Part shown: positions 1 through 64,000 of the stretch, in pieces
Layout: every line of letters begins with the position of its first letter
How positions within the stretch are numbered: position 1 is the first letter of the stretch
Source: an uncultured Erythrobacter sp.
GTDB taxonomy: Bacteria > Pseudomonadota > Alphaproteobacteria > Sphingomonadales > Sphingomonadaceae
Direction: 5' to 3'
DNA length: 64,000 bases
Assembly (NCBI GenBank): GCA_947501215.1
Contig: CANMUS010000003.1
Location: 434,001 to 498,000, forward strand
Made by a program: the position numbers and the translations under genes
The notes under the pieces: model-generated
What the model saw: only the letters and a program-made list of their open reading frames with translations
What the model was told of the DNA's origin: nothing
The model's database searches: none

Positions 1-225
1 TGCCATGCCGGTACGCACTGCCTGGCGGATGCACTCGGCGTTCGGCACGGGCAGCATGCCGGGCATCGCCGCATCGACGAGGCTGACCTGCGTGTTCGGC
101 TCCGCCCCGAAGGCAGTCGAGGCGCCGCTGAACAGCTTGGCCTTGGACGTGACCTGCGCATGGACTTCGAGGCCGATCACGACCTCCCACTCACCCGTTG
201 CGCCCTGGATGCGATACGTGCTCAT
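1..225 (-). CDS. gatB: Asp/Glu-tRNA amidotransferase subunit B, N-terminal part
   Basis: Runs off the window at base 1, so only the first 75 codons are present. GatB activates the carboxylate of Glu or Asp mischarged on tRNA-Gln or tRNA-Asn and accepts ammonia channelled from GatA; it is a soluble cytoplasmic subunit of the GatCAB complex. The visible N terminus has the family opening [10 protein letters not shown] followed by TSKAKLFSG. The ATG shares four bases (ATGA) with the stop of the small ORF upstream, which fixes the start and suggests translational coupling inside the gatC-gatA-orf-gatB operon. Whether the rest of the gene is intact cannot be judged here. Confidence 0.95.
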
Positions 226-494
226 TCTGTTTCCTCGAAACGTGTGCGGGCAATCGAGATCATTTGGTCGAACATTTTCTCGAGACGATCAAACTGCCCT
301 TGCTCCAGTGAGCCTTCCGGGAGCATTTCCAGCACCGCACGAATACCATCGACCGAAGTTTGTATATCAATTGAGGAAGCAAGCCCACGCTCCGCAAGAA
401 TGCGGAGGCCGTGAATGCCGGCTGTCAGCCCCGCAATACCCAGCAACCTATCGCGCCGGTCGTCAGAACTCTCGCCGAACAGTGTCACCACCAT
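222..494 (-). CDS. Unknown 90-residue protein between gatA and gatB
   Basis: I do not recognise this family. The ATG lies inside the last codons of gatA (10-base overlap, out of frame) and the stop overlaps the gatB ATG as ATGA, so the ORF exactly fills the gap and is coupled on both sides, a strong sign that it is real. The product begins [18 protein letters not shown], is predicted largely helical, has a weakly hydrophobic stretch ([17 protein letters not shown], about residues 17-33) that looks amphipathic rather than membrane-spanning, and an acidic helical end ([12 protein letters not shown]). No Cys, no metal motif. By position it would be made with GatCAB; an accessory role is only an inference. 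Confidence 0.7.
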
Positions 495-1966
495 TTCTCC
501 GGCTTCGCGTCGAACCCGGCGCGTTGCTGGATCGCCAGCCCTGCGTTCAGCACGCCCTGCTCGTCGAAGGGCTTGCCGACGATCTGCAGGCCGAGCGGCA
601 GGCCGTCCGAGTTCACCGTCGCGGGCACACTCATCGCGGGCAGGCCGGCGAGCGATGCGGGGACGGCGAACACGTCGTTCAGATACATCGTCAGCGGGTC
701 GTCGTTGAGCGAACCCAGCGGGAAGCTGGCCGTCGGTGTGGTCGGCGCGAGGATCGCGTCGCACTGACCGAAGGCCTCGGCGAAGTCGCGACTTACCAGC
801 GTACGGACCTTCTGCGCCTGGTTGTAATAGGCGTCGTAGAAGCCGGCCGAGAGCACATAGGTGCCGATCAGGATGCGGCGCTTGACCTCGTCACCGAAGC
901 CTTCGGCGCGGGTGGCGGCGTACATGTCCTGCAGGCCCGCCCCGTCGGGCAGGTCGCGTAGGCCATAGCGCACGCCGTCATAGCGCGCGAGGTTGGACGA
1001 GGCTTCGGCGGGGGCGACGATGTAATAAGCAGGCAGCGCATATTTGGTGTGCTGCAGCGAGACGTCGACGATCTCCGCGCCCGCATCGCGCAGCCATTCC
1101 TTGCCCTGCTCCCACGACTTGAGGATGTCCTCGTCGGTTCCTTCCATGCGGTATTCGCGCGGAATACCGATGCGCTTGCCCTTGAGGTCGGCGGAAAGGC
1201 CCGCTTCCCATGCGGGCACGTCCATCTTCAGGCTGGTCGCGTCCTTCGGGTCGAACCCGGCCATCGCCTCCAGCATGATCGCGCAATCTTCGACCGTGCG
1301 GGCCATCGGCCCGGCCTGGTCGAGGCTGCTGGCGAAAGCCACGACGCCCCAGCGGCTGCAGCGGCCATAGGTCGGCTTGATGCCGCAGATGCCGGTAAAG
1401 GCGGCGGGCTGGCGGATCGATCCGCCGGTGTCGGTGCCGGTGGCGGCAGGCGCAATTCGCGCGGCAACTGCGGAGGACGAACCGCCCGAGGAGCCGCCCG
1501 GGCTCATCGCGGCATTGCTGCCAGCCTTGCGCCAGGGCGAACTGACGTTGCCGAAATAGCTGGTCTCGTTGGAGGAGCCCATCGCGAACTGGTCGAGATT
1601 GAGCTTGCCCAGCATCCCCGCGCCCGCATCCCACAGGTTCTGCGACACGGTGCTTTCGTATTGCGGATTGAAGCCTTCGAGAATGTGGCTGGCGGCGGTG
1701 GTCTGCACGCCCTTGGTGGCGAAGAGGTCCTTCATGCCGATCGGCACGCCGCCCATTGTGCCGAGGTCCTCGCCCTTGGCCCGCTTGGCATCGACCGCGT
1801 CGGCAGAGGCGAGCGCATGGTCGGGCGTGGTGACGATGAAAGCGTTCAGACTGGCGGCTTCGGCCACGGCGGCATTGAACGCTTCGGCCACTTCGCGCGC
1901 GGTAAACTCGCCGGAAGCGACGCCGTCGCGGATGTCCTTGACGCCAAGATTCGTGAGTTCGGTCAT
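485..1966 (-). CDS. gatA: Asp/Glu-tRNA amidotransferase subunit A (amidase)
   Basis: 493 residues, normal for GatA, the glutaminase subunit of GatCAB that releases ammonia for conversion of Glu-tRNA(Gln) or Asp-tRNA(Asn). It belongs to the amidase-signature family: Lys79 lies in GMKD, the cis-Ser is Ser159 in SPGGSSGG, and the nucleophile is Ser183 in TDTGGS; the 24-residue Ser-Ser spacing matches the family. Presence of GatCAB means that this organism makes Gln-tRNA and/or Asn-tRNA by the indirect route. It lies 118 bases downstream of gatC, the gap holding an inverted repeat pair, and runs directly into the small ORF before gatB. Confidence 0.97.
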
Positions 1967-1993
1967 TACTTCGTCTCTACCGTCGGAGCTTGG

Positions 1994-2067
1994 CCTTCGA
2001 CAGGCTCAGGCTGAGCGGGTGTGGGTTTGCGGGCGAAAACATCCGCTCGTCCTGAGCCTGTCGAAGG
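1994..2067. repeat. Inverted pair of the dispersed CTTCGACAGGCTCAGG repeat
   Basis: CCTTCGACAGGCTCAGG at 1994-2010 and its exact reverse complement at 2051-2067, separated by 40 bases. The similarity continues inwards (CTGAGCGGGTG against CATCCGCTCGT), so each arm is about 25-28 bases. The pair fills most of the gatC-gatA gap. Related copies occur at 28933-28962, 34452-34481 and 34781-34810. The arrangement resembles REPIN-type paired palindromes. It could fold as an mRNA hairpin between gatC and gatA, but there is no following T-run, so it is not an obvious terminator. Confidence 0.9.
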
Positions 2068-2084
2068 ACAGTCACCACGCAACA

Positions 2085-2387
2085 TTACTCGATCACCTTG
2101 GGCACGCCGAAGAAGCCGTGTTCGGCCGCGGGCGCATTGGCGAGCACATCCTCGCGGCGGCCGCCGGCGGTCTTGGGGTCGGCGTCGACCACGTCGTCGC
2201 GCAGGCGCAGGTGGTTTTCGATCACCGCAGTCATCGGCTCGACGCCGGAGACATCGACCTCGCCCAGCTGTTCGACCCAGTCGAGAATGCCGTTCAGCTC
2301 GGGCACCATCCGCTCGAGCTCTTCGTCACCCATCTTGATGCGCGCCAGCGAGGCGATCTTCGCCACGGTGGCCTTATCGACGGACAT
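2085..2387 (-). CDS. gatC: Asp/Glu-tRNA amidotransferase subunit C
   Basis: 100 residues, the usual size for GatC, the small belt-like subunit that wraps around GatA and GatB and stabilises the complex. The sequence opens [17 protein letters not shown] and carries the [12 protein letters not shown] helix and the EPMTAV motif typical of GatC. It is the first gene of the gat operon on the minus strand, followed after 118 bases (with the repeat pair) by gatA. Nothing unusual in the sequence. Confidence 0.95.
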
Positions 2388-2478
2388 GGCTGCCGTCCTT
2401 TCCGTTCCTGGTGTTGACCGGTTGCAAAGCGCAGCTAGCAGCGCCGCTCCGCAGCTTCAAGAATTCGCGCGACGCGGC

Positions 2479-3042
2479 CTATTCGGCCGGGGGCGCTGCG
2501 TCTGGTGCGCCCTGCTGCTGTTGCTGCTGCATCATCTGCTGCATGGCGGCGGCACGCGCCTGGAAATCTTCCTCGCTCATGAAGTCCACCACCTCGACCT
2601 CGAATACGAGATCGGCATTGGCGGGGATCGGCGAGCCCGGCGGCGGCTCGGCGCCATAGGCTTGGTCCGCGGGGATGGTGAGCACGTATTCGCCGCCCTT
2701 CTTCATCTGGGTCAGCCCTTCGATGAAGCCATCGATGATCGCGCCTTCCTGCAGCAGGAGGGGATTGCCGTCCGGGAACAGGCCCGGCGGGATCGGCAGC
2801 GGCTGCGAACGATCGAATTCGGTCCCATCGGTGAGCTTGCCGACGTAGTTCACGAACACCACGTCGCCGACCTGCGGCGAATCGCCCGTACCCTCGGTGA
2901 CGGTCTCGACCGAAACGCCTTTGGGCACGGCCGCCCAGGCGAGGCCCGCGCCGAGCAGCACGGCGATGATCACGCCGATCCACAGCTTGGTGAGCGAGCC
3001 CTTGGAAATGGGCTGAAGGGGAACGCGGGTAATTTCAGTCAT
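2479..3042 (-). CDS. Membrane-anchored FKBP-type peptidyl-prolyl isomerase
   Basis: 187 residues: a short cytoplasmic N terminus, one membrane segment (about residues 20-38, LWIGVIIAVLLGAGLAWAA), an FKBP domain (about 55-155) with VGDVVFVNYVGKLTDGTEFD, GFIEGLTQMKKGGE and the DQAYGAEPPP loop, and a Gln-rich end with a run of Met/Gln. The enzyme would catalyse proline cis-trans isomerisation in the periplasm while anchored to, or released from, the inner membrane. It lies 78 bases upstream (in map order) of rpsU on the same strand, with its own start. Close to FkpA/Mip-like proteins but much shorter than FkpA, as it lacks the dimerisation helices. Confidence 0.88.
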   Translation of the reverse strand: MTEITRVPLQPISKGSLTKLWIGVIIAVLLGAGLAWAAVPKGVSVETVTEGTGDSPQVGDVVFVNYVGKLTDGTEFDRSQPLPIPPGLFPDGNPLLLQEGAIIDGFIEGLTQMKKGGEYVLTIPADQAYGAEPPPGSPIPANADLVFEVEVVDFMSEEDFQARAAAMQQMMQQQQQQGAPDAAPPAE

Positions 3043-3120
3043 GCAAATTCGCCTGTGATACGCAAAGGGCGCGGATTTCTCCGCGCCCTCATGGCTTAGC
3101 TTGAATATCGCATCAACGGC

Positions 3121-3327
3121 TTATTTTACGCCGTCGCGCTCCATCCGCTTGCGCTCGAGCTTGCGGGCGCGGCGTACGGCAGCAGCCTTTTCGCGGGCGC
3201 GCTTTTCGCTCGGCTTTTCGTAGTGACGACGCAGCTTCATTTCGCGATAGACGCCTTCCCGCTGCAGCTTCTTCTTGAGCGCGCGGAGGGCCTGGTCGAC
3301 ATTGTTATCGCGAACCATGATCTGCAT
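3121..3327 (-). CDS. rpsU: 30S ribosomal protein bS21
   Basis: 68 residues, highly basic, a component of the small ribosomal subunit near the anti-Shine-Dalgarno end of 16S rRNA. The core [18 protein letters not shown] and the Arg/Lys-rich helical tail are diagnostic. I chose the ATG that gives MQIMVRDNN, preceded by GAGG at 12 bases; an internal ATG giving MVRDNN is possible. Upstream reading continues in frame for another 70 codons, but that part has no similarity to bS21 and is not coding. Confidence 0.95.
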
Positions 3328-3536
3328 AAACTTCAATACCTCGACTTGCGGGCCAGAGCCCGCTCGCGGCGGGGTATGCCTCCTTGAATAGTGCTTCGTT
3401 AGATAAACGAAAAACGCGCCGAATCCGTTCCGGATCGGCTCGAACCGGGGCGCACATACGGATTCGAGCGGTAAAAGGCAAGCGCTGACTGCGCGCTTCC
3501 CGTTTCCCGCGCGAGGCGCTAGGGGCGCTTGCAGCA

Positions 3537-3947
3537 ATGTCCACCTACTCCCCCGTCCTTGCCAGCCTCAACGTCGCTCTCGGCGGCGCGATCGGCGCGG
3601 TGCTGCGCTACCAATTGGGGCGCGGCATGACTTGGTGGCTGGGGCCGCAGATGGTCTCGCTGTTCCCTTGGGCGACGCTTGCCGCCAATGCGGTCGGCAG
3701 CCTCGCCATGGGGCTGCTCGCAGGGGGGCTGGCCGTTCGCAGCAGCGGCGACGGCGAGCAGATGCGCCTGCTCTTGGGCGTCGGCCTGCTGGGCGGCTTT
3801 ACCACTTTCAGCGCCCTCAGCCTGGAGATGGTCCTGCTGATCGAACGCGGACAGTTCCTCTTCGCCGCCCTTTACGCGATCCTCAGCTTCGCGCTCGGCA
3901 TCAGCGCGCTGGTGGTCGGCCTCACCCTGATGCGGAGCTTCGCATGA
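3537..3947 (+). CDS. crcB: Fluoride ion channel CrcB/Fluc
   Basis: 136 residues with four membrane segments. Fluc proteins form dual-topology dimers that let fluoride leave the cell. Family marks are visible: [13 protein letters not shown] near the N terminus, the polar LAANAVGS segment with the pore Asn, and [12 protein letters not shown] with the Phe-box region. No fluoride riboswitch is apparent in the 209 bases between rpsU and crcB. The last codons overlap the ATG of the following pseudouridine synthase (ATGA), making crcB the first gene of a coupled six-gene run. Confidence 0.95.
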
Positions 3948-5068
3948 AAACTGCCGACGAAGTCCGCACCTTTACCGTCGAGCAGGACGATGACGGCGTC
4001 CGCCTCGACCGCTGGTTCAAGCGGCATCTGCCGCAGGTCGGCTTCGGCACAATCAGCAAATGGGCGCGCACCGGCCAGATCCGCGTCGACGGGAAGCGCG
4101 CCAAGCCCGACGACCGGATCGCCGCGGGCCAGCAGATCCGCGTGCCGCCGGGTGGCGATGCGCCGCATAAGAGGTCCAAAGTCAAGCGCCCGCTGACCGA
4201 GGACGAGATCAGCCAGGCGCACGACATGGTCGTCAAGCAGACCAAGAGCGCGATCGTGCTGAATAAGCCCCCGGGCCTCGCCACGCAGGGCGGCACCGGG
4301 ACGACGCATCACGTCGACGGCCTGCTCGACGCTTTCGCGCCGGGCGAGGAGGACGTGCGCCCGCGCCTCGTCCACCGGCTCGACAAGGATACGTCGGGCG
4401 TGCTGCTGGTGGCGAAAACTCCGGGCAGCGCATCGTATTTCTCCAAGCGCTTCTCCGGGCGTAGCGCCAAGAAGATCTACTGGGCGCTTGTGGTCGGAGT
4501 GCCCGAAATCCGCGAGGGCGTGATCGAGGCGCCGCTCGCCAAGCAGCCGGGCTCCGGCGGCGAGAAGATGCATGTCGATCACGAAGTCGGGCAATCGGCG
4601 AAGACCAAGTACCGGGTGGTCGACAGCGCCGGCAAGAAGGCCGCGTGGCTCGAACTCCAGCCGCTGACCGGGCGCACCCACCAGCTGCGCGTGCACTGCG
4701 CGGCGATGGGCAACCCGATCGTCGGTGACGGGAAATACGGCGGCAAGGATGCGTTTCTTACCGGCTCGATCAGCCGCAAGATGCACCTGCATGCGCGCCG
4801 CCTGATCATCGACAGTCCTGACGGCAGCAAGCTCGACACGACCGCCGACCTGCCCGAGCACTTCGCGGCGAGCATGGAGCAACTCGGCTTCGACCCGAAC
4901 ATCAGCGACGCGACGCCTATGCGCGACGATCCGCCGCCCAAGAGCCGCGAGGAAAAGAAGCAGCAGGCCCGCCAGCACGCGAAGAACTACCGCAAGTCCC
5001 AGCGCGGACCTCGGCGTGCGCGGGGTGGATCGGGCGGGAAGCCGGCGAAGCCGAAGGGCAAGCGCTGA
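3944..5068 (+). CDS. rluC: RluA-family 23S rRNA pseudouridine synthase (RluC type)
   Basis: 374 residues from the ATG overlapping the crcB stop. An N-terminal S4 RNA-binding domain (about 15-75, LDRWFKRHLP) is followed by the pseudouridine synthase domain with RLVHRLDKDTSGVLLVAKT, where Asp147 is the catalytic residue, and GRTHQLRVHC. RluC modifies several uridines of 23S rRNA. Compared with the enterobacterial enzyme it has an extra basic tail of about 50 residues, rich in Lys, Arg and Gly, probably an RNA-contacting extension. It is followed by the PaiB-like gene with a one-base TGATG overlap. RluC versus another RluA relative is inferred from the S4 domain and the HAD-ATP12 context. Confidence 0.85.
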   Translation: MKTADEVRTFTVEQDDDGVRLDRWFKRHLPQVGFGTISKWARTGQIRVDGKRAKPDDRIAAGQQIRVPPGGDAPHKRSKVKRPLTEDEISQAHDMVVKQTKSAIVLNKPPGLATQGGTGTTHHVDGLLDAFAPGEEDVRPRLVHRLDKDTSGVLLVAKTPGSASYFSKRFSGRSAKKIYWALVVGVPEIREGVIEAPLAKQPGSGGEKMHVDHEVGQSAKTKYRVVDSAGKKAAWLELQPLTGRTHQLRVHCAAMGNPIVGDGKYGGKDAFLTGSISRKMHLHARRLIIDSPDGSKLDTTADLPEHFAASMEQLGFDPNISDATPMRDDPPPKSREEKKQQARQHAKNYRKSQRGPRRARGGSGGKPAKPKGKR

Positions 5069-5667
5069 TGCACCCCAACCCGGTGTTCAGAGCCGACGAC
5101 GAAGCGCTGCTTGCGCGGCTTCTCGACGAGGTCGGCTTCGGGACCGTCTTCGCGCAGACCGCGGACGGCCCCCGGGTGGCTCATACACCTCTGGCCATAG
5201 GTCCGGATGGCGGCATTCGCTTTCATCTCGCTAAGCGAAACCTACTCGCTCCGGAGCTCGACGGGACGCAGGCGCTGATCGTGATCGATGGTCCCGACGG
5301 CTACATCTCGCCGCGCTGGTATGCGAACCGCGACACGGTGCCGACGTGGAACTACGTCGCGCTCGAACTCGAAGGCCGTGTGTCGGTGCTCGACGAAGCT
5401 GCGCTGGAAGAGATGCTGCACGGGATGATCGCAAGGCATGAAACCAAGCTTGCCGGAAATGGCTGGAGCGCAGCCGAAACCAGCGAGCGGGTCTGGGCTG
5501 CGCTGCTCAAAGGCGTCGTCGGTTTCGAAATGACGGTCATGGCCAGCCGCTCGACGGTAAAGCTTTCGCAGAAGAGCAGCACCGAAGAGCGTCAGTGGAT
5601 CGCGACCGGGCTGGTGTCAGCGGGAAATCCTGCGCTCGCCGGCTGGATGCGGAAAGCTTGTGCATGA
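5068..5667 (+). CDS. PaiB-like FMN-binding split-barrel protein
   Basis: 199 residues. The N terminus MHPNPVFRADDEALLARLL and the motif VPTWNYVALELEG are typical of the FMN-binding negative transcriptional regulator family named after Bacillus PaiB, a split-barrel flavin-binding fold related to pyridoxamine phosphate oxidases. Despite the name, DNA binding is not evident from the sequence; a flavin-dependent redox or haem-degradation-like function is equally possible. It overlaps the rluC stop (TGATG) and its own stop overlaps the ATG of the next gene (ATGA). Confidence 0.85.
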   Translation: MHPNPVFRADDEALLARLLDEVGFGTVFAQTADGPRVAHTPLAIGPDGGIRFHLAKRNLLAPELDGTQALIVIDGPDGYISPRWYANRDTVPTWNYVALELEGRVSVLDEAALEEMLHGMIARHETKLAGNGWSAAETSERVWAALLKGVVGFEMTVMASRSTVKLSQKSSTEERQWIATGLVSAGNPALAGWMRKACA

Positions 5668-6317
5668 ACCGCCTCGCCATCTTCGATTGCGACGGTACTT
5701 TGGTAGATGGCCAGGCCGCCGTCTGCGAAACGATGGAGCGCGCCTTCGGCACCATCGGCGCGCCGCCGCCCGAGCGCACTGCGATCCGCCGGACAGTCGG
5801 CCTGAGCCTGCCCCTTGCCGTGCGCCAGTTGATGATGGACGGCCGCGAGGTCGACCGGCTGCAGGTGGTCGACGCGTACAAACGCATTTTCCGCGACATC
5901 CGCCTTTCGGGCAAACTGCACGAACCGCTCTTCGACGGGATGCGCGAACTGCTCGAAAGGCTCTCCGCGGATGGCTGGCTGCTCGGCGTGGCGACCGGCA
6001 AGAGCGACCGGGGACTCCATTCCTGCCTCGAAACGCATGGGATCAAGGACCTGTTCGTGACCCTCCACGGCGCGGACCGCTATCCGTCCAAACCCAATCC
6101 GGCGATGCTGGAGGCCGCTTTGGTCGAGGTCGGCGTCGAGCCGCAGGCGGCGGTGATGATCGGGGATACAAGCTTCGACATGGAGATGGCCCGTGCGGCC
6201 GACATACGCGCCATCGGCGTCGCCTGGGGCTATCACGAACCGCGCGAACTGCTGCAGACCGGCGCCAGCGCCGTGGCCGAAACGATGGAAGAACTGGAGG
6301 ACATGATCCGTGGCTGA
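5664..6317 (+). CDS. HAD-superfamily hydrolase, phosphoglycolate phosphatase-like
   Basis: 217 residues from the ATG that overlaps the previous stop; a longer in-frame reading upstream is excluded because it lies within the PaiB-like gene. HAD motif I is FDCDGTLVDG (nucleophile Asp8, acid/base Asp10), motif II is GVATGKS, motif III a Lys in YPSKPNP, and motif IV MIGDTSFDMEMA. The helical cap between motifs I and II makes it a subfamily I enzyme resembling Gph/PpaX. In alphaproteobacteria a HAD gene of this type regularly sits between rluC and the ATP12 gene. The substrate is not known. Confidence 0.88.
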   Translation: MNRLAIFDCDGTLVDGQAAVCETMERAFGTIGAPPPERTAIRRTVGLSLPLAVRQLMMDGREVDRLQVVDAYKRIFRDIRLSGKLHEPLFDGMRELLERLSADGWLLGVATGKSDRGLHSCLETHGIKDLFVTLHGADRYPSKPNPAMLEAALVEVGVEPQAAVMIGDTSFDMEMARAADIRAIGVAWGYHEPRELLQTGASAVAETMEELEDMIRG

Positions 6318-6522
6318 GCCCGATCCCGCCGCGAGCCGTTTCTGGCTGTTGCAACTTATCCGCCTGTCGGGGGCCGCGATGGTCGTCGTCGGTGCGCTGA
6401 TCGTCGCCGAAGCGATTGCGCTGCCCTATGCGCTGGGCATCGCGCTGCTGGTGCTGGGGCTGGTGGAATTCTTCGTGATCCCCACCCAGCTGGCCAAGCG
6501 CTGGAGCACGCGCGACAAATGA
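6310..6522 (+). CDS. Small two-helix membrane protein of unknown function
   Basis: 70 residues starting at a GTG that overlaps the HAD gene by eight bases; the stop overlaps the ATG of the ATP12 gene (ATGA). Two hydrophobic segments (about 18-35 and 37-57) are separated by a very short turn (LPYAL), so a hairpin in the inner membrane is expected, with the polar tail TQLAKRWSTRDK on the cytoplasmic side. No named domain recognised. Position suggests co-production with the ATP synthase assembly factor, but no function can be claimed. Confidence 0.75.
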   Translation: MAEPDPAASRFWLLQLIRLSGAAMVVVGALIVAEAIALPYALGIALLVLGLVEFFVIPTQLAKRWSTRDK

Positions 6523-7217
6523 AGCGTTTTTACAAGGATGTGAGCGTCGAACCGACCGACGGCGGCTATCGCGTGCTGCTCGACGGCCGGCCGATCAAGA
6601 CGCAGATGGGCCGACCGCAGGTCGTGCCGAGCGAGACGCTTGGCTCTGCCCTTGCGGCGGAATGGGCCGAGCAAGGCGTAGAGATAGACCCTCGCAAGTT
6701 CCTGTTCCGCGACCACGCCGATTTCGCCATCGACATCGTCGGACAGCATCGGGACGAGACGATCGCCAAGCTGCTGGCCTTCGCGGAAACCGACACGCTG
6801 TGCTATCGCGCCGACCCGGACGAGCCGCTCTATCGGCGGCAGCAGGAGGATTGGGAACCTCTTCTTTGCCGCCTTGAAGACAAGCATGGCGTAGCATTCC
6901 AGCGGATCAGCGGCGTGATGCACAGGCCGCAGCCTCCGGAAACGATCGCGACGCTGAAGGCCCATCTCGAACAGCTGGACGATTTCGCGCTGGCGGGCAT
7001 GACCGCCCTCGCATCGCTCAGCGCATCGCTCGCCATCGCCCTGCTGGCGGACGACGAGGCCGTGAACGATCCGATGCAGCTATGGCGCGATGCCAATCTC
7101 GAGGAAGAATGGCAGGCCGACCAATGGGGCCGCGAGGAAGAGGCCGAGGAGCGCCGCCGGAAAAAGGGCGACGAGTTCTCCGCCGCTCACACCTTTATGC
7201 TGCTGGCGAAAAGCTGA
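6519..7217 (+). CDS. ATP12-family F1-ATPase assembly chaperone
   Basis: 232 residues. ATP12 proteins bind the alpha subunit of F1-ATP synthase and prevent its aggregation before hexamer assembly; the family is restricted to mitochondria and alphaproteobacteria, which helps place this organism. The N terminus MKRFYKDVSVEPTDGGYRV, the LDGRPIKTQMGRP segment and the DTLCYRADP motif are characteristic. It is the last gene of the crcB-rluC run and ends only four bases before the stop of the convergent lipoprotein gene, with no terminator visible between them. Confidence 0.93.
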   Translation: MKRFYKDVSVEPTDGGYRVLLDGRPIKTQMGRPQVVPSETLGSALAAEWAEQGVEIDPRKFLFRDHADFAIDIVGQHRDETIAKLLAFAETDTLCYRADPDEPLYRRQQEDWEPLLCRLEDKHGVAFQRISGVMHRPQPPETIATLKAHLEQLDDFALAGMTALASLSASLAIALLADDEAVNDPMQLWRDANLEEEWQADQWGREEEAEERRRKKGDEFSAAHTFMLLAKS

Positions 7218-7221
7218 CCCG

Positions 7222-7812
7222 TCAGCCGACCCAGTCGGCGACCTGCACCGCGACGTCGTTGGCCGCCCGGTTGAGCGCCGGACCGACGCTTTCACGGTCG
7301 GCAGCGATGCCAGGAATGCGCGCTTCGAAGCGGCGGGTTTCGATCGCACTACCCTTACCGGGCTTCACCGCGTCGAAGACCAGCACCACGCTGGACGACG
7401 GCACGTCGTAGCCGAACTGGCGCAGCGTTCCCGTGAGGCGGTTTTCGGCCAGCACGCCGGGATCGTCGCCGTCGATGACGACGCGGCCAGAACGGGTGCG
7501 GATGGTTTCGGCAATCAGGCGACGCAGGAGGCGCGCGGGTTTTTCGACCCAGGTCGCTTCCTGGAGATAGGCGAGCTTGGTCGGATCGATCTGGACCGGC
7601 ACACGCGTCACATCGAGCGCGGCGGGCGCTTCGAATTCGGACAGGACCAGCGCAGTCCCGGCATTGGCAGAGCCGCCCGCGCCCACCGGAGCCGAAGCGG
7701 TCGGGGTCAGCGTGAGCAGATTATCGGGCGTCTCGCCGCCGAAGCTGATGCAGCCCGCGAGCAAGGCGATCGGGGCCAATGCGGCCGGTCGAAGAAAACA
7801 GGTCGTCATCAT
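7222..7812 (-). CDS. ABC-transport auxiliary lipoprotein of the Mla-like system
   Basis: 196 residues with a lipoprotein signal peptide: hydrophobic stretch then LLAGC, Cys21 being the lipidated residue when the first ATG of a tandem ATGATG is used, preceded by GAGG. The mature part matches the ABC_trans_aux/PqiC-like family (AYLQEATWVEKPARLL is a typical segment), periplasmic lipoproteins that accompany MCE-domain lipid transporters. It is the last gene of the mlaE-mlaF-mlaD-lipoprotein operon, five bases after mlaD. It probably links the periplasmic MCE protein to the outer membrane. Confidence 0.85.
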   Translation of the reverse strand: MMTTCFLRPAALAPIALLAGCISFGGETPDNLLTLTPTASAPVGAGGSANAGTALVLSEFEAPAALDVTRVPVQIDPTKLAYLQEATWVEKPARLLRRLIAETIRTRSGRVVIDGDDPGVLAENRLTGTLRQFGYDVPSSSVVLVFDAVKPGKGSAIETRRFEARIPGIAADRESVGPALNRAANDVAVQVADWVG

Positions 7813-7817
7813 GCGCC

Positions 7818-8768
7818 TCACGGTTCGTAATCGGGCAGCGGTTGCGAGCTTAGCAGGGCACCTGCGCCCTTTTCGTCGATCTTCTCGGTCACGTCGCGCA
7901 GCGCCTTGCTCGTAGCGCGCAGGTCGCGAAGCGTTGCTTCGGCAGCCGGCAGCGTGCTCTCGGTCAGTTGCTTGGTCGCCGGCCGCGCATCTGCGAGCGT
8001 CTGCTCCAGTGCCTTGGCGGCGCCGCTGGCGGAATTCAGCGTCCCGCGCAGCTGCTCGGCGAGCTGCGAGCCTTCCTGGTTGATCAGCCTGTCGGTCGAC
8101 TGCGTAACCTTCTCGAACGCATCGAGCGCTTCGCTGGATTCGCGCAATGTCACCTGCAGTTCGGACAGTACCCGCTCGATCTGCGGCGTGGCAGCGGCAA
8201 GATCGCCGCTCATGCGCTCGGTATTGCGCAGGATGCCCTGCAGCGAATTCTGGTTCTCGTCCGACAGCAGCAGTGTCAGCCGCTCGGTCAGCGTGGCCAA
8301 ACGCTCGAGCAGCAGCGGCGCGCTGGCGAGTACGGCACCGATCCCGCCCCCGGAGGTCGGCGGGATAATCGGCACGCCTTCGGTGCAGGCGGTGGTCTCG
8401 CAGGAGATCGGCGGAGCGCCGGTGCGCGCCCCATCCAGCGTTATGGTCGACACGCCGGTGAAGCTGCCCTGGATTGTCGCGGTGGTCCCGACCAGGATCG
8501 GCACTTCCTCGCGCACCTTGATACGGACGCGCACGAATTCGGGATCCTTGTCCCACAGCTCGATCTGGTTGACCTGACCCACCGGCACACCCGCGAAATC
8601 GACCGAGCTGCCATTGGCGAGGCCCGCCACCGACTGCTTGAAGAAGATGTCGTATTCGTTCTGGTCCCCGCCGCCGAGTCGCGCGAGCCAGACGATGAAC
8701 AGCGCAAGGGCACCGAGGATCAGCAAGGTAACCGCCCCCACCCAGATATGATTTGCCCGCGTTTCCAT
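7818..8768 (-). CDS. mlaD: MCE-domain substrate-binding protein, MlaD-like
   Basis: 316 residues. One N-terminal membrane helix (about 9-29) is followed by the MCE domain (about 38-115: SVAGLANGSSVDFAGVPVGQV), then a long helical region of about 170 residues and a Pro-rich end (SSQPLPDYEP). MCE proteins form hexameric rings that carry lipids between inner and outer membranes; the long helices probably build a needle or barrel extension as in PqiB/YebT relatives, since E. coli MlaD itself is only about 180 residues. Located ten bases after mlaF in the operon. Confidence 0.9.
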   Translation of the reverse strand: METRANHIWVGAVTLLILGALALFIVWLARLGGGDQNEYDIFFKQSVAGLANGSSVDFAGVPVGQVNQIELWDKDPEFVRVRIKVREEVPILVGTTATIQGSFTGVSTITLDGARTGAPPISCETTACTEGVPIIPPTSGGGIGAVLASAPLLLERLATLTERLTLLLSDENQNSLQGILRNTERMSGDLAAATPQIERVLSELQVTLRESSEALDAFEKVTQSTDRLINQEGSQLAEQLRGTLNSASGAAKALEQTLADARPATKQLTESTLPAAEATLRDLRATSKALRDVTEKIDEKGAGALLSSQPLPDYEP

Positions 8769-8778
8769 CCGTCAGTCT

Positions 8779-9678
8779 CTATGCCTTGTCATCATGCTTA
8801 TTGTCCAACGCTTTGACCGCGTGCGCAGCGATGGGATTGTCCATGTGCTGCCGCAATTCGTCGAGCGCCTGCGCGGTGAGCGCCGCCCGTCCGCGCGGGC
8901 CGTTGAAATATTCCTGAATCCACGGGTGATCGAGCTGCATCAGGTTCGGCACCGTATCGACGGCGATCACCTTCTTGTCGGCCAGCACCGCCACGCGGTC
9001 GCAGATTTCGTGCAACGTATCGAGGTCATGGGTGATCAGGAAGACAGTGAGGCCGAGCGTTTCCTTCAGCTCGCGCGTCAGGCGGTCGAACGCCGCCGCG
9101 CCGATGGGGTCGAGGCCCGCAGTCGGTTCGTCGAGGAACAGGAGCTCGGGGTCGAGCGCGAGGGCACGAGCGAGGCCGGCACGTTTCTTCATCCCGCCCG
9201 ACAGCTCGCTGGGGAACTTGCCTGCGGCCTCTTCGGGCAGGCCGGAAAGCACGGTCTTGAAGCGCGCGATCTCGTCGAGCAGCTCGGATGAGATGTCCGG
9301 GAAGAACTGCTTCAGCGGCACCTGCACGTTCTCGCCAACGGTCAGCGTCGAAAACAGCGCCCCGCCTTGGAACAGCACGCCCCAGCGGTTGCGCACGCCG
9401 ATCTCTGCATCGGGATCGCCTTCGGTCATCGATTTGCCGAAAACCTTCACCTCGCCTTCGGTCGGGGGCTGCAGCCCGATGATGGAGCGCATCAGCACGC
9501 TCTTGCCGGTGCCCGAACCGCCGACCACGCCGAGGATTTCGCCCCGCCGCACCTTGAGGTCGAGACCATCGTGCACGGTCTGTGAGCCGAAGCGATTGAC
9601 CAGCCCCTCCACTACGATTGGGTGCTCGCCGCGATAACGTTCGTGCCGCCCGAGGGTCCTGTCGTCGTCCTGCACCAT
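8779..9678 (-). CDS. mlaF: ABC-transporter ATPase, MlaF-like
   Basis: 299 residues from an ATG that overlaps the mlaE stop as ATGA (a GTG nine bases earlier is possible). It is the cytoplasmic ATPase that powers the lipid transporter. Walker A is GGSGTGKS, the signature LSGGMKKR, Walker B LLFLDEPTAGLDP and the H-loop LITHD. The SELSGGMKKRAGLARALA region is typical of MlaF/Mkl-type ATPases. Compared with E. coli MlaF it has an extra C-terminal helix of about 30 residues. Confidence 0.93.
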   Translation of the reverse strand: MVQDDDRTLGRHERYRGEHPIVVEGLVNRFGSQTVHDGLDLKVRRGEILGVVGGSGTGKSVLMRSIIGLQPPTEGEVKVFGKSMTEGDPDAEIGVRNRWGVLFQGGALFSTLTVGENVQVPLKQFFPDISSELLDEIARFKTVLSGLPEEAAGKFPSELSGGMKKRAGLARALALDPELLFLDEPTAGLDPIGAAAFDRLTRELKETLGLTVFLITHDLDTLHEICDRVAVLADKKVIAVDTVPNLMQLDHPWIQEYFNGPRGRAALTAQALDELRQHMDNPIAAHAVKALDNKHDDKA

Positions 9679-10790
9679 CAGCCCCACCCGATCTCGGTGA
9701 AGAACACCGCGAAGAAGGCGTCGATGACGATGACGGCGAATATCGCGGAGACGACGGCCATCGTGGTGCGCCGTCCGACCTCTTCGGAATTACCCTTGAC
9801 CTGCATGCCGTGATAGCAGCCTGCGAGCGCCACGATCAGGCCGAAGACCGGCGCCTTCACCAGCCCGACCCACAAATCGTAGATCGGTACCACGTCCTGA
9901 ATGCGCGCAAGGAAGGTGTAGAAGGGGATGCCCAGCATGACGTCGCCGATCACCGCGCCGCCGACGATGGCGACCAGCGCGGCGTAGAAGCCGAGCAGCG
10001 GCATCATCAGGATAGCCGCCAGGATGCGGGGAATGACCAGCGCCTCCATCGGGGAGATACCGATGGTGCGCATCGCGTCGATCTCCTCGGTCAGCTTCAT
10101 CGTGCCGAGCTGCGCGGCGAAGGCCGAACCGGAGCGACCGGCAACCATGATCGCGGTCATTAACACGCCCAGTTCGCGCAGGGTGATGCGCCCGACGAGG
10201 TTGATGGTCAGCGTTTCGGCACCGAACTGCGCTAGCTGCACGGCACCCTGCTGAGCGATGACGATGCCGATGAGGAAGCTCATCAGCCCCACAATCGGCA
10301 GCGCGCTGACGCCCACCAGTTCCAGTTGGCGGACCAGTGCAAGCCAGCGGAAGCGGCGCGGATGGCGGATGAGATTGCCGAAAGCCGCGATGAGTGCGCC
10401 GAGGAACCCGAGCACTCCAAACACGCCGTCGCGCGCAGCAAACACCTTGTTGCCGAGAGCATCCGGAACACGCTCCCAGACCGGCAGCCGCGGCGCGGCT
10501 ACCTCTTCCTCACCGCGCGAGCCCTTGAGCGCTTCGATGAGCCGAGTGGCGCGATTGCTCGCCCCGGTGACTTCCGCCTCGTGGTCGCTCGCAATAGTGC
10601 TTGCAACCCAGGCGCCAACCGTATCGATTTCACTTATGTCGGAGAGATCGACCCTCGCAATCGGACCGTCCAGATGGCGCAGTTCCTCGTCGACCGAGCC
10701 GATGGTCGATACCAGATAGGGGCCGGACAGGGCGAGCACCTGCCCCCCGTCGTCCCCCTCGACCAGCTCGTATTCGGCGAAACCACCCAT
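9678..10790 (-). CDS. mlaE: ABC-transporter permease MlaE with N-terminal STAS-like domain
   Basis: 370 residues. The first 100 or so resemble a STAS domain (ARVDLSDISEIDTVGAW), here fused to the permease rather than encoded separately as MlaB. The remainder is the MlaE permease (about 130-370) with five to six membrane helices and the family's GRSGSAFAAQLGTMK and EEIDAMRTIGISP motifs. It forms the inner-membrane core of a phospholipid/lipid transport system that maintains outer-membrane asymmetry. First gene of the operon, transcribed divergently from valS across a region holding a large inverted repeat. Confidence 0.92.
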   Translation of the reverse strand: MGGFAEYELVEGDDGGQVLALSGPYLVSTIGSVDEELRHLDGPIARVDLSDISEIDTVGAWVASTIASDHEAEVTGASNRATRLIEALKGSRGEEEVAAPRLPVWERVPDALGNKVFAARDGVFGVLGFLGALIAAFGNLIRHPRRFRWLALVRQLELVGVSALPIVGLMSFLIGIVIAQQGAVQLAQFGAETLTINLVGRITLRELGVLMTAIMVAGRSGSAFAAQLGTMKLTEEIDAMRTIGISPMEALVIPRILAAILMMPLLGFYAALVAIVGGAVIGDVMLGIPFYTFLARIQDVVPIYDLWVGLVKAPVFGLIVALAGCYHGMQVKGNSEEVGRRTTMAVVSAIFAVIVIDAFFAVFFTEIGWG

Positions 10791-10903
10791 TGCTGCGCCC
10801 TATGCGGGGAATTGCCGTGCGAAACAAGCGGCTATGCCGACGCATCACCTGCGGCGTTGCATCGCAGCATGGGCGCTGGCATGGAATCCTATCTGATTTA
10901 TCG

Positions 10904-10980
10904 GCACCGGCCCGCTCCCCCTCCCGGCCACCCAAAAGGATCATGCCGTGGGTGGCCGGGAGGGGGAGCGGGCCGGTGCC
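10904..10980. repeat. Large near-perfect inverted repeat upstream of valS
   Basis: Arms of 30 bases (10904-10933, starting GGCACCGGCCCGCTCCC) and 31 bases (10950-10980, ending GCGGGCCGGTGCC) are reverse complements apart from one extra base, around a 16-base loop. The arms are almost pure G+C. The structure lies between the divergent starts of mlaE (10790) and valS (11008). As RNA it would be a very stable hairpin in the valS leader ending 27 bases before the start codon. No T-run follows, so it is not a standard terminator, and there is no T-box sequence. Confidence 0.9.
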
Positions 10981-11007
10981 GCCAGTAAGCGCGAGCGAAC
11001 AAAGACA

Positions 11008-13728
11008 ATGACCACCGAGCTACCCAAGACTTTCGACCCGGCCGATATCGAGACGCGCTGGTACGCGCATTGGGAGGAAAATGGCCTGTTCCGGCCCGAG
11101 CGGCCCGACTCCGAACCCTATACGATCGTCAACCCGCCGCCGAACGTCACGGGCAGCCTGCACATCGGCCACGCGCTCGATAATACGCTACAGGACGTGA
11201 TGATCCGCTACGAACGGCTGCGCGGCAAGGATGCGCTGTGGGTGGTCGGCACCGACCATGCGGGTATCGCGACGCAGATGGTGGTGGAACGCCAGCTGGA
11301 GGCGCAACAGGACAAGCGCACGAATTACTCGCGGGAAGATTTCGTCGCGAAGGTGTGGGAATGGAAGGAAGAGAGCGGCGGCACGATCACGCGCCAGCTC
11401 CGTCGCCTCGGCTGCTCGATGGACTGGTCCAGAGAGCAATTCACCATGGACGAGCATTTCTCAAATGCCGTGCTCAAGGTGTTCGTCGATCTCTACAACA
11501 AGGACCTGATCTACCGCGACAAGCGGCTAGTCAACTGGGACCCCAAGCTCAAGACCGCGATCTCGGATCTCGAGGTCGAGACGACCGATGTGAAAGGCCA
11601 TTTCTGGCACTTCAAATATCCGCTCGAGGACGGTGTGACGCTCGACGACGGGCGGGACTACATCGAGGTCGCGACCACGCGCCCCGAGACCATGCTCGCC
11701 GACATGGCCGTGGCAGTGCATCCCGATGATGAGCGGTACCGGAGCGTCGTCGGCAAGCAAGTCGTGCTACCGATCACCGGTCGCCGCGTGCCGATCGTGG
11801 CGGACGAGCATGCCGATCCCGCGCTCGGCAGCGGCGCGGTAAAGATCACGCCGGGTCACGACTTTAACGATTTCGATGTCGGCAAGCGCGCCGGGTTCCA
11901 GCCCGCCGAGATGCTCAACATGCTCGATGCGGAGGCCAACGTCTGCCAGACCGCCGACGGACTGGTGCCGGACGAATTCCTCGGCCTGCACCGCTTCCGC
12001 CGCGAGAAGATCGTCGGCGAAGGCGATGGCGCGCGCGAGTTGGTAGTCAAGCGCCTGAAGGAAAGCGGCCACCTGATCCCGCATATCGCCAAAACCAAGG
12101 ATGGCGAGGAAGTCGAGCTCGACGCCGAACCGCGCACCATCGCAACTCCCTTCGGCGACCGCGGCGGCGTGGTCATCGAGCCCTGGCTGACCGACCAGTG
12201 GTATGTCGATGCCGAAGCGCTCGCGAAGAAGCCGATCGAAGCGGTTAAAAGCGGCGAGATCGAGATCGTCCCGAAGAGCTGGGAAAAGACCTTCTTCAAC
12301 TGGATGGAGAACATCCAGCCGTGGTGTGTATCGCGCCAGCTGTGGTGGGGACACCGGATCCCGGCGTGGTACGATGCGGACGGCAGGGCCTATGTCTCCA
12401 TGACCGAGGCCGAAGCGCAGGCGCAAGCAGGCGACGGCGTCACGCTGACCCGCGACGAGGACGTGCTCGACACGTGGTTCTCCTCCGCCCTATGGCCTTT
12501 CGCCACGCTCGGCTGGCCCGAAAACACCGACCTTGTCGACAAGCACTACCCCAACGACCTGCTCATCTCCGGCTTCGACATCCTGTTCTTTTGGGATGCC
12601 CGCATGATGATGGCGGGGTACTTCAACACCGGGCAGGCTCCGTGGCCCAAGCTCTATCTCCACGGCCTCGTGCGCGCGGCGGACGGGCAGAAGATGTCCA
12701 AGTCCAAGGGTAATGTCGTCGATCCGCTCGGCCTGATCGACCAATACGGGGCCGACGCGCTGCGCTTCTTCATGGCGGCGATGGAAAGCCAGGGCCGCGA
12801 CATCAAGATGGATGAGAAGCGGGTCGAGGGCTATCGCAACTTCGCGACCAAGCTCTGGAACGCGACCCGCTTCTGCCAGTCGAACGGCATCGGCGCGAGC
12901 GCGTCGATCGAGGCTCCCGCGGCCAGCCACGCAGTCAACCGCTGGATCATCGGCGAAGTGGTGGAGACGAAGCAGGCGCTCGATGCCGCATTGGCTGACC
13001 TGCGCTTCGATGCGGCGGCGAACACGATCTACCACTTCGTGTGGGATCGGTTCTGCGACTGGTATATCGAGCTGATCAAAGGCAATTTCGACGAGGAGAC
13101 CAAGGCCGTCGCCGGCTGGGCGCTCGACCAGATCCTCGTCATGCTCCATCCCTTCATGCCCTTCATCACCGAAGAGCTATGGTCCAAGCAGGGCGACCGG
13201 CCCGACTATCCGCTCATCACCGCGAAATGGCCCGATCCGAAGGCGGCGGTCGATCCACAGGCGAAGGCCGAGATCGACTGGCTGATCGCTCTCACCTCCG
13301 CAACCCGCACGGCGAAAAACGAACTCGGCATCGCACCGGGCGCGAAGCTCGAAGCATACTGTGCTGCGCCCAGTGCCCTCGCCCGCTCGGTCGTGGACGC
13401 CAATGCAGCCGCGATCGAACGGCTCGCGCGCCTCACCCCCGTGCAGTTCGCCGAGGCACCCAGCGGTGCGGCGATGCAGATCGCGGCTGGCGACGATGCC
13501 TTCGTAATCCCGCTCGAAGGTGTGATCGACATCGAGGCGGAAAAGGCCCGCCTCACCAAGGCGATGGAGGCCAGCCAGAAGGAACTCGGCAGCCTCAACG
13601 GGCGGCTGTCCAATCCCAATTTCGTCGAGCGCGCCAAGCCCGAAGCGGTCGAAAAGGCCCGCGCCGACGCTGCCTTCCATGCCGCCGAAATCGACCGCCT
13701 GCGCGCCGCTCTCGCACGGCTGGGATAG
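11008..13728 (+). CDS. valS: Valyl-tRNA synthetase
   Basis: 906 residues, class Ia synthetase that charges tRNA-Val and edits mis-activated Thr. The start is the ATG giving [11 protein letters not shown]; in-frame codons upstream lie within the inverted repeat and are not conserved. The HIGH motif is LHIGH at residues 51-55 and KMSKS is at about 562-566 ([11 protein letters not shown]). The CP1 editing domain lies between them ([17 protein letters not shown]), and the C-terminal part ends in the usual coiled coil (about 830-906). Monocistronic-looking, with the next gene 43 bases downstream on the same strand. Confidence 0.98.
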
Positions 13729-13771
13729 GGACAGTCTTACCAAGCCTCCGGATGCATCTTACCTGTGACGC

Positions 13772-14587
13772 ATGACGTCATGGATCGTACCAGGGGCACT
13801 CCTCCTGATCGCAGGCTTGGCAGCGTTTCGCTGGGTTTGGCGGCGTCAGAGGCGTAAGGCACTTTTGGCGACACCGCTTGGTGCCGAGCAGCGGGAAATC
13901 GTCGAGCGGCTCGTGCCGCTGGTCAAGCGGTTGCCCGAGCCTTTGCGGGCATCGCTGGAAGGCAAGATGAACCTGCTGCTGGACCAGGTGACTTTCAGGG
14001 GAATCAATGGCGTCGAGGTGACCGAGGAAATGCGGCTGTCCATCGCTGCCCAGGCCTGCCTCCTGATCGTCAACAGCCCCGTCTGGTACGATACTTTGAG
14101 GAACATACTCGTCTATCCTGCCGCATTCCTTACCGGGCGCGGCACGCCCGATGACGCAGTCGTGCACGAAACCCACCACGCAACGCTCGGGGAGAGCTGG
14201 GCACATGGGCCGGTGGTCCTGTCGTGGGACGATGCATTATATGGCGGGCTCGATGCGAGCGATGGCCACAATGTCGTGATCCACGAATTCGCACACCAGC
14301 TCGACGGGCTGAGCGGGCACGTCAACGGCATCCCCATCCTGCGCAAGGGGCAGCGCTACGCCAAGTGGGAGCAGGCGATGCTGGAGGCCTATGACGATCA
14401 CGTCGAAAGGCTCGAGAACGGCGAGCGGACATTGATCGACCCCTATGGCGCGACGAACCACCAGGAGTTTTTCGCCGAAGCGATCGTGACGTTCTTCGAG
14501 AAGCCGAAGGCGCTGCGCAGCGAAGAACCTGCGCTCTATGCCCAGCTGACGCAGCTGCTGGCGATCGACCCGGCGCAGTGGCATTGA
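13772..14587 (+). CDS. M90-family (MtfA-like) zinc peptidase
   Basis: 271 residues. One N-terminal membrane segment (about 3-20) is followed by the MtfA domain, with the metal-binding HEFAH motif (VIHEFAHQLDGL) and the downstream EFFAEAIVTFFE helix that supplies the Glu ligand. E. coli MtfA is a soluble aminopeptidase that sequesters the Mlc repressor and so links to the glucose PTS; here the protein has a membrane anchor and no PTS gene is nearby, so the biological role is open. Located 43 bases after valS. Confidence 0.87.
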   Translation: MTSWIVPGALLLIAGLAAFRWVWRRQRRKALLATPLGAEQREIVERLVPLVKRLPEPLRASLEGKMNLLLDQVTFRGINGVEVTEEMRLSIAAQACLLIVNSPVWYDTLRNILVYPAAFLTGRGTPDDAVVHETHHATLGESWAHGPVVLSWDDALYGGLDASDGHNVVIHEFAHQLDGLSGHVNGIPILRKGQRYAKWEQAMLEAYDDHVERLENGERTLIDPYGATNHQEFFAEAIVTFFEKPKALRSEEPALYAQLTQLLAIDPAQWH

Positions 14588-14681
14588 CCGGCTCGCAGCG
14601 TCCGGCTCGCCGATTTCCCTAGGTTGCATTTCGTGCCATAGGACCGCGCGCCATGACCATCGGTAACCGAGACAATTCGCT

Positions 14682-15416
14682 TTGCCTTTAGTTCTTGCCA
14701 CCGACGACACTGGCGGACCCGAGATTTTCGCCTCCGTTCAGGGCGAAGGGCCGAGCGCGGGAATGCCGGTCGCCTTCATGCGCCTGTCGCGCTGCAACCT
14801 CGCCTGCGTGTGGTGCGATACAGCCTACACTTGGCATTTTACCGGTGATGAGCGCCCGCACCGCGACGGGATCGAGTTCGACCGCAAGGCCAATCAGGTC
14901 AGGCTGGACGAGGAGGAGGTCGCCGCGCGCATCACCGAGCTAGGCCAGAAACGCCTCGTCATCACCGGCGGCGAGCCGCTGTTGCAGGCCCCGGCGCTGG
15001 CTAAGCTGCTTCAACTGCTGCCGGACGTTTCGGTCGAGATCGAAACCAACGGCACCACGAAGGCCCCGCCCCCACTCGACATCCGGATCGACCAATTCAA
15101 CGTCAGCCCCAAGCTGGCCCATAGCGGCAATCCGTCAGAGCTGGCGTTGGTCCCCGAACGGCTGGACGCCTATGCCACCGACCCGCGCGCGTGGTTCAAA
15201 TTCGTGATCGCCCAGCCCTCGGACATCGACGAGGTGCTGGCCTTGCGGGACCGATACAGGTTCAAGCCGGATCACGTCTTCCTGATGCCCGAGGGTACCG
15301 ACAGCGAAACACTGCGGACCCGCGAAAAGTGGCTCGCTCCGCTATGCGTCGAGCACGGTTTCCGGATGAGCGACCGGCTCCACATCCACCTGTTCGGCGA
15401 TACCAGGGGGACCTAA
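14682..15416 (+). CDS. queE: 7-carboxy-7-deazaguanine synthase (queuosine pathway)
   Basis: 244 residues starting at a TTG (MPLVLATDDTGGPEIFASVQ); no ATG or GTG fits upstream of the conserved EIFASVQGEGPSAG segment. This radical-SAM enzyme turns carboxy-tetrahydropterin into 7-carboxy-7-deazaguanine, the queuosine precursor. The cluster motif CNLACVWC has the Cx3Cx2C spacing, and TGGEPLLQ is the SAM-binding GGE motif. An insert of about 30 residues (HFTGDERPHRDGIEFDRK) follows the cluster as in other long QueE proteins. No other queuosine gene is in the window. Confidence 0.93.
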   Translation: MPLVLATDDTGGPEIFASVQGEGPSAGMPVAFMRLSRCNLACVWCDTAYTWHFTGDERPHRDGIEFDRKANQVRLDEEEVAARITELGQKRLVITGGEPLLQAPALAKLLQLLPDVSVEIETNGTTKAPPPLDIRIDQFNVSPKLAHSGNPSELALVPERLDAYATDPRAWFKFVIAQPSDIDEVLALRDRYRFKPDHVFLMPEGTDSETLRTREKWLAPLCVEHGFRMSDRLHIHLFGDTRGT

Positions 15417-15500
15417 CTGCGTTTCGCAGCCACATCCGTGGCTGCATCCTCGCTAGACGTGCAGCACGCTGCACCCGCTGCGGGCGGGCGGTCGCCCTTG

Positions 15501-15523
15501 CCTCGCCTTCGGCTCGGTTTTTT
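15501..15523 (+). terminator. Possible rho-independent terminator after queE
   Basis: A short GC-rich hairpin (CCTCGCCTTCGGCTCGG) followed at once by six T residues at 15518-15523, just before the stop of the convergent HerA-like gene. The stem is interrupted by a 2x2 mismatch, so it is weak. A second hairpin (GCAGCCAC-ATCC-GTGGCTGC, 15426-15445) lies just after the queE stop. Confidence 0.4.
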
Positions 15524-17515
15524 CTAACCCTGCGAGCGCCAGCGCTGGACCGTGCGTTCGACGATCTCTTCCTCGCCGCCGGTCTGGTTCCACAGTTCGA
15601 CGAAGCTCGGGTCTTCGGACGCCGGGCGTTTCGATTCCTCGAGATTGTCGAAGCTGACGCGGATCGGGATAGCCACGCCTTCGCCGCAGATGATGCATTC
15701 GCGATTGCGGAGCGCGGGGATTGCATCGAGGAAGCCGCGCGCGCCTTCGGGCATTGCGGCACGGACGAAATCCTGGTCGCGATCGTTGTTGAGGCGCATC
15801 GAGATGATCGTCCCGCACTGCGACAGCACGCCTTCGGCAAGGTCGGACGGTCGCTGCGTGATGAGGCCCAGCGAGATGCCGTATTTGCGGCCCTCTTTGG
15901 CGATCCGGCTGAGGATAGTGCCGACCGAATTGCCGTCGGAGTTCTTCTCGCTCGGGACGTAGCGGTGGGCTTCTTCGCAGACCAGCAGGATCGGCGAGGT
16001 GCGCTCCTCGCGGCCCCAGATGGCGAAGTCGAACACCAGCCGACTCAGCACTGCGACCACGGTCGAGGTGATGTCCGACGGCACGCCCGACACGTCGATG
16101 ATCGAGATCGGCTTGCCGTTGGAGGGCATGCGGAAGATCTTGCAAATGAACTCCGACATCGTGTCGCCGACCAGCATGCCGGAGAACATGAACTGGTAGC
16201 GCGGGTCGCTCTTCAGCTCTTCCAGCTTGTTCTTGATCCGCATGTAGGGCGCTGACGTCGTAGCCTTGTCGAGCTTGCCCATTGCGTCTTGGATGGCGTT
16301 CGAAAGGTCGGACAAGAGGTAGGGAATGGGCGAATCGACGGTGATCTTGCCCATGCTTTCGGCGAGGCGGCTCTTGCTGCGCGCCTTGAGCAGGCATTTG
16401 GCGAGAATGTCCTCGTCCACCTGCCGGTCGTTGCCCTGCGAGGTGAGCAGCACCTCGCAATGCTCCTCGAAGTTCATGATCCAGTAGGGCATCTGGAGGT
16501 TTGAGACATCGAGGATCACGCCGGTGTTGCGGAACGCGGCCGAGTATTCGCCATGCGGGTCGACCATCACGATATGGCCCTCGGGCGCCGCTTCGCAGAT
16601 GCGGTGCAGGATTAGTGCAGCGCTGGTCGATTTACCCGTACCGGTGGAGCCGAGCAGGGCGAAGTGCTTGCCGAGCATGGCATCGATGTAAATGCCGGCG
16701 CGAATATCCTTGGTCGGATAAACCTTACCGATGGTAACCGCGGTACGACCGTCGCTGGCGTAGACCTGCTTCAAGTCGGCTGTACTGGCGGGATAGACCA
16801 GTGCGCCGGGCACCGGGTAACGGGTGACACCGCGGCGGAAGCCGTGCAGGCGACCGGTGAGCTTTTCTTCGATGCCTTCCCCAAGGAAATCGATATTCGC
16901 GAGGATGCTGCCGGCCTTGCGATCCTGCCGCTGGTTGCGGACGCTGGCGAGCAGCCAGCTGCTGCCGACGCGGATCTTGATCTGGCTGCCGACCTGTCCG
17001 GCCATGGCGATCGCGGGATCGGCATCATCCGCGCATTCGGACAGGCGCTGAAGGTCGACGGCGATCATTGAGCCGGAACCGGCGATTTCGAGGACAACAC
17101 CGATGGGGTCCATCGTGTTGTTGGCGCTCTGCACGTCCGGATCGGGCGCTTGCTCGCCCTCCGCTTCGGGTTCCGGCGCCTTGCGAGCTTCCGCCTCGGC
17201 GCGAAGCTGCGACGGGGGACGGGGAATGGGTGGCGGTGCTACGGTCTGCTTGTCCACGATCGGCGCCTCGACGGGCACCGGCTGTTGCACTTCCTGTGCT
17301 ACCATCAAGGGCCGCTCGTCGGCGACCGGCTGTTGCTCGACTGGCTGCGGATTATGGACATAGCCCGAGCGCGAGAGCGAAGAGGCTGCGCCGCTGTCCT
17401 GCTCGCTTCGACGTATCCGGTCGCGCAGGGAGGAACCACGCGGCTGCGGCGGCTGGGCTCCTTCTTCCTTGGCAGGATCGAAAGTGCGGTGGTTCGGATT
17501 GCCCATGTCGGTCAT
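15524..17515 (-). CDS. HerA-like ATPase (DUF87/FtsK-type DNA translocase family)
   Basis: 663 residues from the ATG giving MTDMGNPNH; a TTG 18 bases earlier would add six residues. The N-terminal 170 residues are low-complexity, Pro/Gln/Glu-rich. A HAS-barrel-like segment (about 180-260) precedes the RecA-like ATPase: Walker A GSTGTGKST, Walker B ILLVCEEAHRYVP, and the EGRKYGISLGLITQRPSDL segment typical of HerA. HerA rings pump DNA and usually work with the nuclease NurA in end resection or phage defence; no nurA-like gene is adjacent, and the gene stands alone between queE and the TIGR02186 gene. Function as a repair helicase is therefore only probable. Confidence 0.85.
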   Translation of the reverse strand: MTDMGNPNHRTFDPAKEEGAQPPQPRGSSLRDRIRRSEQDSGAASSLSRSGYVHNPQPVEQQPVADERPLMVAQEVQQPVPVEAPIVDKQTVAPPPIPRPPSQLRAEAEARKAPEPEAEGEQAPDPDVQSANNTMDPIGVVLEIAGSGSMIAVDLQRLSECADDADPAIAMAGQVGSQIKIRVGSSWLLASVRNQRQDRKAGSILANIDFLGEGIEEKLTGRLHGFRRGVTRYPVPGALVYPASTADLKQVYASDGRTAVTIGKVYPTKDIRAGIYIDAMLGKHFALLGSTGTGKSTSAALILHRICEAAPEGHIVMVDPHGEYSAAFRNTGVILDVSNLQMPYWIMNFEEHCEVLLTSQGNDRQVDEDILAKCLLKARSKSRLAESMGKITVDSPIPYLLSDLSNAIQDAMGKLDKATTSAPYMRIKNKLEELKSDPRYQFMFSGMLVGDTMSEFICKIFRMPSNGKPISIIDVSGVPSDITSTVVAVLSRLVFDFAIWGREERTSPILLVCEEAHRYVPSEKNSDGNSVGTILSRIAKEGRKYGISLGLITQRPSDLAEGVLSQCGTIISMRLNNDRDQDFVRAAMPEGARGFLDAIPALRNRECIICGEGVAIPIRVSFDNLEESKRPASEDPSFVELWNQTGGEEEIVERTVQRWRSQG

Positions 17516-17627
17516 CGGTCGGTTCGGCCCCAAGTTTCGCGCCCATCGCGCAGGGCCACAGCCTATGGCGGGGGACGGTTAAAATCGGGTCAACGCTATT
17601 GGGTCGATAGGGCCTGGCATCAGGACG

Positions 17628-18380
17628 CTAGATCATCGCAAAGAGACGACCGGCCAGCCACCCCATCCCGACGGACAGCATGACGGCGAGGAGACCGTAG
17701 AGCAACGACAAGTCCTGCGAATACTCCTCGACCTGCCGTTCGAAGCCGACTTTCTGGACTTCCACTTCGGTCTGCGCCGAGGCGATTACCCGCCCGCGAC
17801 TCACCGCGAAAGTCTCGGCAGTGTAGGTCCCGGTGGTCACGTTGGACGGCAAGGTAATCCGTGCCTGATACAACACCTGTTCGCTGATCTGCACGCCCTC
17901 GAAATCCTGCTTGTAGAGCTGCTGGCGCGTTTTCAGATCGACGAGCCCGGCGGAAAAGCGCGCCTGTTCGTCCAAATCGATCACGCCGCTCGGGCTGAGC
18001 TGGATATAGTCGGTGCCGAACTCGTAAATCGCGGCCGTTTTCTCGTCCACGATCTCATCAATGGGACGGGAGGAGGCGACCGCGAAGAACGAGGGGACCG
18101 AGCGAAAATCGGTGCTTTCCGCATTGACCCACACGCCGAGGAAGCGCCCCTTCTCGCGCAGGCGGGCAGGTTCGGCCGGACCTTTGAGCACCACCACGAT
18201 GTCGTATTGATTGCCCACCGCGCGCCCGCCCGGATCGAGGACGGCACCGAACAACAACAGCTCCGTGCCGGTGAATCCTTGCCTGACCTCCACCTCGTGC
18301 TGGCTGACCTCGGGCACGAGGATCGGGTCGCGCTGGCCCATCAGCGCGAAGGCGCAAAGGAGGATCAGCAGTATCCTCAC
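17628..18380 (-). CDS. TIGR02186-family transmembrane protein
   Basis: 250 residues from a GTG that overlaps the TauE-like stop (GTGA). A signal peptide (VRILLILLCAFALMG, about 1-17) leads to a periplasmic domain of about 200 residues beginning RDPILVPEVSQHEVEV, and a single C-terminal membrane helix (SLLYGLLAVMLSVGMGWLAGRLF) that anchors the protein with a very short cytoplasmic end. This matches the alphaproteobacterial TIGR02186 family of unknown function, which typically follows a TauE/SafE-type permease gene as here, so the two probably work together in export of a sulfur or other anion. Confidence 0.85.
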   Translation of the reverse strand: MRILLILLCAFALMGQRDPILVPEVSQHEVEVRQGFTGTELLLFGAVLDPGGRAVGNQYDIVVVLKGPAEPARLREKGRFLGVWVNAESTDFRSVPSFFAVASSRPIDEIVDEKTAAIYEFGTDYIQLSPSGVIDLDEQARFSAGLVDLKTRQQLYKQDFEGVQISEQVLYQARITLPSNVTTGTYTAETFAVSRGRVIASAQTEVEVQKVGFERQVEEYSQDLSLLYGLLAVMLSVGMGWLAGRLFAMI

Positions 18381-19288
18381 AACGGATACACCGTGTAAAT
18401 CTCGTCCGGCTGATAGAACAGGCCGAGAAACATGCGGAAGGCGATCACGAGAACGATTGCGGCCAGGATCAGCCGTAGCAACTCGGGCTTGGCTTTCACC
18501 GCGATCTGCGACCCGACTTGCGCACCGGTGACCGAGCCGATCAGCAGCAAGAAGACGAGCACGATGTCCACCGCCTTGGTCGTCAGCGAGTGCATCATGG
18601 TGGTCGCCATGGTCACGAAAAGGATGTTGAACAGGCTGGTGCCGACGACGACATTCGCGCTCATGCCCAGAATGTAGAGCATGGCGGGCACGAGGATGAA
18701 ACCGCCGCCCACCCCCATCAGCATGGTCAGGATGCCTACGACGACACCGACCAGCAGCGGGGCGAGCGGAGAAATGTAGAGCCCGGACCGATAGAAACGC
18801 CATTTCATCGGCAGGCTGGCGACCAGCGGATGGTGACGGCGCTTGGGAGCCTGCTTGCTGCCGGATTTGGCACCGCGCAACAGTTCGACCGATTCCTTCG
18901 CCATCAGCAGCCCGATCGAGCCCAGCAGGATAACGTAAAGCGCGTTGATGACGACATCGATCTGGCCGATCGAGCGGAAGAAACGGAACAGCAGCGCGCC
19001 GAAGCCCGATCCGACCACCCCGCCTGCGACCATCACCGCACCCATGCGGTAGTCGACACCCTTGCGCCCGCTGTGCGCGATCACGCCTGTCACGCTGGCC
19101 CCGGTCACCTGTGTCGAAGCCGAAGCGGCGGCCACTGTGGGTGGCACTCCGTAGAAGATCAGCAGCGGCGTCGTCAGGAAGCCTCCGCCTACTCCGAACA
19201 GACCCGAAAGCACGCCCGTCAGCCCGCCCAGCGCGACGATCCACAGCCCGTTTACGGACAGGTTCGCAATGGGCAGGTATACATCCAT
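18377..19288 (-). CDS. TauE/SafE-family anion permease
   Basis: 303 residues, eight or so membrane helices. Family features: GLTGVLSGLFGVGGGFLTTP near the N terminus and GILTMLMGVGGGFILVPAM in the second half, the internally repeated glycine-rich motif of TauE/SafE exporters, which move sulfite, sulfonates or related anions out of the cell. A basic loop of about 35 residues (KSGSKQAPKRRHH) separates the halves. Its stop overlaps the GTG start of the TIGR02186 gene. The substrate cannot be read from sequence. Confidence 0.9.
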   Translation of the reverse strand: MDVYLPIANLSVNGLWIVALGGLTGVLSGLFGVGGGFLTTPLLIFYGVPPTVAAASASTQVTGASVTGVIAHSGRKGVDYRMGAVMVAGGVVGSGFGALLFRFFRSIGQIDVVINALYVILLGSIGLLMAKESVELLRGAKSGSKQAPKRRHHPLVASLPMKWRFYRSGLYISPLAPLLVGVVVGILTMLMGVGGGFILVPAMLYILGMSANVVVGTSLFNILFVTMATTMMHSLTTKAVDIVLVFLLLIGSVTGAQVGSQIAVKAKPELLRLILAAIVLVIAFRMFLGLFYQPDEIYTVYPL

Positions 19289-19334
19289 GAAAGCGCCCTA
19301 TCGCAGCCCCCGCCCGGATAAAAGCTGAACCGTG

Positions 19335-20447
19335 TCAGAAGCCCGCCGCAAGGGCGATCGCTGCTCCGGAAGAGGGCTCGGCATTGCCGGCCACGCGGAA
19401 GCGGTAGTCGGCCGCGATACGCGCCTGTCCATTGCCGAGACCGAAATCCAGCTTGAGCATCGGGCCGATGTCCACCCGTGACGCGCCGCGCTGCGCGCCG
19501 GCCCAAGCCCCGGCACCGGCGCGCACCAATAATGGATCGTTGTCCTCGAAGTCGCGGGTGAGGTCGATACTGCCATCGACAAACCCCGTTGCGAAATCAC
19601 CGGCGACGTAACCTGCCTGAGCATAGCCGGAGGCTTCGAGGCCCAACGGCATTTGCGAGTTTTCAATACCTGCCGAAACGAAGGCGGCAGGTCGCAACCT
19701 CACCTGATCGGCGGATTCTGTTGCGCGCAATTCCGCGTGCAGCACTAACGGCAAGCCGCCAACCGGCCTTGCGCGCATACCGAGCGCCGCCTCGGTTTCC
19801 CCTGCTGTCACCAGCGCCTTGCTGGCTCGCGCATAGATCGCGGGATCGTGCCTGCTGGACGGCGCAAGGCGATACCCAATCACCGCGCCTGCCTGACTGG
19901 CTCCGTAGCTTGCCGGCCGCCCTCCACCGGTGAGCGCGGACGTTCCTCCATCGCGCAGCAACAACCAAGCATCGATCCGCCATGCTTTCAGCCAATCGGC
20001 ATCATATTGAGGTGCGGCTTCCAGCGTGCGGTCGATCGATTCCCCGGCGCCGCCCGGCACGTGCGACTGTGCCACGTCGGTCTGCCGCGATAAGCTTTCT
20101 TCCAGCACCCGCTCACCAGTTCCGAAATGCTCGCGCTGATCACGGCTCGTCAGCTTGACGATTGGGAAAATCGGCATTTGTTTGCTGGAGGGCGCAGGGT
20201 TTGGATCCGGTTCGGCATATGATGGAACCGTTTGATCGTATTTGGGCACCGGCCTCGCTTGGGGTCCTACCGCGACGGTGTCTTCACCTTCGTACGAGAA
20301 TGCAAGCGTCTTGGATTTTATCGGCTGATTGATCGCCTGCCAGGGACTCTGCCACGAAATCGCACGGATCAGCAGCCAGCCGATTAGCAGCAAGCCAAGG
20401 AATAGAAGAGGCTGCCCTCGACGCGCCTCCACTGCGCCATCGCTCAT
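19335..20447 (-). CDS. NfrA C-terminal-like outer-membrane/periplasmic protein
   Basis: 370 residues from an ATG overlapping the stop of the NfrB-like gene (ATGA). One N-terminal hydrophobic segment (about 12-31, PLLFLGLLLIGWLLI) is followed by a polar linker and then a C-terminal half with alternating hydrophobic/Gly-rich strands ending in ALAAGF, which looks like a small outer-membrane barrel. The layout and the partner gene suggest a shortened relative of bacteriophage N4 adsorption protein A (about 990 residues in E. coli), retaining the C-terminal barrel but lacking the TPR part. Family assignment is by context plus this general look, not by a strong motif. Confidence 0.55.
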   Translation of the reverse strand: MSDGAVEARRGQPLLFLGLLLIGWLLIRAISWQSPWQAINQPIKSKTLAFSYEGEDTVAVGPQARPVPKYDQTVPSYAEPDPNPAPSSKQMPIFPIVKLTSRDQREHFGTGERVLEESLSRQTDVAQSHVPGGAGESIDRTLEAAPQYDADWLKAWRIDAWLLLRDGGTSALTGGGRPASYGASQAGAVIGYRLAPSSRHDPAIYARASKALVTAGETEAALGMRARPVGGLPLVLHAELRATESADQVRLRPAAFVSAGIENSQMPLGLEASGYAQAGYVAGDFATGFVDGSIDLTRDFEDNDPLLVRAGAGAWAGAQRGASRVDIGPMLKLDFGLGNGQARIAADYRFRVAGNAEPSSGAAIALAAGF

Positions 20448-21832
20448 GCGTGCGCCTCGGCTCTTGCGGCCAAGGCCGGATGGTCCTGGTGCTCCGTCTT
20501 GTCCCAAATGACAGTAGCACCGCGCAGCGTTCCTACATAGGCAGACAGGGCGCGGCGCGCGGCCATGATAGCGATGATGTTCGACACGATCAGCCGCGGT
20601 ACGGACAGCAAGCCCTGTCGCCATCCGTATTCGCGCGCGGTGAACAGCGCCCGCATTGCAAAGCGCCAGCCAAGCCCAATAAGATTGAGCAGCAACAGCC
20701 AGCCCAGCAGTCCGGAATATTCCGGTGCCGCAACCGCGCCGCTGCTCACCAACAGGTAGAGTAATCCACTCAGCCCGATAAGCAGGTAAGCAAGTGAAAG
20801 CAGAATGGCAGCAAGCGGCCCGCGCCGATCGCGCAGCTGCATCCAGATGTCCGCAGCCGAGCCCTGCCAGCCGAGCCGGTCCCAGCCCTGCAGCGCGATA
20901 CCATGCATCCAACGCGTCTTCTGACGGACAGCGTGATCGAGGCGTGAGGGAAAGAAGGCCCGCGTTGCGATCAGACGTCCGTCGGCAGTGCGGCAGCGCA
21001 GAAAGCGACCCCTGCCGCCTGCCTCGGCGATGCGCAGGCCGAGCTCGTAATCCTCGGTCAGCGATTGCCGCGCGAACGGCTCGTCGCCGAAGCGACCAAG
21101 CATGTCGCGTGAAATCGCGAGACCGACGCCTGCGCCCGGAATCGCCGCCCCCAAGGCGTCGCGCACCAGAAGCGCCTTTGCGTGCGATTCTGCGAACTCG
21201 TCTGCGTAGTGACTGCCAATCAGGGCGGACCCGCGCTGCGGGAGCGCCATAACGGGGAGTTGGGCGAAATCCGCCGCGTCCATCGCGTTGTCCAGCAGAG
21301 CGAGAGCTGCGGGATCGACCATGTCCTCCGCATCATGCAGCACGATCATGCGGGTCGCCGTCCCGCTACGCACTTCGTCTTCGCGCAAGGCAGCGTAGAG
21401 ACGGTTGAGGCAGTCGGCCTTGCTCGTCGGGCCGTCTTCGCCATGCACCACGATCCGCACTCTCGGATCGCCCCGCGCAGCCGCCATGGCCGAAGCCATC
21501 GTTGGCGGATCATTGTGGTAACAACCGACGTAAATCCGCAGATCGCGATAGGGCCAGACTTCGAGCATGTGGTAGATTGTCGGGCCAATCACCGCGGCTT
21601 CCTGCCATGCAGGGACGAGTACTGCTGCGCGGCCTGTTAACGGCCGTTCGGTCAGCTGCGATTCGTCGATTTTCGGGACTGCGATCCGGCCGCGCAGCCG
21701 CATCCAGATATAGGACAGGTCGACTGAGAATTCGTCGATCACGCCGATCGCGAAGAAGGCCGCGCAAAACAGCAGCAGTTCGCGATGGACGAGCAAAAAC
21801 CATTGCGCGACAGTGAATTCGCCGATGAACAC
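20444..21832 (-). CDS. NfrB-like membrane glycosyltransferase
   Basis: About 462 residues from a GTG (FIGEFTVAQWFLLVHRELLL); other GTG starts lie up to 45 bases upstream and the true start is uncertain. One N-terminal membrane helix is followed by a GT2 domain: AVLVPAWQEAAVI, DGPTSKADCLN, LHDAEDMVDP (metal-binding DxD-like site), LTEDYELGLR and QKTRWMHGIALQ (QxxRW of processive synthases), then three to four membrane helices. E. coli NfrB, the inner-membrane part of the phage N4 receptor system, is a c-di-GMP-controlled glycosyltransferase of this layout but has a C-terminal MshEN-type domain that is absent here. Product probably a surface glycan exported with the neighbouring protein. Confidence 0.8.
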   Translation of the reverse strand: MFIGEFTVAQWFLLVHRELLLFCAAFFAIGVIDEFSVDLSYIWMRLRGRIAVPKIDESQLTERPLTGRAAVLVPAWQEAAVIGPTIYHMLEVWPYRDLRIYVGCYHNDPPTMASAMAAARGDPRVRIVVHGEDGPTSKADCLNRLYAALREDEVRSGTATRMIVLHDAEDMVDPAALALLDNAMDAADFAQLPVMALPQRGSALIGSHYADEFAESHAKALLVRDALGAAIPGAGVGLAISRDMLGRFGDEPFARQSLTEDYELGLRIAEAGGRGRFLRCRTADGRLIATRAFFPSRLDHAVRQKTRWMHGIALQGWDRLGWQGSAADIWMQLRDRRGPLAAILLSLAYLLIGLSGLLYLLVSSGAVAAPEYSGLLGWLLLLNLIGLGWRFAMRALFTAREYGWRQGLLSVPRLIVSNIIAIMAARRALSAYVGTLRGATVIWDKTEHQDHPALAARAEAHA

Positions 21833-21917
21833 GACCCGTTCCCCCCCCGCCGAGGCATCTAGCGAAACGATCACCCCCTTGCAACGCGGTGCGGTTTGTT
21901 CAAAGGACCACCCCGAC

Positions 21918-23138
21918 ATGACCGAACGCCCTTCAGCCTTCCGCCTCGTTTTTGCCCCCGTGCGAGCGCTGTTCGTCAGCGATGCCTCGGCCGGTATCCT
22001 GCTCATTTTCGTGGCTGTTGCAGCGATGCTGGCCGCGAATTCGCCATTTGCCGCGGAGTACCAGCAGCTGTTCTACGGCAAGCTGGCGTGGACCCCGATC
22101 CCCAAGCTGTACGACCTCCATCTATGGATCAATGATGGCTTGATGGCGATCTTCTTCTTCGTCGTCGGGCTGGAGGTGAAGCGCGAGTGGATCGAGGGGC
22201 AATTGTCCACCGCGCAGCAGCGACGCCTGCCGATCATGGCGGCGGCTGCCGGCATGATCGTCCCGGCCCTGTTCTATGTCGGTGTCGTCGGCGGTGACAG
22301 CACCTTGCTGCGCGGCTGGGCGATCCCGGCCGCGACCGACATCGCCTTCGCGATGGGTGTGCTGGGCCTGCTCGGCAATCGGTGCCCGGCATCGCTCCGC
22401 CTGTTCCTGCTAACCGTCGCCATCGTGGACGACATCGGTGCGGTGCTCGTGATCGCAGCCTTCTATACCGAGAACATTAAGCTGGAATGGCTGGCCGCCT
22501 CCGCAGTCATCGTGGGTGCCATGCTGGCGATGAACAAGGCGCGCGTGTCCGCTTATTGGCCATTCATCCTGTTGGCGCTGGTGCTGTGGTTCTTCGTGCT
22601 CAACTCCGGCATCCACGCGACGATCGCGGGCGTCGTGGGCGCGCTGTGCATCCCAATGCGCGGCAAGGACGACGAGACCATGGTCGAAACCATGGAGCAC
22701 GCGCTGGCCCCGTGGAGCGCCTATTTGGTCGTACCTGTCTTCGGCTTCGCCAACGCCGGCGTGCCGCTGGCCGGTCTCGGCATGGAGCAATTGCTGGCCC
22801 CGTTGCCGGTGGCGATCATTGCAGGCCTCTTCCTCGGCAAGCAGATCGGCATCTTCTCGGCCATCTGGCTGGCGGACCGGCTGGGCATCGCCCCCCGTCC
22901 CGACCAGGCGAGCTGGCAGGAGATCTGGGGCATCACCCTGTTGTGCGGGATCGGCTTTACCATGTCGCTGTTTATCAGCGGGCTGGCCTTTGCGGGGCAG
23001 GAGTTGCTGATCAACGAGGCCAAGATCGGCATCCTGCTGGGGTCGTTGCTATCGGCAATCGTGGGCTACACGGTCATCCGCCTCTCGGCCGCGCACCCGG
23101 ACGATGCGAGTTCGCCTTACATCGAGAAGAAGGGCTGA
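21918..23138 (+). CDS. nhaA: Na+/H+ antiporter NhaA
   Basis: 406 residues from the ATG giving MTERPSAFRL (a longer reading upstream has no family similarity). About eleven to twelve membrane helices. The two adjacent pore aspartates are in AIVDDIGAVLVIA, and GLEVKREWIEGQL and PAATDIAFAMGVL are family hallmarks. NhaA swaps external protons for internal Na+, important for pH and salt tolerance, consistent with a marine or brackish lineage. Divergent from the NfrB-like gene; its stop abuts that of gloA directly (convergent, no spacer). Confidence 0.96.
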   Translation: MTERPSAFRLVFAPVRALFVSDASAGILLIFVAVAAMLAANSPFAAEYQQLFYGKLAWTPIPKLYDLHLWINDGLMAIFFFVVGLEVKREWIEGQLSTAQQRRLPIMAAAAGMIVPALFYVGVVGGDSTLLRGWAIPAATDIAFAMGVLGLLGNRCPASLRLFLLTVAIVDDIGAVLVIAAFYTENIKLEWLAASAVIVGAMLAMNKARVSAYWPFILLALVLWFFVLNSGIHATIAGVVGALCIPMRGKDDETMVETMEHALAPWSAYLVVPVFGFANAGVPLAGLGMEQLLAPLPVAIIAGLFLGKQIGIFSAIWLADRLGIAPRPDQASWQEIWGITLLCGIGFTMSLFISGLAFAGQELLINEAKIGILLGSLLSAIVGYTVIRLSAAHPDDASSPYIEKKG

Positions 23139-23576
23139 CTACCAGCTGCCGGTATTGGGCATGCTCGCCCACGGTTCCTGCGGGTCGAGATAGCCCTCTT
23201 GCAGTAGCTCGATCGAAATACCATCGGGTGTCCGCACGAAAGCCATATGCCCGTCGCGGGGTGGGCGATTGATCGTGTGGCCCGCATCCATCAACCGCTG
23301 GCAGGTCGCGTAGATATCGTCGACGCGATAGGCGAGGTGGCCGAAATTGCGTCCGCCATCGTAGCTCTCCGGCGCGCTGCCATCCTCGGGCGGCCAGTTA
23401 TAGGTAAGCTCAACCTCCGCCGTGCCTTCCTGACCCGGCGCGGCGAGGAACACCAGCGTGAAGCGTCCCTTCTCATTGTCGAAGCGGCGCACTTCCTTCA
23501 ACCCGATAAGATCGAAGAAGGCGACGGTCGCATCGATATTGGTGACGCGGATCATGGTGTGGAGGAATTTGGTCAT
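23139..23576 (-). CDS. gloA: Lactoylglutathione lyase (glyoxalase I), VOC family
   Basis: 145 residues with two VOC repeats. Metal ligands are visible as His in FLHTMIRV, Glu in VELTYN, His in FGHLAYRV and Glu in ISIELLQ. The enzyme converts the methylglyoxal-glutathione hemithioacetal to lactoylglutathione. Convergent with nhaA with adjacent stops, so each transcript must read through or end inside the neighbour. Confidence 0.93.
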   Translation of the reverse strand: MTKFLHTMIRVTNIDATVAFFDLIGLKEVRRFDNEKGRFTLVFLAAPGQEGTAEVELTYNWPPEDGSAPESYDGGRNFGHLAYRVDDIYATCQRLMDAGHTINRPPRDGHMAFVRTPDGISIELLQEGYLDPQEPWASMPNTGSW

Positions 23577-23610
23577 ACCGCGCAGATGGCGCGAATCTTC
23601 CAGGATACAA

Positions 23611-23642
23611 ACGAAAATGCGCCGCAGCGGCTGCGGCGCATT
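23611..23642 (-). terminator. Rho-independent terminator of the torF-like gene
   Basis: Perfect 12-bp stem AATGCGCCGCAG / CTGCGGCGCATT (23616-23627 and 23631-23642) with a 3-base loop. Read on the minus strand it is followed by TTTTCGTTTG, a good terminator 58 bases past the stop of the porin gene. Confidence 0.85.
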
Positions 23643-23700
23643 CGAATACTCTGGCGGGAGAGGGGACGAGCGCTAGCCCGCCCCCTGCCCGGCTGGTCAC

Positions 23701-24477
23701 TCAGAAACTGGCTGAAATCGTGCCCACGATCGCGTCGTCGGTGAAGCCGTCGATCGACGGACCTTCGACACCGACGTAGGAAACGCCGACTTCGAATATA
23801 CCGGCCGATGCGGTCGCGCCGATGGCCCAGTCCAGCCCGGTATCGTCTGCGGTACCGGCCAGCAGCGGCGGGGCCAGCGGCCCGTCTGTGTAGCCGAGGT
23901 GGCCGGTCAGGGTAATCGGCGTGTTGGGAACGCCTACACCGAGGTCGGTATAGACATAGAGATTGTCGTCATTGCCCAGCGAATCCTGGCTCGGCGCCCA
24001 GGCGACACCGACCGTGGCTTCCGCCGGGCCAAGGTTGAAGCCGAGCGAGGCGTAGGGCTCCCAATAATCGGTATCGAGTCCGAGGTCTTCGGTCGGGTAC
24101 AGATAGTACAGCACGCCGACATCGAAGCTGACGGCGTCGCTAATCTGGCCGCTGTACCCGGCATAGATGTCGACTTCGAGCTCGCCATAGGCGGGGCCTC
24201 CGTCGATGGATGATGCCCAGGTGCCGACGTAGAAACCGCTGTCGTGCGCGATGTCGATGCCACCCTGAATGGCGGGATCGCCGCCCGACAGCGAAACGCC
24301 GCGGAAACGATAGTCCGTGGTCAGCGCCACGTTGGCGGAGACGGTTACCGGACCGGCATCGACGCCGTCTTCGACCTCTTCAGCCGGGTTTGAAACCTGC
24401 GCCATCACCGGCGCGGCGGAAATGAGGCTCACGGATGCGAGCGAAACGGCCATCAGGCCGCGAAAGGACGTCAGCAT
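23701..24477 (-). CDS. TorF-family putative porin
   Basis: 258 residues. A signal peptide (about 1-26, ending APVMAQ) precedes a beta-rich barrel domain: repeated alternating strands, the opening NVALTTDYRFRGVSLSGGDPAIQGG is typical of the family, and the last residue is Phe (VGTISASF), as in outer-membrane barrels that need BamA. TorF-like proteins are annotated as porins of Gammaproteobacteria and Sphingomonadales; substrate unknown. Ends at a strong terminator and is transcribed divergently from the phosphatase gene. Confidence 0.88.
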   Translation of the reverse strand: MLTSFRGLMAVSLASVSLISAAPVMAQVSNPAEEVEDGVDAGPVTVSANVALTTDYRFRGVSLSGGDPAIQGGIDIAHDSGFYVGTWASSIDGGPAYGELEVDIYAGYSGQISDAVSFDVGVLYYLYPTEDLGLDTDYWEPYASLGFNLGPAEATVGVAWAPSQDSLGNDDNLYVYTDLGVGVPNTPITLTGHLGYTDGPLAPPLLAGTADDTGLDWAIGATASAGIFEVGVSYVGVEGPSIDGFTDDAIVGTISASF

Positions 24478-24749
24478 TACAAACTCCTACACGAGTGTCG
24501 CTTCGTCCCACCTGCGAATCCGTCGGGGCCGTTTAGGTGGCTCCTTGTCCGGATAGGGCAACTTTTGTGCACGTCGCGTCTTCTCTACGCAAGATATGGC
24601 CCGAAAACTTTTTGCACATGCAGCAAAACCTGTGATGTTTTCGCAACTGCACAACGTGCCATTCAGCGAAGGTTGTCCCGCGGCGGACTAGGCCCTATCT
24701 GGTCGCCCGGCGGGTTGGCCCGCATCCCTCTACCGAGAACTCAACCCAA
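24478..24749. other. Divergent intergenic region, torF-like gene / phosphatase gene
   Basis: 272 bases between two divergent starts. The central part (about 24590-24665) is less GC-rich than its surroundings and probably holds both promoters. I could not assign convincing -35/-10 pairs or an operator, and no ORF or RNA is apparent. Confidence 0.5.
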
Positions 24750-25553
24750 ATGCTTCGATCCCTTCGCCAATTATTCAAGGAACGTCCCACCGCGCGGCGC
24801 GTGGCGCGGGTTCCGGATGGCGAACGCTACTACGTGATCGGCGATATCCACGGTCGCCTGGACCTGTTCGAGGAACTGATCGAAGCGATCGAAGCCGACG
24901 ATGCAGCCAACGAAGCGGCAGGCACGACGGTCATCCTGCTCGGTGATTTGATCGACCGCGGCCCCGACAGTTGCGGCGTCATCGAACGTGCGCGCGACTG
25001 GGGCAAGACGCGCAAGGTGCGCTACATCGCCGGCAATCACGAGGAAATGTTCCTCGAGAGCTTCGACGACAAGGAGATGCTGCGCCACTTCGTCAAGCAT
25101 GGTGGGCGCGAGACGATCCTGAGCTACGGCATCAAGCGCAAGCGCTACAACGAACTTACGATGAAGGATCTGCAGACCGAAATGGCCGGCCTGATCCCGC
25201 AGGACCATCGCAAGTTTCTTGCGTCTTTCGAGGACCTGATTATCGCCGGCGACTATGTTTTCGTCCATGCCGGGCTCAATCCGAAGCGCCCGGTCGAAGA
25301 GCAAAAGCAAAGCGACTTGCGCTGGATCCGCGAGCGCTTTCTCAAGCATCCCGAGCCATTCAGCCATGTCGTCGTGCACGGCCACACGATCTTCGAGGAT
25401 ATCGAGCGGACCGACCATCGCATCGGCATCGATACGGGAGCATTTCGTACCGGCCGCCTGACCGCGCTCGTCCTCGAAGGCGATACCCGTCGTACAATCC
25501 AGGCAGCCGAGACCGACGGTTCGATCGCGATTCAGGCAGGCACGCTCGACTGA
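24750..25553 (+). CDS. PP2A/ApaH-type metallophosphoesterase (serine/threonine phosphatase)
   Basis: 267 residues. All five dimetal motifs are present in order: GDIHGR, GDLIDRG, GNHEE, HAG and HGHT, as in bacteriophage lambda-type protein phosphatases and PrpA/PrpB. The domain covers residues 28-225; no signal peptide or membrane segment. It could act on phosphoproteins or on dinucleotides; the sequence does not decide. It faces the S46 peptidase gene, with a shared hairpin between the two stops. Confidence 0.9.
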   Translation: MLRSLRQLFKERPTARRVARVPDGERYYVIGDIHGRLDLFEELIEAIEADDAANEAAGTTVILLGDLIDRGPDSCGVIERARDWGKTRKVRYIAGNHEEMFLESFDDKEMLRHFVKHGGRETILSYGIKRKRYNELTMKDLQTEMAGLIPQDHRKFLASFEDLIIAGDYVFVHAGLNPKRPVEEQKQSDLRWIRERFLKHPEPFSHVVVHGHTIFEDIERTDHRIGIDTGAFRTGRLTALVLEGDTRRTIQAAETDGSIAIQAGTLD

Positions 25554-25557
25554 AGCG

Positions 25558-25590
25558 TGGCAGGCTCCCGGCTGTTCCGGAAGCCTGCCA
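25558..25590. terminator. Hairpin between convergent phosphatase and S46 peptidase genes
   Basis: TGGCAGGCT (25558-25566) pairs with AGCCTGCCA (25582-25590), with a further CCGG/CCGG pair in the loop. It is placed to serve both convergent genes, but neither strand has a clear T-run after it, so termination efficiency is uncertain. Confidence 0.5.
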
Positions 25591-25599
25591 GCCCTTGCG

Positions 25600-27642
25600 T
25601 TATTCGCCGGCCAGTTCCCGGACCAGCGCCGGCGCGGGGTAGATCGTCTCCAGCGCTTCCTGCACCGCATCAGTAGAAACGGCCACGGTCCGGTTGAGCG
25701 TGCCGTCATAGCCGTAATTGCCGCCCAGCGAGTGGATATTGCCGTCGAAAGCCGCGCCGATCACCGTACCCGCGCGGTCGATCACCGGCGAGCCGGAATT
25801 GCCGCCGATGATGTCGTTGGTGGTCACGAAGTCGAAGGCGGTATCGGGATCGATATCGGCCTGGTTCGCGGCGAAGGCTTCGGCCACGTCGAACGGCGGT
25901 GCGCCGGTCGCGCGCTCGAAAGTCCCGCCCATGGTGGTGAGGATCGGCACCTGCTGGCCGCGCTCCTCCCAACCCTTCACCTGGCCATAGCTGATCCGCA
26001 ACGTGAAGGTGGCGTCGGGATAGAGGCTGTCGCCATAGGCCGCGAAGCGCGCGTCGGCGAGCTTGCCATCGGCGATGGCAAGCGGGCCCGAATAGCTCTC
26101 GTTCACCGCATCGCGTAGCGCCCGCTGGCGATCGGCGAGGCGCAGGGCATACCGGATCATAGGATCGTCCGATGCCTCGATCGCGGCCAGCCCGCCGTTC
26201 CACAGTGCCTTGCGCACGGCCGGATCGGCCAGCTGCGTGCCTTCGACCAGCCGCTCGGCCAGCGCCTCGGGGCTTTCCTGCCCAAGCAGCAGGCGGCTGT
26301 CCGGATCATCGACGCCTAGATACTCTCGCGCCTTCGACAGGCTCCAGCCCATCATCAGCTCATCGAGCCAGGGATAGACCGGGCGTTCGTCGAGCAGGCG
26401 CTTCTCGGTGAGCGGCAGGGCGCTGTCGGTGTAGCCGGGCAGGCGCTCGCCATTGGGCTTTGCGCGCTCTTGCGCCGCGAAAACCAGCGTCGAGGCATAG
26501 CCGAACAGGTCGCCCGACGGACTGATGAAACGCGACGGCAGATAAAGCGCGCGATAGGCTTCGGTCGCCTCGTCAACCGCGGTCCACGGATCGCCGATCT
26601 CGGCATTGCCGGCGCTGCGCTGGCGTAGGTCGGCCTCGGCTTCGGCCAGCTGCGCAGTGAAGTTCGGATCGTTCAGCGCCTTGGTACGGCCGATGTAGAC
26701 CTTGAGGCCGTTTTCGACGCCGTTGAGCGTGTCGAGTCCCTGCCGCTCCTTCTCCGGGCTTTCATCCATCGCGGTGATCAGGCGGCCGCGAAGTTCGGAC
26801 AAGGTGGTTAGGGTCACCGGCAGGCGCACCTCGCGCTCGAAGGCGAGCTGGCTCTGCGTGTAGAGGCGGCTGGTCGAACCGGGATTGCCGACCACGAAGG
26901 TGACCTCGCCCTCTTCCGGCGCGCGCGGGTTCCATTGGAGATGCTGCGGCGTGGCGACCGGCTGGCCGTTCTCGTAGGCGCGCAGGAAGCTCGCATCGAG
27001 CGAATAGCGCGGGAAGTTGAAGTTGTCGGGATCGCCGCCGAAGGTCGAGGCACGGTCTTCGGGAGCCCAGGCAAGCCGGATGTCGGAGTACTTGCGGTAG
27101 GTATAGAGCTTGTACTGCCCGCCGCCGAACAGCGTCACCACCTGGCAGCGGGTCGTTTCGGTGTCCGGGCATCCGGCCGACTCGAGTTCCGCAATCTTGG
27201 CGTCACGTGCCTTGGTGAGGGCTTCACCCTCGAGGCCTGCGAAGGAGCCCTTCACCTCTTCGGTCACATCGGTGATGGAGGTCACGACCTCGGCCTGCTG
27301 GCCGGGACACTTGAGCTCCTCTTCACGCTTCTGCGCGACGAAGCCGGCGTCGAGATAGTCCATCGCGTCGGACGAATTGTCGAACAGGCAGCTGGCAATG
27401 CAGTGGTGGTTGGTGAGGATCAGGCCAGACGCCGACACGAAGCTCGCCGAGCACCCGCCGGTCAGGCGCACGGCGGCGGCCTGCACGCGGTCGAGCCACG
27501 CCTGGTCCGGTGCCCAACCATAGGTTTCTTCCATTCGTTCGGTTGGGAAACCGTCGAAGGTCCACATGCCTTCGTCGGCCTGCGCCGTGGTGGAGGTGAA
27601 GGCGATGGCGGCGCTGGCCGCGTAAAGCGCGAAACGTTTCAT
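25600..27642 (-). CDS. S46-family dipeptidyl-peptidase (DPP7/DPP11 type)
   Basis: 680 residues from the ATG giving MKRFALYAAS; in-frame codons continue upstream but have no similarity. A signal peptide (about 1-22, ending TTAQA) directs it to the periplasm. The mature enzyme starts DEGMWTFDGFP, typical of S46. The catalytic His is in LTNHHC (residues 79-80) and the Ser in IGGNSGSPVID near the C terminus. S46 enzymes remove dipeptides from the N terminus of peptides, feeding peptide nutrition. Two Cys pairs near the active site suggest disulfides. Probably monocistronic. Confidence 0.93.
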   Translation of the reverse strand: MKRFALYAASAAIAFTSTTAQADEGMWTFDGFPTERMEETYGWAPDQAWLDRVQAAAVRLTGGCSASFVSASGLILTNHHCIASCLFDNSSDAMDYLDAGFVAQKREEELKCPGQQAEVVTSITDVTEEVKGSFAGLEGEALTKARDAKIAELESAGCPDTETTRCQVVTLFGGGQYKLYTYRKYSDIRLAWAPEDRASTFGGDPDNFNFPRYSLDASFLRAYENGQPVATPQHLQWNPRAPEEGEVTFVVGNPGSTSRLYTQSQLAFEREVRLPVTLTTLSELRGRLITAMDESPEKERQGLDTLNGVENGLKVYIGRTKALNDPNFTAQLAEAEADLRQRSAGNAEIGDPWTAVDEATEAYRALYLPSRFISPSGDLFGYASTLVFAAQERAKPNGERLPGYTDSALPLTEKRLLDERPVYPWLDELMMGWSLSKAREYLGVDDPDSRLLLGQESPEALAERLVEGTQLADPAVRKALWNGGLAAIEASDDPMIRYALRLADRQRALRDAVNESYSGPLAIADGKLADARFAAYGDSLYPDATFTLRISYGQVKGWEERGQQVPILTTMGGTFERATGAPPFDVAEAFAANQADIDPDTAFDFVTTNDIIGGNSGSPVIDRAGTVIGAAFDGNIHSLGGNYGYDGTLNRTVAVSTDAVQEALETIYPAPALVRELAGE

Positions 27643-27713
27643 GGATTGACCCTCTTCAAGACTGTCGTTGCGCGCCGTTTTCGCGTTTCGGCGGCAATTG
27701 TCCAGCGCGAAGG

Positions 27714-28502
27714 TCAGCCAAGCCACCGCTTCCTGTTTGCCGGATGGCGCAGTCCGGCAATTGCATCGAGGATCACGAGGAGTGCAGACACGCCGCAGGC
27801 GACCGCGACCGCGCCGCTTTCCTGCCCGCCGCGGTTGTAGATGCCCCATAGCGCCCAGAGGAAGACGAGCGCGTACCACGGGTTGCCCGCGCTGCGCAGC
27901 ACGGCCAGAGCGGCCACGACGCCGCCGACTGCGACGACGGCGGCGGCGAGCAGCGGGTAGGTATCCCCCGCCCCGACACCGTGGAAGCGCAGCGCGGCGG
28001 TGATGTTCACGATGGTCGCGGCGGTCAGCCACGCCGCAAGCGCGCTGAAGGTGACGCCGATCAGGAACCGCTCCCACCCTGTCATCGGACGGTCGAGTTG
28101 TGTGAGGATGCGCAGGATGGCGAGCAGGCTGACCAGCGAGGTCGCGATGATGACTACCGATATCCAGGTGAGGTCGGCAAACTGCGTGTAGAGCGCCCAT
28201 ACGCCTTGCGATGCCAGCGCGACCACCGCAAACCAGGCGATGCGATCGATCAGCGCATTGTCCCGCTGCGCCGGAAGCAGTTGCCAGAGCACGAAGCCGG
28301 TCGAGAGCAGGAACAGCGGCCCCCAGATGCCGAACGCCCAGCCGATCGGTGTCACCAAGGTGCGGACGCTGTCCGACTGCTCGCCGATGGGTTCGCCGAA
28401 GCCGAGCTGCGGGAGGAAGGTCGACCCGACCTGGATCACCACGGCAAGGACGAGCGCGAGCCGTTGGGCGAGGCTGCGATGTTTGGTGCTGTGCTGCATC
28501 AT
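27714..28502 (-). CDS. TspO/MBR-like tryptophan-rich membrane protein
   Basis: 262 residues with seven predicted membrane helices. The segment PIGWAFGIWGPLFLL and several conserved Trp residues (WALYTQF, WALWGIYNRGG) place it in the tryptophan-rich sensory protein group annotated next to TspO, although it is longer than classical five-helix TspO (about 160 residues) and its ligand is unknown. Tandem ATGATG start; the first is used here. Located 53 bases downstream of rnpB on the same strand, with no clear terminator between. Confidence 0.75.
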   Translation of the reverse strand: MMQHSTKHRSLAQRLALVLAVVIQVGSTFLPQLGFGEPIGEQSDSVRTLVTPIGWAFGIWGPLFLLSTGFVLWQLLPAQRDNALIDRIAWFAVVALASQGVWALYTQFADLTWISVVIIATSLVSLLAILRILTQLDRPMTGWERFLIGVTFSALAAWLTAATIVNITAALRFHGVGAGDTYPLLAAAVVAVGGVVAALAVLRSAGNPWYALVFLWALWGIYNRGGQESGAVAVACGVSALLVILDAIAGLRHPANRKRWLG

Positions 28503-28555
28503 GCCGCCTCAACCCGCCGGTCGGCGCGCCGTTCCGCGAGGGTAGAGGGTGAAAT

Positions 28556-28980
<425 letters not shown>

Positions 28981-28986
28981 AATGCG

Positions 28987-29015
28987 CAGATAGGATGTGG
29001 CTTTCGATTAGCCAA
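28987..29015 (-). promoter_or_regulatory. Promoter of rnpB
   Basis: On the minus strand, TTGGCT (29015-29010), a 17-base spacer and TATCTG (28992-28987), seven bases before the predicted RNA 5' end at 28980. Spacing and position fit a housekeeping sigma factor promoter. Confidence 0.6.
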
Positions 29016-29078
29016 GTGAAACGGGCGACGATCGCGGGGCCACTCGCCACCAGGCCTGACTTCAACTTAAACTGCTAT

Positions 29079-29093
29079 TGAGAATTATTCTCA
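29079..29093. promoter_or_regulatory. Fur-like operator upstream of the PepSY/TonB operon
   Basis: Perfect 15-base palindrome TGAGAATTATTCTCA, 36 bases before the first start codon of an operon with a TonB receptor. A near-identical site (TGAGAGTCATTCTCA) precedes bfd at 56019. The form fits the Fur box family; the binding protein (Fur, or another iron regulator) is inferred. Confidence 0.65.
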
Positions 29094-29129
29094 TTGACGC
29101 AGTTCGAACCGCTCGGTAGCCGCACCGTA

Positions 29130-30287
29130 ATGAGTCGCGAGACGATCAAGTTCTGGTACCTGGTGCACAAGTGGAGCAGCCTTATTCCCATGGCTTTTCT
29201 GCTGATGCTTTGCGTCACCGGCCTGCCCCTTATTTTCCACGACGAGATCGATGCCGCGATGGCCGACGAGGCGGGCTCCGCGCTCGCCGAGACCCCCTCT
29301 GCCGAAGGCGGGCTTCCGCTAGATGCCATGCTCGAAACGGCGCTCGAGCAGCGGCCTGGTGAAGTCCCTCTGTTCATGGCCTTCAGTCAGGACGATTCCC
29401 TCCTGACCGTGACGACCGGCCCCTCGCCCGATGCGGACGGATCGCAGATGACGCTGCTGTTCCTCGACCGTGCGACCGGGGAGTCGCTGGGTCCGGCCCC
29501 CGTCAATCAGCTTATGGATTTCCTGCTGACGCTGCATACCGATATGTTCTTGGGCTTGCCCGGCATGTGGGCGCTCGGTGTCTGCGGTATCCTGTTTCTG
29601 GTCGCGCTGGTTTCCGGCATCGTTTTGTATGCCCCCTTCATGCGCCGTTTACCCTTCGGCACCGTACGGACCGATCGCAAGCCCCGGACCCGCCGGCTCG
29701 ATGAGCACAATCTACTGGGTGTCGTGGCGTTCGCATGGATGATCGTCGTAGGTGCGACCGGTGCGATCAACGCCTTTGCCGATCCGCTGACCGACAGTTG
29801 GCGCGAAAGCGAAGTGGCTGCGATGACCGCAGCCTACGGTGCGCAGCAGCCTCTTTCACCCGACGAATACGGGTCGCTGGATGCCGCGATGGCTGCCGCT
29901 CAGGAAGCCCTGCCCGGTCGGAGCCCGCAGTTCATCGGCTTTCCCGGCGGCGACTGGTCGTCCGGCCATCATTACGCGATCTTTTTCCAGGGCGATCGAC
30001 CGGTCACACAGAACCTGCTGACCCCCGCGCTGGTAGATGCGCGCTCCAGCCAGTTGACCGATGCCCGGACCATGCCCGCGATCAACCAGGCGCTGATGAT
30101 GTCGAAGCCGCTGCATTTCGGCGACTATGGCGGTCTGCCGCTGAAGATTATCTGGGCCGTCATGACGCTCATCACGATCTGGGTGCTGTGGACGGGCATT
30201 TTGCTGTTGCTTCGCCGCAGGTCCGGCAGGCTCGAACGGCGGATCGCGGAGATCCAGAGCGGCGGGACTTTGGGAAGTGCCGCATGA
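29130..30287 (+). CDS. PepSY-domain membrane protein (iron-uptake associated)
   Basis: 385 residues from the ATG giving MSRETIKFWYLVHKWSS; a TTG 36 bases earlier overlaps the operator and is unlikely. Four membrane segments: about 12-32, 150-175, 200-222 and 340-365, with a periplasmic domain between the first two. The pattern is that of PepSY-associated TM proteins, which sit beside siderophore receptors and are thought to help reduce or release iron from siderophores in the periplasm. It overlaps the next gene by ATGA, forming a three-gene operon ending in a TonB receptor. Confidence 0.88.
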   Translation: MSRETIKFWYLVHKWSSLIPMAFLLMLCVTGLPLIFHDEIDAAMADEAGSALAETPSAEGGLPLDAMLETALEQRPGEVPLFMAFSQDDSLLTVTTGPSPDADGSQMTLLFLDRATGESLGPAPVNQLMDFLLTLHTDMFLGLPGMWALGVCGILFLVALVSGIVLYAPFMRRLPFGTVRTDRKPRTRRLDEHNLLGVVAFAWMIVVGATGAINAFADPLTDSWRESEVAAMTAAYGAQQPLSPDEYGSLDAAMAAAQEALPGRSPQFIGFPGGDWSSGHHYAIFFQGDRPVTQNLLTPALVDARSSQLTDARTMPAINQALMMSKPLHFGDYGGLPLKIIWAVMTLITIWVLWTGILLLLRRRSGRLERRIAEIQSGGTLGSAA

Positions 30288-30523
30288 AACACAAACCGCG
30301 CAACACGCTTCTTCAGACCTTCGCCATCCCCTCGGCGCTGGCAGTCGCCACCGTGGCAGGTCTGATCCTGGGCCTGACGGGGGATGGCTGGCGCGACCTG
30401 GTTAGCTGGCTGCTGCTGATAATTTCCCTGCTCCCGATCCACGCCGCCTTCGCGCTTCGCCGATCGAGCGCACATCGCAATGCTCGTGTGAGCAATTCCC
30501 GTTTGGAAAGAAAGACATCATGA
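30284..30523 (+). CDS. Small two-helix membrane protein in the iron-uptake operon
   Basis: 79 residues. ATG overlaps the PepSY gene stop and the stop overlaps the TonB-receptor ATG (both ATGA), so it is well embedded in the operon. Two hydrophobic segments (about 14-32 and 38-57) and a basic end (RRSSAHRNARVSNSRLERK). Not recognisable by sequence; probably an inner-membrane partner of the PepSY protein. Confidence 0.8.
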   Translation: MKHKPRNTLLQTFAIPSALAVATVAGLILGLTGDGWRDLVSWLLLIISLLPIHAAFALRRSSAHRNARVSNSRLERKTS

Positions 30524-32613
30524 ATTCAATGCTTCGCGTTTCAATCCTCGCCCTCGGCGCTTCGATCGCTGCAACGGCGCAGGCTCAGGATACGTCGGAC
30601 GACGTAATTATCGTCACCGCGCAGCGCGAGAATGCGACGCAGGTGGTCAATGCGGGAAGCGCGGGCGTGCTGGGCAACAAGAATGCAGAGGATCTGCCTT
30701 TTACCATTAGGTCCTATGACGAGAGTCTGATCCTCAACCAGCAGCCGCAGACCCTGGGCGATGTATTGGAAAACGATCCGACGATCCGGACGACCTACGG
30801 CTTCGGCAACGCGTCCGAGCAGTTCGTCATCCGCGGCTTCACCCTGTTCAGCGACGATGTGGGTGTGAACGGATTGTATGGCATCGCGCCCCGCCAGCTG
30901 GTGGCGCCGGAGCTTTACGGCAGTGTCCAGGTGCTTAACGGAGCAAGTGCCTTTCTCAATGGCGCCGCACCGGGCGGCTCTGGTCTCGGTGGGAGCGTGA
31001 ACCTGCTGCTCAAGCGCGCCGGAGCGTCCGATCTCAATCGGGTTACGGTATCCGCCGAACAAAGCGCCCGCTTCGGCGGCGCGATCGACGTCTCGCGCCG
31101 GTTCGGTAGCGGAGGCGAGTGGGGGCTACGGATCAACGGCGCATATCGCGATGGCGAAACGTCTATCGACGAGGAATATCGCCGCACGGCCGTAATCGGC
31201 GGCGCGCTCGATTACGATAACGGACCGCTACGCGCCGCCATCGATCTGGCGTATCAGGAAATCCGTGTCGACAACCTGCGGCCGAAGGTAACGATCGCGA
31301 CCTCCACCGTGCCGGTCGTCCCAGACGCCGACGCCAATTACGCGCAGGATTTCGCCTACAGCGATCTCTCCGATGTGTTCGGCACCTTCGGCCTCGAATA
31401 CGATGTCGCCGACAACGCAACCCTTTACGCTCGCGGCGGTGCTCGGGACGGGACGGAAGCAGGACAGTATGCCAGCCTGACGCTGGTCGACGCCAACACC
31501 GGAGCCGCGAACGGCGGGTCACTGTTCGTACCTGCGACAAGCAATAACGAAGCTATCGAAGCCGGCCTGCGCGTGCGCCTTGGCGAACGCGTTACGCAGG
31601 AGATCAATTTCGGCGGCAACGTCAGCTGGCAGGTCTTCCGCACGGCCTTCGATTTCGGATCGGGATACGCCACAAATCTCTACGACACGCCGCAGGTCGC
31701 ACTGCCGCCCGGTGGCTTCATCGGCGGCGATCTCGACGATCCGCAACCGATCACCAAAGCACGGCTGGCCAGCGCCTTCGCCTCGGACACTATCGGCCTG
31801 TGGGGAGATCGCATCCTGCTGACCGGCGGCCTACGCCTGCAGGATATCCGGCAGGAGAATATCAATTACGACGGAACCCCGGGCGCGACCTACGACGAGA
31901 GTGCGGTTACTCCGGTGGCCGGCCTCGTCGTCAAGCCGGTGTCCGGCCTGTCGCTCTATGCCAACCGGATCGAAGCCCTGCAGCAAGGAGCCGTGGCCCC
32001 GATCGACCCCGGTCTGGTGACCAACCCCGGCGAAGTCCTCGCCCCGCGCAAGTCGGTGCAATATGAAGTCGGCGGCAAGCTGGCGCTGGGCGGATTGTTC
32101 GTCGGCCTCGGAGCCTACCGGATCGAGCGCCCGGGCGAAGGCGTGCTGGACGATGGCAGCTTCGGCTATCTCGGCGATCAACGCCATCGGGGGGTGGAAC
32201 TAACCGTCAATGGCGCAATCGCACCCGGCTTACGGTTGATCGGCGGCGCTGCCTTGACCGATGCCGAACTGATCGGCGGCAATGAGGTCCCGGGTGTACC
32301 GGACTTCACGGCCAACGCCGATGTCGAATGGGATGTCGGCTTTGCGCCCGGCCTCACATTGACAGGACGTGCCGTGCATACCGGCGAGCAGTGGGTGGAT
32401 GCGGCGAACACACTGACGCTGGATAGCTGGACACGCTTCGATCTCGGTGCGCGCTACGTGTTCGTGGCCGGCGAAGCGCCGATCACGCTGCGACTGTCGG
32501 TCGATAATGTCGCCAAAGAGCGGTATTGGGCCAGCAGTTTCGACGCTTTCTCGGCCGCATTGCTGCAGGGGCGGCCGCGCACGTTCAAGGCTTCCGTGTC
32601 AGCGGACTTCTAG
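30520..32613 (+). CDS. TonB-dependent siderophore receptor
   Basis: 697 residues. Signal peptide (about 1-22, ending ATAQAQ), a TonB-box-like DDVIIVTAQRE, the plug domain (about 50-165, with FVIRGFTLFSDDVGVNG and LGGSVNLLLKRAG) and a 22-strand barrel ending in Phe (KASVSADF). FhuA/FpvA-type plug features suggest uptake of a ferric siderophore across the outer membrane, powered by TonB-ExbBD (not in this window). Last gene of the Fur-like-controlled operon; its stop is seven bases from that of the convergent amidase gene. Confidence 0.93.
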   Translation: MNSMLRVSILALGASIAATAQAQDTSDDVIIVTAQRENATQVVNAGSAGVLGNKNAEDLPFTIRSYDESLILNQQPQTLGDVLENDPTIRTTYGFGNASEQFVIRGFTLFSDDVGVNGLYGIAPRQLVAPELYGSVQVLNGASAFLNGAAPGGSGLGGSVNLLLKRAGASDLNRVTVSAEQSARFGGAIDVSRRFGSGGEWGLRINGAYRDGETSIDEEYRRTAVIGGALDYDNGPLRAAIDLAYQEIRVDNLRPKVTIATSTVPVVPDADANYAQDFAYSDLSDVFGTFGLEYDVADNATLYARGGARDGTEAGQYASLTLVDANTGAANGGSLFVPATSNNEAIEAGLRVRLGERVTQEINFGGNVSWQVFRTAFDFGSGYATNLYDTPQVALPPGGFIGGDLDDPQPITKARLASAFASDTIGLWGDRILLTGGLRLQDIRQENINYDGTPGATYDESAVTPVAGLVVKPVSGLSLYANRIEALQQGAVAPIDPGLVTNPGEVLAPRKSVQYEVGGKLALGGLFVGLGAYRIERPGEGVLDDGSFGYLGDQRHRGVELTVNGAIAPGLRLIGGAALTDAELIGGNEVPGVPDFTANADVEWDVGFAPGLTLTGRAVHTGEQWVDAANTLTLDSWTRFDLGARYVFVAGEAPITLRLSVDNVAKERYWASSFDAFSAALLQGRPRTFKASVSADF

Positions 32614-32620
32614 GCGCGCG

Positions 32621-33370
32621 TCAGCGGGTGTTGCCGCGATCCCTGTCCAGCAGCAGCTGGAACAGGATCGCGCGCACTTCGCCGTCGATTTCGCCATTGA
32701 TCTTTTCCGGGCGCCAGCGGCGCTGGAAGGCTTCGACGGCCTTGTGCCCGTCGGTGATGTCGTAGCCGTAGCGTTCCAGCGCGAGGTAGAAGGCCGCGTC
32801 GTTGTCGAACGGATCGCCGCGTTCGAGCTTTTCGGGGCGCGGCAGGCACAAACCGTATTCGGCGAGGCGGTCCCACGGGAAGAGCTCGCCCGGGTCGATC
32901 TTGCGGGCCGGCGCGACGTCGGAATGGCCGACCACGTTGGCGCGCGGGATGTCGTATTCCTTCACGATCCGCGCAACCAGCGGCACCAGCTTTTCGAACT
33001 GTGCCTCGTTGAATTCGCGATAGCCGTATTTGTGGCCCGGATGGTCGAGCTCGATGCCGACGCTGATGCCGTTAACGTCCTTGTGACCACGCCAGTAGGA
33101 TACGCCTGCATGCCAAGCGCGCTTATCTTCCGGCACCAGCCGCACGACTTCGCCCTGTTCGCCGATCAGGTAATGCGCAGAGACCTTGGCCTCCGGATCG
33201 CATAGCCGCTCGATCGCGAAGCCCTTGTCCTCCATTTCGGTGTAGTGGATCACCACCATGGAGATGGGCCCATTGCGCTCGTCGTGATTGGGCGAAAGGA
33301 CCTCGCGGTCGACCAGCTCGTCCTTGCTGGCGGGCAGACCTTCGCCGAGCTTCCCGAAGTCCGACTTCAC
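32621..33370 (-). CDS. N-acetylmuramoyl-L-alanine amidase, AmpD/AmiD-like
   Basis: 249 residues from a GTG overlapping the chpT stop (GTGA); longer readings run into chpT. The amidase_2 domain (about 20-165) has zinc ligands His in VVIHYTEM and His in VVGHSDVAP, with the catalytic region ARKIDPGELFPWDRL. A C-terminal helical segment (about 185-245, YGYDITDGHKAVEAFQRRWR) resembles a peptidoglycan-binding domain. It cleaves the MurNAc-L-Ala bond during cell-wall recycling. No signal peptide is visible with this start, suggesting a cytoplasmic AmpD role. Coupling to chpT is unexpected. Confidence 0.88.
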   Translation of the reverse strand: MKSDFGKLGEGLPASKDELVDREVLSPNHDERNGPISMVVIHYTEMEDKGFAIERLCDPEAKVSAHYLIGEQGEVVRLVPEDKRAWHAGVSYWRGHKDVNGISVGIELDHPGHKYGYREFNEAQFEKLVPLVARIVKEYDIPRANVVGHSDVAPARKIDPGELFPWDRLAEYGLCLPRPEKLERGDPFDNDAAFYLALERYGYDITDGHKAVEAFQRRWRPEKINGEIDGEVRAILFQLLLDRDRGNTR

Positions 33371-34026
33371 CCGATCAGGCCTTCGCCCTGGGGCAGCACT
33401 GCACCCAGCACCAGCGCATCGGCGGACTTGTGATATTGCAGACCGCCGCCGCTCTCCTGCGCGAGCAGATGGATCATATGCGCCGCCGCCGTGCGGCTCG
33501 ACAACTCGCGCCGGTCTAGACTGCCGTCGAGCGCCTTGCCGATGGTCTCGTCGAAGGCGACCTTGGGCCCGCTGGCGCGCACCACGATCTCGCATGCCCC
33601 GTCGCGCGTTTCTGCGCCGACATCCAGCGTGCCGCCGCGCACCAGCGCGTCGATCGCAATCTGCGCGAAATTGAGCAGCACCTTGACCGCCGGCTTGCCG
33701 AGCGAGGCATCAGCCAGCGCCCAGTTGACCCCGACCTTGTCCTTGTCCGCCACCAGCGCCTGGATCAGCGCCTTTGGCTCTTCCACGTCCACACGCTCGC
33801 CAAAGCCGCCCGCCGCACCGAAGGCGAGGCGGAAGAACTTGAGCTTGTTGGTAGAGATCGACGCGCTCTGTTCCAGCAATTGCATGACGTTGGCCCGCAT
33901 TTCGGGGTCGGTTTCCAGCGCGAGCAGTTCCAGCCCGTTGGACAGTGCCCCCACGGGGCTCAGCATGTCATGGCACAGCCGCGAGCAGAGCATGGCGGCA
34001 AGGTCGATCGATTGGCGGTCGTCCAT
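33367..34026 (-). CDS. chpT: Histidine phosphotransferase ChpT
   Basis: 219 residues. The DHp-like helix has MLCSRLCHDMLSPVGALSNG with the phospho-accepting His19, and the C-terminal half is the degenerate Bergerat-like domain of the ChpT family (GGGLQYHKSADALVLGAVL). In alphaproteobacteria ChpT takes phosphate from CckA and passes it to CtrA and CpdR, controlling cell cycle or motility genes. Its stop overlaps the GTG of the amidase gene. The upstream 34 bases separate it from the JAMM gene on the same strand. Confidence 0.9.
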   Translation of the reverse strand: MDDRQSIDLAAMLCSRLCHDMLSPVGALSNGLELLALETDPEMRANVMQLLEQSASISTNKLKFFRLAFGAAGGFGERVDVEEPKALIQALVADKDKVGVNWALADASLGKPAVKVLLNFAQIAIDALVRGGTLDVGAETRDGACEIVVRASGPKVAFDETIGKALDGSLDRRELSSRTAAAHMIHLLAQESGGGLQYHKSADALVLGAVLPQGEGLIG

Positions 34027-34060
34027 CGTGATCCCGGTAATGAAAAATTGAGGATGTGTC

Positions 34061-34489
34061 TTAGCGAGGCGAGGTCACATAGGGAAGCGCTTCGAACCCC
34101 GCATCCCCCGAACGCCAGAACGCGACTCGGCCTGCCGCGATGATGGCCCAGACCATCCCGTCCCCCGCCGTCATGGCGGCATCGGTGGCGGAAGGCTCGG
34201 CGCGGCCATTGGGGTGCGAGTGGTAATAGCCGACGACCTGCGGGTCACCCGCTCGCGCCGCGCGATGGGCATCGATGAGGGTTTGCGGGTCGATTTCGAA
34301 ATGGGTCGCGGGGTGGGGATGGACGTTCGCTGCGGGGAGGATGTCGTCGATGCGTTCGCCTTCACCCAACAGGATGCCGCAGCATTCGTTCGGGTGAGCC
34401 TGTTCGGCTTCGGCAAGCAACGCCGCTTCCAAATCGCTTTGTAATCTCAAGTCCGTTCGCCCTGAGCTTGTCGAAGGGCCGCACTTCAC
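34061..34489 (-). CDS. JAMM/MPN+ metalloprotease-like protein
   Basis: 142 residues as listed, from a GTG. The JAMM motif is complete: Glu in HPNECCGILLG, HSHP in YYHSHPNGRAEPSATD with the Ser and Asp ligands. Bacterial JAMM proteins cleave small modifiers or Cys-containing peptides in sulfur carrier pathways; no sulfur-carrier gene is adjacent. About ten residues near the N terminus (CGPSTSSGRTD) are encoded by one arm of the 30-base inverted repeat, so the true start may be a TTG just after it (34450), giving about 129 residues that begin with the family core. Confidence 0.85.
   Translation of the reverse strand: MKCGPSTSSGRTDLRLQSDLEAALLAEAEQAHPNECCGILLGEGERIDDILPAANVHPHPATHFEIDPQTLIDAHRAARAGDPQVVGYYHSHPNGRAEPSATDAAMTAGDGMVWAIIAAGRVAFWRSGDAGFEALPYVTSPR
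34452..34481. repeat. Left terminal copy of 30-base inverted repeat
   Basis: TCCGTTCGCCCTGAGCTTGT at 34452-34471 continued to 34481. It is the exact reverse complement of 34781-34810. The match stops at both ends, so the unit is exactly 30 bases. It overlaps the start of the JAMM gene. Confidence 0.95.
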
Positions 34490-34502
34490 TTAGGCGCATT
34501 CG

Positions 34503-35741
34503 ATGCCGTTCTGGGCCTATATGCTACACTGTCGCGGCGGTGCCTTCTACACCGGACATACTGAAGATCTGGAATATCGGCTCGCCCAACACCAAAAGGG
34601 AGAGTTAAAAGGCTTCACCAGCGAGAGATTGCCTGTAGAGTTGGTCTGGTCCGAGGAATTTCCGTCCCGGGACGAGGCGCTTGAAACCGAACGCAGGTTA
34701 AAGGGCTGGTCGCGGGCCAAGAAAATGGCGCTTATCCGAGGCGATTGGGAGAGGATATCGAGCTTGGCGAAGAAGAAGGACGGCCCTTCGACAAGCTCAG
34801 GGCGAACGGATATTTTAAGAGGACGCGTCGATTCCAGCGGCCGCCTGGACAAGGCGCTGGCCGAAGCGAGCGGGTTGTCGCGCGAACGGGTGAAGGGGCT
34901 CATCGCGGATGGCCTGGTAGAGGTAGGCGGGAAGGTGGTGACCAGCGGGTCCGCCAAGGCCGAGGCCGGTGCGCGCTTCACCATCGCCCTCCCCCCACCC
35001 GAACCGCTGGCCGCAGAACCCCAGGACATCCCGCTCGAGATCGTCTTCGAAGACGCTGACCTGCTGGTAGTCAACAAGCCCGCAGGCATGGTCGTGCATC
35101 CCGCGGCAGGCAATCCGGACGGGACGCTGGTCAATGCCCTGCTCCACCACTGCGCGGGGCGCCTGTCCGGCATCAACGGCGTCGCGCGGCCCGGGATCGT
35201 GCATCGGATCGACAAGGACACCTCGGGCCTGCTTGTCGTCGCCAAGTCCGACGCCGCGCACGAAGGGCTGGCGAAGCAATTCGCCGACCATTCGATTGCG
35301 CGCCGCTATCTCGCCGTCTGCGCGGGCCATCCGAACCCGGCATCGGGGACCGTCGCAGGCCGCATCGGCCGCTCCGACAAGGATCGCAAGAAGATGGCCG
35401 TGCTCCCCAATGATGCCACGCGCGGCAAGCATGCGGTCACGCATTACGAGACGAAGCAGCGCCTCGACCATGCCGCGCTGATCGAATGCCGGCTCGAAAC
35501 CGGGCGAACCCACCAGGTGCGCGTTCACTGTGCGTCAATCGGTCATCCGCTATTGGGAGACCCTGTCTATGGACGCACTCCCAAGCCGCTCCGCGCGACG
35601 CTTCAGCAGCTGCAATTTGCCCGTCAGGCGCTCCACGCAGCCAGCCTCGGATTCATCCATCCTATCAGCGGCGAAAGCTTGGATTTCCGCGCCGAATTGC
35701 CGCCCGACATGCGGGAACTCATCGACGAAACCGCACGTTGA
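34503..35741 (+). CDS. GIY-YIG nuclease fused to RluD-like pseudouridine synthase
   Basis: 412 residues in one frame. Residues 1-85 are a GIY-YIG (UvrC-like, UPF0213 type) domain: FWAYMLHCRGGAFYTGHTED, YRLAQHQKGE, and a Glu in DEALETERRLKGW. Residues 93-103 (KDGPSTSSGRTD) come from the 30-base repeat. Residues 112-165 are an S4 domain (RLDKALAEASGLSRERVKGLI) and about 175-400 the synthase with GIVHRIDKDTSGLLVVAKSD (catalytic Asp237) and GRTHQVRVHC. RluD makes pseudouridines 1911/1915/1917 in 23S rRNA and is normally about 310-330 residues without a nuclease. There is no ATG, GTG or TTG between the repeat and the S4 domain, so either the fusion is used or the synthase starts at a rare codon. 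Confidence 0.85.
   Translation: MPFWAYMLHCRGGAFYTGHTEDLEYRLAQHQKGELKGFTSERLPVELVWSEEFPSRDEALETERRLKGWSRAKKMALIRGDWERISSLAKKKDGPSTSSGRTDILRGRVDSSGRLDKALAEASGLSRERVKGLIADGLVEVGGKVVTSGSAKAEAGARFTIALPPPEPLAAEPQDIPLEIVFEDADLLVVNKPAGMVVHPAAGNPDGTLVNALLHHCAGRLSGINGVARPGIVHRIDKDTSGLLVVAKSDAAHEGLAKQFADHSIARRYLAVCAGHPNPASGTVAGRIGRSDKDRKKMAVLPNDATRGKHAVTHYETKQRLDHAALIECRLETGRTHQVRVHCASIGHPLLGDPVYGRTPKPLRATLQQLQFARQALHAASLGFIHPISGESLDFRAELPPDMRELIDETAR
34781..34810. repeat. Right terminal copy of 30-base inverted repeat
   Basis: CGGCCCTTCGACAAGCTCAG at 34781-34800 continued to 34810; exact inverted copy of 34452-34481. It lies inside the nuclease-synthase reading frame, 278 bases after the nuclease start, and encodes GPSTSSGRTD there. 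Confidence 0.95.
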
Positions 35742-35863
35742 AATCGATGAAAAGCAGCACAGGCGCGGGCAATATCTGTTATAAGTAATTTCGGTGGCCC
35801 GAGAGTCGAATGCCCAGCAGGGGTTCGGCGCGCGAGGTCGACGCTAGAAAGGTCAGGGTTTAC

Positions 35864-36769
35864 GTGAGCAATACCAAAGCATTGAGCGTCCCGGCGCTCG
35901 GCGGTGAGCAGAGCCTCAATCGCTATCTTTCCGAAATCAAGAAATTCCCCGTGCTAACGCAAGAGCAGGAGTACATGCTCGCCAAGCGTTACGAAGAGCA
36001 TGAGGACAGCGAAGCTGCCGCGCAGCTCGTCACCTCGCACCTGCGCCTCGTGGCGAAGATCGCCATGGGCTATCGCGGCTATGGCCTGCCCGTTTCGGAT
36101 CTTATCTCCGAAGGCAATGTCGGCCTGATGCAGGGCGTGAAGAAATTCGAGGCCGATCGCGGATTCCGCCTCGCCACTTATGCCATGTGGTGGATCAAGG
36201 CATCGATCCAGGAATACATCCTGCGTTCGTGGAGCCTCGTGAAGATGGGCACCACTGCGGCGCAGAAGAAGCTGTTCTTCAACCTGCGCCGCATGAAGAA
36301 GAACCTCGATGCCTACGAGGACACCGATCTGCACCCGGATGACGTGGCCAAGATTGCGACCGATCTCGGCGTGCCCGAGCAGGAAGTGATCAACATGAAC
36401 CGCCGCATGCTCATGGGCGGCGACGGTTCGCTCAACGTGCCGATGCGCAATGGCGAAGACGGCAGCGGCGAGTGGATGGACTGGTTGAAGGATGACGGAC
36501 CTCTCCAGGACGAGCTGGTCGCCGATGCCGAGGAAGCCGAAGTCCGCCACGACATGCTGGTGGAGGCTATGGACAATCTCAACGATCGCGAGAAGCACAT
36601 CTTCCGCGAGCGGCGTCTGACGGAAAACCCGCAGACGCTGGAGGAATTGAGCCAGGTCTACAGCGTCAGCCGCGAACGCATCCGCCAGATCGAAGTGCGC
36701 GCTTTCGAGAAAGTGCAGAAGGCGATGAAGGCCATTGCCGGCGAAAGGCTGCTGCCAGGCGTGGCGTAA
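35864..36769 (+). CDS. rpoH: RNA polymerase heat-shock sigma factor (sigma-32)
   Basis: 301 residues from a GTG (SNTKALSVPALGGEQSLNRYL), preceded by AGGTCAGGG; in-frame codons upstream (from an ATG at 35810) lack similarity. Region 2 has LVTSHLRLVAKIAMGYRGYGLP and the RpoH box-like QKKLFFNLRRMKK, and region 4.2 is SRERIRQIEVRAFEKVQKAM. It directs transcription of chaperone and protease genes, of which clpP, clpX and tig lie in this window. A strong terminator follows. Confidence 0.96.
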   Translation: MSNTKALSVPALGGEQSLNRYLSEIKKFPVLTQEQEYMLAKRYEEHEDSEAAAQLVTSHLRLVAKIAMGYRGYGLPVSDLISEGNVGLMQGVKKFEADRGFRLATYAMWWIKASIQEYILRSWSLVKMGTTAAQKKLFFNLRRMKKNLDAYEDTDLHPDDVAKIATDLGVPEQEVINMNRRMLMGGDGSLNVPMRNGEDGSGEWMDWLKDDGPLQDELVADAEEAEVRHDMLVEAMDNLNDREKHIFRERRLTENPQTLEELSQVYSVSRERIRQIEVRAFEKVQKAMKAIAGERLLPGVA

Positions 36770-36792
36770 CCGCTGGTCGTGAGACAATAGTA

Positions 36793-36828
36793 AGGGCCGC
36801 CGTTCCGATGAGAGCGGCGGCCTTTTCT
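36793..36828 (+). terminator. Rho-independent terminator of rpoH
   Basis: GGCCGCCG (36795-36802) pairs with CGGCGGCC (36815-36822), followed by TTTTCT. Located 25 bases after the rpoH stop. On the other strand it would also end the M20 gene leader region, but that gene ends before it. Confidence 0.88.
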
Positions 36829-36842
36829 ATCACGTTAGATGA

Positions 36843-38162
36843 CTAATTCCCCGCCAGATCCAGCACCGCCGCCACCATCGCGCGGGTGCCGAGCGTCACG
36901 CTTTCGCGGGGGGCGATCTTGAACAGGGGAGAATGGTGCGAGGGCACTGCGGGGCCGCCGTTGGCTTCGGCTTCGAACGCCTCGGGCGGAGTGCCGCCGA
37001 CGGCGAAGTAATAGCCCGGCACGCCGAGGTCCTCGGCTACGAAGTAGGAGAAGTCCTCCGCGCCCATGCCACGCTGTTCGAATGGCTGGAAGCCTATGTC
37101 GCCGAAGGTCGTGCGCATCACGCCATTCAGGCGGCGGGCGAGTTCGGGGTCGTTATAGGTGACCGGCGTGCCCTCGCTTACCGTGACCTTCACTGGCAGT
37201 TCGTCGGGCAGGCCGTGGGCCTTGCCGATGCCGACCGCCACGCGTTCGATGGCGGCGAGAAGCTGTGCGCGTGTGTCCTCGTCATTCGCCCGCACGGTCA
37301 ATTGGAGATCGGCTCGTTCGGAGATGATATTGTGCTTCGTGCCGGCCTGGAACGCGCCAACGGTGATAACCGCGGGCGAGAGCGGCTCGATCTCGCGGCT
37401 GACGATCGATTGCAGCGCGGTGACAATCTGCGAGGCGATATAGACCGGATCGCGACCCATGTGCGGGCTGGCCCCGTGCGCGCCGACGCCGGGCACCATA
37501 ATGTCGACCGAATCGGCGCTCGAATACTGGATGCCCTCGGCCGCCGAGATGACGCCCGTCGGCAGGATCGAGGCGACATGGAAGGCGAGTGCATAGTCCG
37601 GCTTGCCGAAGCGGTCGTAAAGGCCGTCCTCGAGCATGGCCTTCGCCCCGCCAACGCGTTCTTCCGCCGGTTGCACCACGAACATCAGCGTGCCGGACCA
37701 ATCGTCCTTCATCGCCATGAGCCGGCGCGCCGTGCCGACCATGGAGGTGATGTGAACATCGTGTCCGCAGGCGTGCATCACCGGATAGGTCTCGCCATCC
37801 TGCCCGACCTGCGTGGCGGTGGAGGCGTAGTCGAGGCCGGAGCGTTCCTGCACCGGCAGCCCGTCCATATCGGCGCGCAGCATGATCAGCGGGCCGTCGC
37901 CATTCTCCAGCATGCCGACCACGCCGGTGCCGCCGACATTCTCGGTCACCGTCAGCCCGACGGCGCGCAGCTCGGCGGCCATGCGCTTGGCAGTATCGGT
38001 CTCGAGGAAGGAAAGTTCGGGGTTCTGGTGGAAATGGACGAAGAGGTCTTCGAGATGGCTGTCGTAATCCGCTGCAACCGCGTCGGCGACCTCCGCGCTA
38101 TCGGCCAGAGCCGGTGTCGTGCCCAATGCGGCCAGCGCCGCGGCCAGAGTGAGATTGCGCAT
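36843..38162 (-). CDS. M20D-family amidohydrolase/peptidase, secreted
   Basis: 439 residues with a signal peptide (about 1-21, MRNLTLAAALAALGTTPALA). Metal-binding marks: HACGHDVHITS (the two His and Asp of the dinuclear site region), AEERVGGAKAM with the catalytic Glu pair, and MGAEDFSYF. It resembles N-acyl-amino-acid or hippurate/IAA-amino-acid hydrolases (M20D). In the periplasm it would release amino acids from N-acylated derivatives or similar amides. Divergent from mtgA. Confidence 0.9.
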   Translation of the reverse strand: MRNLTLAAALAALGTTPALADSAEVADAVAADYDSHLEDLFVHFHQNPELSFLETDTAKRMAAELRAVGLTVTENVGGTGVVGMLENGDGPLIMLRADMDGLPVQERSGLDYASTATQVGQDGETYPVMHACGHDVHITSMVGTARRLMAMKDDWSGTLMFVVQPAEERVGGAKAMLEDGLYDRFGKPDYALAFHVASILPTGVISAAEGIQYSSADSVDIMVPGVGAHGASPHMGRDPVYIASQIVTALQSIVSREIEPLSPAVITVGAFQAGTKHNIISERADLQLTVRANDEDTRAQLLAAIERVAVGIGKAHGLPDELPVKVTVSEGTPVTYNDPELARRLNGVMRTTFGDIGFQPFEQRGMGAEDFSYFVAEDLGVPGYYFAVGGTPPEAFEAEANGGPAVPSHHSPLFKIAPRESVTLGTRAMVAAVLDLAGN

Positions 38163-38246
38163 CGATCATCCCCTTGTCATCGTCCGACGTGACAGAAAGC
38201 ACGGGCGCGCCCCGTGGGCAAGCGCTGCCGATTGCAACCGCTCTCC

Positions 38247-38936
38247 ATGGCCGCTAGCAGCATGACGATGCGCTGGTTCGTCCGCTTTCTTTTCAAGGCC
38301 CTGTTCGGCCTGCTGGCACTGAGCCTGCTGCTGGTGCTCGCGTTCAAATTCGTGCCCGTGCCTGTCACGGCGACGATGGTGATGGACGGCAACGGGATCA
38401 CCAAGGACTGGACCAGCCTCAACAATATCGACCGCAACATGGTGCGCGCGGTGATTGCGGCAGAGGATGGCAAGTTCTGCACGCACGACGGCTTCGACCG
38501 CGAGGCGATTGAGACGGCCATGCGCGAGAATGCGCAGGGCGGGCGCATTCGTGGCGGCTCCACGATCAGCCAGCAGACTGCCAAGAACGTCTTCCTGTGG
38601 CAGGGCGGCGGCTATTTCCGCAAAGGGCTGGAGGCCTATTTCACGCTGCTGATCGAGCAGATCTGGGGCAAGCGGCGGATCATGGAGGTATATCTCAACG
38701 TCGCCGAGACCGGCATCGGCACCTATGGCGTGGAAGCCGGGGCGGAACGCTATTTCGACAAGTCCGCCGCCAGCCTGACCCCCACCGAAGCGGCGCGCAT
38801 GGCTGCCGCGCTTCCCTTGCCGAAGGAACGCTCGGTCGTGAACCCGCGCGGCTGGCTGCGCGGGCACGGCAATACGATTGCCGCGCGCATCGGCGTGGTG
38901 GGCCGTGACGGGCTGGACACCTGTGTGTACGACTGA
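38247..38936 (+). CDS. mtgA: Monofunctional biosynthetic peptidoglycan transglycosylase
   Basis: 229 residues from the ATG giving MAASSMTMRW; ATGs at 38262 and 38268 are alternatives. An N-terminal membrane helix (about 12-34) is followed by the GT51 domain: AVIAAEDGKFCTHDGFD with the catalytic Glu, GGSTISQQTAKN, and the second Glu in RRIMEVYLNVAE. It polymerises lipid II into glycan strands without a transpeptidase domain. Followed after five bases by the CDF transporter gene. Confidence 0.94.
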   Translation: MAASSMTMRWFVRFLFKALFGLLALSLLLVLAFKFVPVPVTATMVMDGNGITKDWTSLNNIDRNMVRAVIAAEDGKFCTHDGFDREAIETAMRENAQGGRIRGGSTISQQTAKNVFLWQGGGYFRKGLEAYFTLLIEQIWGKRRIMEVYLNVAETGIGTYGVEAGAERYFDKSAASLTPTEAARMAAALPLPKERSVVNPRGWLRGHGNTIAARIGVVGRDGLDTCVYD

Positions 38937-38941
38937 TCGCG

Positions 38942-39850
38942 ATGGGCGCAGGGCACGATCATGCACATGGCACCGATCACGCGGGGCATAGCCATGCTCC
39001 GGCGGATTTCGGCCGCGCCTTCCTGATCGGCATTATCCTCAATACCGGTTTTGTGATCGTCGAGGCGGCCTATGGCTGGATCTCGGGATCGATGGCGCTG
39101 ATCGCCGATGCGGGCCACAATCTGTCCGACGTGCTGGCCCTAATGCTGGCCTGGGGGGCGAGCGTCGCGGCGAAAAAAGCGCCGACCGACCGCTTCACTT
39201 ATGGCTACAAGAGTTCGACCATCCTCGCGGCGCTCGCCAATGCCGGGCTGCTGCTGGTCGCCATCGGGGCGATCCTGTACGAAACCCTGCATCGCATGGC
39301 GCAACCCGCCGAAGTCCAGGGCGAGACCATGGCGATCGTCGCCGGGATCGGCATTTTGATCAATGCGGGCACCGCCGCGCTCTTCCTGCGCGGACAGCAC
39401 GACATCAATATCCGCGGGGCCTTCCTGCACATGGCCGCCGATGCCTTGGTAAGCCTGGGCGTGGTGATCGCTGGGCTGGCGATCCTGTGGACCGGCGAGA
39501 CGTGGATCGATCCGGCGGTGAGCCTGTTGATCGTGCTGGTGATCGCCTGGGGCACGTGGGGCCTACTGAAGGACAGCGTTGCGATGAGCCTGCTCGCTGT
39601 CCCCAAGGGTATCTCCGAGAAAGCCGTGCGCGACTATCTCGCTGCGCTACCGGGTGTGGACGCTGTCCACGACCTCCATATCTGGCCGATGAGCACGACC
39701 GAGACCGCGCTGACCGCGCATCTCGTCATGCCTCAGGGCCACCCGGGCGATGCTTTTCTCAGCGAGATTTCGCACGAGCTGGAGCATCACCGTATCGGCC
39801 ATGCGACCATCCAGATCGAGCGCACGCCGCACTGCGCGGGCGGTTGCTGA
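38942..39850 (+). CDS. Cation diffusion facilitator (zinc/cation efflux)
   Basis: 302 residues, six membrane helices. A His-rich N terminus (MGAGHDHAHGTDHAGHSHA) binds metal; the transport-site motifs are LIADAGHNLSDVLALML in helix 2 and HMAADALVSLGV in helix 5, the HxxxD patterns of Zn-type CDF proteins (ZitB/CzcD-like). The C-terminal metallochaperone-like domain ends HCAGGC, with His and Cys that may bind metal. It removes Zn2+ (or Co/Cd) from the cytoplasm in exchange for protons. Its stop overlaps the ATG of the ECF sigma gene (TGATG). Confidence 0.92.
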   Translation: MGAGHDHAHGTDHAGHSHAPADFGRAFLIGIILNTGFVIVEAAYGWISGSMALIADAGHNLSDVLALMLAWGASVAAKKAPTDRFTYGYKSSTILAALANAGLLLVAIGAILYETLHRMAQPAEVQGETMAIVAGIGILINAGTAALFLRGQHDINIRGAFLHMAADALVSLGVVIAGLAILWTGETWIDPAVSLLIVLVIAWGTWGLLKDSVAMSLLAVPKGISEKAVRDYLAALPGVDAVHDLHIWPMSTTETALTAHLVMPQGHPGDAFLSEISHELEHHRIGHATIQIERTPHCAGGC

Positions 39851-40419
39851 TGCAGCGCGCGAGTAAGGCCGCGCGGGACAGGCTCAAGACGGCGATGAGC
39901 CGTCTGGCCGGCGGCGACAGGGCCGCGCTGGAGGATATCTACCGCGCAACCTCGGCGAAACTTTTCGGCATCTGCCTTCGTATCTTGGGAGACGAAAAGG
40001 AAGCCGAGGACGCATTGCAAGACGTCTATCTGACATTGTGGCGCAGGGCCGATCGGTACGATCCCGAGCGAGCGAGCCCCATCGCCTGGCTCGCTACTTT
40101 CGCGCGCAATCGCGCGATCGATCGCCTGCGGACCGGCAAGGTCAGAGGCGGCGCAGTGCCCGAGGACAAGGCGGCTTCCTTATCCGACGGCAGCCCACTG
40201 CCCGATTCCATGCTGATCGACGAGGAGCGCGAGGCGCGGGTTCGCGCCTGTCTCGAAGAGCTTGACGAAACGCCGCGCGATGCGATCCGCAGCGCTTTCT
40301 TCGAAGGCCGTACCTATGCCGAGTTGGCCGAGCGGCAGGGCGTCCCGCTCGGCACGATGAAAAGCTGGATCAGGAGGGGGCTGGCGAAGCTGAAAGCGTG
40401 TATGGAGGCGGGAGAATGA
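39850..40419 (+). CDS. ECF-type sigma factor
   Basis: 189 residues from the ATG overlapping the CDF stop. Region 2 is DIYRATSAKLFGICLRILGD and ALQDVYLTLWRRADRYDPER, region 4 has FFEGRTYAELAERQGVPLGT and MKSWIRRGLAKLKACM. It belongs to the SigK/RskA-type or ECF group with RskA-like anti-sigma partners. The next gene is coupled by ATGA, as usual for a sigma/anti-sigma pair. Targets are unknown; the fasciclin gene downstream is a candidate. Confidence 0.93.
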   Translation: MQRASKAARDRLKTAMSRLAGGDRAALEDIYRATSAKLFGICLRILGDEKEAEDALQDVYLTLWRRADRYDPERASPIAWLATFARNRAIDRLRTGKVRGGAVPEDKAASLSDGSPLPDSMLIDEEREARVRACLEELDETPRDAIRSAFFEGRTYAELAERQGVPLGTMKSWIRRGLAKLKACMEAGE

Positions 40420-41147
40420 GCGAGGACAAACGCCCCGACAGCGTCCTGGCAGCCGAATATGCGCTCGGCCTGCTGGAAGGCGAGGAATTGCTCGCAGCAC
40501 GCGCTCGCGAAGCATCCGACGGCGCTTTCGCCGCAGAGTTCGCGCAGTGGCAGGATCGCCTTGCCCCGCTCGCCGACGACATCGACCCGCGCATGCCGCG
40601 CGCCGAATTGTGGGCGAAGATCGAAGCGGCGATGGGCGCGGATGCCGGTACGGCGGAAGTCGTCTCCCTGCGGCGCAAGGTCCGCCGCTGGCAATGGATC
40701 GGCGCGCTCAGTGCCGCTGCGGCCGTCGCGCTGGCTATTTTCGCTTTGCCGATGCAGCAGGCGCCCGACGGCCCCTCCGGAACCATAGCCAACGGCCCCG
40801 CCCTCACCCAGCCACCGCTCGCTGCCAACATGCCGATCGAAGGCACGCCACTGCGGCTCGACCTGACCTATCTTCCCGATGCCCATAGCCTGCTGGTGAC
40901 CGCCGTGGGGCTGTCGGCCGACGGCGTCCACGACCACGAAATCTGGTTGGTGCCTGACGAAGGCGAACTGATATCGCTCGGTGTGGTAACGCCGGGTGAA
41001 GTTACCGCGCACGAGGTGCCCCTTGAGGTCGCACCACGAATCCACGGCGGGTCGCAGTTGCTGCTGACGCGCGAGCCGTTGGGCGGCAAACCGCCGCAAG
41101 CCGCGGCCGGACCGGTCGTCGCAGAGGCACGCTTCGCCGCGATCTAG
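40416..41147 (+). CDS. Anti-sigma factor, RskA C-terminal type
   Basis: 243 residues from the ATG overlapping the sigma gene stop. The cytoplasmic N-terminal part (1-85) has the zinc-less ASD-like helices (AAEYALGLLEGEEL), then one membrane helix (about 98-116, WIGALSAAAAVALAIFAL), then a periplasmic RskA domain of about 125 residues (DLTYLPDAHSLLVTAVGL, ISLGVVTPGEVTAHEVPL). It would hold the ECF sigma factor until a periplasmic signal causes its release, probably by regulated proteolysis. Confidence 0.9.
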   Translation: MSEDKRPDSVLAAEYALGLLEGEELLAARAREASDGAFAAEFAQWQDRLAPLADDIDPRMPRAELWAKIEAAMGADAGTAEVVSLRRKVRRWQWIGALSAAAAVALAIFALPMQQAPDGPSGTIANGPALTQPPLAANMPIEGTPLRLDLTYLPDAHSLLVTAVGLSADGVHDHEIWLVPDEGELISLGVVTPGEVTAHEVPLEVAPRIHGGSQLLLTREPLGGKPPQAAAGPVVAEARFAAI

Positions 41148-41237
41148 GGATTTTTTAGGCTCGGGCGTGCATCTGCCCGGTGAATCGATCCGTATCTCCT
41201 ACACAAGCTGGACGGGGCTTGGGAAAAGGAGACTACG

Positions 41238-41807
41238 ATGCATATTTCGAAGAAACTCAAGGCCGCCGCCCTCGCGTCCATCGCCGCAACCGGCGCATTC
41301 GCGCTCTCCGCGGGCACACCGGCACTGGCCGACCATCATGGCATGCAGGCGGAGAAGGCGCAGCCGAACATCGTCGAAGCCGCGCAGGGCACGGGCGTTC
41401 ACACCACGCTGGTTGCCGCCGTGCAGGCCGCCGGGCTCGTCGATACGCTGACCAGCCCCGGACACTTCACCGTCTTCGCGCCGACCGACGATGCCTTTGC
41501 CGCGCTGCCGGACGGCACGGTCGATACGCTGCTGATGCCGGAGAACCGCGATCAGCTGACCAACATCCTCACTTACCACGTCGTCGAAGGCCGGATTCCT
41601 GCGGCACAGCTAACGCAGGCGATCCGCCAGGCCGGCGGGACCTACGAGTTCGAAACGGTCGCCGGTGAGACGCTCAGTGCCAGCTTCAGTGGCGACAATA
41701 TCGTCATCACCGATGCGGCTGGCGGGACCAGCACCGTCACAATGGCCGATGTGAAGACCACCAATGGCGTGATCCATGTCACCAACGGTGTCTTCCTGCC
41801 CGGATGA
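41238..41807 (+). CDS. Fasciclin-domain (FAS1) periplasmic protein
   Basis: 189 residues with signal peptide (about 1-31, ending GTPALA) and one FAS1 domain: NIVEAAQGTGVHTTLVAAVQ, HFTVFAPTDDAFAAL, LTNILTYHVVEGRI and TTNGVIHVTNGVFLP are the H1/H2 box regions. Secreted FAS1 proteins are adhesion-like and often lie beside ECF sigma/anti-sigma genes, as here, suggesting control by that sigma factor. Ribosome-binding AAGGAGACTACG precedes the ATG. Followed by two hairpins, the second a strong terminator. Confidence 0.93.
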   Translation: MHISKKLKAAALASIAATGAFALSAGTPALADHHGMQAEKAQPNIVEAAQGTGVHTTLVAAVQAAGLVDTLTSPGHFTVFAPTDDAFAALPDGTVDTLLMPENRDQLTNILTYHVVEGRIPAAQLTQAIRQAGGTYEFETVAGETLSASFSGDNIVITDAAGGTSTVTMADVKTTNGVIHVTNGVFLPG

Positions 41808-41861
41808 TAGACTTTCCCCCGGTGCCGCGCAGTCCAACCCATAATGCGCGGTGCCAAACGA

Positions 41862-41905
41862 CCCCGCCCGGCGCTCACAGGAGGCCGGGCGGGGTTTTCT
41901 TTTGA
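41862..41905 (+). terminator. Rho-independent terminator after the fasciclin gene
   Basis: CCCCGCCCGGC (41862-41872) pairs with GCCGGGCGGGG (41884-41894), followed by TTTTCTTTT. A weaker hairpin with two G-T pairs lies just before it (41821-41855). The clpX gene ends 34 bases further on the other strand. Confidence 0.92.
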
Positions 41906-41938
41906 ATTATCGGAGAGGTCGGGAGTGCTGGCTGCCTT

Positions 41939-43204
41939 TTAGGCGGCCTCTTCCTCGTCCTTCTTGCCGCCATGGACCTGGACTGGTTCCTTGCGGCCGT
42001 CGACTACGTCCTTGTCGATCACGATCTCGGTCACGCCTTCCATGTCGGGCAGGTCGAACATCGTGTCGAGCAGGATGCCTTCGACGATCGAGCGCAGCCC
42101 GCGCGCGCCGGTCTTGCGCTTGATCGCCTTCTCGGCGATTTCGCGCAGCGCCTCGTCCTTGAAGGTCAGCTCGACATCTTCGAGCTCGAACAGCTTGCTG
42201 TATTGCTTGACGATGGCGTTCTTCGGCTCGGTCAGGATCGTCACCAGCGCATCGACGTCGAGGTCGTTGAGCGTGGCGATGACCGGCAGGCGACCGACGA
42301 ATTCCGGGATCAGGCCGAACTTGAGCAGATCTTCCGGCTCGCTTTTCTCGAGCAGCTCGCCCACGCGGCGCTTGTCCGGATCGGCGACATGCGCGCCGAA
42401 ACCGATGCTGCGCTTCTGCAGGCGATCGGCGATGATCTTGTCGAGCCCGGCAAAGGCACCGCCGCAGATGAACAGGATGTTCGTCGTGTCGACCTGCAGG
42501 AATTCCTGCTGCGGATGCTTGCGCCCGCCCTGCGGGGGAACGCTAGCCGTGGTGCCTTCCATCAGCTTGAGCAGAGCCTGCTGCACGCCCTCACCCGATA
42601 CGTCACGGGTGATGGAGGGGTTCTCCGCCTTGCGTGTGATCTTGTCGATCTCGTCGATATAAACGATGCCGTGCTGCGCCTTTTCGACATTGTAGTCGGA
42701 GGCCTGCAGCAGCTTCAGGATGATGTTCTCCACATCCTCGCCCACGTAACCCGCTTCGGTCAGCGTCGTGGCGTCGGCCATGGTGAAGGGCACGTCGAAA
42801 GTGCGCGCCAGCGTCTGGGCCAGCAGCGTCTTGCCGGTACCGGTTGGACCGACCAGCAGTATGTTCGACTTCGCCAGTTCGACATCGCCCGACTTGCCGC
42901 TGTGCTTGAGGCGCTTGTAATGGTTGTGCACCGCGACCGACAGCACGCGCTTGGCGCGATCCTGGCCAATCACGTAATCGTTCAGCGTCTGGAAGATTTC
43001 GGACGGCGTCGGAACGTCGCCTTCCTTCTTGCCGGTGAGGCCGGCTTTGGTTTCTTCGCGAATGATGTCGTTGCACAGCTCGACGCATTCGTCGCAGATG
43101 AACACGGTCGGGCCCGCGATGAGCTTCCTCACCTCATGCTGGGACTTGCCGCAGAAGCTGCAGTACAGCGTGCTCTTGCTATCGGTTCCGCTCAACTTGG
43201 TCAT
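41939..43204 (-). CDS. clpX: ATP-dependent Clp protease ATPase subunit ClpX
   Basis: 421 residues. The N-terminal zinc domain has CSFCGKSQ and ICDECVELC (four Cys). The AAA+ module has Walker A GPTGTGKT, Walker [11 protein letters not shown] and sensor/arginine regions, and the IGF loop that docks to ClpP is present as KRSIGFGA. ClpX unfolds substrates such as SsrA-tagged proteins and feeds them to ClpP. It lies 189 bases after clpP on the same strand with a hairpin in between, so it may also have its own promoter. Confidence 0.98.
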
Positions 43205-43350
43205 ATCCTAATCGTCTTCCCCGGCCCTGTCGGCAGTCGTGCGACTCTAGGGGACACGGGATTTGGGTCAATATCGTAGGTACAATCATCCCCTTGCCAC
43301 AAGCTGAAGCGGCAAGGTTGCTGGAATCCTACGGAAATCGTGCAACAGTC

Positions 43351-43375
43351 CCGCGCAGGCACGGTGCCTGCGCGG
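43351..43375. other. Hairpin between clpP and clpX
   Basis: CCGCGCAGGCAC and GTGCCTGCGCGG around a single central G, a 25-base palindrome 19 bases beyond the clpP stop. No T-run follows on the minus strand, so it may be an attenuator, an mRNA-stability element or a weak terminator. Confidence 0.6.
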
Positions 43376-43393
43376 AAACTTGAGGCTGCCCGA

Positions 43394-44089
43394 TCACTCG
43401 GGTGCGCCACCCGAACCTTCGGCTTCGGCTTCGCCGTTTTCCGGACGGGTTTCGAAGACCTTGTCCACGATCCCGAACTTCATGGCTTCCTCGGCTTCGA
43501 GGAAGGTATCGCGGTCCATCGCCTTCTCGATGTCGGACAGGCTTTGACCGGTGTATTTCACATAGAGGTCGTTCATCCGCTTGCGGATGCGCAGGATCTC
43601 GCGCGCCTGGATCTCGATATCGCTCGCCATGCCGCGCGCGCCGCCGGACGGCTGGTGGACCATGATGCGCGCATTGGGCAGCGCGATGCGCATGCCCGGC
43701 TCGCCCGCCGCCAGCAGGAAGCTGCCCATGGAGGCGGCCTGCCCGACGCAGACGGTCGAAACGCGCGGCTTGATGTACTGCATCGTGTCGTGGATGCCCA
43801 TGCCGGCCGTCACGACGCCGCCGGGCGAATTGATGTACATACTGATCGGCTTGGACGGGTTTTCGCTTTCGAGGAACAGGAGCTGGGCAATGATCAGCGA
43901 CGCCATGCCGTCCTCCACCTGGCCGGTGACGAAGACGATGCGCTCGCGCAGCAGGCGGCTGAAAATGTCGAAGCTGCGTTCGCCGCGGCTGGTCTGTTCT
44001 ACCACCACCGGGACAAGCGCGCCGGTTACGGGGTCGCGCGTGAACTGGCCCTGGGTGGAATAGGCATCGCTGCCGAACAGGTCGATCAT
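43394..44089 (-). CDS. clpP: ATP-dependent Clp protease proteolytic subunit
   Basis: 231 residues, slightly long for ClpP because of an acidic end ([15 protein letters not shown]). The catalytic triad is Ser120 in GQAASMGS, His145 in IMVHQPSGG and Asp in AMDRDTF (about residue 192). It forms the 14-mer chamber that degrades proteins delivered by ClpX or ClpA. Good ribosome site (GAGAGGAATTTTC) before the ATG. A heat-shock-like promoter element lies upstream. Confidence 0.97.
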
Positions 44090-44374
44090 GAAAATTCCTC
44101 TCGTCGGATCGGTTGAGCGCCTATGTCGCGAGTACCCCGGCGATGTTCAAGAGGCTTAACCTCTTTGCCGCCCAGATATGTCGCCGAACACCGAAATGCC
44201 GGTGGAAATCGGTTGCACGCTGCAATCCATGTAATTCGTCCGTCGCAATGTGCCGTTGACAGATGCGCCGGACTCATTTGTCGGATGCGATATCGCCATG
44301 GTCGATGGCGCGGTGGCCCTTTCGGTTACAAACGTAGACGAGGCTCCTCGAACCAGGTGGGGAGCCCCTAATCA
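44090..44374. other. Divergent intergenic region, clpP / TonB-receptor-like gene
   Basis: 285 bases between the clpP start and the start of the outer-membrane receptor gene. It holds the possible clpP promoter and, on the plus strand, TTGACA at 44256-44261 without a convincing -10. The ribosome site GGTGGGGAG precedes the downstream ATG. No RNA gene or ORF seen. Confidence 0.5.
44121..44151 (-). promoter_or_regulatory. Possible sigma-32 promoter of clpP
   Basis: On the minus strand CTTGAA (44151-44146), a 17-base spacer and CGACATAG (44128-44121), about 30 bases before the clpP start. The -35 is exact for heat-shock promoters, the -10 only partial. Tentative; also an AAGAGG-CTTAA-CCTCTT hairpin overlaps it (44150-44166). 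Confidence 0.3.
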
Positions 44375-46471
44375 ATGAATTACCGCCGCGACATATCGGT
44401 CGTTACCGTCTTGGCTGTACTGATGCTCGGTGTAATCCCGATGCCTGCGCTCGCCGCGGAGGACGATGCGAGCGAACCGGCCGGCGAAGGCGATCCACCC
44501 ACCGAAGGCGCGCAGGTTTTCGAACCGGCCTATTTCGAACGCTACGCCCCGCGCAACGCGCTCGATATGCTGGTCCAGGTCCCCGCTTTCGTCATCGACG
44601 ATGGCGACAACAATTCGCGCGGCCTCGGCCAGGCGACTGCCAATGTACTCGTCAATGGCGAGCGCTTCTCGAGCAAGTCCGACAGCGTGCGCGACCAATT
44701 GAGCCGCATCCCGGCAGGCGACGTCGTCCGGATCGAGATCGTCGACGGGACCACGCTCGACATTCCCGGCCTCAACGGCCAGGTCGCGAACGTCATCGTC
44801 AACAAAATCGGCGCGTCGGGGCAGTTCAGCTGGACCACCGGCTTTCGACCCTACAATACCGAGGCGCAGTTGCTCGGCGGCGAAGTGTCGCTGACTGGCA
44901 ATGCCGGTAAACTCGACTACACGGTCTCGCTCAGCAACGAGAACAACCGCTTCGGAACCGATGGCCCGATCACCGTGGTCGATGGCGCGGGCGATCTGAT
45001 CGAAACGCAGGACACCAAGTTCTCCGGCGGCGTCGACAATCCGACGCTGGCGACGAGCTTCACCTATACGTTCTCGCCCGACGTCATCGCCCATCTGAAC
45101 CTTCGCTACGGCGAAGATTTCTTCTTCGAGCGGATCACCGAATTCGCCGAGCCTGTCGCCGGCCCCGATCGCGATCGCCTGTTGCTCAACGACGAGGACG
45201 GACCCGAATACGAGATCGGCGGCGACATCGAATTCCCGCTTGGCCCAGGCAAGCTCAAGCTGATCGGGCTGGAACGCTTCGAACGCGACAATTTCCGCAG
45301 CGTACTGGTCGACAGCTTTTCCGATCGCTCGCCCGACACCGGATCGCGCTTCCGCCAGACCAATGCGGCGGGCGAGCGGATCGGACGCTTCGAATACGGC
45401 TGGAACATGTTCAAGGCCGATTGGCAGCTTTCCGGCGAAGCTGCCTTCAACCGGCTCGACCGGCGTTCCTCGATCGAAGTCCTGGAGGAGGATGGTGCAT
45501 TCGTCGGCATTCCTTTTCCTGCCGGCAATGGCGGCGTGACCGAGGATCGCTACGAGGGCATTCTCAGCTTCAGCAAGCAGCTTACGCCGAAGCTGTCGCT
45601 TCAGGCCACGGCGGGGGCGGAATATTCGAAGATCCAACAGACTGGCTCAGCCGCCAATTCGCGGGTGTTCAGGCGGCCCAAGGGTTCGCTCTCCCTCGCC
45701 TGGAAGCCGGCCAGCGATTTCGACATTTCGGTCGAGCTGCGGCGCCGTGTCGGCCAGCTCAGCTTCGGCAATTTCCTCGCCAGCATCAATCTCGACAACG
45801 ACAACGAGAACGGCGGCAACAACGAGCTGGTGCCCGACCAGAGCTGGAATCTGGAAGCCGAAATCAACCAGAGCTTCGGCGCCTGGGGCTCTGCAAAACT
45901 GCAGGTCCGCCAGGCGTGGTTCGAAGATTTCATCGACTATTTCCCGCTAGCGAGCGGCGGCGAGGCACGCGGAAATATCGGCGATGCCAAGCGGCTGCAC
46001 ATCGAGCTGTCCGGTACGGTGAAATTCGATCCGATCGGGTGGAAAGGCGCGCAGCTCAATTTCGCCGCCGTCCAGCGCTACATGGACATCGTCGATCCGT
46101 TTACCGGGGAAAACCGCGCATTCTCCAACGATCTCTACAACCGGCTGGAGGCCGATTTCCGCCACGACATCCCCAGCAGCGACTGGGCTTATGGCGCCAG
46201 CCTGTTCACCTTCAGCCCGGTCGAATATTCGCGCCGCTACGAAGAAGGGCGCTTCTGGGAGGGACCGACTTTCGTGGATGTCTTCGTGGAGCATAAGGAC
46301 ATCCTTGGGATGACCGGACGACTGCGGGTGGGCAACGTGCTGTCGGCGCGCAACAAGGGTTTCCGCACCGTCTTTGACGACTCGCGGCCCGACGGCGACG
46401 TGCTGTTCACCGAGACGCTGGACCGCCGCATCGGGCCGATCGTGCGCTTCACCTTGAGCGGGAATTTCTAA
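44375..46471 (+). CDS. TonB-dependent receptor-like outer-membrane protein
   Basis: 698 residues. Signal peptide (about 1-27, ending PALAAE), an N-terminal plug domain (about 50-150: RNALDMLVQVPAFVIDDGD, GLGQATANVLVNGERFSSKS, RIPAGDVVRIEIVDG) and a large barrel of alternating strands to the C-terminal Phe (FTLSGNF). The plug resembles that of TonB-dependent receptors from sphingomonads, but there is no clear TonB box, so uptake dependency is uncertain. Forty bases after it starts a periplasmic amidase gene, suggesting a shared nutrient. Confidence 0.85.
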   Translation: MNYRRDISVVTVLAVLMLGVIPMPALAAEDDASEPAGEGDPPTEGAQVFEPAYFERYAPRNALDMLVQVPAFVIDDGDNNSRGLGQATANVLVNGERFSSKSDSVRDQLSRIPAGDVVRIEIVDGTTLDIPGLNGQVANVIVNKIGASGQFSWTTGFRPYNTEAQLLGGEVSLTGNAGKLDYTVSLSNENNRFGTDGPITVVDGAGDLIETQDTKFSGGVDNPTLATSFTYTFSPDVIAHLNLRYGEDFFFERITEFAEPVAGPDRDRLLLNDEDGPEYEIGGDIEFPLGPGKLKLIGLERFERDNFRSVLVDSFSDRSPDTGSRFRQTNAAGERIGRFEYGWNMFKADWQLSGEAAFNRLDRRSSIEVLEEDGAFVGIPFPAGNGGVTEDRYEGILSFSKQLTPKLSLQATAGAEYSKIQQTGSAANSRVFRRPKGSLSLAWKPASDFDISVELRRRVGQLSFGNFLASINLDNDNENGGNNELVPDQSWNLEAEINQSFGAWGSAKLQVRQAWFEDFIDYFPLASGGEARGNIGDAKRLHIELSGTVKFDPIGWKGAQLNFAAVQRYMDIVDPFTGENRAFSNDLYNRLEADFRHDIPSSDWAYGASLFTFSPVEYSRRYEEGRFWEGPTFVDVFVEHKDILGMTGRLRVGNVLSARNKGFRTVFDDSRPDGDVLFTETLDRRIGPIVRFTLSGNF

Positions 46472-46511
46472 GCACGCTTGCATTGCGCTTCGGCGGTGGC
46501 AGGGTGGCGCG

Positions 46512-48077
46512 ATGAAGCATATCGCCCTGTCGTTCGCTCTCCTTGCAACCGCATCGCCGCTCGCAGCGCAGGAGGGGCAAGATGAACAGCCGACCGTGCG
46601 CTTGGAGATGCCCGGTCCACCACCCGGAGTGGAGGCTCCGCAGGACGAAGCGGAGCGGCGCACGCTCCTCTATGCCATTCGCGCTCGAAATCTCGATAAC
46701 GGGCCGAATGGGCTGAATTCGATCATCGCTTTTGCGCCCGACATCACAGCTCAGACCCGGGCGGCGCGAGCTCAGCCGACATTGCTCGCCGGTCGACCGG
46801 TGCTGGTGAAGGACAATATCGAAACACGCGAATTACCGACCTCCGCCGGTAGCCTTGCCTTGGCAGAGAGTATGACCGGACGCGATGCGCCGCTGATAGC
46901 ACGCCTGCGCGCAGCTGGCGGGGTCATGATGGGCAAGACCAACCTGTCCGAATGGGCGAATATCCGCGACGACAATTCCACCAGCGGCTGGAGCGCGGTG
47001 GGCGGCCTCACCCGCAATCCGCATGCGATCGATCGCAACACCTGCGGCTCATCCTCCGGCAGCGGCGCGGCGGTGGCGGCGCAATTCGCCTGGGCGGCCA
47101 TCGGTACGGAGACCGATGGGTCGATCACCTGCCCTGCCAGCGTCAACGGGATCGTGGGCTTCAAGCCCACGGTCGGCATGGTCAGCCGCACGCATGTCGT
47201 GCCGATCAGCCATTCGCAGGACACCGCGGGACCGATGGCGCGCAGCGTGTACGACGCGGCGCTGCTGCTCGAAGCCATCGCGGGCAGCGATCCTGCCGAT
47301 CCCGCCACCGCCGAAGCGGACGAGAGAAAGGTGCCGTTCTCGCAAGGACTGCGCGACGCTTCGCTCCAAGGCGTGCGGATCGGCGTGCTGGTAAACCAGA
47401 TCGGCAGCCGCGACGACGTGCGCGCGCTGTTCGAGCAGGCGCTGGACGACATGCGGCGCGCAGGGGCGGAACTGGTCGAGATCGAATACGATCCGCAGGG
47501 CGAAATGTTCGGCGCGGAACTGACCGTGCTGCTCTACGAATTGCGCACCGCCATGGACGCCTATCTCGCTTCGCGCCCGGGCACCGACGGCCCGCGCAGC
47601 CTTGCCGACCTTGTCGCTTTCAACGAGGCCAATGCCGATGCCGAGATGCGCTGGTTCGGGCAGTCGCTGTTCGAACGCGCGCTCGAAACGACGGATCAGG
47701 CGGCTTACGAGGAAGCCCGCGCTACGTCTCTACGTCTGGCGGGCGAGGAAGGGATCGACCGCCTGCTGCGGGAGAACAACGTCAGCCTGCTGGTCGTGCC
47801 GACACGCGGCCCGGCATGGGTCAGCGATCTCGTCAATGGCGACAATTTCAACGGCAGTATAGGCGCCGGCTCGCTTGCTGCCATAGCCGGCTATCCGCAC
47901 CTGACCGTGCCGATGGGCGCGGTCGAGCGGCTGCCGGTGGGAATCAGCTTCATGGGCGCCCAATGGCAGGACCACGCGGTACTCAAGGCCGGGGCCGCAT
48001 TCGAGCGGGCGCGCACCGCCGAAGTTCCGAAGCCGAATTTCCAGCTCTGGGAACCCGAAGCCCTGCCCGCGGACTGA
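46512..48077 (+). CDS. Secreted amidase-signature hydrolase
   Basis: 521 residues with a signal peptide (about 1-20, ending SPLAAQ). Amidase-signature residues: Lys100 in VLVKDNIET, cis-Ser180 in CGSSSGSG and nucleophile Ser204 in TETDGS, spacing 24 residues as in GatA. Family members hydrolyse diverse amides; the secreted form with the preceding outer-membrane receptor suggests breakdown of an imported amide or peptide in the periplasm. The next gene follows after six bases. Confidence 0.9.
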   Translation: MKHIALSFALLATASPLAAQEGQDEQPTVRLEMPGPPPGVEAPQDEAERRTLLYAIRARNLDNGPNGLNSIIAFAPDITAQTRAARAQPTLLAGRPVLVKDNIETRELPTSAGSLALAESMTGRDAPLIARLRAAGGVMMGKTNLSEWANIRDDNSTSGWSAVGGLTRNPHAIDRNTCGSSSGSGAAVAAQFAWAAIGTETDGSITCPASVNGIVGFKPTVGMVSRTHVVPISHSQDTAGPMARSVYDAALLLEAIAGSDPADPATAEADERKVPFSQGLRDASLQGVRIGVLVNQIGSRDDVRALFEQALDDMRRAGAELVEIEYDPQGEMFGAELTVLLYELRTAMDAYLASRPGTDGPRSLADLVAFNEANADAEMRWFGQSLFERALETTDQAAYEEARATSLRLAGEEGIDRLLRENNVSLLVVPTRGPAWVSDLVNGDNFNGSIGAGSLAAIAGYPHLTVPMGAVERLPVGISFMGAQWQDHAVLKAGAAFERARTAEVPKPNFQLWEPEALPAD

Positions 48078-48083
48078 TAGGCG

Positions 48084-49451
48084 ATGGAATACGAGCCGCG
48101 CATCTTCCTCTTCGTCGTCATGGGCCTGGGGCTGATGGCGGCGGTTTCGCTGGAGCGGTTTCTCGCCAGGTTCTGGCTCTCTCTTCCGATCGTCTATGTG
48201 GCTGCCGGGTTTGCGATCTTCTCGCTCCCGCTCGACCTGCCACGGATCAATCCAACCTATGACGGCTTCGACGCGGTTACGCTCGAATACACGACCGAGT
48301 TCATCGTGATCGCTTCGCTGATGGCGGCAGGGATCGCAATCGACCGGCCCGTCAGCTGGGCCAATTGGCGACAGGTGTGGCCTCTCCTATTGATCGCCAT
48401 GCCGCTAACGGTTGCCGCGGTTGCGTTGCTCGGCTGGTGGGCCATCGGGTTGACACCGGCCTCTGCCATTCTGCTCGGCGCAGCTCTCGCCCCTACCGAC
48501 CCCGTACTGGCGCGCAGTGTGCAGGTCGGTCCGCCCGGGGAGAACAAACGCCATGATGTCCGCTTCAGCTTGACCGTCGAGGCTGGCCTGAATGACGGAC
48601 TGGCCTTTCCCTTCACCTATCTGGCCATCGCCGCGGTCGGAATGGCGTCACTTGGCACGTGGACGCTGGAATGGGCGTGGTACGACCTGGGCTGGCGAAT
48701 ACTCGTGGGCTGCGCCGTAGGGTGGGCAGTAGGTCGGCTCGGCGCATGGTGGGTCTTCGAACGAGAAGCGGACGCGCCAATGAAGGACATCGAAGAAGAA
48801 ACCGAAAGCGCGGAACAACCGAAATACTCGACCAGCGAGGGATTGATCGTCCTGGGTACGCTACTGCTTGCCTATGGACTGGCGGAAATCTTTGCCGGTT
48901 ATGGCTTCCTTGCCGTATTCGTCGGCGCGGTCACTGCGCGCCAGCGGGAGAACCGCAGCCGCTACCACAAGATCAGCCACCATTTCATCGACCAGATCGA
49001 GCAGATCGTTCTAGTTGCCGTGCTGTTCGGTTTCGGGGCCATGCTGGCGAGTGGAGTGCTGCAGCCATTGACCTGGGCTGCCGCGCTGGTTGGCCTCGCA
49101 CTGATCTTCGTCATCCGGCCGCTATCGGGCTTGCTAGCGGAATGGCGCTCCGACCTGCCGATGATGGGCACCCTTGCGATCGCCTTCCTTGGCGTGCGGG
49201 GCATGGGCTCGATCTACTACCTCGCCTATGGTCAGAACCATGCGGAGTTCATCCAGATCGATTTGCTATGGGCTTGCGTCAGCTTCACCATTCTCGTCTC
49301 GATCCTGGTGCATGGCATCGTCTCCGGTCCGCTGATCTCGCATGCCGAGCGTCGCCGCGCGCACATCCATACCGGTACCGACGAGGAAATGCTCAGCCAC
49401 AGCCCCAACGGCAATCCGATCGCGGTCGAACTGCCCAACAAGCCCTGCTGA
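48084..49451 (+). CDS. Cation:proton antiporter (CPA1-type)
   Basis: 455 residues, about twelve membrane helices. The ion-binding region APTDPVLARSVQVGPPGENK is typical of NhaP/CPA1 antiporters (here TDP), and a long hydrophilic loop (FEREADAPMKDIEEETES) separates the halves, with a C-terminal polar tail of about 40 residues. It would exchange Na+ or K+ for H+ across the inner membrane. No regulatory TrkA-C domain. Six bases after the amidase gene, and followed by a terminator. Confidence 0.88.
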   Translation: MEYEPRIFLFVVMGLGLMAAVSLERFLARFWLSLPIVYVAAGFAIFSLPLDLPRINPTYDGFDAVTLEYTTEFIVIASLMAAGIAIDRPVSWANWRQVWPLLLIAMPLTVAAVALLGWWAIGLTPASAILLGAALAPTDPVLARSVQVGPPGENKRHDVRFSLTVEAGLNDGLAFPFTYLAIAAVGMASLGTWTLEWAWYDLGWRILVGCAVGWAVGRLGAWWVFEREADAPMKDIEEETESAEQPKYSTSEGLIVLGTLLLAYGLAEIFAGYGFLAVFVGAVTARQRENRSRYHKISHHFIDQIEQIVLVAVLFGFGAMLASGVLQPLTWAAALVGLALIFVIRPLSGLLAEWRSDLPMMGTLAIAFLGVRGMGSIYYLAYGQNHAEFIQIDLLWACVSFTILVSILVHGIVSGPLISHAERRRAHIHTGTDEEMLSHSPNGNPIAVELPNKPC

Positions 49452-49464
49452 CACCGCGCAAACA

Positions 49465-49496
49465 AAAGGGTGACCGGATTCGATCCGGCCGCCCTT
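49465..49496 (+). terminator. Terminator between antiporter and tig
   Basis: AAAGGGTGACCGGAT (49465-49479) pairs with ATCCGGCCGCCCTTT (49483-49497) around TCG, with one mismatched part. Placed 14 bases after the antiporter stop and 27 bases before the tig stop, so it could serve both convergent genes. Confidence 0.7.
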
Positions 49497-49522
49497 TGCG
49501 ATTCTGTATGCTACCGTAAGGC

Positions 49523-51118
49523 TTATTTCTTTGCAGCAGCCTTCTTCGCCGGTGCCTTCTTCGCGGCCAGCTTCTTGTCGGCAGCTTTCTTGGCCGGGGC
49601 CTTCTTGGCGGCGGGCTTCTTGTCGTCCGCCTTCTTCGCAGTGGCTTTCTTGGCCGGAGCCTTCTTCGCTGCAGGCTTTGTGTCGGTAGCCTTCTCGTCC
49701 GACTTGGCGTCGTCCTTCTTCGCGGCAGCCTTCTTCGCTGGGGCCTTCTTCTTGGCCGCAGCCTTCTTCTTGGGCTTCTCGTCGGTGGTGTCCTCGGCCT
49801 CGATTGCGGCTTCGAGTTCCTCGCGCGTCACTTCGCGGTCGGTGATCTCGGCTTTATCGAACAGGAAGTCGACGACCTTGTCTTCATAGAGCGGGGCGCG
49901 CAGCTGGGCGGCGGCCATCGGCTCGGTGCGGACATATTCCATGAACCGCTCGCGATCTTCCGCGCGGTACTGCTGGGCAGCCTGCTGGATCAGCATCTGC
50001 ATTTCGTTGGCGTTGACTTCCACGCCGTTCGCCTGGCCGATTTCCGACAGCAGCAGGCCGAGGCGCACGCGGCGTTCGGCGATCTTGCGGTAATCGTCCT
50101 TCTCGTCCTCGATTTCCTTCAGCATGGCTTCGGGATCTTCGGACTGCGCGGCTTCCTGCTGCAGCTGGGCCCAGATCTGGTCGAATTCCGCATCGACCAT
50201 ACCTTGCGGCACGGCGAAGTCGTGACCGGCAGCCAGCTTGTCGAGCAGCTGGCGCTTCATCTGAGTGCGGGTCAGGCCGGAGGTTTCCTGTTCCAGCTGG
50301 CCGCGGACCAGTTCCTTCAGCTTGTCGATGCTGTCGAGGCCCAGGTTCTTGGCGAACTCGTCGTCGACCTTGGTCTCGGTCGCGACCTTCACCTGCTGCA
50401 CGGTGACGTCGAACTCCGCTTCCTTGCCGGCGAGATGTTCTGCCGGATAGTCGTCCGGGAAAGTCACGGTGATGGTCTTCTCGTCGCCGGTCTTCACGCC
50501 AGTCAGCTGCTCTTCGAAGCCGGGGATGAACTGGCCCGAGCCGATCACCAGCGGGGTGTTCTCCGCCTTGCCGCCTTCGAATTCGGTGCCGTCCACGCGG
50601 CCCACGAAATCGATGATTAGCTGGTCGCCTTCGGCCGCCTTCTTGGTCTTGGCGGCGTCCTTGTAGCTCTTGTTCTGGTCGGCGATGTTCTGGACGGCTT
50701 CGTCGACCGCCTCGTCCTTCACCGGAACGGTCAGGCGCTCAAGCTCGAGATCCTTGATCTCGGGCGCGTCGATCTCGGGCAGGATTTCCAGTTCGACCGT
50801 GAGTTCGGCGTCCTTGCCTTCCTCGTAGCCTTCGCCGAATTCGACCTTGGGCTGCATGGCAGGGCGCAGCTTGTTGTCGGCCATCACCTTGTCGACCGAT
50901 TCGCGGATCATGTCGTTGACCGCCTGCGCGTGAAGCTGTTCGCCATGCATTTTGCGCACGAGGTTCGCTGGCACCTTGCCGGGGCGGAAACCGGGCATGC
51001 GGACCTGCGGGGCGATCTTCTTCACTTCGCTGCCGACGCGCTCGTCGATGTCCTTTGCCGGGATGGTGACGGCATAGGCGCGCTTCAGGCCTTCATTGGC
51101 GGTTTCTTTGATCTGCAT
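49523..51118 (-). CDS. tig: Trigger factor with histone-like Lys/Ala tail
   Basis: 531 residues from the ATG giving MQIKETANEGL; upstream in-frame codons overlap the tRNA and are noncoding. Ribosome-binding N domain (about 1-145) with FRPGKVP, the FKBP-like PPIase domain (about 155-245: GDQLIIDFVGRVDGTEFEGG), and the C-terminal chaperone arms to about 440. It binds nascent chains at the ribosome exit. Unusual are the last 90 residues: Lys/Ala/Pro-rich with four APAKK units, like histone H1 or AlgP tails, and absent from standard trigger factor (about 430 residues). The same base composition and frame continue, so it is not a separate gene. Confidence 0.95.
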   Translation of the reverse strand: MQIKETANEGLKRAYAVTIPAKDIDERVGSEVKKIAPQVRMPGFRPGKVPANLVRKMHGEQLHAQAVNDMIRESVDKVMADNKLRPAMQPKVEFGEGYEEGKDAELTVELEILPEIDAPEIKDLELERLTVPVKDEAVDEAVQNIADQNKSYKDAAKTKKAAEGDQLIIDFVGRVDGTEFEGGKAENTPLVIGSGQFIPGFEEQLTGVKTGDEKTITVTFPDDYPAEHLAGKEAEFDVTVQQVKVATETKVDDEFAKNLGLDSIDKLKELVRGQLEQETSGLTRTQMKRQLLDKLAAGHDFAVPQGMVDAEFDQIWAQLQQEAAQSEDPEAMLKEIEDEKDDYRKIAERRVRLGLLLSEIGQANGVEVNANEMQMLIQQAAQQYRAEDRERFMEYVRTEPMAAAQLRAPLYEDKVVDFLFDKAEITDREVTREELEAAIEAEDTTDEKPKKKAAAKKKAPAKKAAAKKDDAKSDEKATDTKPAAKKAPAKKATAKKADDKKPAAKKAPAKKAADKKLAAKKAPAKKAAAKK

Positions 51119-51181
51119 GGTTGAAACTCGTGACTTTCGAAAATGCGATAGTGATGACGGGGCTTCACGCCGGGGCGGCAC

Positions 51182-51266
51182 TGGTGCGGGCGAAGGGACT
51201 CGAACCCCCACATCTTTCGATACTGGTACCTAAAACCAGCGCGTCTACCAGTTCCGCCACGCCCGC
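51182..51266 (-). tRNA. tRNA-Leu (anticodon UAG)
   Basis: Minus strand, 85 bases with the encoded CCA (51182-51184). Acceptor GCGGGCG/CGCCCGC, anticodon loop TTTAGGT giving UAG (reads CUA/CUN), a long variable arm as expected for Leu, and T-arm GGTTCGAGTCC. Type II layout. It lies 63 bases upstream of tig on the same strand. Confidence 0.97.
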
Positions 51267-51415
51267 TAACCCGAACGATGCCGCGCGAAGGGGCGGGCCC
51301 TCCACGTGTAGGCGCGTGCCTCTAGAGCGATGCGACGACAAGCGCAAGCGTGGCGACGGATGGGGGAACGCGGAGCGGCGGCGAGCCGTTGTTGGAAGCG
51401 AAAGGAGCCATCCCC

Positions 51416-51673
51416 ATGGCCGACTACGAAACACCCCATGTACCGCCGACGACACCCCCGGTCGTCAATCCTGACGTGAAGCCGAAACCATCTGCCGAGA
51501 TGGAGGCAGACGGCGAAGCGGAAGGCGAAACACTCGACCATCGCGATACGCCTGACGAAATCGATATCGAACCCGAAAAAGCGCTCGAGCCTGCCATGGA
51601 CGGCGGGCGCGACGGCAAGGGCGAGCAGGGGCTGGATGTCTCGCGCTCGGAAACCCTGCTCCCGCCGGATTGA
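51416..51673 (+). CDS. Small acidic disordered protein A
   Basis: 85 residues from an ATG with AAGGAG ten bases upstream (a longer reading from 51350 has no ribosome site). Composition is dominated by Pro, Glu, Asp and Gly (PTTPPVVNPDVKPKP, EADGEAEGET); predicted disordered, no hydrophobic segment or domain. Followed after 12 bases by another protein of the same type. No function known. Confidence 0.65.
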   Translation: MADYETPHVPPTTPPVVNPDVKPKPSAEMEADGEAEGETLDHRDTPDEIDIEPEKALEPAMDGGRDGKGEQGLDVSRSETLLPPD

Positions 51674-51685
51674 AGGAGACCGACA

Positions 51686-51865
51686 ATGGCAACGCAACCC
51701 GACCCCTCGCCCGACACGATTGATCCCGGTGCGCCGCAGGAGATGCCGCCCGACAGCCCGCCGAACGAGGCTCCGATGGAAGAGCCACCGGGTGTCGAGC
51801 CGGTTTCGCCCGATTACGATAACCCCGGTCGCGGACCGATCGAAACGCCTCCTCCGCCCGATTGA
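51686..51865 (+). CDS. Small proline-rich disordered protein B
   Basis: 59 residues, ATG preceded by GAAGGAGACC. About a third Pro, with Asp and Glu (PDSPPNEAPMEEPPG, ending ETPPPPD). The same kind of sequence and spacing as the protein before it suggests a two-gene unit. Too short and low-complexity for family assignment; a stress or cell-envelope role is only a guess. Confidence 0.6.
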   Translation: MATQPDPSPDTIDPGAPQEMPPDSPPNEAPMEEPPGVEPVSPDYDNPGRGPIETPPPPD

Positions 51866-51904
51866 TCTTGCGGGTCGGCGCGGGGCGCATTATCGGCGCG
51901 CGTC

Positions 51905-52189
51905 ATGAGCGACGATACGACAAACGACACCCCGCCCGACCGCCTCTCGGTCAATCCGAAAAGCGAATATTTCAGCACCGAAGTGCTGCAGCGCGGCGTC
52001 GGCATCCGGTTCAAGGGCAAGCAGCGCACCGACATCGAGGAATATTCGATCTCGGAAGGTTGGGTACGCGTTCAGGCCGGCAAAACGATGGATCGCAAGG
52101 GCAATCCGCTCACCCTCAAGCTCAACGGCCCGGTCGAAGCCTGGTACGAGGACCTCGGCGAGGACGCACCGGTCGCAAAGGCCGGTTGA
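51905..52189 (+). CDS. DUF3297-family protein
   Basis: 94 residues. The segment PPDRLSVNPKSEYFSTEVLQ and GWVRVQAGKTMDRKGNPL are characteristic of DUF3297, a small cytoplasmic family of Proteobacteria without known function. Starts 39 bases after the previous gene; ends directly before the stop of the convergent CHAP gene. Confidence 0.85.
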   Translation: MSDDTTNDTPPDRLSVNPKSEYFSTEVLQRGVGIRFKGKQRTDIEEYSISEGWVRVQAGKTMDRKGNPLTLKLNGPVEAWYEDLGEDAPVAKAG

Positions 52190-52789
52190 TCAGCGAAAGT
52201 CGGCGAAGGCGCTGAGGAAGCGCTTTGAGCTTTTCTTGCGCGCCGGCTTCCCGGATTGGGCGAGCTGCACACGCTTCTGCGCGACCCCGTCGGCATAGAT
52301 AAATCCTTCGACCGGCCATGCGGTCTTTCCGACTGCGCCGAGCGGCGCATACCACACCTGCACCTCGCTCCAGTCGTTGGCCGGCGACACGTCAACCGCC
52401 AGCACGTCTTTCTCGACCTGGCCGCGCCGCCCGTCGATCGGCGACCAGTTGGCATGGTCGAGCAGTACGCGGCGCGAATCCACCACCTTGCTGACCGCGG
52501 CAACATGGCCGAGGCGCATGCTGCGATGCGGTTTGAACGCCATGACGGCGCCGACGCGCGGTGTCGATCCGGTAGCATAGCGACCTTGCGCCTGGTCCCA
52601 CCACGTATGCGCGTCGCCGTAGATCTCGATGCCGCTGACCTTGCGGGCATAGGGCACGCATTGAAGGTAGGGCGCAAGCTCGCTCGCTGAGGACGAGAAG
52701 TCGCTATCGACGCGGAAATCCCGGCTGTCGTCGGCGAGAGCCGGAGCGGAGAGGCCGAGCGCGGCCATGGCGGTAAGAGCGCGTTTCAT
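52190..52789 (-). CDS. CHAP-domain hydrolase (putative cell-wall amidase/peptidase)
   Basis: 199 residues from the ATG giving MKRALTAMAALG; a longer reading crosses the gap to der. A signal peptide (about 1-19, ending APALAD) precedes a CHAP domain with the catalytic Cys in LQCVPYAR, His in LGHVAAVS and Asn in DHANWSP. It would cut peptidoglycan peptides in the periplasm. The last 25 residues are basic (ARKKSSKRFLSAFADFR). Divergent from der, 121 bases apart. Confidence 0.88.
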   Translation of the reverse strand: MKRALTAMAALGLSAPALADDSRDFRVDSDFSSSASELAPYLQCVPYARKVSGIEIYGDAHTWWDQAQGRYATGSTPRVGAVMAFKPHRSMRLGHVAAVSKVVDSRRVLLDHANWSPIDGRRGQVEKDVLAVDVSPANDWSEVQVWYAPLGAVGKTAWPVEGFIYADGVAQKRVQLAQSGKPARKKSSKRFLSAFADFR

Positions 52790-52910
52790 GGCCGTAGTGC
52801 CTAACCCCTTAACCTTACGGCACGCCTGCCCGACATGGTTAACGGGAATTAACCCGCCCGCGCACATCCGCTTGCAATGCGGCAGCTAAAGGGCCACTTG
52901 CCGCGCCATC

Positions 52911-54344
52911 ATGCGCGCATCCCCATCCAAGCCCACGGTGATCATCATCGGCCGCCCGAATGTCGGCAAGTCGACGCTGTTCAACCGGCTCGTCGGCAAG
53001 CGGCTGGCGCTCGTCGACGACCAGCCCGGCGTCACGCGTGACCGCCGCTTTGGCGAGGCGGAGATTGCCGGGCTGGAGTTCCAGATCGTCGATACCGCCG
53101 GCTGGGAGGACGAAGATCCCGATAGCCTGCCGGGCCGGATGCGCAAACAGACCGAAGTCAGCCTGGAAGGCGCGGACGCGGCGATGTTCGTATTCGATTC
53201 GCGTGTCGGCCTGACCCCGCTCGACGAGGAGATCGCCCGCTGGCTGCGCAGCCAGAAAGTGCCGGTGGTGCTGGTGGCCAACAAGGCGGAAGGCAAGCAG
53301 GGCGACGCGGGCATCTATGAAAGCTTCTCGCTCGGCTTCGGCGAACCAGCCGCAGTCAGCGCGGAGCATGGCGAAGGCATCGCCGACCTGTTCGATCACC
53401 TCTGGCCGATCATCGGCGCCAAGGCCGAGGCGGCGGAGATCGAAGCCGAGATCGTCGAGGAAGACGAGGAGGCGCTCCTCGCAGGTCCCCTCCAACTCGC
53501 CATCGTCGGTCGCCCCAATGCAGGCAAATCCACGCTGATCAACCGGCTGCTTGGCGAAGACCGCCTGCTGACCGGTCCGGAAGCCGGGATCACGCGGGAT
53601 TCCATCGCGATCGACTGGGAATGGACTGATCCGAAAAGCGGTGAGGCGCGCGAAATCAAGCTGATCGACACCGCCGGCATGCGCAAGAAGGCGCAGGTCA
53701 CCGACAAGCTGGAGAAGCTGTCCGTCGCCGATGCCCGCCGCGCGGTGGATTTCGCCGAAGTCGTCGTCCTGCTTCTCGATGCGACGCGCGGGCTGGAGGC
53801 GCAGGACCTCAAGATCGCCAACCTCGTGCTCGAGGAAGGCCGCGCGCTGATGATCGCGATCAACAAATGGGACGTGGCGGATAACGCCAGCAGCCTGTTC
53901 AACGGTATCCGCGAAGCGCTGAACGAAGGGCTGGCGCAGGTGCGCGGCGTGCCCTTGTTCGCGGTCAGCGCAAAGACCGGCAAGGGGCTCGACCAGATGC
54001 TCGGCGCGGCGTTCGAGCTGCGCGAGGCATGGAGCCGCCGCGTGCCGACAGCCGCGCTCAACCGCTGGTTCGACGATGCACTTGAGGCCAACCCGCCGCC
54101 CGCGCCCAAGGGTCGGCGGATCAAGCTGCGTTACATCACGCAGGCGAGCATCCGGCCGCCGCGGTTCGTCGTGTTCGGCACGCGGCTGGAGGCGCTTCCC
54201 AAGAGCTACGAGCGCTATCTGATCAACGGAATTCGCGACAAGCTCGGCTTCGAAGCCGTGCCGGTGCGGGTGGTGCTGAAGAGCCCGAAAAATCCCTACA
54301 ACGCCAACAAGGGCGGGGGCGGAAACTACAGCGGGGAGCGGTGA
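52911..54344 (+). CDS. der: Ribosome-assembly GTPase Der (EngA)
   Basis: 477 residues with two tandem GTPase domains: G1 motifs GRPNVGKST (about residue 14) and GRPNAGKST (about 206), DTAGWED and DTAGMRKKAQ as G3, NKAEG and NKWDV as G4, and a KH-like C-terminal domain (about 395-470). It is needed for 50S subunit assembly. Slightly extended acidic linker between the G domains. Its stop overlaps the start of the DUF2721 gene. Confidence 0.97.
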   Translation: MRASPSKPTVIIIGRPNVGKSTLFNRLVGKRLALVDDQPGVTRDRRFGEAEIAGLEFQIVDTAGWEDEDPDSLPGRMRKQTEVSLEGADAAMFVFDSRVGLTPLDEEIARWLRSQKVPVVLVANKAEGKQGDAGIYESFSLGFGEPAAVSAEHGEGIADLFDHLWPIIGAKAEAAEIEAEIVEEDEEALLAGPLQLAIVGRPNAGKSTLINRLLGEDRLLTGPEAGITRDSIAIDWEWTDPKSGEAREIKLIDTAGMRKKAQVTDKLEKLSVADARRAVDFAEVVVLLLDATRGLEAQDLKIANLVLEEGRALMIAINKWDVADNASSLFNGIREALNEGLAQVRGVPLFAVSAKTGKGLDQMLGAAFELREAWSRRVPTAALNRWFDDALEANPPPAPKGRRIKLRYITQASIRPPRFVVFGTRLEALPKSYERYLINGIRDKLGFEAVPVRVVLKSPKNPYNANKGGGGNYSGER

Positions 54345-54835
54345 TGCTGCTCGACCTGCTAGCCAGCCTGCCCGGGCTCGAACTGATCGAACGGACCAGC
54401 TCCACGCTGCGGGTGCAGCAGGTGGTACAGCTTAGCCTCGCCCCTGCCTTCCTGCTCGCCGGGATCGGGGCCATCATGAACGTTATGACGAACCGGCTGA
54501 TCTGGGTCGCCAACAAGATCGAGAAGATCGTGGCCGCCGACGAGGAAGGTCGTGCTGGTATCCTGCTCGACGAACTGCCAGCGCTGGAACGCCGCCGCAT
54601 CCTGGCCCAGCGCGCCGTGATGCTCAGCACCGCGTCGGCCCTTACTATCAGCATCGTGATCGCGCTGCTGTTCGTCAGCGCCTTCGTCTATGCGCCCTTG
54701 GGGACGATAGTGGCGTTTACGTGGATCGTGACGATGGGCCTGCTCGTTGCGGGCCTCGCCAGTTTCCTGCTCGAGACGCAAACCGCAGCAAAGCGCAATC
54801 GCGAGCGTATGAAGCGGCACTTGCGCGGCGACTGA
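54344..54835 (+). CDS. DUF2721-family membrane protein
   Basis: 163 residues from the ATG that overlaps the last base of the der stop (a GTG one codon earlier is possible). Three hydrophobic segments (about 36-60, 95-118, 122-146) with a basic end (AAKRNRERMKRHLRGD). DUF2721 is a conserved inner-membrane family of unknown role, here coupled to der. Confidence 0.82.
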   Translation: MLLDLLASLPGLELIERTSSTLRVQQVVQLSLAPAFLLAGIGAIMNVMTNRLIWVANKIEKIVAADEEGRAGILLDELPALERRRILAQRAVMLSTASALTISIVIALLFVSAFVYAPLGTIVAFTWIVTMGLLVAGLASFLLETQTAAKRNRERMKRHLRGD

Positions 54836-54952
54836 TCGCGATTTCCGGACCGATCTCGGCCAAGTGACGCTACGGCACGGCGAGCTAAAAGCGGTTATCC
54901 GGCGTTCATCTTACGCGGCGCAACACGCGATCTCCAACCGAGGAGAGACGCC

Positions 54953-55165
54953 ATGCACCGTATCCAGATCGCGATCCTGTCACGCGGAGAGCGGGAACTG
55001 CATCACGTGAGGCTCGACACGCTGGACCTCGGGACTGCCTTGCTGGTGACCGATATCAATCTTGCAGAGGGCTCGGCCGAGCTGTGGGAGGGCGAACGGC
55101 GCCTTGCGCGGCTGATCAAGCATGGCGGACCGCATGCGACGTTCTGGGAAGTCGGCTGCCGTTGA
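54953..55165 (+). CDS. Unknown 70-residue protein
   Basis: ATG with a good ribosome site (GAGGAGAGACGCC). MHRIQIAILSRGERELHHV, then a mostly beta/alpha mix with LDTLDLGTALLVTDINLAEG and an end FWEVGCR. No family recognised, no signal peptide or membrane helix. It stands alone between DUF2721 and the convergent bfr gene, which argues mildly for its being real: the GC3 and ribosome site are gene-like. Confidence 0.55.
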   Translation: MHRIQIAILSRGERELHHVRLDTLDLGTALLVTDINLAEGSAELWEGERRLARLIKHGGPHATFWEVGCR

Positions 55166-55172
55166 GCGCTGC

Positions 55173-55664
55173 TCAGCCAGCCTCGCCATCGCCCGCTGGC
55201 TTGCTCTGTAACTGGACGTAATTTTCAAGCCCCATCCGGGCGATCATGTCGAATTGCGTTTCGAGGAAGTCAACATGCTCTTCCTCGCTGGCGAGGATGG
55301 TTTCGAAAATCTGGCCCGAGGTGAAATCGCGCACGCTCTGGCAATGCTCGGCCGCTTCCTTGAGCAGGGGGATCGCCTCCATCTCCATCGCGAGGTCGGC
55401 CTTGAGGATTTCCTCGACCGTCTCGCCGACCTTGAGCTTGTGGATCGCCTGGAAATTCGGAAGCCCGTTCAGGAACAGGATCCGCTCGGCGAGGATGTCG
55501 GCATGCTTCATCTCGTCGATCGATTCATGGCGCTCGTATTCGGCCAGCTTGTGCACGCCCCAATCGGCCAGCACGCGATAATGCAGCCAGTACTGGTTGA
55601 TCGCCGTCAGCTCGTTGGTCAGCGCCTTGTTGAGGAATTCGATGACCTTGGGATCGCCTTGCAC
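55173..55664 (-). CDS. bfr: Bacterioferritin
   Basis: 163 residues from a GTG (QGDPKVIEFLNKALTNELTA) with AGGAG upstream; no ATG fits. Diiron ligands Glu18, Glu51 and His54 are in TNELTA and ESIDEMKHAD, and the second-half Glu127 and His130 in SEEEHVDF. Met52 in DEMKHAD is kept, so haem can be bound as in haem-bacterioferritin. It stores iron as ferric mineral in a 24-mer. The bfd gene lies 123 bases upstream on the same strand. Confidence 0.95.
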   Translation of the reverse strand: MQGDPKVIEFLNKALTNELTAINQYWLHYRVLADWGVHKLAEYERHESIDEMKHADILAERILFLNGLPNFQAIHKLKVGETVEEILKADLAMEMEAIPLLKEAAEHCQSVRDFTSGQIFETILASEEEHVDFLETQFDMIARMGLENYVQLQSKPAGDGEAG

Positions 55665-55787
55665 GCGCCTGCTCCTGTTGCGGGGGACCGCAATCCTATG
55701 CTCCCATAAGGCAGGAATTGGCAAGAGGACGCAGTGGAAAAACTGGCGGAATTCCGCCAGTTGCAAGCGATTTTCAGTAGCGGAAAT

Positions 55788-55976
55788 TCAGGCGGCGGCG
55801 GGTACGAAGCCCAGCTCGCGCTCTTCCTCGACGATGGCATCTGCCTCGACCAGGCACTGGCCGCAGTTGGGCTGCTTGCCCATGGCCGCATAGCACGCCT
55901 CCGCATCGCCCGAGACGTGGAGCGCCTTGCGTCGCAGCTCGCTCTCCCGAATGGCGTTGCAAATGCAGATGTACAT
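55788..55976 (-). CDS. bfd: Bacterioferritin-associated ferredoxin
   Basis: 62 residues from the ATG giving MYICICNAIRE; a TTG 30 bases earlier is weak. Cys4, Cys6 (CIC) and the later NCGQC supply the four Cys of the [2Fe-2S] cluster. Bfd reduces the haem of Bfr to release stored iron. A Fur-like palindrome lies 43-57 bases upstream, consistent with induction under iron limitation. Confidence 0.93.
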   Translation of the reverse strand: MYICICNAIRESELRRKALHVSGDAEACYAAMGKQPNCGQCLVEADAIVEEERELGFVPAAA

Positions 55977-56018
55977 AGGCGCGGATCCCTTGCGATTGAT
56001 TCGCAAGAGCAGGTGTAG

Positions 56019-56033
56019 TGAGAGTCATTCTCA
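56019..56033. promoter_or_regulatory. Fur-like operator upstream of bfd
   Basis: TGAGAGTCATTCTCA, a 15-base palindrome with one mismatch, differing in only two bases from the site at 29079. It sits between the DUF418 end and the bfd start, at a position suiting the bfd promoter. Confidence 0.6.
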
Positions 56034-56053
56034 ATAGCAAGCCCGAGCTGCAA

Positions 56054-57334
56054 TTACCTCCGCAATGGGAATAGCCGCCAGTAGGTCAGGCAGCGCCATA
56101 GCCATTCGAGCGGGCCGAAGCGGAAGCGCTCAAGCCAGGGCTTGGACCAAATCAACATGATCGCCCATGTCGCAATAGCGACGAGATAGAGCTCCGTCCG
56201 TCCGAGCTGGCCGAACAGCCCGCCCGCCCAGCCATGGAAGACCAGCATCATCAGCACCGAGGTCCCGAGGTAATTGGTGAAGGCCGCCCGCCCGGCAGCC
56301 GATACCCTTTGCGCGAGCGCTCCGGCGACGTGTTGCCCCCATAGCGCCAGCAATGCGAGCAGGCCGAGGATCGCGAACAGCCGCGGCACCATCGACCAGG
56401 CGCTCATCGCGGCGAGCGTGCCGTAATAGGTCAGCCCGCCGTCCTTCGCCCACAGCGCCACCGGAATGGTCAGCGCTGTGCCGACGATCCATAGCCCCCA
56501 GCCCCATTTGCGTTGCCGCCCCGGATCGACTCCGCCATCGAACAGACCGTAACGAAAGGCGGCCATGCCGACGAGCATGAGCGGCAGCGTCTCGAACCAG
56601 AACAGCATCAGGACGAACCCGATCTCGGGCCCGTGCTCGGTGATGTTGTGATTTACCCAGGCGCCGTAGTCGCCATCGCCGATCAACTGAGTCTCGTAGC
56701 GCCCGTCGGCCAAGTCGGCCTGCTTTTCGCTTTCGAGATCCTCGGCCATTTCGGCGAAGGCCGCCTCTTGCGAGTGTTCCATCATCGGCAGGAAACCGAG
56801 AATGCCGGTGTAGAACAGCGCGCCGCCGAAATAGCCGATGAGGCCGAGCACCAGCAGCTTACGACGTGAGAGACCGACGAACAGCAGGGCAGCGAGGCCC
56901 GCGCAGGCGTAAAGGAACAGGATGTCGCCGCGCCAGATGAAGAAGAAATGCACCAGTCCGATCATGCCGAGCCAGAACAGGCGCCGGACCTGAAGCCACC
57001 GGCCCTGTCCGCGCGCAGTCGCACGTTCTAGGAACAGCACCATGCCGGCTCCGAACAGCAGGGTGAACAGACCGCGCATCTTGCTGTCGATGAGGACGAA
57101 CTGGACGACCCACATCCAGTCCTCCGCCGCGCTGTGCGGCACGATGAAGGCGTCGGGATACATATAGGCCGTCATCGGCTGGCCGAAGGCGACGATATTG
57201 GCGGCGAGGATGCCCATCACCGCCAGCCCGCGAATGAAATCGAGGCTCGCGATACGGTTCGCGCCACCGGTGGGCCTGGCCTGCTCCGATGTCGCCTGGT
57301 CTGCCTGCTCTGTCACGTCGTGCTCCCTGTCCAC
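56054..57334 (-). CDS. DUF418-family membrane protein
   Basis: 426 residues, GTG start. About eight membrane helices in two blocks, with the family opening NRIASLDFIRGLAVMGILAANI and the C-terminal FTNYLGTSVLMMLVFHGW motif. DUF418/DUF405 proteins resemble acyltransferase-like multi-pass proteins; function unknown. A central polar segment (about 195-235, acidic with Glu/Asp) breaks the helices. Separated from bfd by the Fur-like box. Confidence 0.87.
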   Translation of the reverse strand: MDREHDVTEQADQATSEQARPTGGANRIASLDFIRGLAVMGILAANIVAFGQPMTAYMYPDAFIVPHSAAEDWMWVVQFVLIDSKMRGLFTLLFGAGMVLFLERATARGQGRWLQVRRLFWLGMIGLVHFFFIWRGDILFLYACAGLAALLFVGLSRRKLLVLGLIGYFGGALFYTGILGFLPMMEHSQEAAFAEMAEDLESEKQADLADGRYETQLIGDGDYGAWVNHNITEHGPEIGFVLMLFWFETLPLMLVGMAAFRYGLFDGGVDPGRQRKWGWGLWIVGTALTIPVALWAKDGGLTYYGTLAAMSAWSMVPRLFAILGLLALLALWGQHVAGALAQRVSAAGRAAFTNYLGTSVLMMLVFHGWAGGLFGQLGRTELYLVAIATWAIMLIWSKPWLERFRFGPLEWLWRCLTYWRLFPLRR

Positions 57335-57392
57335 CGCCCTACCTAGCGGCGGGCGCGAAAAGGGAAAGCGGGCAGGTGATCTAGTCCGGGGA

Positions 57393-58427
57393 TCAGCGTG
57401 TCACGAGACACTCGTATCCGCCGCGCTTCAGCTGCGCGCAGGCAAAAGTTGCCGCATCGCGCGATTCGAACCCGCCGGCGAGAAGCTTGGTAAGTCGTCC
57501 CGCCGGTTCTTTCAGCTTGGCACGTCCGGCAAGTGCGGGAGTTTGCGAGACCTTCTCCCATAGCCTGTCGGCATTTCCCGCCACCCCGAAGGCACCGATC
57601 TGCAGCTTCCAAGGACCTTGCGAACGGTTGGCCTGCGGCGACTGCGCGGCTGCAGGCGCTGGCGCTGTCGGCGCCGCGCCAACGGTGGGCTCGGCCCGCG
57701 CGACTGTGACCGGCTGCCTCGCTTGGGCGAAATCCGCGCCGCGCGTTTCGCGTGCCGGTGCCGGGCGAGCGGCTGGCGTAGAAGGAGTAGCCGATTCGGG
57801 AGTGCCGACCGCCAGATCGACCGCGGCCAGCTCCCGCGCCCGCGCCGCCTCGGCTTCGGACTTCAGCTGCGCCGCCAACACCTGCGCCGCCTGCCTGTCG
57901 GCCAGCGGAATATACTCGTCCATCTGCGCGAGGGCGCCTTTGGCCTGCGGCAGCCCTGTCGAATTGGCGAGGGTCAGCAGGGCATAGGCCCGCTGCCAGT
58001 TCTTCGCCACGAGGTCCCCGTTGAAGTGAGCGATGCCCAATATGTACTGCGCGCGCGGATCGCCGCGTGTCGCTGCGGCTTCTATATAGGGAAGCGCTTG
58101 GTCGCGCTGCTCGCGCTGGAACAGAAGCAGCCCGTAATTGTCCGCTGCTTGCACATGGCCCTGCGCTGCAGCACGAGCGTAAAGCGCCTCCGCCTGCGCC
58201 AGGTCGGTATCGACCCCGCGTCCCAGCCGATAGGCCTGCGCTAGGTTGAATTGCGCGTCGGCATCGCCTGCCTGCGCCGGAGCCACCCATTCGCGCACGG
58301 CGGCGGCATAATCGCCGCGGCTCCAGGCATCGACGCCGTCCTTCACATCGGCCGACGCGGGCACGGCGAGACCTGCCGCGATGGCAGCGCAAAGCGCCAT
58401 GCCCACGTTTTTGGTTTTTCCGATCAT
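57393..58427 (-). CDS. Sel1-like repeat and SPOR-domain protein
   Basis: 344 residues from the ATG giving MIGKTKNVGM. A signal peptide (about 1-26, ending VPASA) is followed by Sel1/TPR-like repeats (about 30-165: YAAAVREWVAPAQAGDADAQ, LYARAAAQGHVQAADNYG), a Pro/Ala linker and a C-terminal SPOR domain (about 270-340: WKLQIGAFGVAGNADRLWEK). SPOR domains bind denuded glycan at the division septum, so the protein is probably a periplasmic division-site factor. Divergent from the ParA gene. Confidence 0.85.
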   Translation of the reverse strand: MIGKTKNVGMALCAAIAAGLAVPASADVKDGVDAWSRGDYAAAVREWVAPAQAGDADAQFNLAQAYRLGRGVDTDLAQAEALYARAAAQGHVQAADNYGLLLFQREQRDQALPYIEAAATRGDPRAQYILGIAHFNGDLVAKNWQRAYALLTLANSTGLPQAKGALAQMDEYIPLADRQAAQVLAAQLKSEAEAARARELAAVDLAVGTPESATPSTPAARPAPARETRGADFAQARQPVTVARAEPTVGAAPTAPAPAAAQSPQANRSQGPWKLQIGAFGVAGNADRLWEKVSQTPALAGRAKLKEPAGRLTKLLAGGFESRDAATFACAQLKRGGYECLVTR

Positions 58428-58652
58428 CCGTTCCGTCCTCGGCACTGTCGACCGCACATCTGCGGCAGTCGGCCCCACCCTATAGTAAATCGACCGTTAG
58501 CAAAGCGTTGCGCGGCATGCCGCTTTCGCAGCGGCGACCAAATCCGTCCGATGTTAACCCTAAATTAGGGGTAGTCTGCGATTTCCGTTTTCGAACAGTC
58601 GCATTTGGTGCGGCACTTGATTGACTAGAGGCTCAAACCAGGGGGATAAGCC
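58428..58652. other. Divergent intergenic region, SPOR gene / parA
   Basis: 225 bases. Besides the CCCTAAATTAGGG palindrome and the AGGGGGAT ribosome site of parA, I see no ORF, RNA or clear promoter. Confidence 0.45.
58558..58570. promoter_or_regulatory. Palindrome in the SPOR/ParA divergent region
   Basis: CCCTAAATTAGGG, a perfect 13-base palindrome in the 225-base gap between the Sel1-SPOR gene and parA, 83 bases before the parA start. A candidate operator, possibly for the ribbon-helix-helix protein encoded downstream. Confidence 0.35.
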
Positions 58653-59369
58653 TTGCGTGTACTGGCATTGGCATCGCAGAAGGGCGGATCGGGTAAAACC
58701 ACGCTCTCCGGACATCTCGCCGTACAGGCCCAGCGCGCTGGCGCCGGGCCCGTCGTTCTGATCGATATCGACCCGCAGGGCTCGCTCGCCGACTGGTGGA
58801 ACGAGCGCGAGGACGAATATCCCGCTTTCGCGCAGACCACGGTCGCTCGCCTGGCGAACGATCTGGCCATCCTGCGCCAGCAGGGTTTCAAGCTGGCCGT
58901 GCTCGACACGCCGCCCGCCATCACCATGGCCATCCAGTCGGTTATTTCGGTCGCCGAGCTAATCGTCGTCCCGACCCGCCCCAGCCCGCACGACCTGCGC
59001 GCCGTTGGTGCCACGGTCGACCTGTGCGAACGGGCCGGCAAGCCGCTAGTCTTCGTGGTCAACGCCGCGACGCCGAAAGCCAAGATCACCTCGGAAGCCG
59101 CCGTCGCGCTGTCGCAGCACGGCACGGTCGCCCCGATCACCCTGCACCACCGCACCGATTTCGCCGCCTCGATGATCGATGGCCGCACGGTGATGGAAGT
59201 CGATCCCGAAAGCCGCTCGGCTGCCGAGGTCACCGCGCTGTGGAAATACATCGCCGACCGGCTGGAGAAGAACTTCCGCCGCACGGTCTTCGCCGCACCG
59301 AACACGCAGAGCGCTGTTCCCGGTGCCCATCGCCCCGCTGGCGGCTTCGGCCGCCGGGTGGCACAGTAA
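58653..59369 (+). CDS. ParA-family ATPase
   Basis: 238 residues from a TTG (RVLALASQKGGSGKTT), preceded by AGGGGGAT. Deviant Walker A QKGGSGKTT with the signature Lys, Walker A' VVLIDIDPQGS and B-like LAVLDTPPA. Short ParA without an N-terminal HTH, so the regulatory function must be separate. Such orphan ParAs position plasmids, chemoreceptors or division factors. The next gene encodes a ribbon-helix-helix-like protein and the one after a SPOR lipoprotein, so cell-division or pole organisation is a reasonable inference. Confidence 0.9.
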   Translation: MRVLALASQKGGSGKTTLSGHLAVQAQRAGAGPVVLIDIDPQGSLADWWNEREDEYPAFAQTTVARLANDLAILRQQGFKLAVLDTPPAITMAIQSVISVAELIVVPTRPSPHDLRAVGATVDLCERAGKPLVFVVNAATPKAKITSEAAVALSQHGTVAPITLHHRTDFAASMIDGRTVMEVDPESRSAAEVTALWKYIADRLEKNFRRTVFAAPNTQSAVPGAHRPAGGFGRRVAQ

Positions 59370-59393
59370 GAACGCCTGGGCGGAGACTGCCGG

Positions 59394-59933
59394 ATGTCTG
59401 ACGCCAATTTCGCCTCGCTCACCCCGACGCTCCTCGCGCGCAAGGGCGCTGCCAAGCCCGCCATGCGCCCGCAGTCCGGGATCCCCGGCCCTGTCGACGG
59501 CAAGGAAGCCGCCGCCAACCTGGAAGATCTCGGCTGGAACGACATGGGTGACGATAGCAGCACGCCCCTCGTGGCCGAAAAGCCGACTGCAGAAAAAGTC
59601 GTGCCGATCGCGCTCCGACAGGCGGCCAACGAAACCGATGCACAGCCCGCACCCAACCAGGTGCGCGAATCGCTGAGCAAGATCGCCGCCCAGCTGGACA
59701 AGCCGGCCGCGGCCAACGCCAAGCCGGTCGTTCGCAAATCTGCCGCTTCGCGCGGCAAGCGGGCAGCCTTCACGCTGCGGCTCGACCACGAGCGGCACCT
59801 GATGCTGCGCCTCGCCTGCACCGTTCGCGGTCGCAGTGCGCAGCAGCTGGTGACCGACGCGCTGGACGATCTGCTGGCCGAAATGCCGGAAATCGCGAGC
59901 CTCGCCGCCCAAGTCCAGCAGTCGGAAAAGTAA
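59394..59933 (+). CDS. Ribbon-helix-helix-like partner of ParA
   Basis: 179 residues, 24 bases after the parA gene. The first 115 residues are low-complexity and charged; the C-terminal 45 (RAAFTLRLDHERHLMLRL, then GRSAQQLVTDALDDLLAE) fit a ribbon-helix-helix DNA-binding fold: one strand, helix, turn, helix. A ParA plus RHH pair resembles ParA/ParG-type or ParA/omega systems, in which the RHH protein binds the centromere and represses the operon. No known family recognised. Confidence 0.7.
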   Translation: MSDANFASLTPTLLARKGAAKPAMRPQSGIPGPVDGKEAAANLEDLGWNDMGDDSSTPLVAEKPTAEKVVPIALRQAANETDAQPAPNQVRESLSKIAAQLDKPAAANAKPVVRKSAASRGKRAAFTLRLDHERHLMLRLACTVRGRSAQQLVTDALDDLLAEMPEIASLAAQVQQSEK

Positions 59934-59965
59934 CGGATCGAAGACGTGGGATCGCCTTCAGGGGA

Positions 59966-61324
59966 ATGACAATGAGCATCGAGAGCAAAGCCAAAACCAC
60001 CCGGTTCATTCGGCTAGCCGTAACCACGGCGCTGGCCACGACCGCGCTGGCCGGTTGCACCGGCAAGGTCGCCCCTTCGCACAACTATTCCGCCGCCAAG
60101 GCGGAAAAGGCGCTGGCGAAGGGCCAGCAGGGCGAGGCGATCGAGCATGCGGAAGCCGCCGTTCTGGCCGCGCCGCGCGATGCGCAAACGCGCACGCTGC
60201 TCGCCAATGCCTATCTCAAATCGGGGCGTTTCGCTTCGGCTGCGACCACTTTCGGCGAAGCCGTCGAGCTCGGCGATACGGCCCCGCGCACGATCATCAG
60301 CTATTCGCTGGCGTTGACTGCAATCGGCGACATCCCCGGCGCGCACGAGCTGCTGCGCCAGCACCAGAATGCGATCGACCCGGCCGATTTCGGCCTTGCC
60401 CTGGCACTCGCCGGGCAGCCGCAGCAGGGCGTCCATATCCTCGACAATGCGCTACGCGGCGGGCAGAATACGCCCAAGGTTCGCCAGAACCTCGCTTATG
60501 CCTTCGCTCTGTCGGGCGACTGGCGCAATGCCCGCATCCTCGCCTCGCAGGACGTCCCCGGCGACAAGCTGAACGAGCGCCTGCAGGAATGGGCCCAGCT
60601 TGCAAGCGCAAGACACCCGACCGTTCTGGTTGCCCGCCTGCTTGGCGTGCAGCCGGTGGAAGATCCGGGCCAGCCGGTCATGCTCGCGCTCGCCAACCAC
60701 CCGGCACATGGCCAGTTGGCAGTCGAGTCCGCCGATCAGGTCGAGCCGGTCGAAGCTGCTGCGGCTAGCGATTTCGCGCTCGCGGGAGAACTGCCCGCCG
60801 TAAACGCGATCCCCTCGATGGATCCGAATGCCGACGAAGCGCAATTCGAAGACAGCGGCGAAGCGGCACTGGCCGATGCCGGTCTCGAGACCGTGAGCGG
60901 CCCTCGTTTCGTCAGCCGCGAAGTTGTCCAGTCGGTTCCGGTCTCGCAGCGCGCCAAGCCTGCTGCCGCACCGCGTGCGGCCAGACCCGCTCCGGCCAAG
61001 GCTGCCCCGGTCGCGATGGCATCCGGCGATTACAACATCCAGCTCGGCTCGTATTTCTCGATGTCCGATGCGCAGGCCGCGTGGAAGGTTTTCCAGAGCC
61101 GCCATCCGGAGCTGTCCGATGCGGAACGCGTCATCACCAAGGCCCGCGTGAACGGCAAGATCTACTACCGCGTTGCGGCAGCCGGTTTCGCCAAGGCCTC
61201 GGCCCAGTCGATGTGCCGCTCGGTCAAGAGCTCGGGCGCAGGCTGCATCGCCTACGCTGCATCGTCTCCCCTTCCCGGCGCGCTGAACGTAGTTCGTGAC
61301 GGGGTTCGGGTCGCCTCGCGGTAA
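59966..61324 (+). CDS. TPR and SPOR-domain lipoprotein
   Basis: 452 residues (an ATG six bases later is also possible). Lipoprotein signal with LAGC (lipid Cys about 31), TPR-like repeats (about 42-215: AEKALAKGQQGEAIEHAE, LANAYLKSGRFASAATTF), an acidic linker and a SPOR domain (about 350-425: YNIQLGSYFSMSDAQAAWKV). Probably anchored in the outer membrane facing the periplasm and directed to septal glycan. Third gene of the ParA operon; a strong terminator follows. Confidence 0.87.
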   Translation: MTMSIESKAKTTRFIRLAVTTALATTALAGCTGKVAPSHNYSAAKAEKALAKGQQGEAIEHAEAAVLAAPRDAQTRTLLANAYLKSGRFASAATTFGEAVELGDTAPRTIISYSLALTAIGDIPGAHELLRQHQNAIDPADFGLALALAGQPQQGVHILDNALRGGQNTPKVRQNLAYAFALSGDWRNARILASQDVPGDKLNERLQEWAQLASARHPTVLVARLLGVQPVEDPGQPVMLALANHPAHGQLAVESADQVEPVEAAAASDFALAGELPAVNAIPSMDPNADEAQFEDSGEAALADAGLETVSGPRFVSREVVQSVPVSQRAKPAAAPRAARPAPAKAAPVAMASGDYNIQLGSYFSMSDAQAAWKVFQSRHPELSDAERVITKARVNGKIYYRVAAAGFAKASAQSMCRSVKSSGAGCIAYAASSPLPGALNVVRDGVRVASR

Positions 61325-61349
61325 CAACCGCACTCCATCAGACTTCGCC

Positions 61350-61384
61350 AGCCCTGCCCGGAGCGATCCGGGCGGGGCTTTTTC
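61350..61384 (+). terminator. Rho-independent terminator of the ParA operon
   Basis: AGCCCTGCCCGG (61350-61361), loop AGCGAT, CCGGGCGGGGCT (61368-61379), then TTTTTC. Located 25 bases after the SPOR lipoprotein stop, and just before the convergent pyrC' gene. Confidence 0.92.
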
Positions 61385-61391
61385 TTAGACG

Positions 61392-62624
61392 CTACAGCTC
61401 GATGTCCACGCCGCCCTTGTAGAGCGCGGTCACGCGGCCCTGCGTCGGCTGACCGTCGAACGGCGTATTGCCGGCGGTCGCTGCCATCTTCTCGCTTTGG
61501 ATGATCCACGGTTTGTCGATATCGACGATCGCGATGTCGGCTTCCTTGCCCGCTTCGAGGACACCAGCCTCGACGCCGAGGATTCTCGCAGGGGCCGTGC
61601 ACAACATGGCGATGGCGCGCGGCAGGTCGATCACCTCGTCGCGCACCAGCGACAGCGTCATGGCGAGCAGGGTTTCCGCCCCCGCCATGCCCGGTTCGGC
61701 ATCGGAGAACGGCAGCCGCTTGTCTTCCGGCCCACGCGGATCGTGCCCGCTGGCGATGACGTCGATCGTACCGTCGGCAATCGCTTCGCGCACGGCTTGC
61801 CGGTCGTCTTCACTCCTCAGCGGCGGCGAGAGCCGGGCGAAGGTGCGGAAATCGACGGTCGCCAGGTCGGACAGCATGAAGTGCGCTGGCGTCACGCCGC
61901 AGGTCACCGCCGCTCCGCGCGCCTTGGCCGTGCGGATCAGCTCCAGCCCTGCGCGCGTGGTCACCTGCCGGAAATGCAGCCGCGCTCCGGCCATTTCGGC
62001 CAATGCGAGGTCGCGCGCGATCGCGATGGCTTCGGCTTGCGGCGGTGCACTCGGCAGGCCGCGGCGGGTGGCAACTTCGCCGGACGTCGCCACCCCGCTA
62101 CCGACAAGCGCGGCATCCTCGGCATGGGCGATGACGACCATGTCGAGCATGGCGGCATATTGCAGCAGGCGCAGCATCGCGCCGGAGTCCGCGATCCAGC
62201 CCCGCCCGGTAGCCACGGCCCGCGCGCCCGCTTCGCGCATCAAGGCGATCTCGGCGATTTCGGAGCCTGCGAGATCACGTGTCGCGGCTGCGAGCGGGTG
62301 GACCCACAGGTCGGGCTTGCCGCTCTTGGCGATATAGGACACCCGGCTCGGCAGATCGAGCGGCGGCGACTGGTCGGGCATCAGCGCCGCGCGGGTGATC
62401 CCGCCGAAGTGGAACGCGGGCTTGTCGATTGCGAAAACGCCGAGGTCGACGAGCCCGGGCGCGACCAACCTGCCGCGCGCATCGACGGTTTCGTCGCCGT
62501 CCTGCGCTTCGACATCGCCGACTGCATCGATCAGGCCGTCGACCAGCCGGATGCCGCCATCCGCGATCCCGTCCGGAGTCGCTATCCGTCCGTTCGTGAT
62601 TGTGAGGGGGCGCGCCTGCTTCAT
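61392..62624 (-). CDS. pyrC: Dihydroorotase-like protein lacking metal ligands (PyrC')
   Basis: 410 residues from the ATG overlapping the pyrB stop (ATGA). The amidohydrolase fold is kept ([36 protein letters not shown]), but the metal-binding HxH after the first strand is replaced by Gly-Val-Phe (residues 62-64), the second-site HxxH is LHFRQ, and the Asp motif DHAPH is degenerated (SGHDPRG). This is like the inactive PyrC' of other Proteobacteria that scaffolds aspartate carbamoyltransferase. A separate active dihydroorotase is expected elsewhere in the genome. Confidence 0.88.
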
Positions 62625-63646
62625 GTCACCGCTCCCCAGCCCTCGACCCCGCGCCCGCGGCGGGTCAGCACGTCGAGCGCGGCCATGCGGATGGCAACGC
62701 CCATCTCCACTTGCCGCGTGATGATCGAGCGGTCGATTAGGTCGGCCACCTCGCTGTCGATCTCGACCCCGCGGTTCATCGGGCCCGGGTGCATCACCAG
62801 CGCATCGGGCTTGGCATTCGCCAGCCGCTGTTTCGTCAGGCCATAAAGATGATGATATTCGCGCGCCGAGGGAATGAACTGGCCGCTCATCCGCTCTGTC
62901 TGGAGCCGCAACATCATCGCCACGTCCGCCCCGTCCAGCGCAGCGTCGAAATCGTGGTAGACCTCGGCCCCCATCGCCTCGATCCCGGTCGGCATCAGCG
63001 CCGGCGGCGCACACAGGCGCACCGTCGCGCCCAGCGCTTGCAAGCACAGCAGGTTGGAGCGCGCGACCCGGCTATGGAGAATATCGCCGCAGATCACGAT
63101 GACCAGGCCGGTAAAGTCGTCCCCCGCCTCGCCCCGCTCGCGCAGGGCGTGGCGCAGGGCCAGCGCATCGAGCAATCCTTGCGTCGGATGCTCGTGCTGC
63201 CCGTCCCCCGCATTGAGCACCGGACAATCGACCTTGTCCGCGATCAGCTGCGTCGCGCCGCTAGATCCATGGCGGATTACGATCGCATCGGCGCGCATCG
63301 CGTTCAGCGTGATCGCCGTATCGATCAGGGTCTCGCCCTTTTTCACGCTCGAGGTCGCGGCGTGCATGTTGACCACATCCGCGCCCAGCCGCTTGCCTGC
63401 GATCTCGAAGCTCAGCAGCGTGCGGGTGCTGTTCTCGAAGAAGGCATTGATGACCGTCAGCCCGGCCAGCAGGTCGTTATGCTTGGTCGGTTGGCGGTTC
63501 AGCGTCACCCACTGCTCCGCCTCGTCGAGAAGGAAGAGGATTTCGTGCCGCTCTAGCTGGCCGATGCCGATCAGGTCGCGGTGCGGGAATGCCTGCGCGC
63601 CCGCCGGATAGCGGGCCGCGTGGGGCGAAGTTTCCGTCGATGCCAT
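62621..63646 (-). CDS. pyrB: Aspartate carbamoyltransferase catalytic subunit
   Basis: 341 residues from an ATG ([15 protein letters not shown]); a GTG nine bases earlier is possible. Carbamoyl-phosphate-binding motif [13 protein letters not shown] and the catalytic [14 protein letters not shown] loop (HPTQ) are present, and GRGVEI-like aspartate-site MNRGVEID. Second step of pyrimidine synthesis, carbamoyl-aspartate from aspartate. No PyrI; probably a PyrB-PyrC' complex instead. The stop overlaps the pyrC' ATG. Confidence 0.96.
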
Positions 63647-63749
63647 TGAAGCCACGCCCTTAGTCGAGGCTTATCGCGCGCTCAAGCGCTTATCGCTGGC
63701 GAAGCGCGCTCCGCACGCCTAGCTAGGGCGCAGCAGGAGAACGGTTTCG

Positions 63750-64000
63750 ATGGGTTTCGCAGGCAAGGTGTGGAAGTTTCTGGTCGGGGTGAAAGACGCG
63801 CTGGTGCTCGTCTTCATGCTGCTGTTTTTTGCCGTCCTTTTCGCCATCCTGACCGCCCGGCCGAGCCCTGCCGCGGTGCGCGACGGGGCGCTGGTGCTCG
63901 ATCTCGACGGCGTGATCGTAGAGGAACGTTCCGAGGTCGATCCCATCGCCGCTCTACTCGCCAGCAGCGCGCCCATTGCCGAATACCAGGCGCGCGATCT
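63750..64000 (+). CDS. sppA: Signal peptide peptidase SppA, N-terminal part
   Basis: Cut by the window end after 83 codons. The N terminus has a hydrophobic anchor (about 16-40, LVLVFMLLFFAVLFAILTA) followed by VRDGALVLDLDGVIVEERSE, the conserved start of the first half of the 67-kDa-type SppA (S49 family), which degrades cleaved signal peptides in the inner membrane. Divergent from pyrB, 103 bases apart. The catalytic Ser and Lys lie beyond the window. Confidence 0.88.
   Translation, partial: MGFAGKVWKFLVGVKDALVLVFMLLFFAVLFAILTARPSPAAVRDGALVLDLDGVIVEERSEVDPIAALLASSAPIAEYQARD

Follow-up and report, generated by a model that had tools for sequence, protein, structure and literature searches.

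Among the described systems closest to the locus reported here is the REPtron, in which a small nuclease gene, encoding a RAYT (TnpA-REP) of the HUH/Y1 kind, stands between inverted copies of a dispersed REP with a GTAG tag. Many REPs are reported per RAYT nuclease, and the whole REPtron is described as not seeming to move as one piece (PMC6006769). The CGTC REPs, which are said to include dRS3 and RPE-4/6, are reported to be apparently without a dedicated transposase (Di Nocera et al. 2013, PMC3733652).

We analyzed a stretch of 64,000 nucleotides (the window) from an uncultured Erythrobacter sp. (GCA_947501215.1, contig CANMUS010000003.1, positions 434,001 to 498,000), where a first-pass annotation had likened a GIY-YIG gene between inverted repeats to a REPtron with another enzyme in place of the Y1 transposase. 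We found this likeness supported, the flanking being recurrent and subfamily-specific; movement of the repeats by the nuclease remains inferred. The unit works like a REPtron but is not one, as neither the Y1 enzyme nor the GTAG tag was found: the enzyme has the GIY-YIG fold (PF01541), no Y1 (PF01797) match was found in the genome at E 1e-5, and the tags are CGTC/TGTC beside subfamily B of the nucleases (where our REP finder demands them) or CCGTTCG in the window type.

The window locus and its enzyme

The single-domain GIY-YIG gene of the window, a member of subfamily A, lies at 34503..34790 on the + strand (PF01541, E 2.7e-14) and starts with the ATG at 34503, 21 bases after the left REP copy. 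The left type-1 REP (34452..34481, − strand) and the right one (34781..34810, + strand) belong to a dispersed family and are exact inverted copies of each other over 30 nt, as had been annotated, and the match extends to 36 nt at 94% (arms 34452-34487 and 34775-34810, outer ends 34452 and 34810). On the left, the divergent JAMM/Prok-JAB gene (34061..34489, − strand; PF14464, E 2.1e-25) starts, as its ORF is listed, with the GTG at 34489, just within the left REP arm. On the right lies a gene for an RluD-type pseudouridine synthase (34826..35741, start approximate, + strand; PF00849, PF01479). The nuclease frame has no stop ahead of the right REP and stays open through it into RluD, giving 412 aa.

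The same running-on into the next gene is often seen (window 34503-35741, and L042, L043, L047, L049, L052, L055, L057 and L061). The next gene in frame is RluD in this genome and in G009, and JAMM in G014; in six genomes of the family, four of them without strong inverted repeats, the subfamily-A gene stands in frame before one recurring gene, which we take to be TrmJ-like. Such a frame may be a domesticated fusion or merely an open frame.

A search with the 19-nt core gave five matches in the window at ≤3 mismatches, against 0.01 expected: the two flanking the nuclease gene, two diverged copies at 1993..2068 in opposite relative orientation, and one diverged copy at 28940..28958 (− strand) inside rnpB, near its 5' end. 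The annotation had already placed the core at 1994-2067 and in rnpB, and both places were found again. The rnpB copy sits in the first internal hairpin of that RNA, presumably P3, as if inserted into a structural RNA.

The window protein was predicted with AlphaFold2 to have the GIY-YIG fold (pLDDT 91.6). The nearest solved folds are two UPF0213 (YhbQ-like) proteins, followed by Slx1 nucleases at E 0.007-0.04; judging from the titles of the matched structures alone, Slx1 cuts branched DNA. An NCBIfam search gave no named family for the protein. Residues Y6, Y16, G18, R26 and E63 are invariant in 23 aligned sequences, with the same pattern in nine subfamily-B rows. The catalytic residues of GIY-YIG nucleases are Tyr, Tyr-x-Gly, Arg and Glu, so that the alignment shows the residue pattern of a catalytically competent enzyme; activity itself is inferred.

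We then considered the structure of the repeats. We picked 45 distinct subfamily-A repeats by nothing but their inner core; in these, 94.8% of the stem cells pair, compared with 28-62% in slid controls, and 58 stem cells have both sides changed, compared with 16 in shuffles (0 of 500 as high). Two of the five covariation measures, pairs changed on both sides (5) and further pair types (12), were not above shuffles, and the rows are related, some of them coming from one genome. A symmetric duplex site could equally give compensated stem changes. A separate repeat alignment was drawn largely from the output of a finder in which a hairpin is a requirement, and its pairing therefore arises by construction. 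As single-stranded DNA, two CGTC REPs folded strongly (z -4.6 and -4.1), while the window REP folded no better than its shuffles (z -0.2 and -0.1).

Units and repeat families in the same genome

The 18-nt core occurs in 56 copies at ≤2 mismatches in the whole 3.04-Mb genome, and the reversed pattern in none. The dispersed family of the annotation was thus upheld and refined into two REP families with a common core, typed in the retrieved loci only. Within these loci, type 1 has 33 distinct copies and brackets the window nuclease only, type 2 has 24 copies and brackets the other five subfamily-A matches, and nine core copies fit neither type. The type-1 consensus ends in CCGTTCG and has neither a CGTC tag nor a CCA tail, unlike the CGTC REPs.

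A PF01541 profile search of the genome at E up to 1 gave ten matches, nine of them single-domain (some decayed) and one in a 735-aa frame that is taken to be UvrC. The UvrC-like match does not lie between inverted palindromes in this genome, whereas all nine single-domain matches do, with four repeat types. Six of the nine are bracketed by core repeats that keep one relative orientation at a spacing of 323-356 bp, and the other three, which belong to subfamily B, by CGTC-type palindromes of two further kinds. At one of these three (L036) the right copy is interrupted and the arms match over only 15 nt, giving a score of 30, below the threshold of 34. Given 56 copies, the chance of REP bracketing for a given gene is about 5e-6, and all six neighboring core-repeat pairs spaced 300-600 bp apart hold a GIY-YIG match. 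Each REP type in this genome is paired with its own nuclease lineage; this matching of lineage to REP type, and the many REPs per nuclease, are further likenesses to the REPtron.

Six units of our genome align REP to REP with sharp ends, and their flanks are mostly unrelated. Four of the six are 80-83% identical, and BLAST blocks between units span about 310-440 bp, ending at or near the REPs. In three type-2 units the likeness continues for another 35-40 bp or so beyond one end, which makes the exact limits of these units less certain. The copies are only 72-84% alike overall and therefore give no sign of recent activity; among the survey loci and our own that were compared, no near-identical copies within one genome were found (best 88%). 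The type-1 copies have about 13 nt within the palindrome in common with the subterminal sequence of the window unit itself, and for this reason the close REP pairs look like units without the gene. Seven of ten close pairs have the same relative orientation as the unit ends. Three, that at 1993-2068 and those at two other places in this genome, are opposite in relative orientation to the nuclease units.

Terminal inverted repeats thus bound the unit, as they do insertion sequences, and the coding unit with its short non-coding pairs resembles an insertion sequence with its MITEs, but no DDE or Y1 enzyme and no target duplication were seen. Unlike the REPtron as described, the GIY-YIG unit as a whole has copies at several sites, five of type 2 here, and given junctions either carry it or lack it.

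Occupied and empty junctions

The annotation had proposed that the unit was inserted between the divergent jamm and rluD genes and that close relatives should be compared for empty sites. We read the jamm-rluD junction in 30 genomes of the family, those with the best RluD matches of 78, and could score 27. The results showed a bare junction of 145-153 nt, with no REP seen, in 14 of the 27, namely in a genome of the same genus (G078) and in 13 other genera. G078 has no subfamily-A match and no repeat at ≤1 mismatch. The proposed insertion between divergent genes is supported, and with the junction bare in a genome of the same genus, the objection that the arrangement might be fixed in all relatives fails. 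Four junctions carry the unit, in one orientation in our genome and G009 and in the other in G014 and G006, and the positions differ among the four. REPs or REP relics without the gene were recognized by eye in three more (G016, G073 and G018), and in the last six the length differs for other reasons, with Ns in one of them. In our genome, the bare junction seems by eye to have had about 40 bp replaced, both usual start codons included. No target duplication was visible by eye between occupied and bare jamm-rluD junctions, which come from different species. On the tree, the units that three genera have at this junction are closely related, so that transfer of the whole region is not excluded.

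A second junction was read in 30 congeners of G133, whose genus we take to be Bradyrhizobium-like and the junction genes to be ligD and ku. There, the gene with CGTC tags on both sides was found in five genomes (G133, G229, G198, G206 and G129), the gene without tags in one (G216), a REP pair in two (G207 and G231), one tag in one (G197) and nothing recognized in 21, among them one whose sequence stops 326 bp beyond the query. For three other units of our genome (L033, L034 and L040), no clean empty site was found in the same-genus genome: at one, both flanks are conserved but the spacer is unrelated, and at the other two, only one flank aligns well. Plasmid records gave annotated examples only; in two from Sphingomonas (L291 and L292), a subfamily-A gene has rnc and era as its neighbors in one, and nrdR and an RNA methyltransferase gene in the other, so that housekeeping-gene junctions recur as sites.

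Flanking repeats across families and phyla

In the family, we used a set of 79 genomes, comprising our own, one of the same genus and one each of 77 other genera. Subfamily A (≥85 bits) is carried by 25 of the 79, and the best locus per genome scores ≥34 for a flanking inverted repeat in 19 of the 25, leaving six without a strong one. The flanking repeats vary between many of these genomes, and the two ends of one unit match each other. Core-repeat copies, counted with one core sequence only, have a median of 17 in genomes with subfamily A and 1 in those without (p 9e-5), and at least ten copies were found in 14 of 25 and 10 of 54 genomes, respectively. As the genomes are related, these p-values are not free of shared ancestry. 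Ten of the 24 repeat-rich genomes (≥10 copies) thus lack an intact subfamily-A nuclease; one of them (G007) has only broken pieces of a relative, and the other nine have none at that cut-off. The annotation had named many repeats without such a nuclease as a refutation, and to the letter this was met; REP families outliving their nuclease would explain these genomes. Y1 transposases occur in 13 of the 79 genomes, unrelated to repeat count (p 0.75), and 20 of the 24 repeat-rich genomes have none.

In other families of Pseudomonadota, we tested 60 single-domain matches, taken in order of score from the top of a list over 120 genomes; our own genome, one same-family genome, UvrC-length frames and two matches near contig ends were left out. 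For each gene we scored the best inverted repeat across it and set this against scores obtained in the same way from intervals slid along that locus. The threshold of 34 was chosen after the scores had been seen, and the within-locus control test needs no threshold. Twenty-four of the 60 loci beat every control of their own locus, and 20 score ≥34. By tree clade, scores of ≥34 were reached by 16 of 22 loci in subfamily B, 4 of 6 in A, 0 of 27 YhbQ-like genes and 0 of 5 others, that is 20 of 28 in A and B versus 0 of 32 elsewhere (Fisher p 7e-10). Every control was beaten by 18 of 22 in B, 4 of 6 in A, 2 of 27 YhbQ-like genes (weakly) and 0 of 5 others, that is 22 of 28 versus 2 of 32 (p 6e-9). 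YhbQ-like proteins share the fold, yet none of the 27 YhbQ-like genes has a strong flanking inverted repeat at a score of 34, and a general habit of small GIY-YIG genes is thereby rejected. On a tree of 138 rows, the bracketing label needs 27 changes, compared with 45 when shuffled (0 of 500 as low); this tree has few columns and many unresolved forks, its clades were read by eye, and it takes only the first 40 testable cross-phylum loci and omits L040.

A cross-phylum scan with subfamily B, using one genome per species for 84,980 species, gave at least 587 relatives in at least 591 stretches, of which the best 80 were kept, mostly from Proteobacteria and many from metagenome bins; six had too little flank. 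Among these best 80, 58 of the 74 tested loci score ≥34, compared with 54 of 5,654 control intervals, and 59 beat every control. Chance or composition is ruled out by these control intervals and by the core counts. Outside Proteobacteria, the loci of the best 80 that score ≥34 come from Planctomycetes (L213), Nitrospira, Nitrospirae, Nitrospinae, Bipolaricaulota and Omnitrophota, and one each from Anaerolineae, Planctomycetaceae, Ignavibacteria and Myxococcota scores below 34.

A REP finder blind to left-right likeness, demanding a CGTC/TGTC tag, a stem of ≥7 with ≤1 mismatch and CC, found CGTC REPs on each side of 45 of the 72 subfamily-B loci in the best 80, versus 18 of 5,436 controls, and on one side only of 20. 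In the nearest REP pairs of the 45, both tags point outward at 23 loci and inward at 11, and at the other 11 they share a strand, so the nearest REP is not always terminal or the unit not always clean. The left and right REPs of a unit resemble each other more than they resemble those of other units (0.912 versus 0.746, p 2e-4). Of 90 subfamily-B REP cores, 88 end in CCA, 66 of which also have a perfect 8-9 bp stem and a 3-5 nt loop, and 56 of the 90 have an 8 bp stem and a 4 nt loop. The repeats flanking subfamily B therefore fit the CGTC REP superfamily (CGTC/TGTC tag, 8-9 bp stem, 4-5 nt loop, CCA tail), and many subfamily-B genes are flanked by REPs with the tag, stem, loop and tail described for it (Di Nocera et al. 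2013). Thirteen chosen genomes with subfamily B hold 5 to 426 CGTC REP copies at ≤3 mismatches, six of them more than 100, with none in the reversed control. In the genome of L213 (G242), exact-match CGTC REPs were listed mostly on the + strand, and at ≤3 mismatches the strands are even (205 and 201). Co-divergence of nuclease and repeat is weak (Spearman 0.25, p 0.011), and since the loci were preselected for matching arms we do not rely on it.

REPs form the limits of the unit, which is found at unrelated places and, at orthologous junctions, is present in some genomes and absent from others. Because the nuclease gene is bracketed, in a recurrent and subfamily-specific way, and comes and goes at fixed junctions, we regard a REPtron-like mobile unit as probable, about 360 bp long and made of a single-domain GIY-YIG nuclease gene between inverted copies of its own REP, with the nuclease as the enzyme of these REPs. 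Weighing against this are the age of the copies (at most 84% alike here), the lack of a target duplication in what was seen, the ten repeat-rich genomes without an intact nuclease, the six family loci without a strong inverted repeat, the mixed tag orientations and the weak folding of the window REP. Cutting, recognition, movement and joining by repair are inferred. The nuclease would recognize its REP as a hairpin, a cruciform or a duplex and cut near the outer foot of the REP; host replication and repair would copy the bracketed segment into new places, and single REPs or close REP pairs would be non-autonomous products. Joining by repair would fit better than a DDE transposase, because no target duplication is visible and about 40 bp seem replaced at the window junction.

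GIY-YIG domains are also known in homing endonucleases, and a free-standing enzyme of this kind might cut a pre-existing close REP pair, its gene being copied in by recombination on the REP arms while another agent spreads the REPs. Close pairs oriented like unit ends do exist (seven of ten), and the ligD-ku junction has a REP pair in two genomes where others have the unit; against this, no REP was seen at the bare jamm-rluD junctions, and our genome has no match to a Y1 transposase, the only enzyme sought that might spread the REPs. We consider this explanation doubtful. It is improbable, in our judgment, that an unrelated agent spreads REPs that accumulate by these genes, with the nuclease a passenger or a domesticated cell function. 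The REP-rich genomes without the nuclease and the in-frame TrmJ-like arrangement of six genomes, four without strong inverted repeats, would suit such a passenger; two bracketed GIY-YIG subfamilies would not, given YhbQ-like genes of like size with none in 27 at score 34 (two weakly beating controls), control intervals bracketed in about 1% or less, and unit ends that match each other better than the REPs of other units.

RAYT-type (Y1) transposases might instead move the repeats, the nuclease gene hitch-hiking; for other bacteria, the published view is that GTAG REPs are mobilized by RAYTs (PMC3733652, PMC6006769). This we think very unlikely here: the lack of a Y1 match at E 1e-5 in our genome, the lack of one in most repeat-rich genomes, and the missing relation between Y1 and repeat count largely refute RAYTs as the mover, and the tags are not GTAG.

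Returning to the nuclease as the enzyme of its own REPs, we lean, without great assurance, towards a wider claim, that the two GIY-YIG subfamilies are the missing mobilizing enzymes of CGTC-type and related REPs across bacteria. They would represent a minimal mobile element of a new class: a nuclease of about 95 residues, using no HUH, DDE or recombinase chemistry, would cut the palindromes at the ends of its own unit, and host repair would do the joining. For subfamily B, the proposal fills the gap left by CGTC REPs reported without a transposase, with cutting and movement inferred. No link between GIY-YIG and REPs was found in the titles or abstracts of the literature searched, of which coverage was partial, without subscription papers or preprints. 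As a nuclease family is genetically linked to the CGTC REPs, their origin becomes directly testable, and a likely role emerges for small genes annotated only as 'GIY-YIG nuclease family protein'. If true, the proposal accounts for some of the commonest short palindromes in bacterial genomes, and it would mean that two unrelated enzyme superfamilies reached the same arrangement of REP and nuclease.
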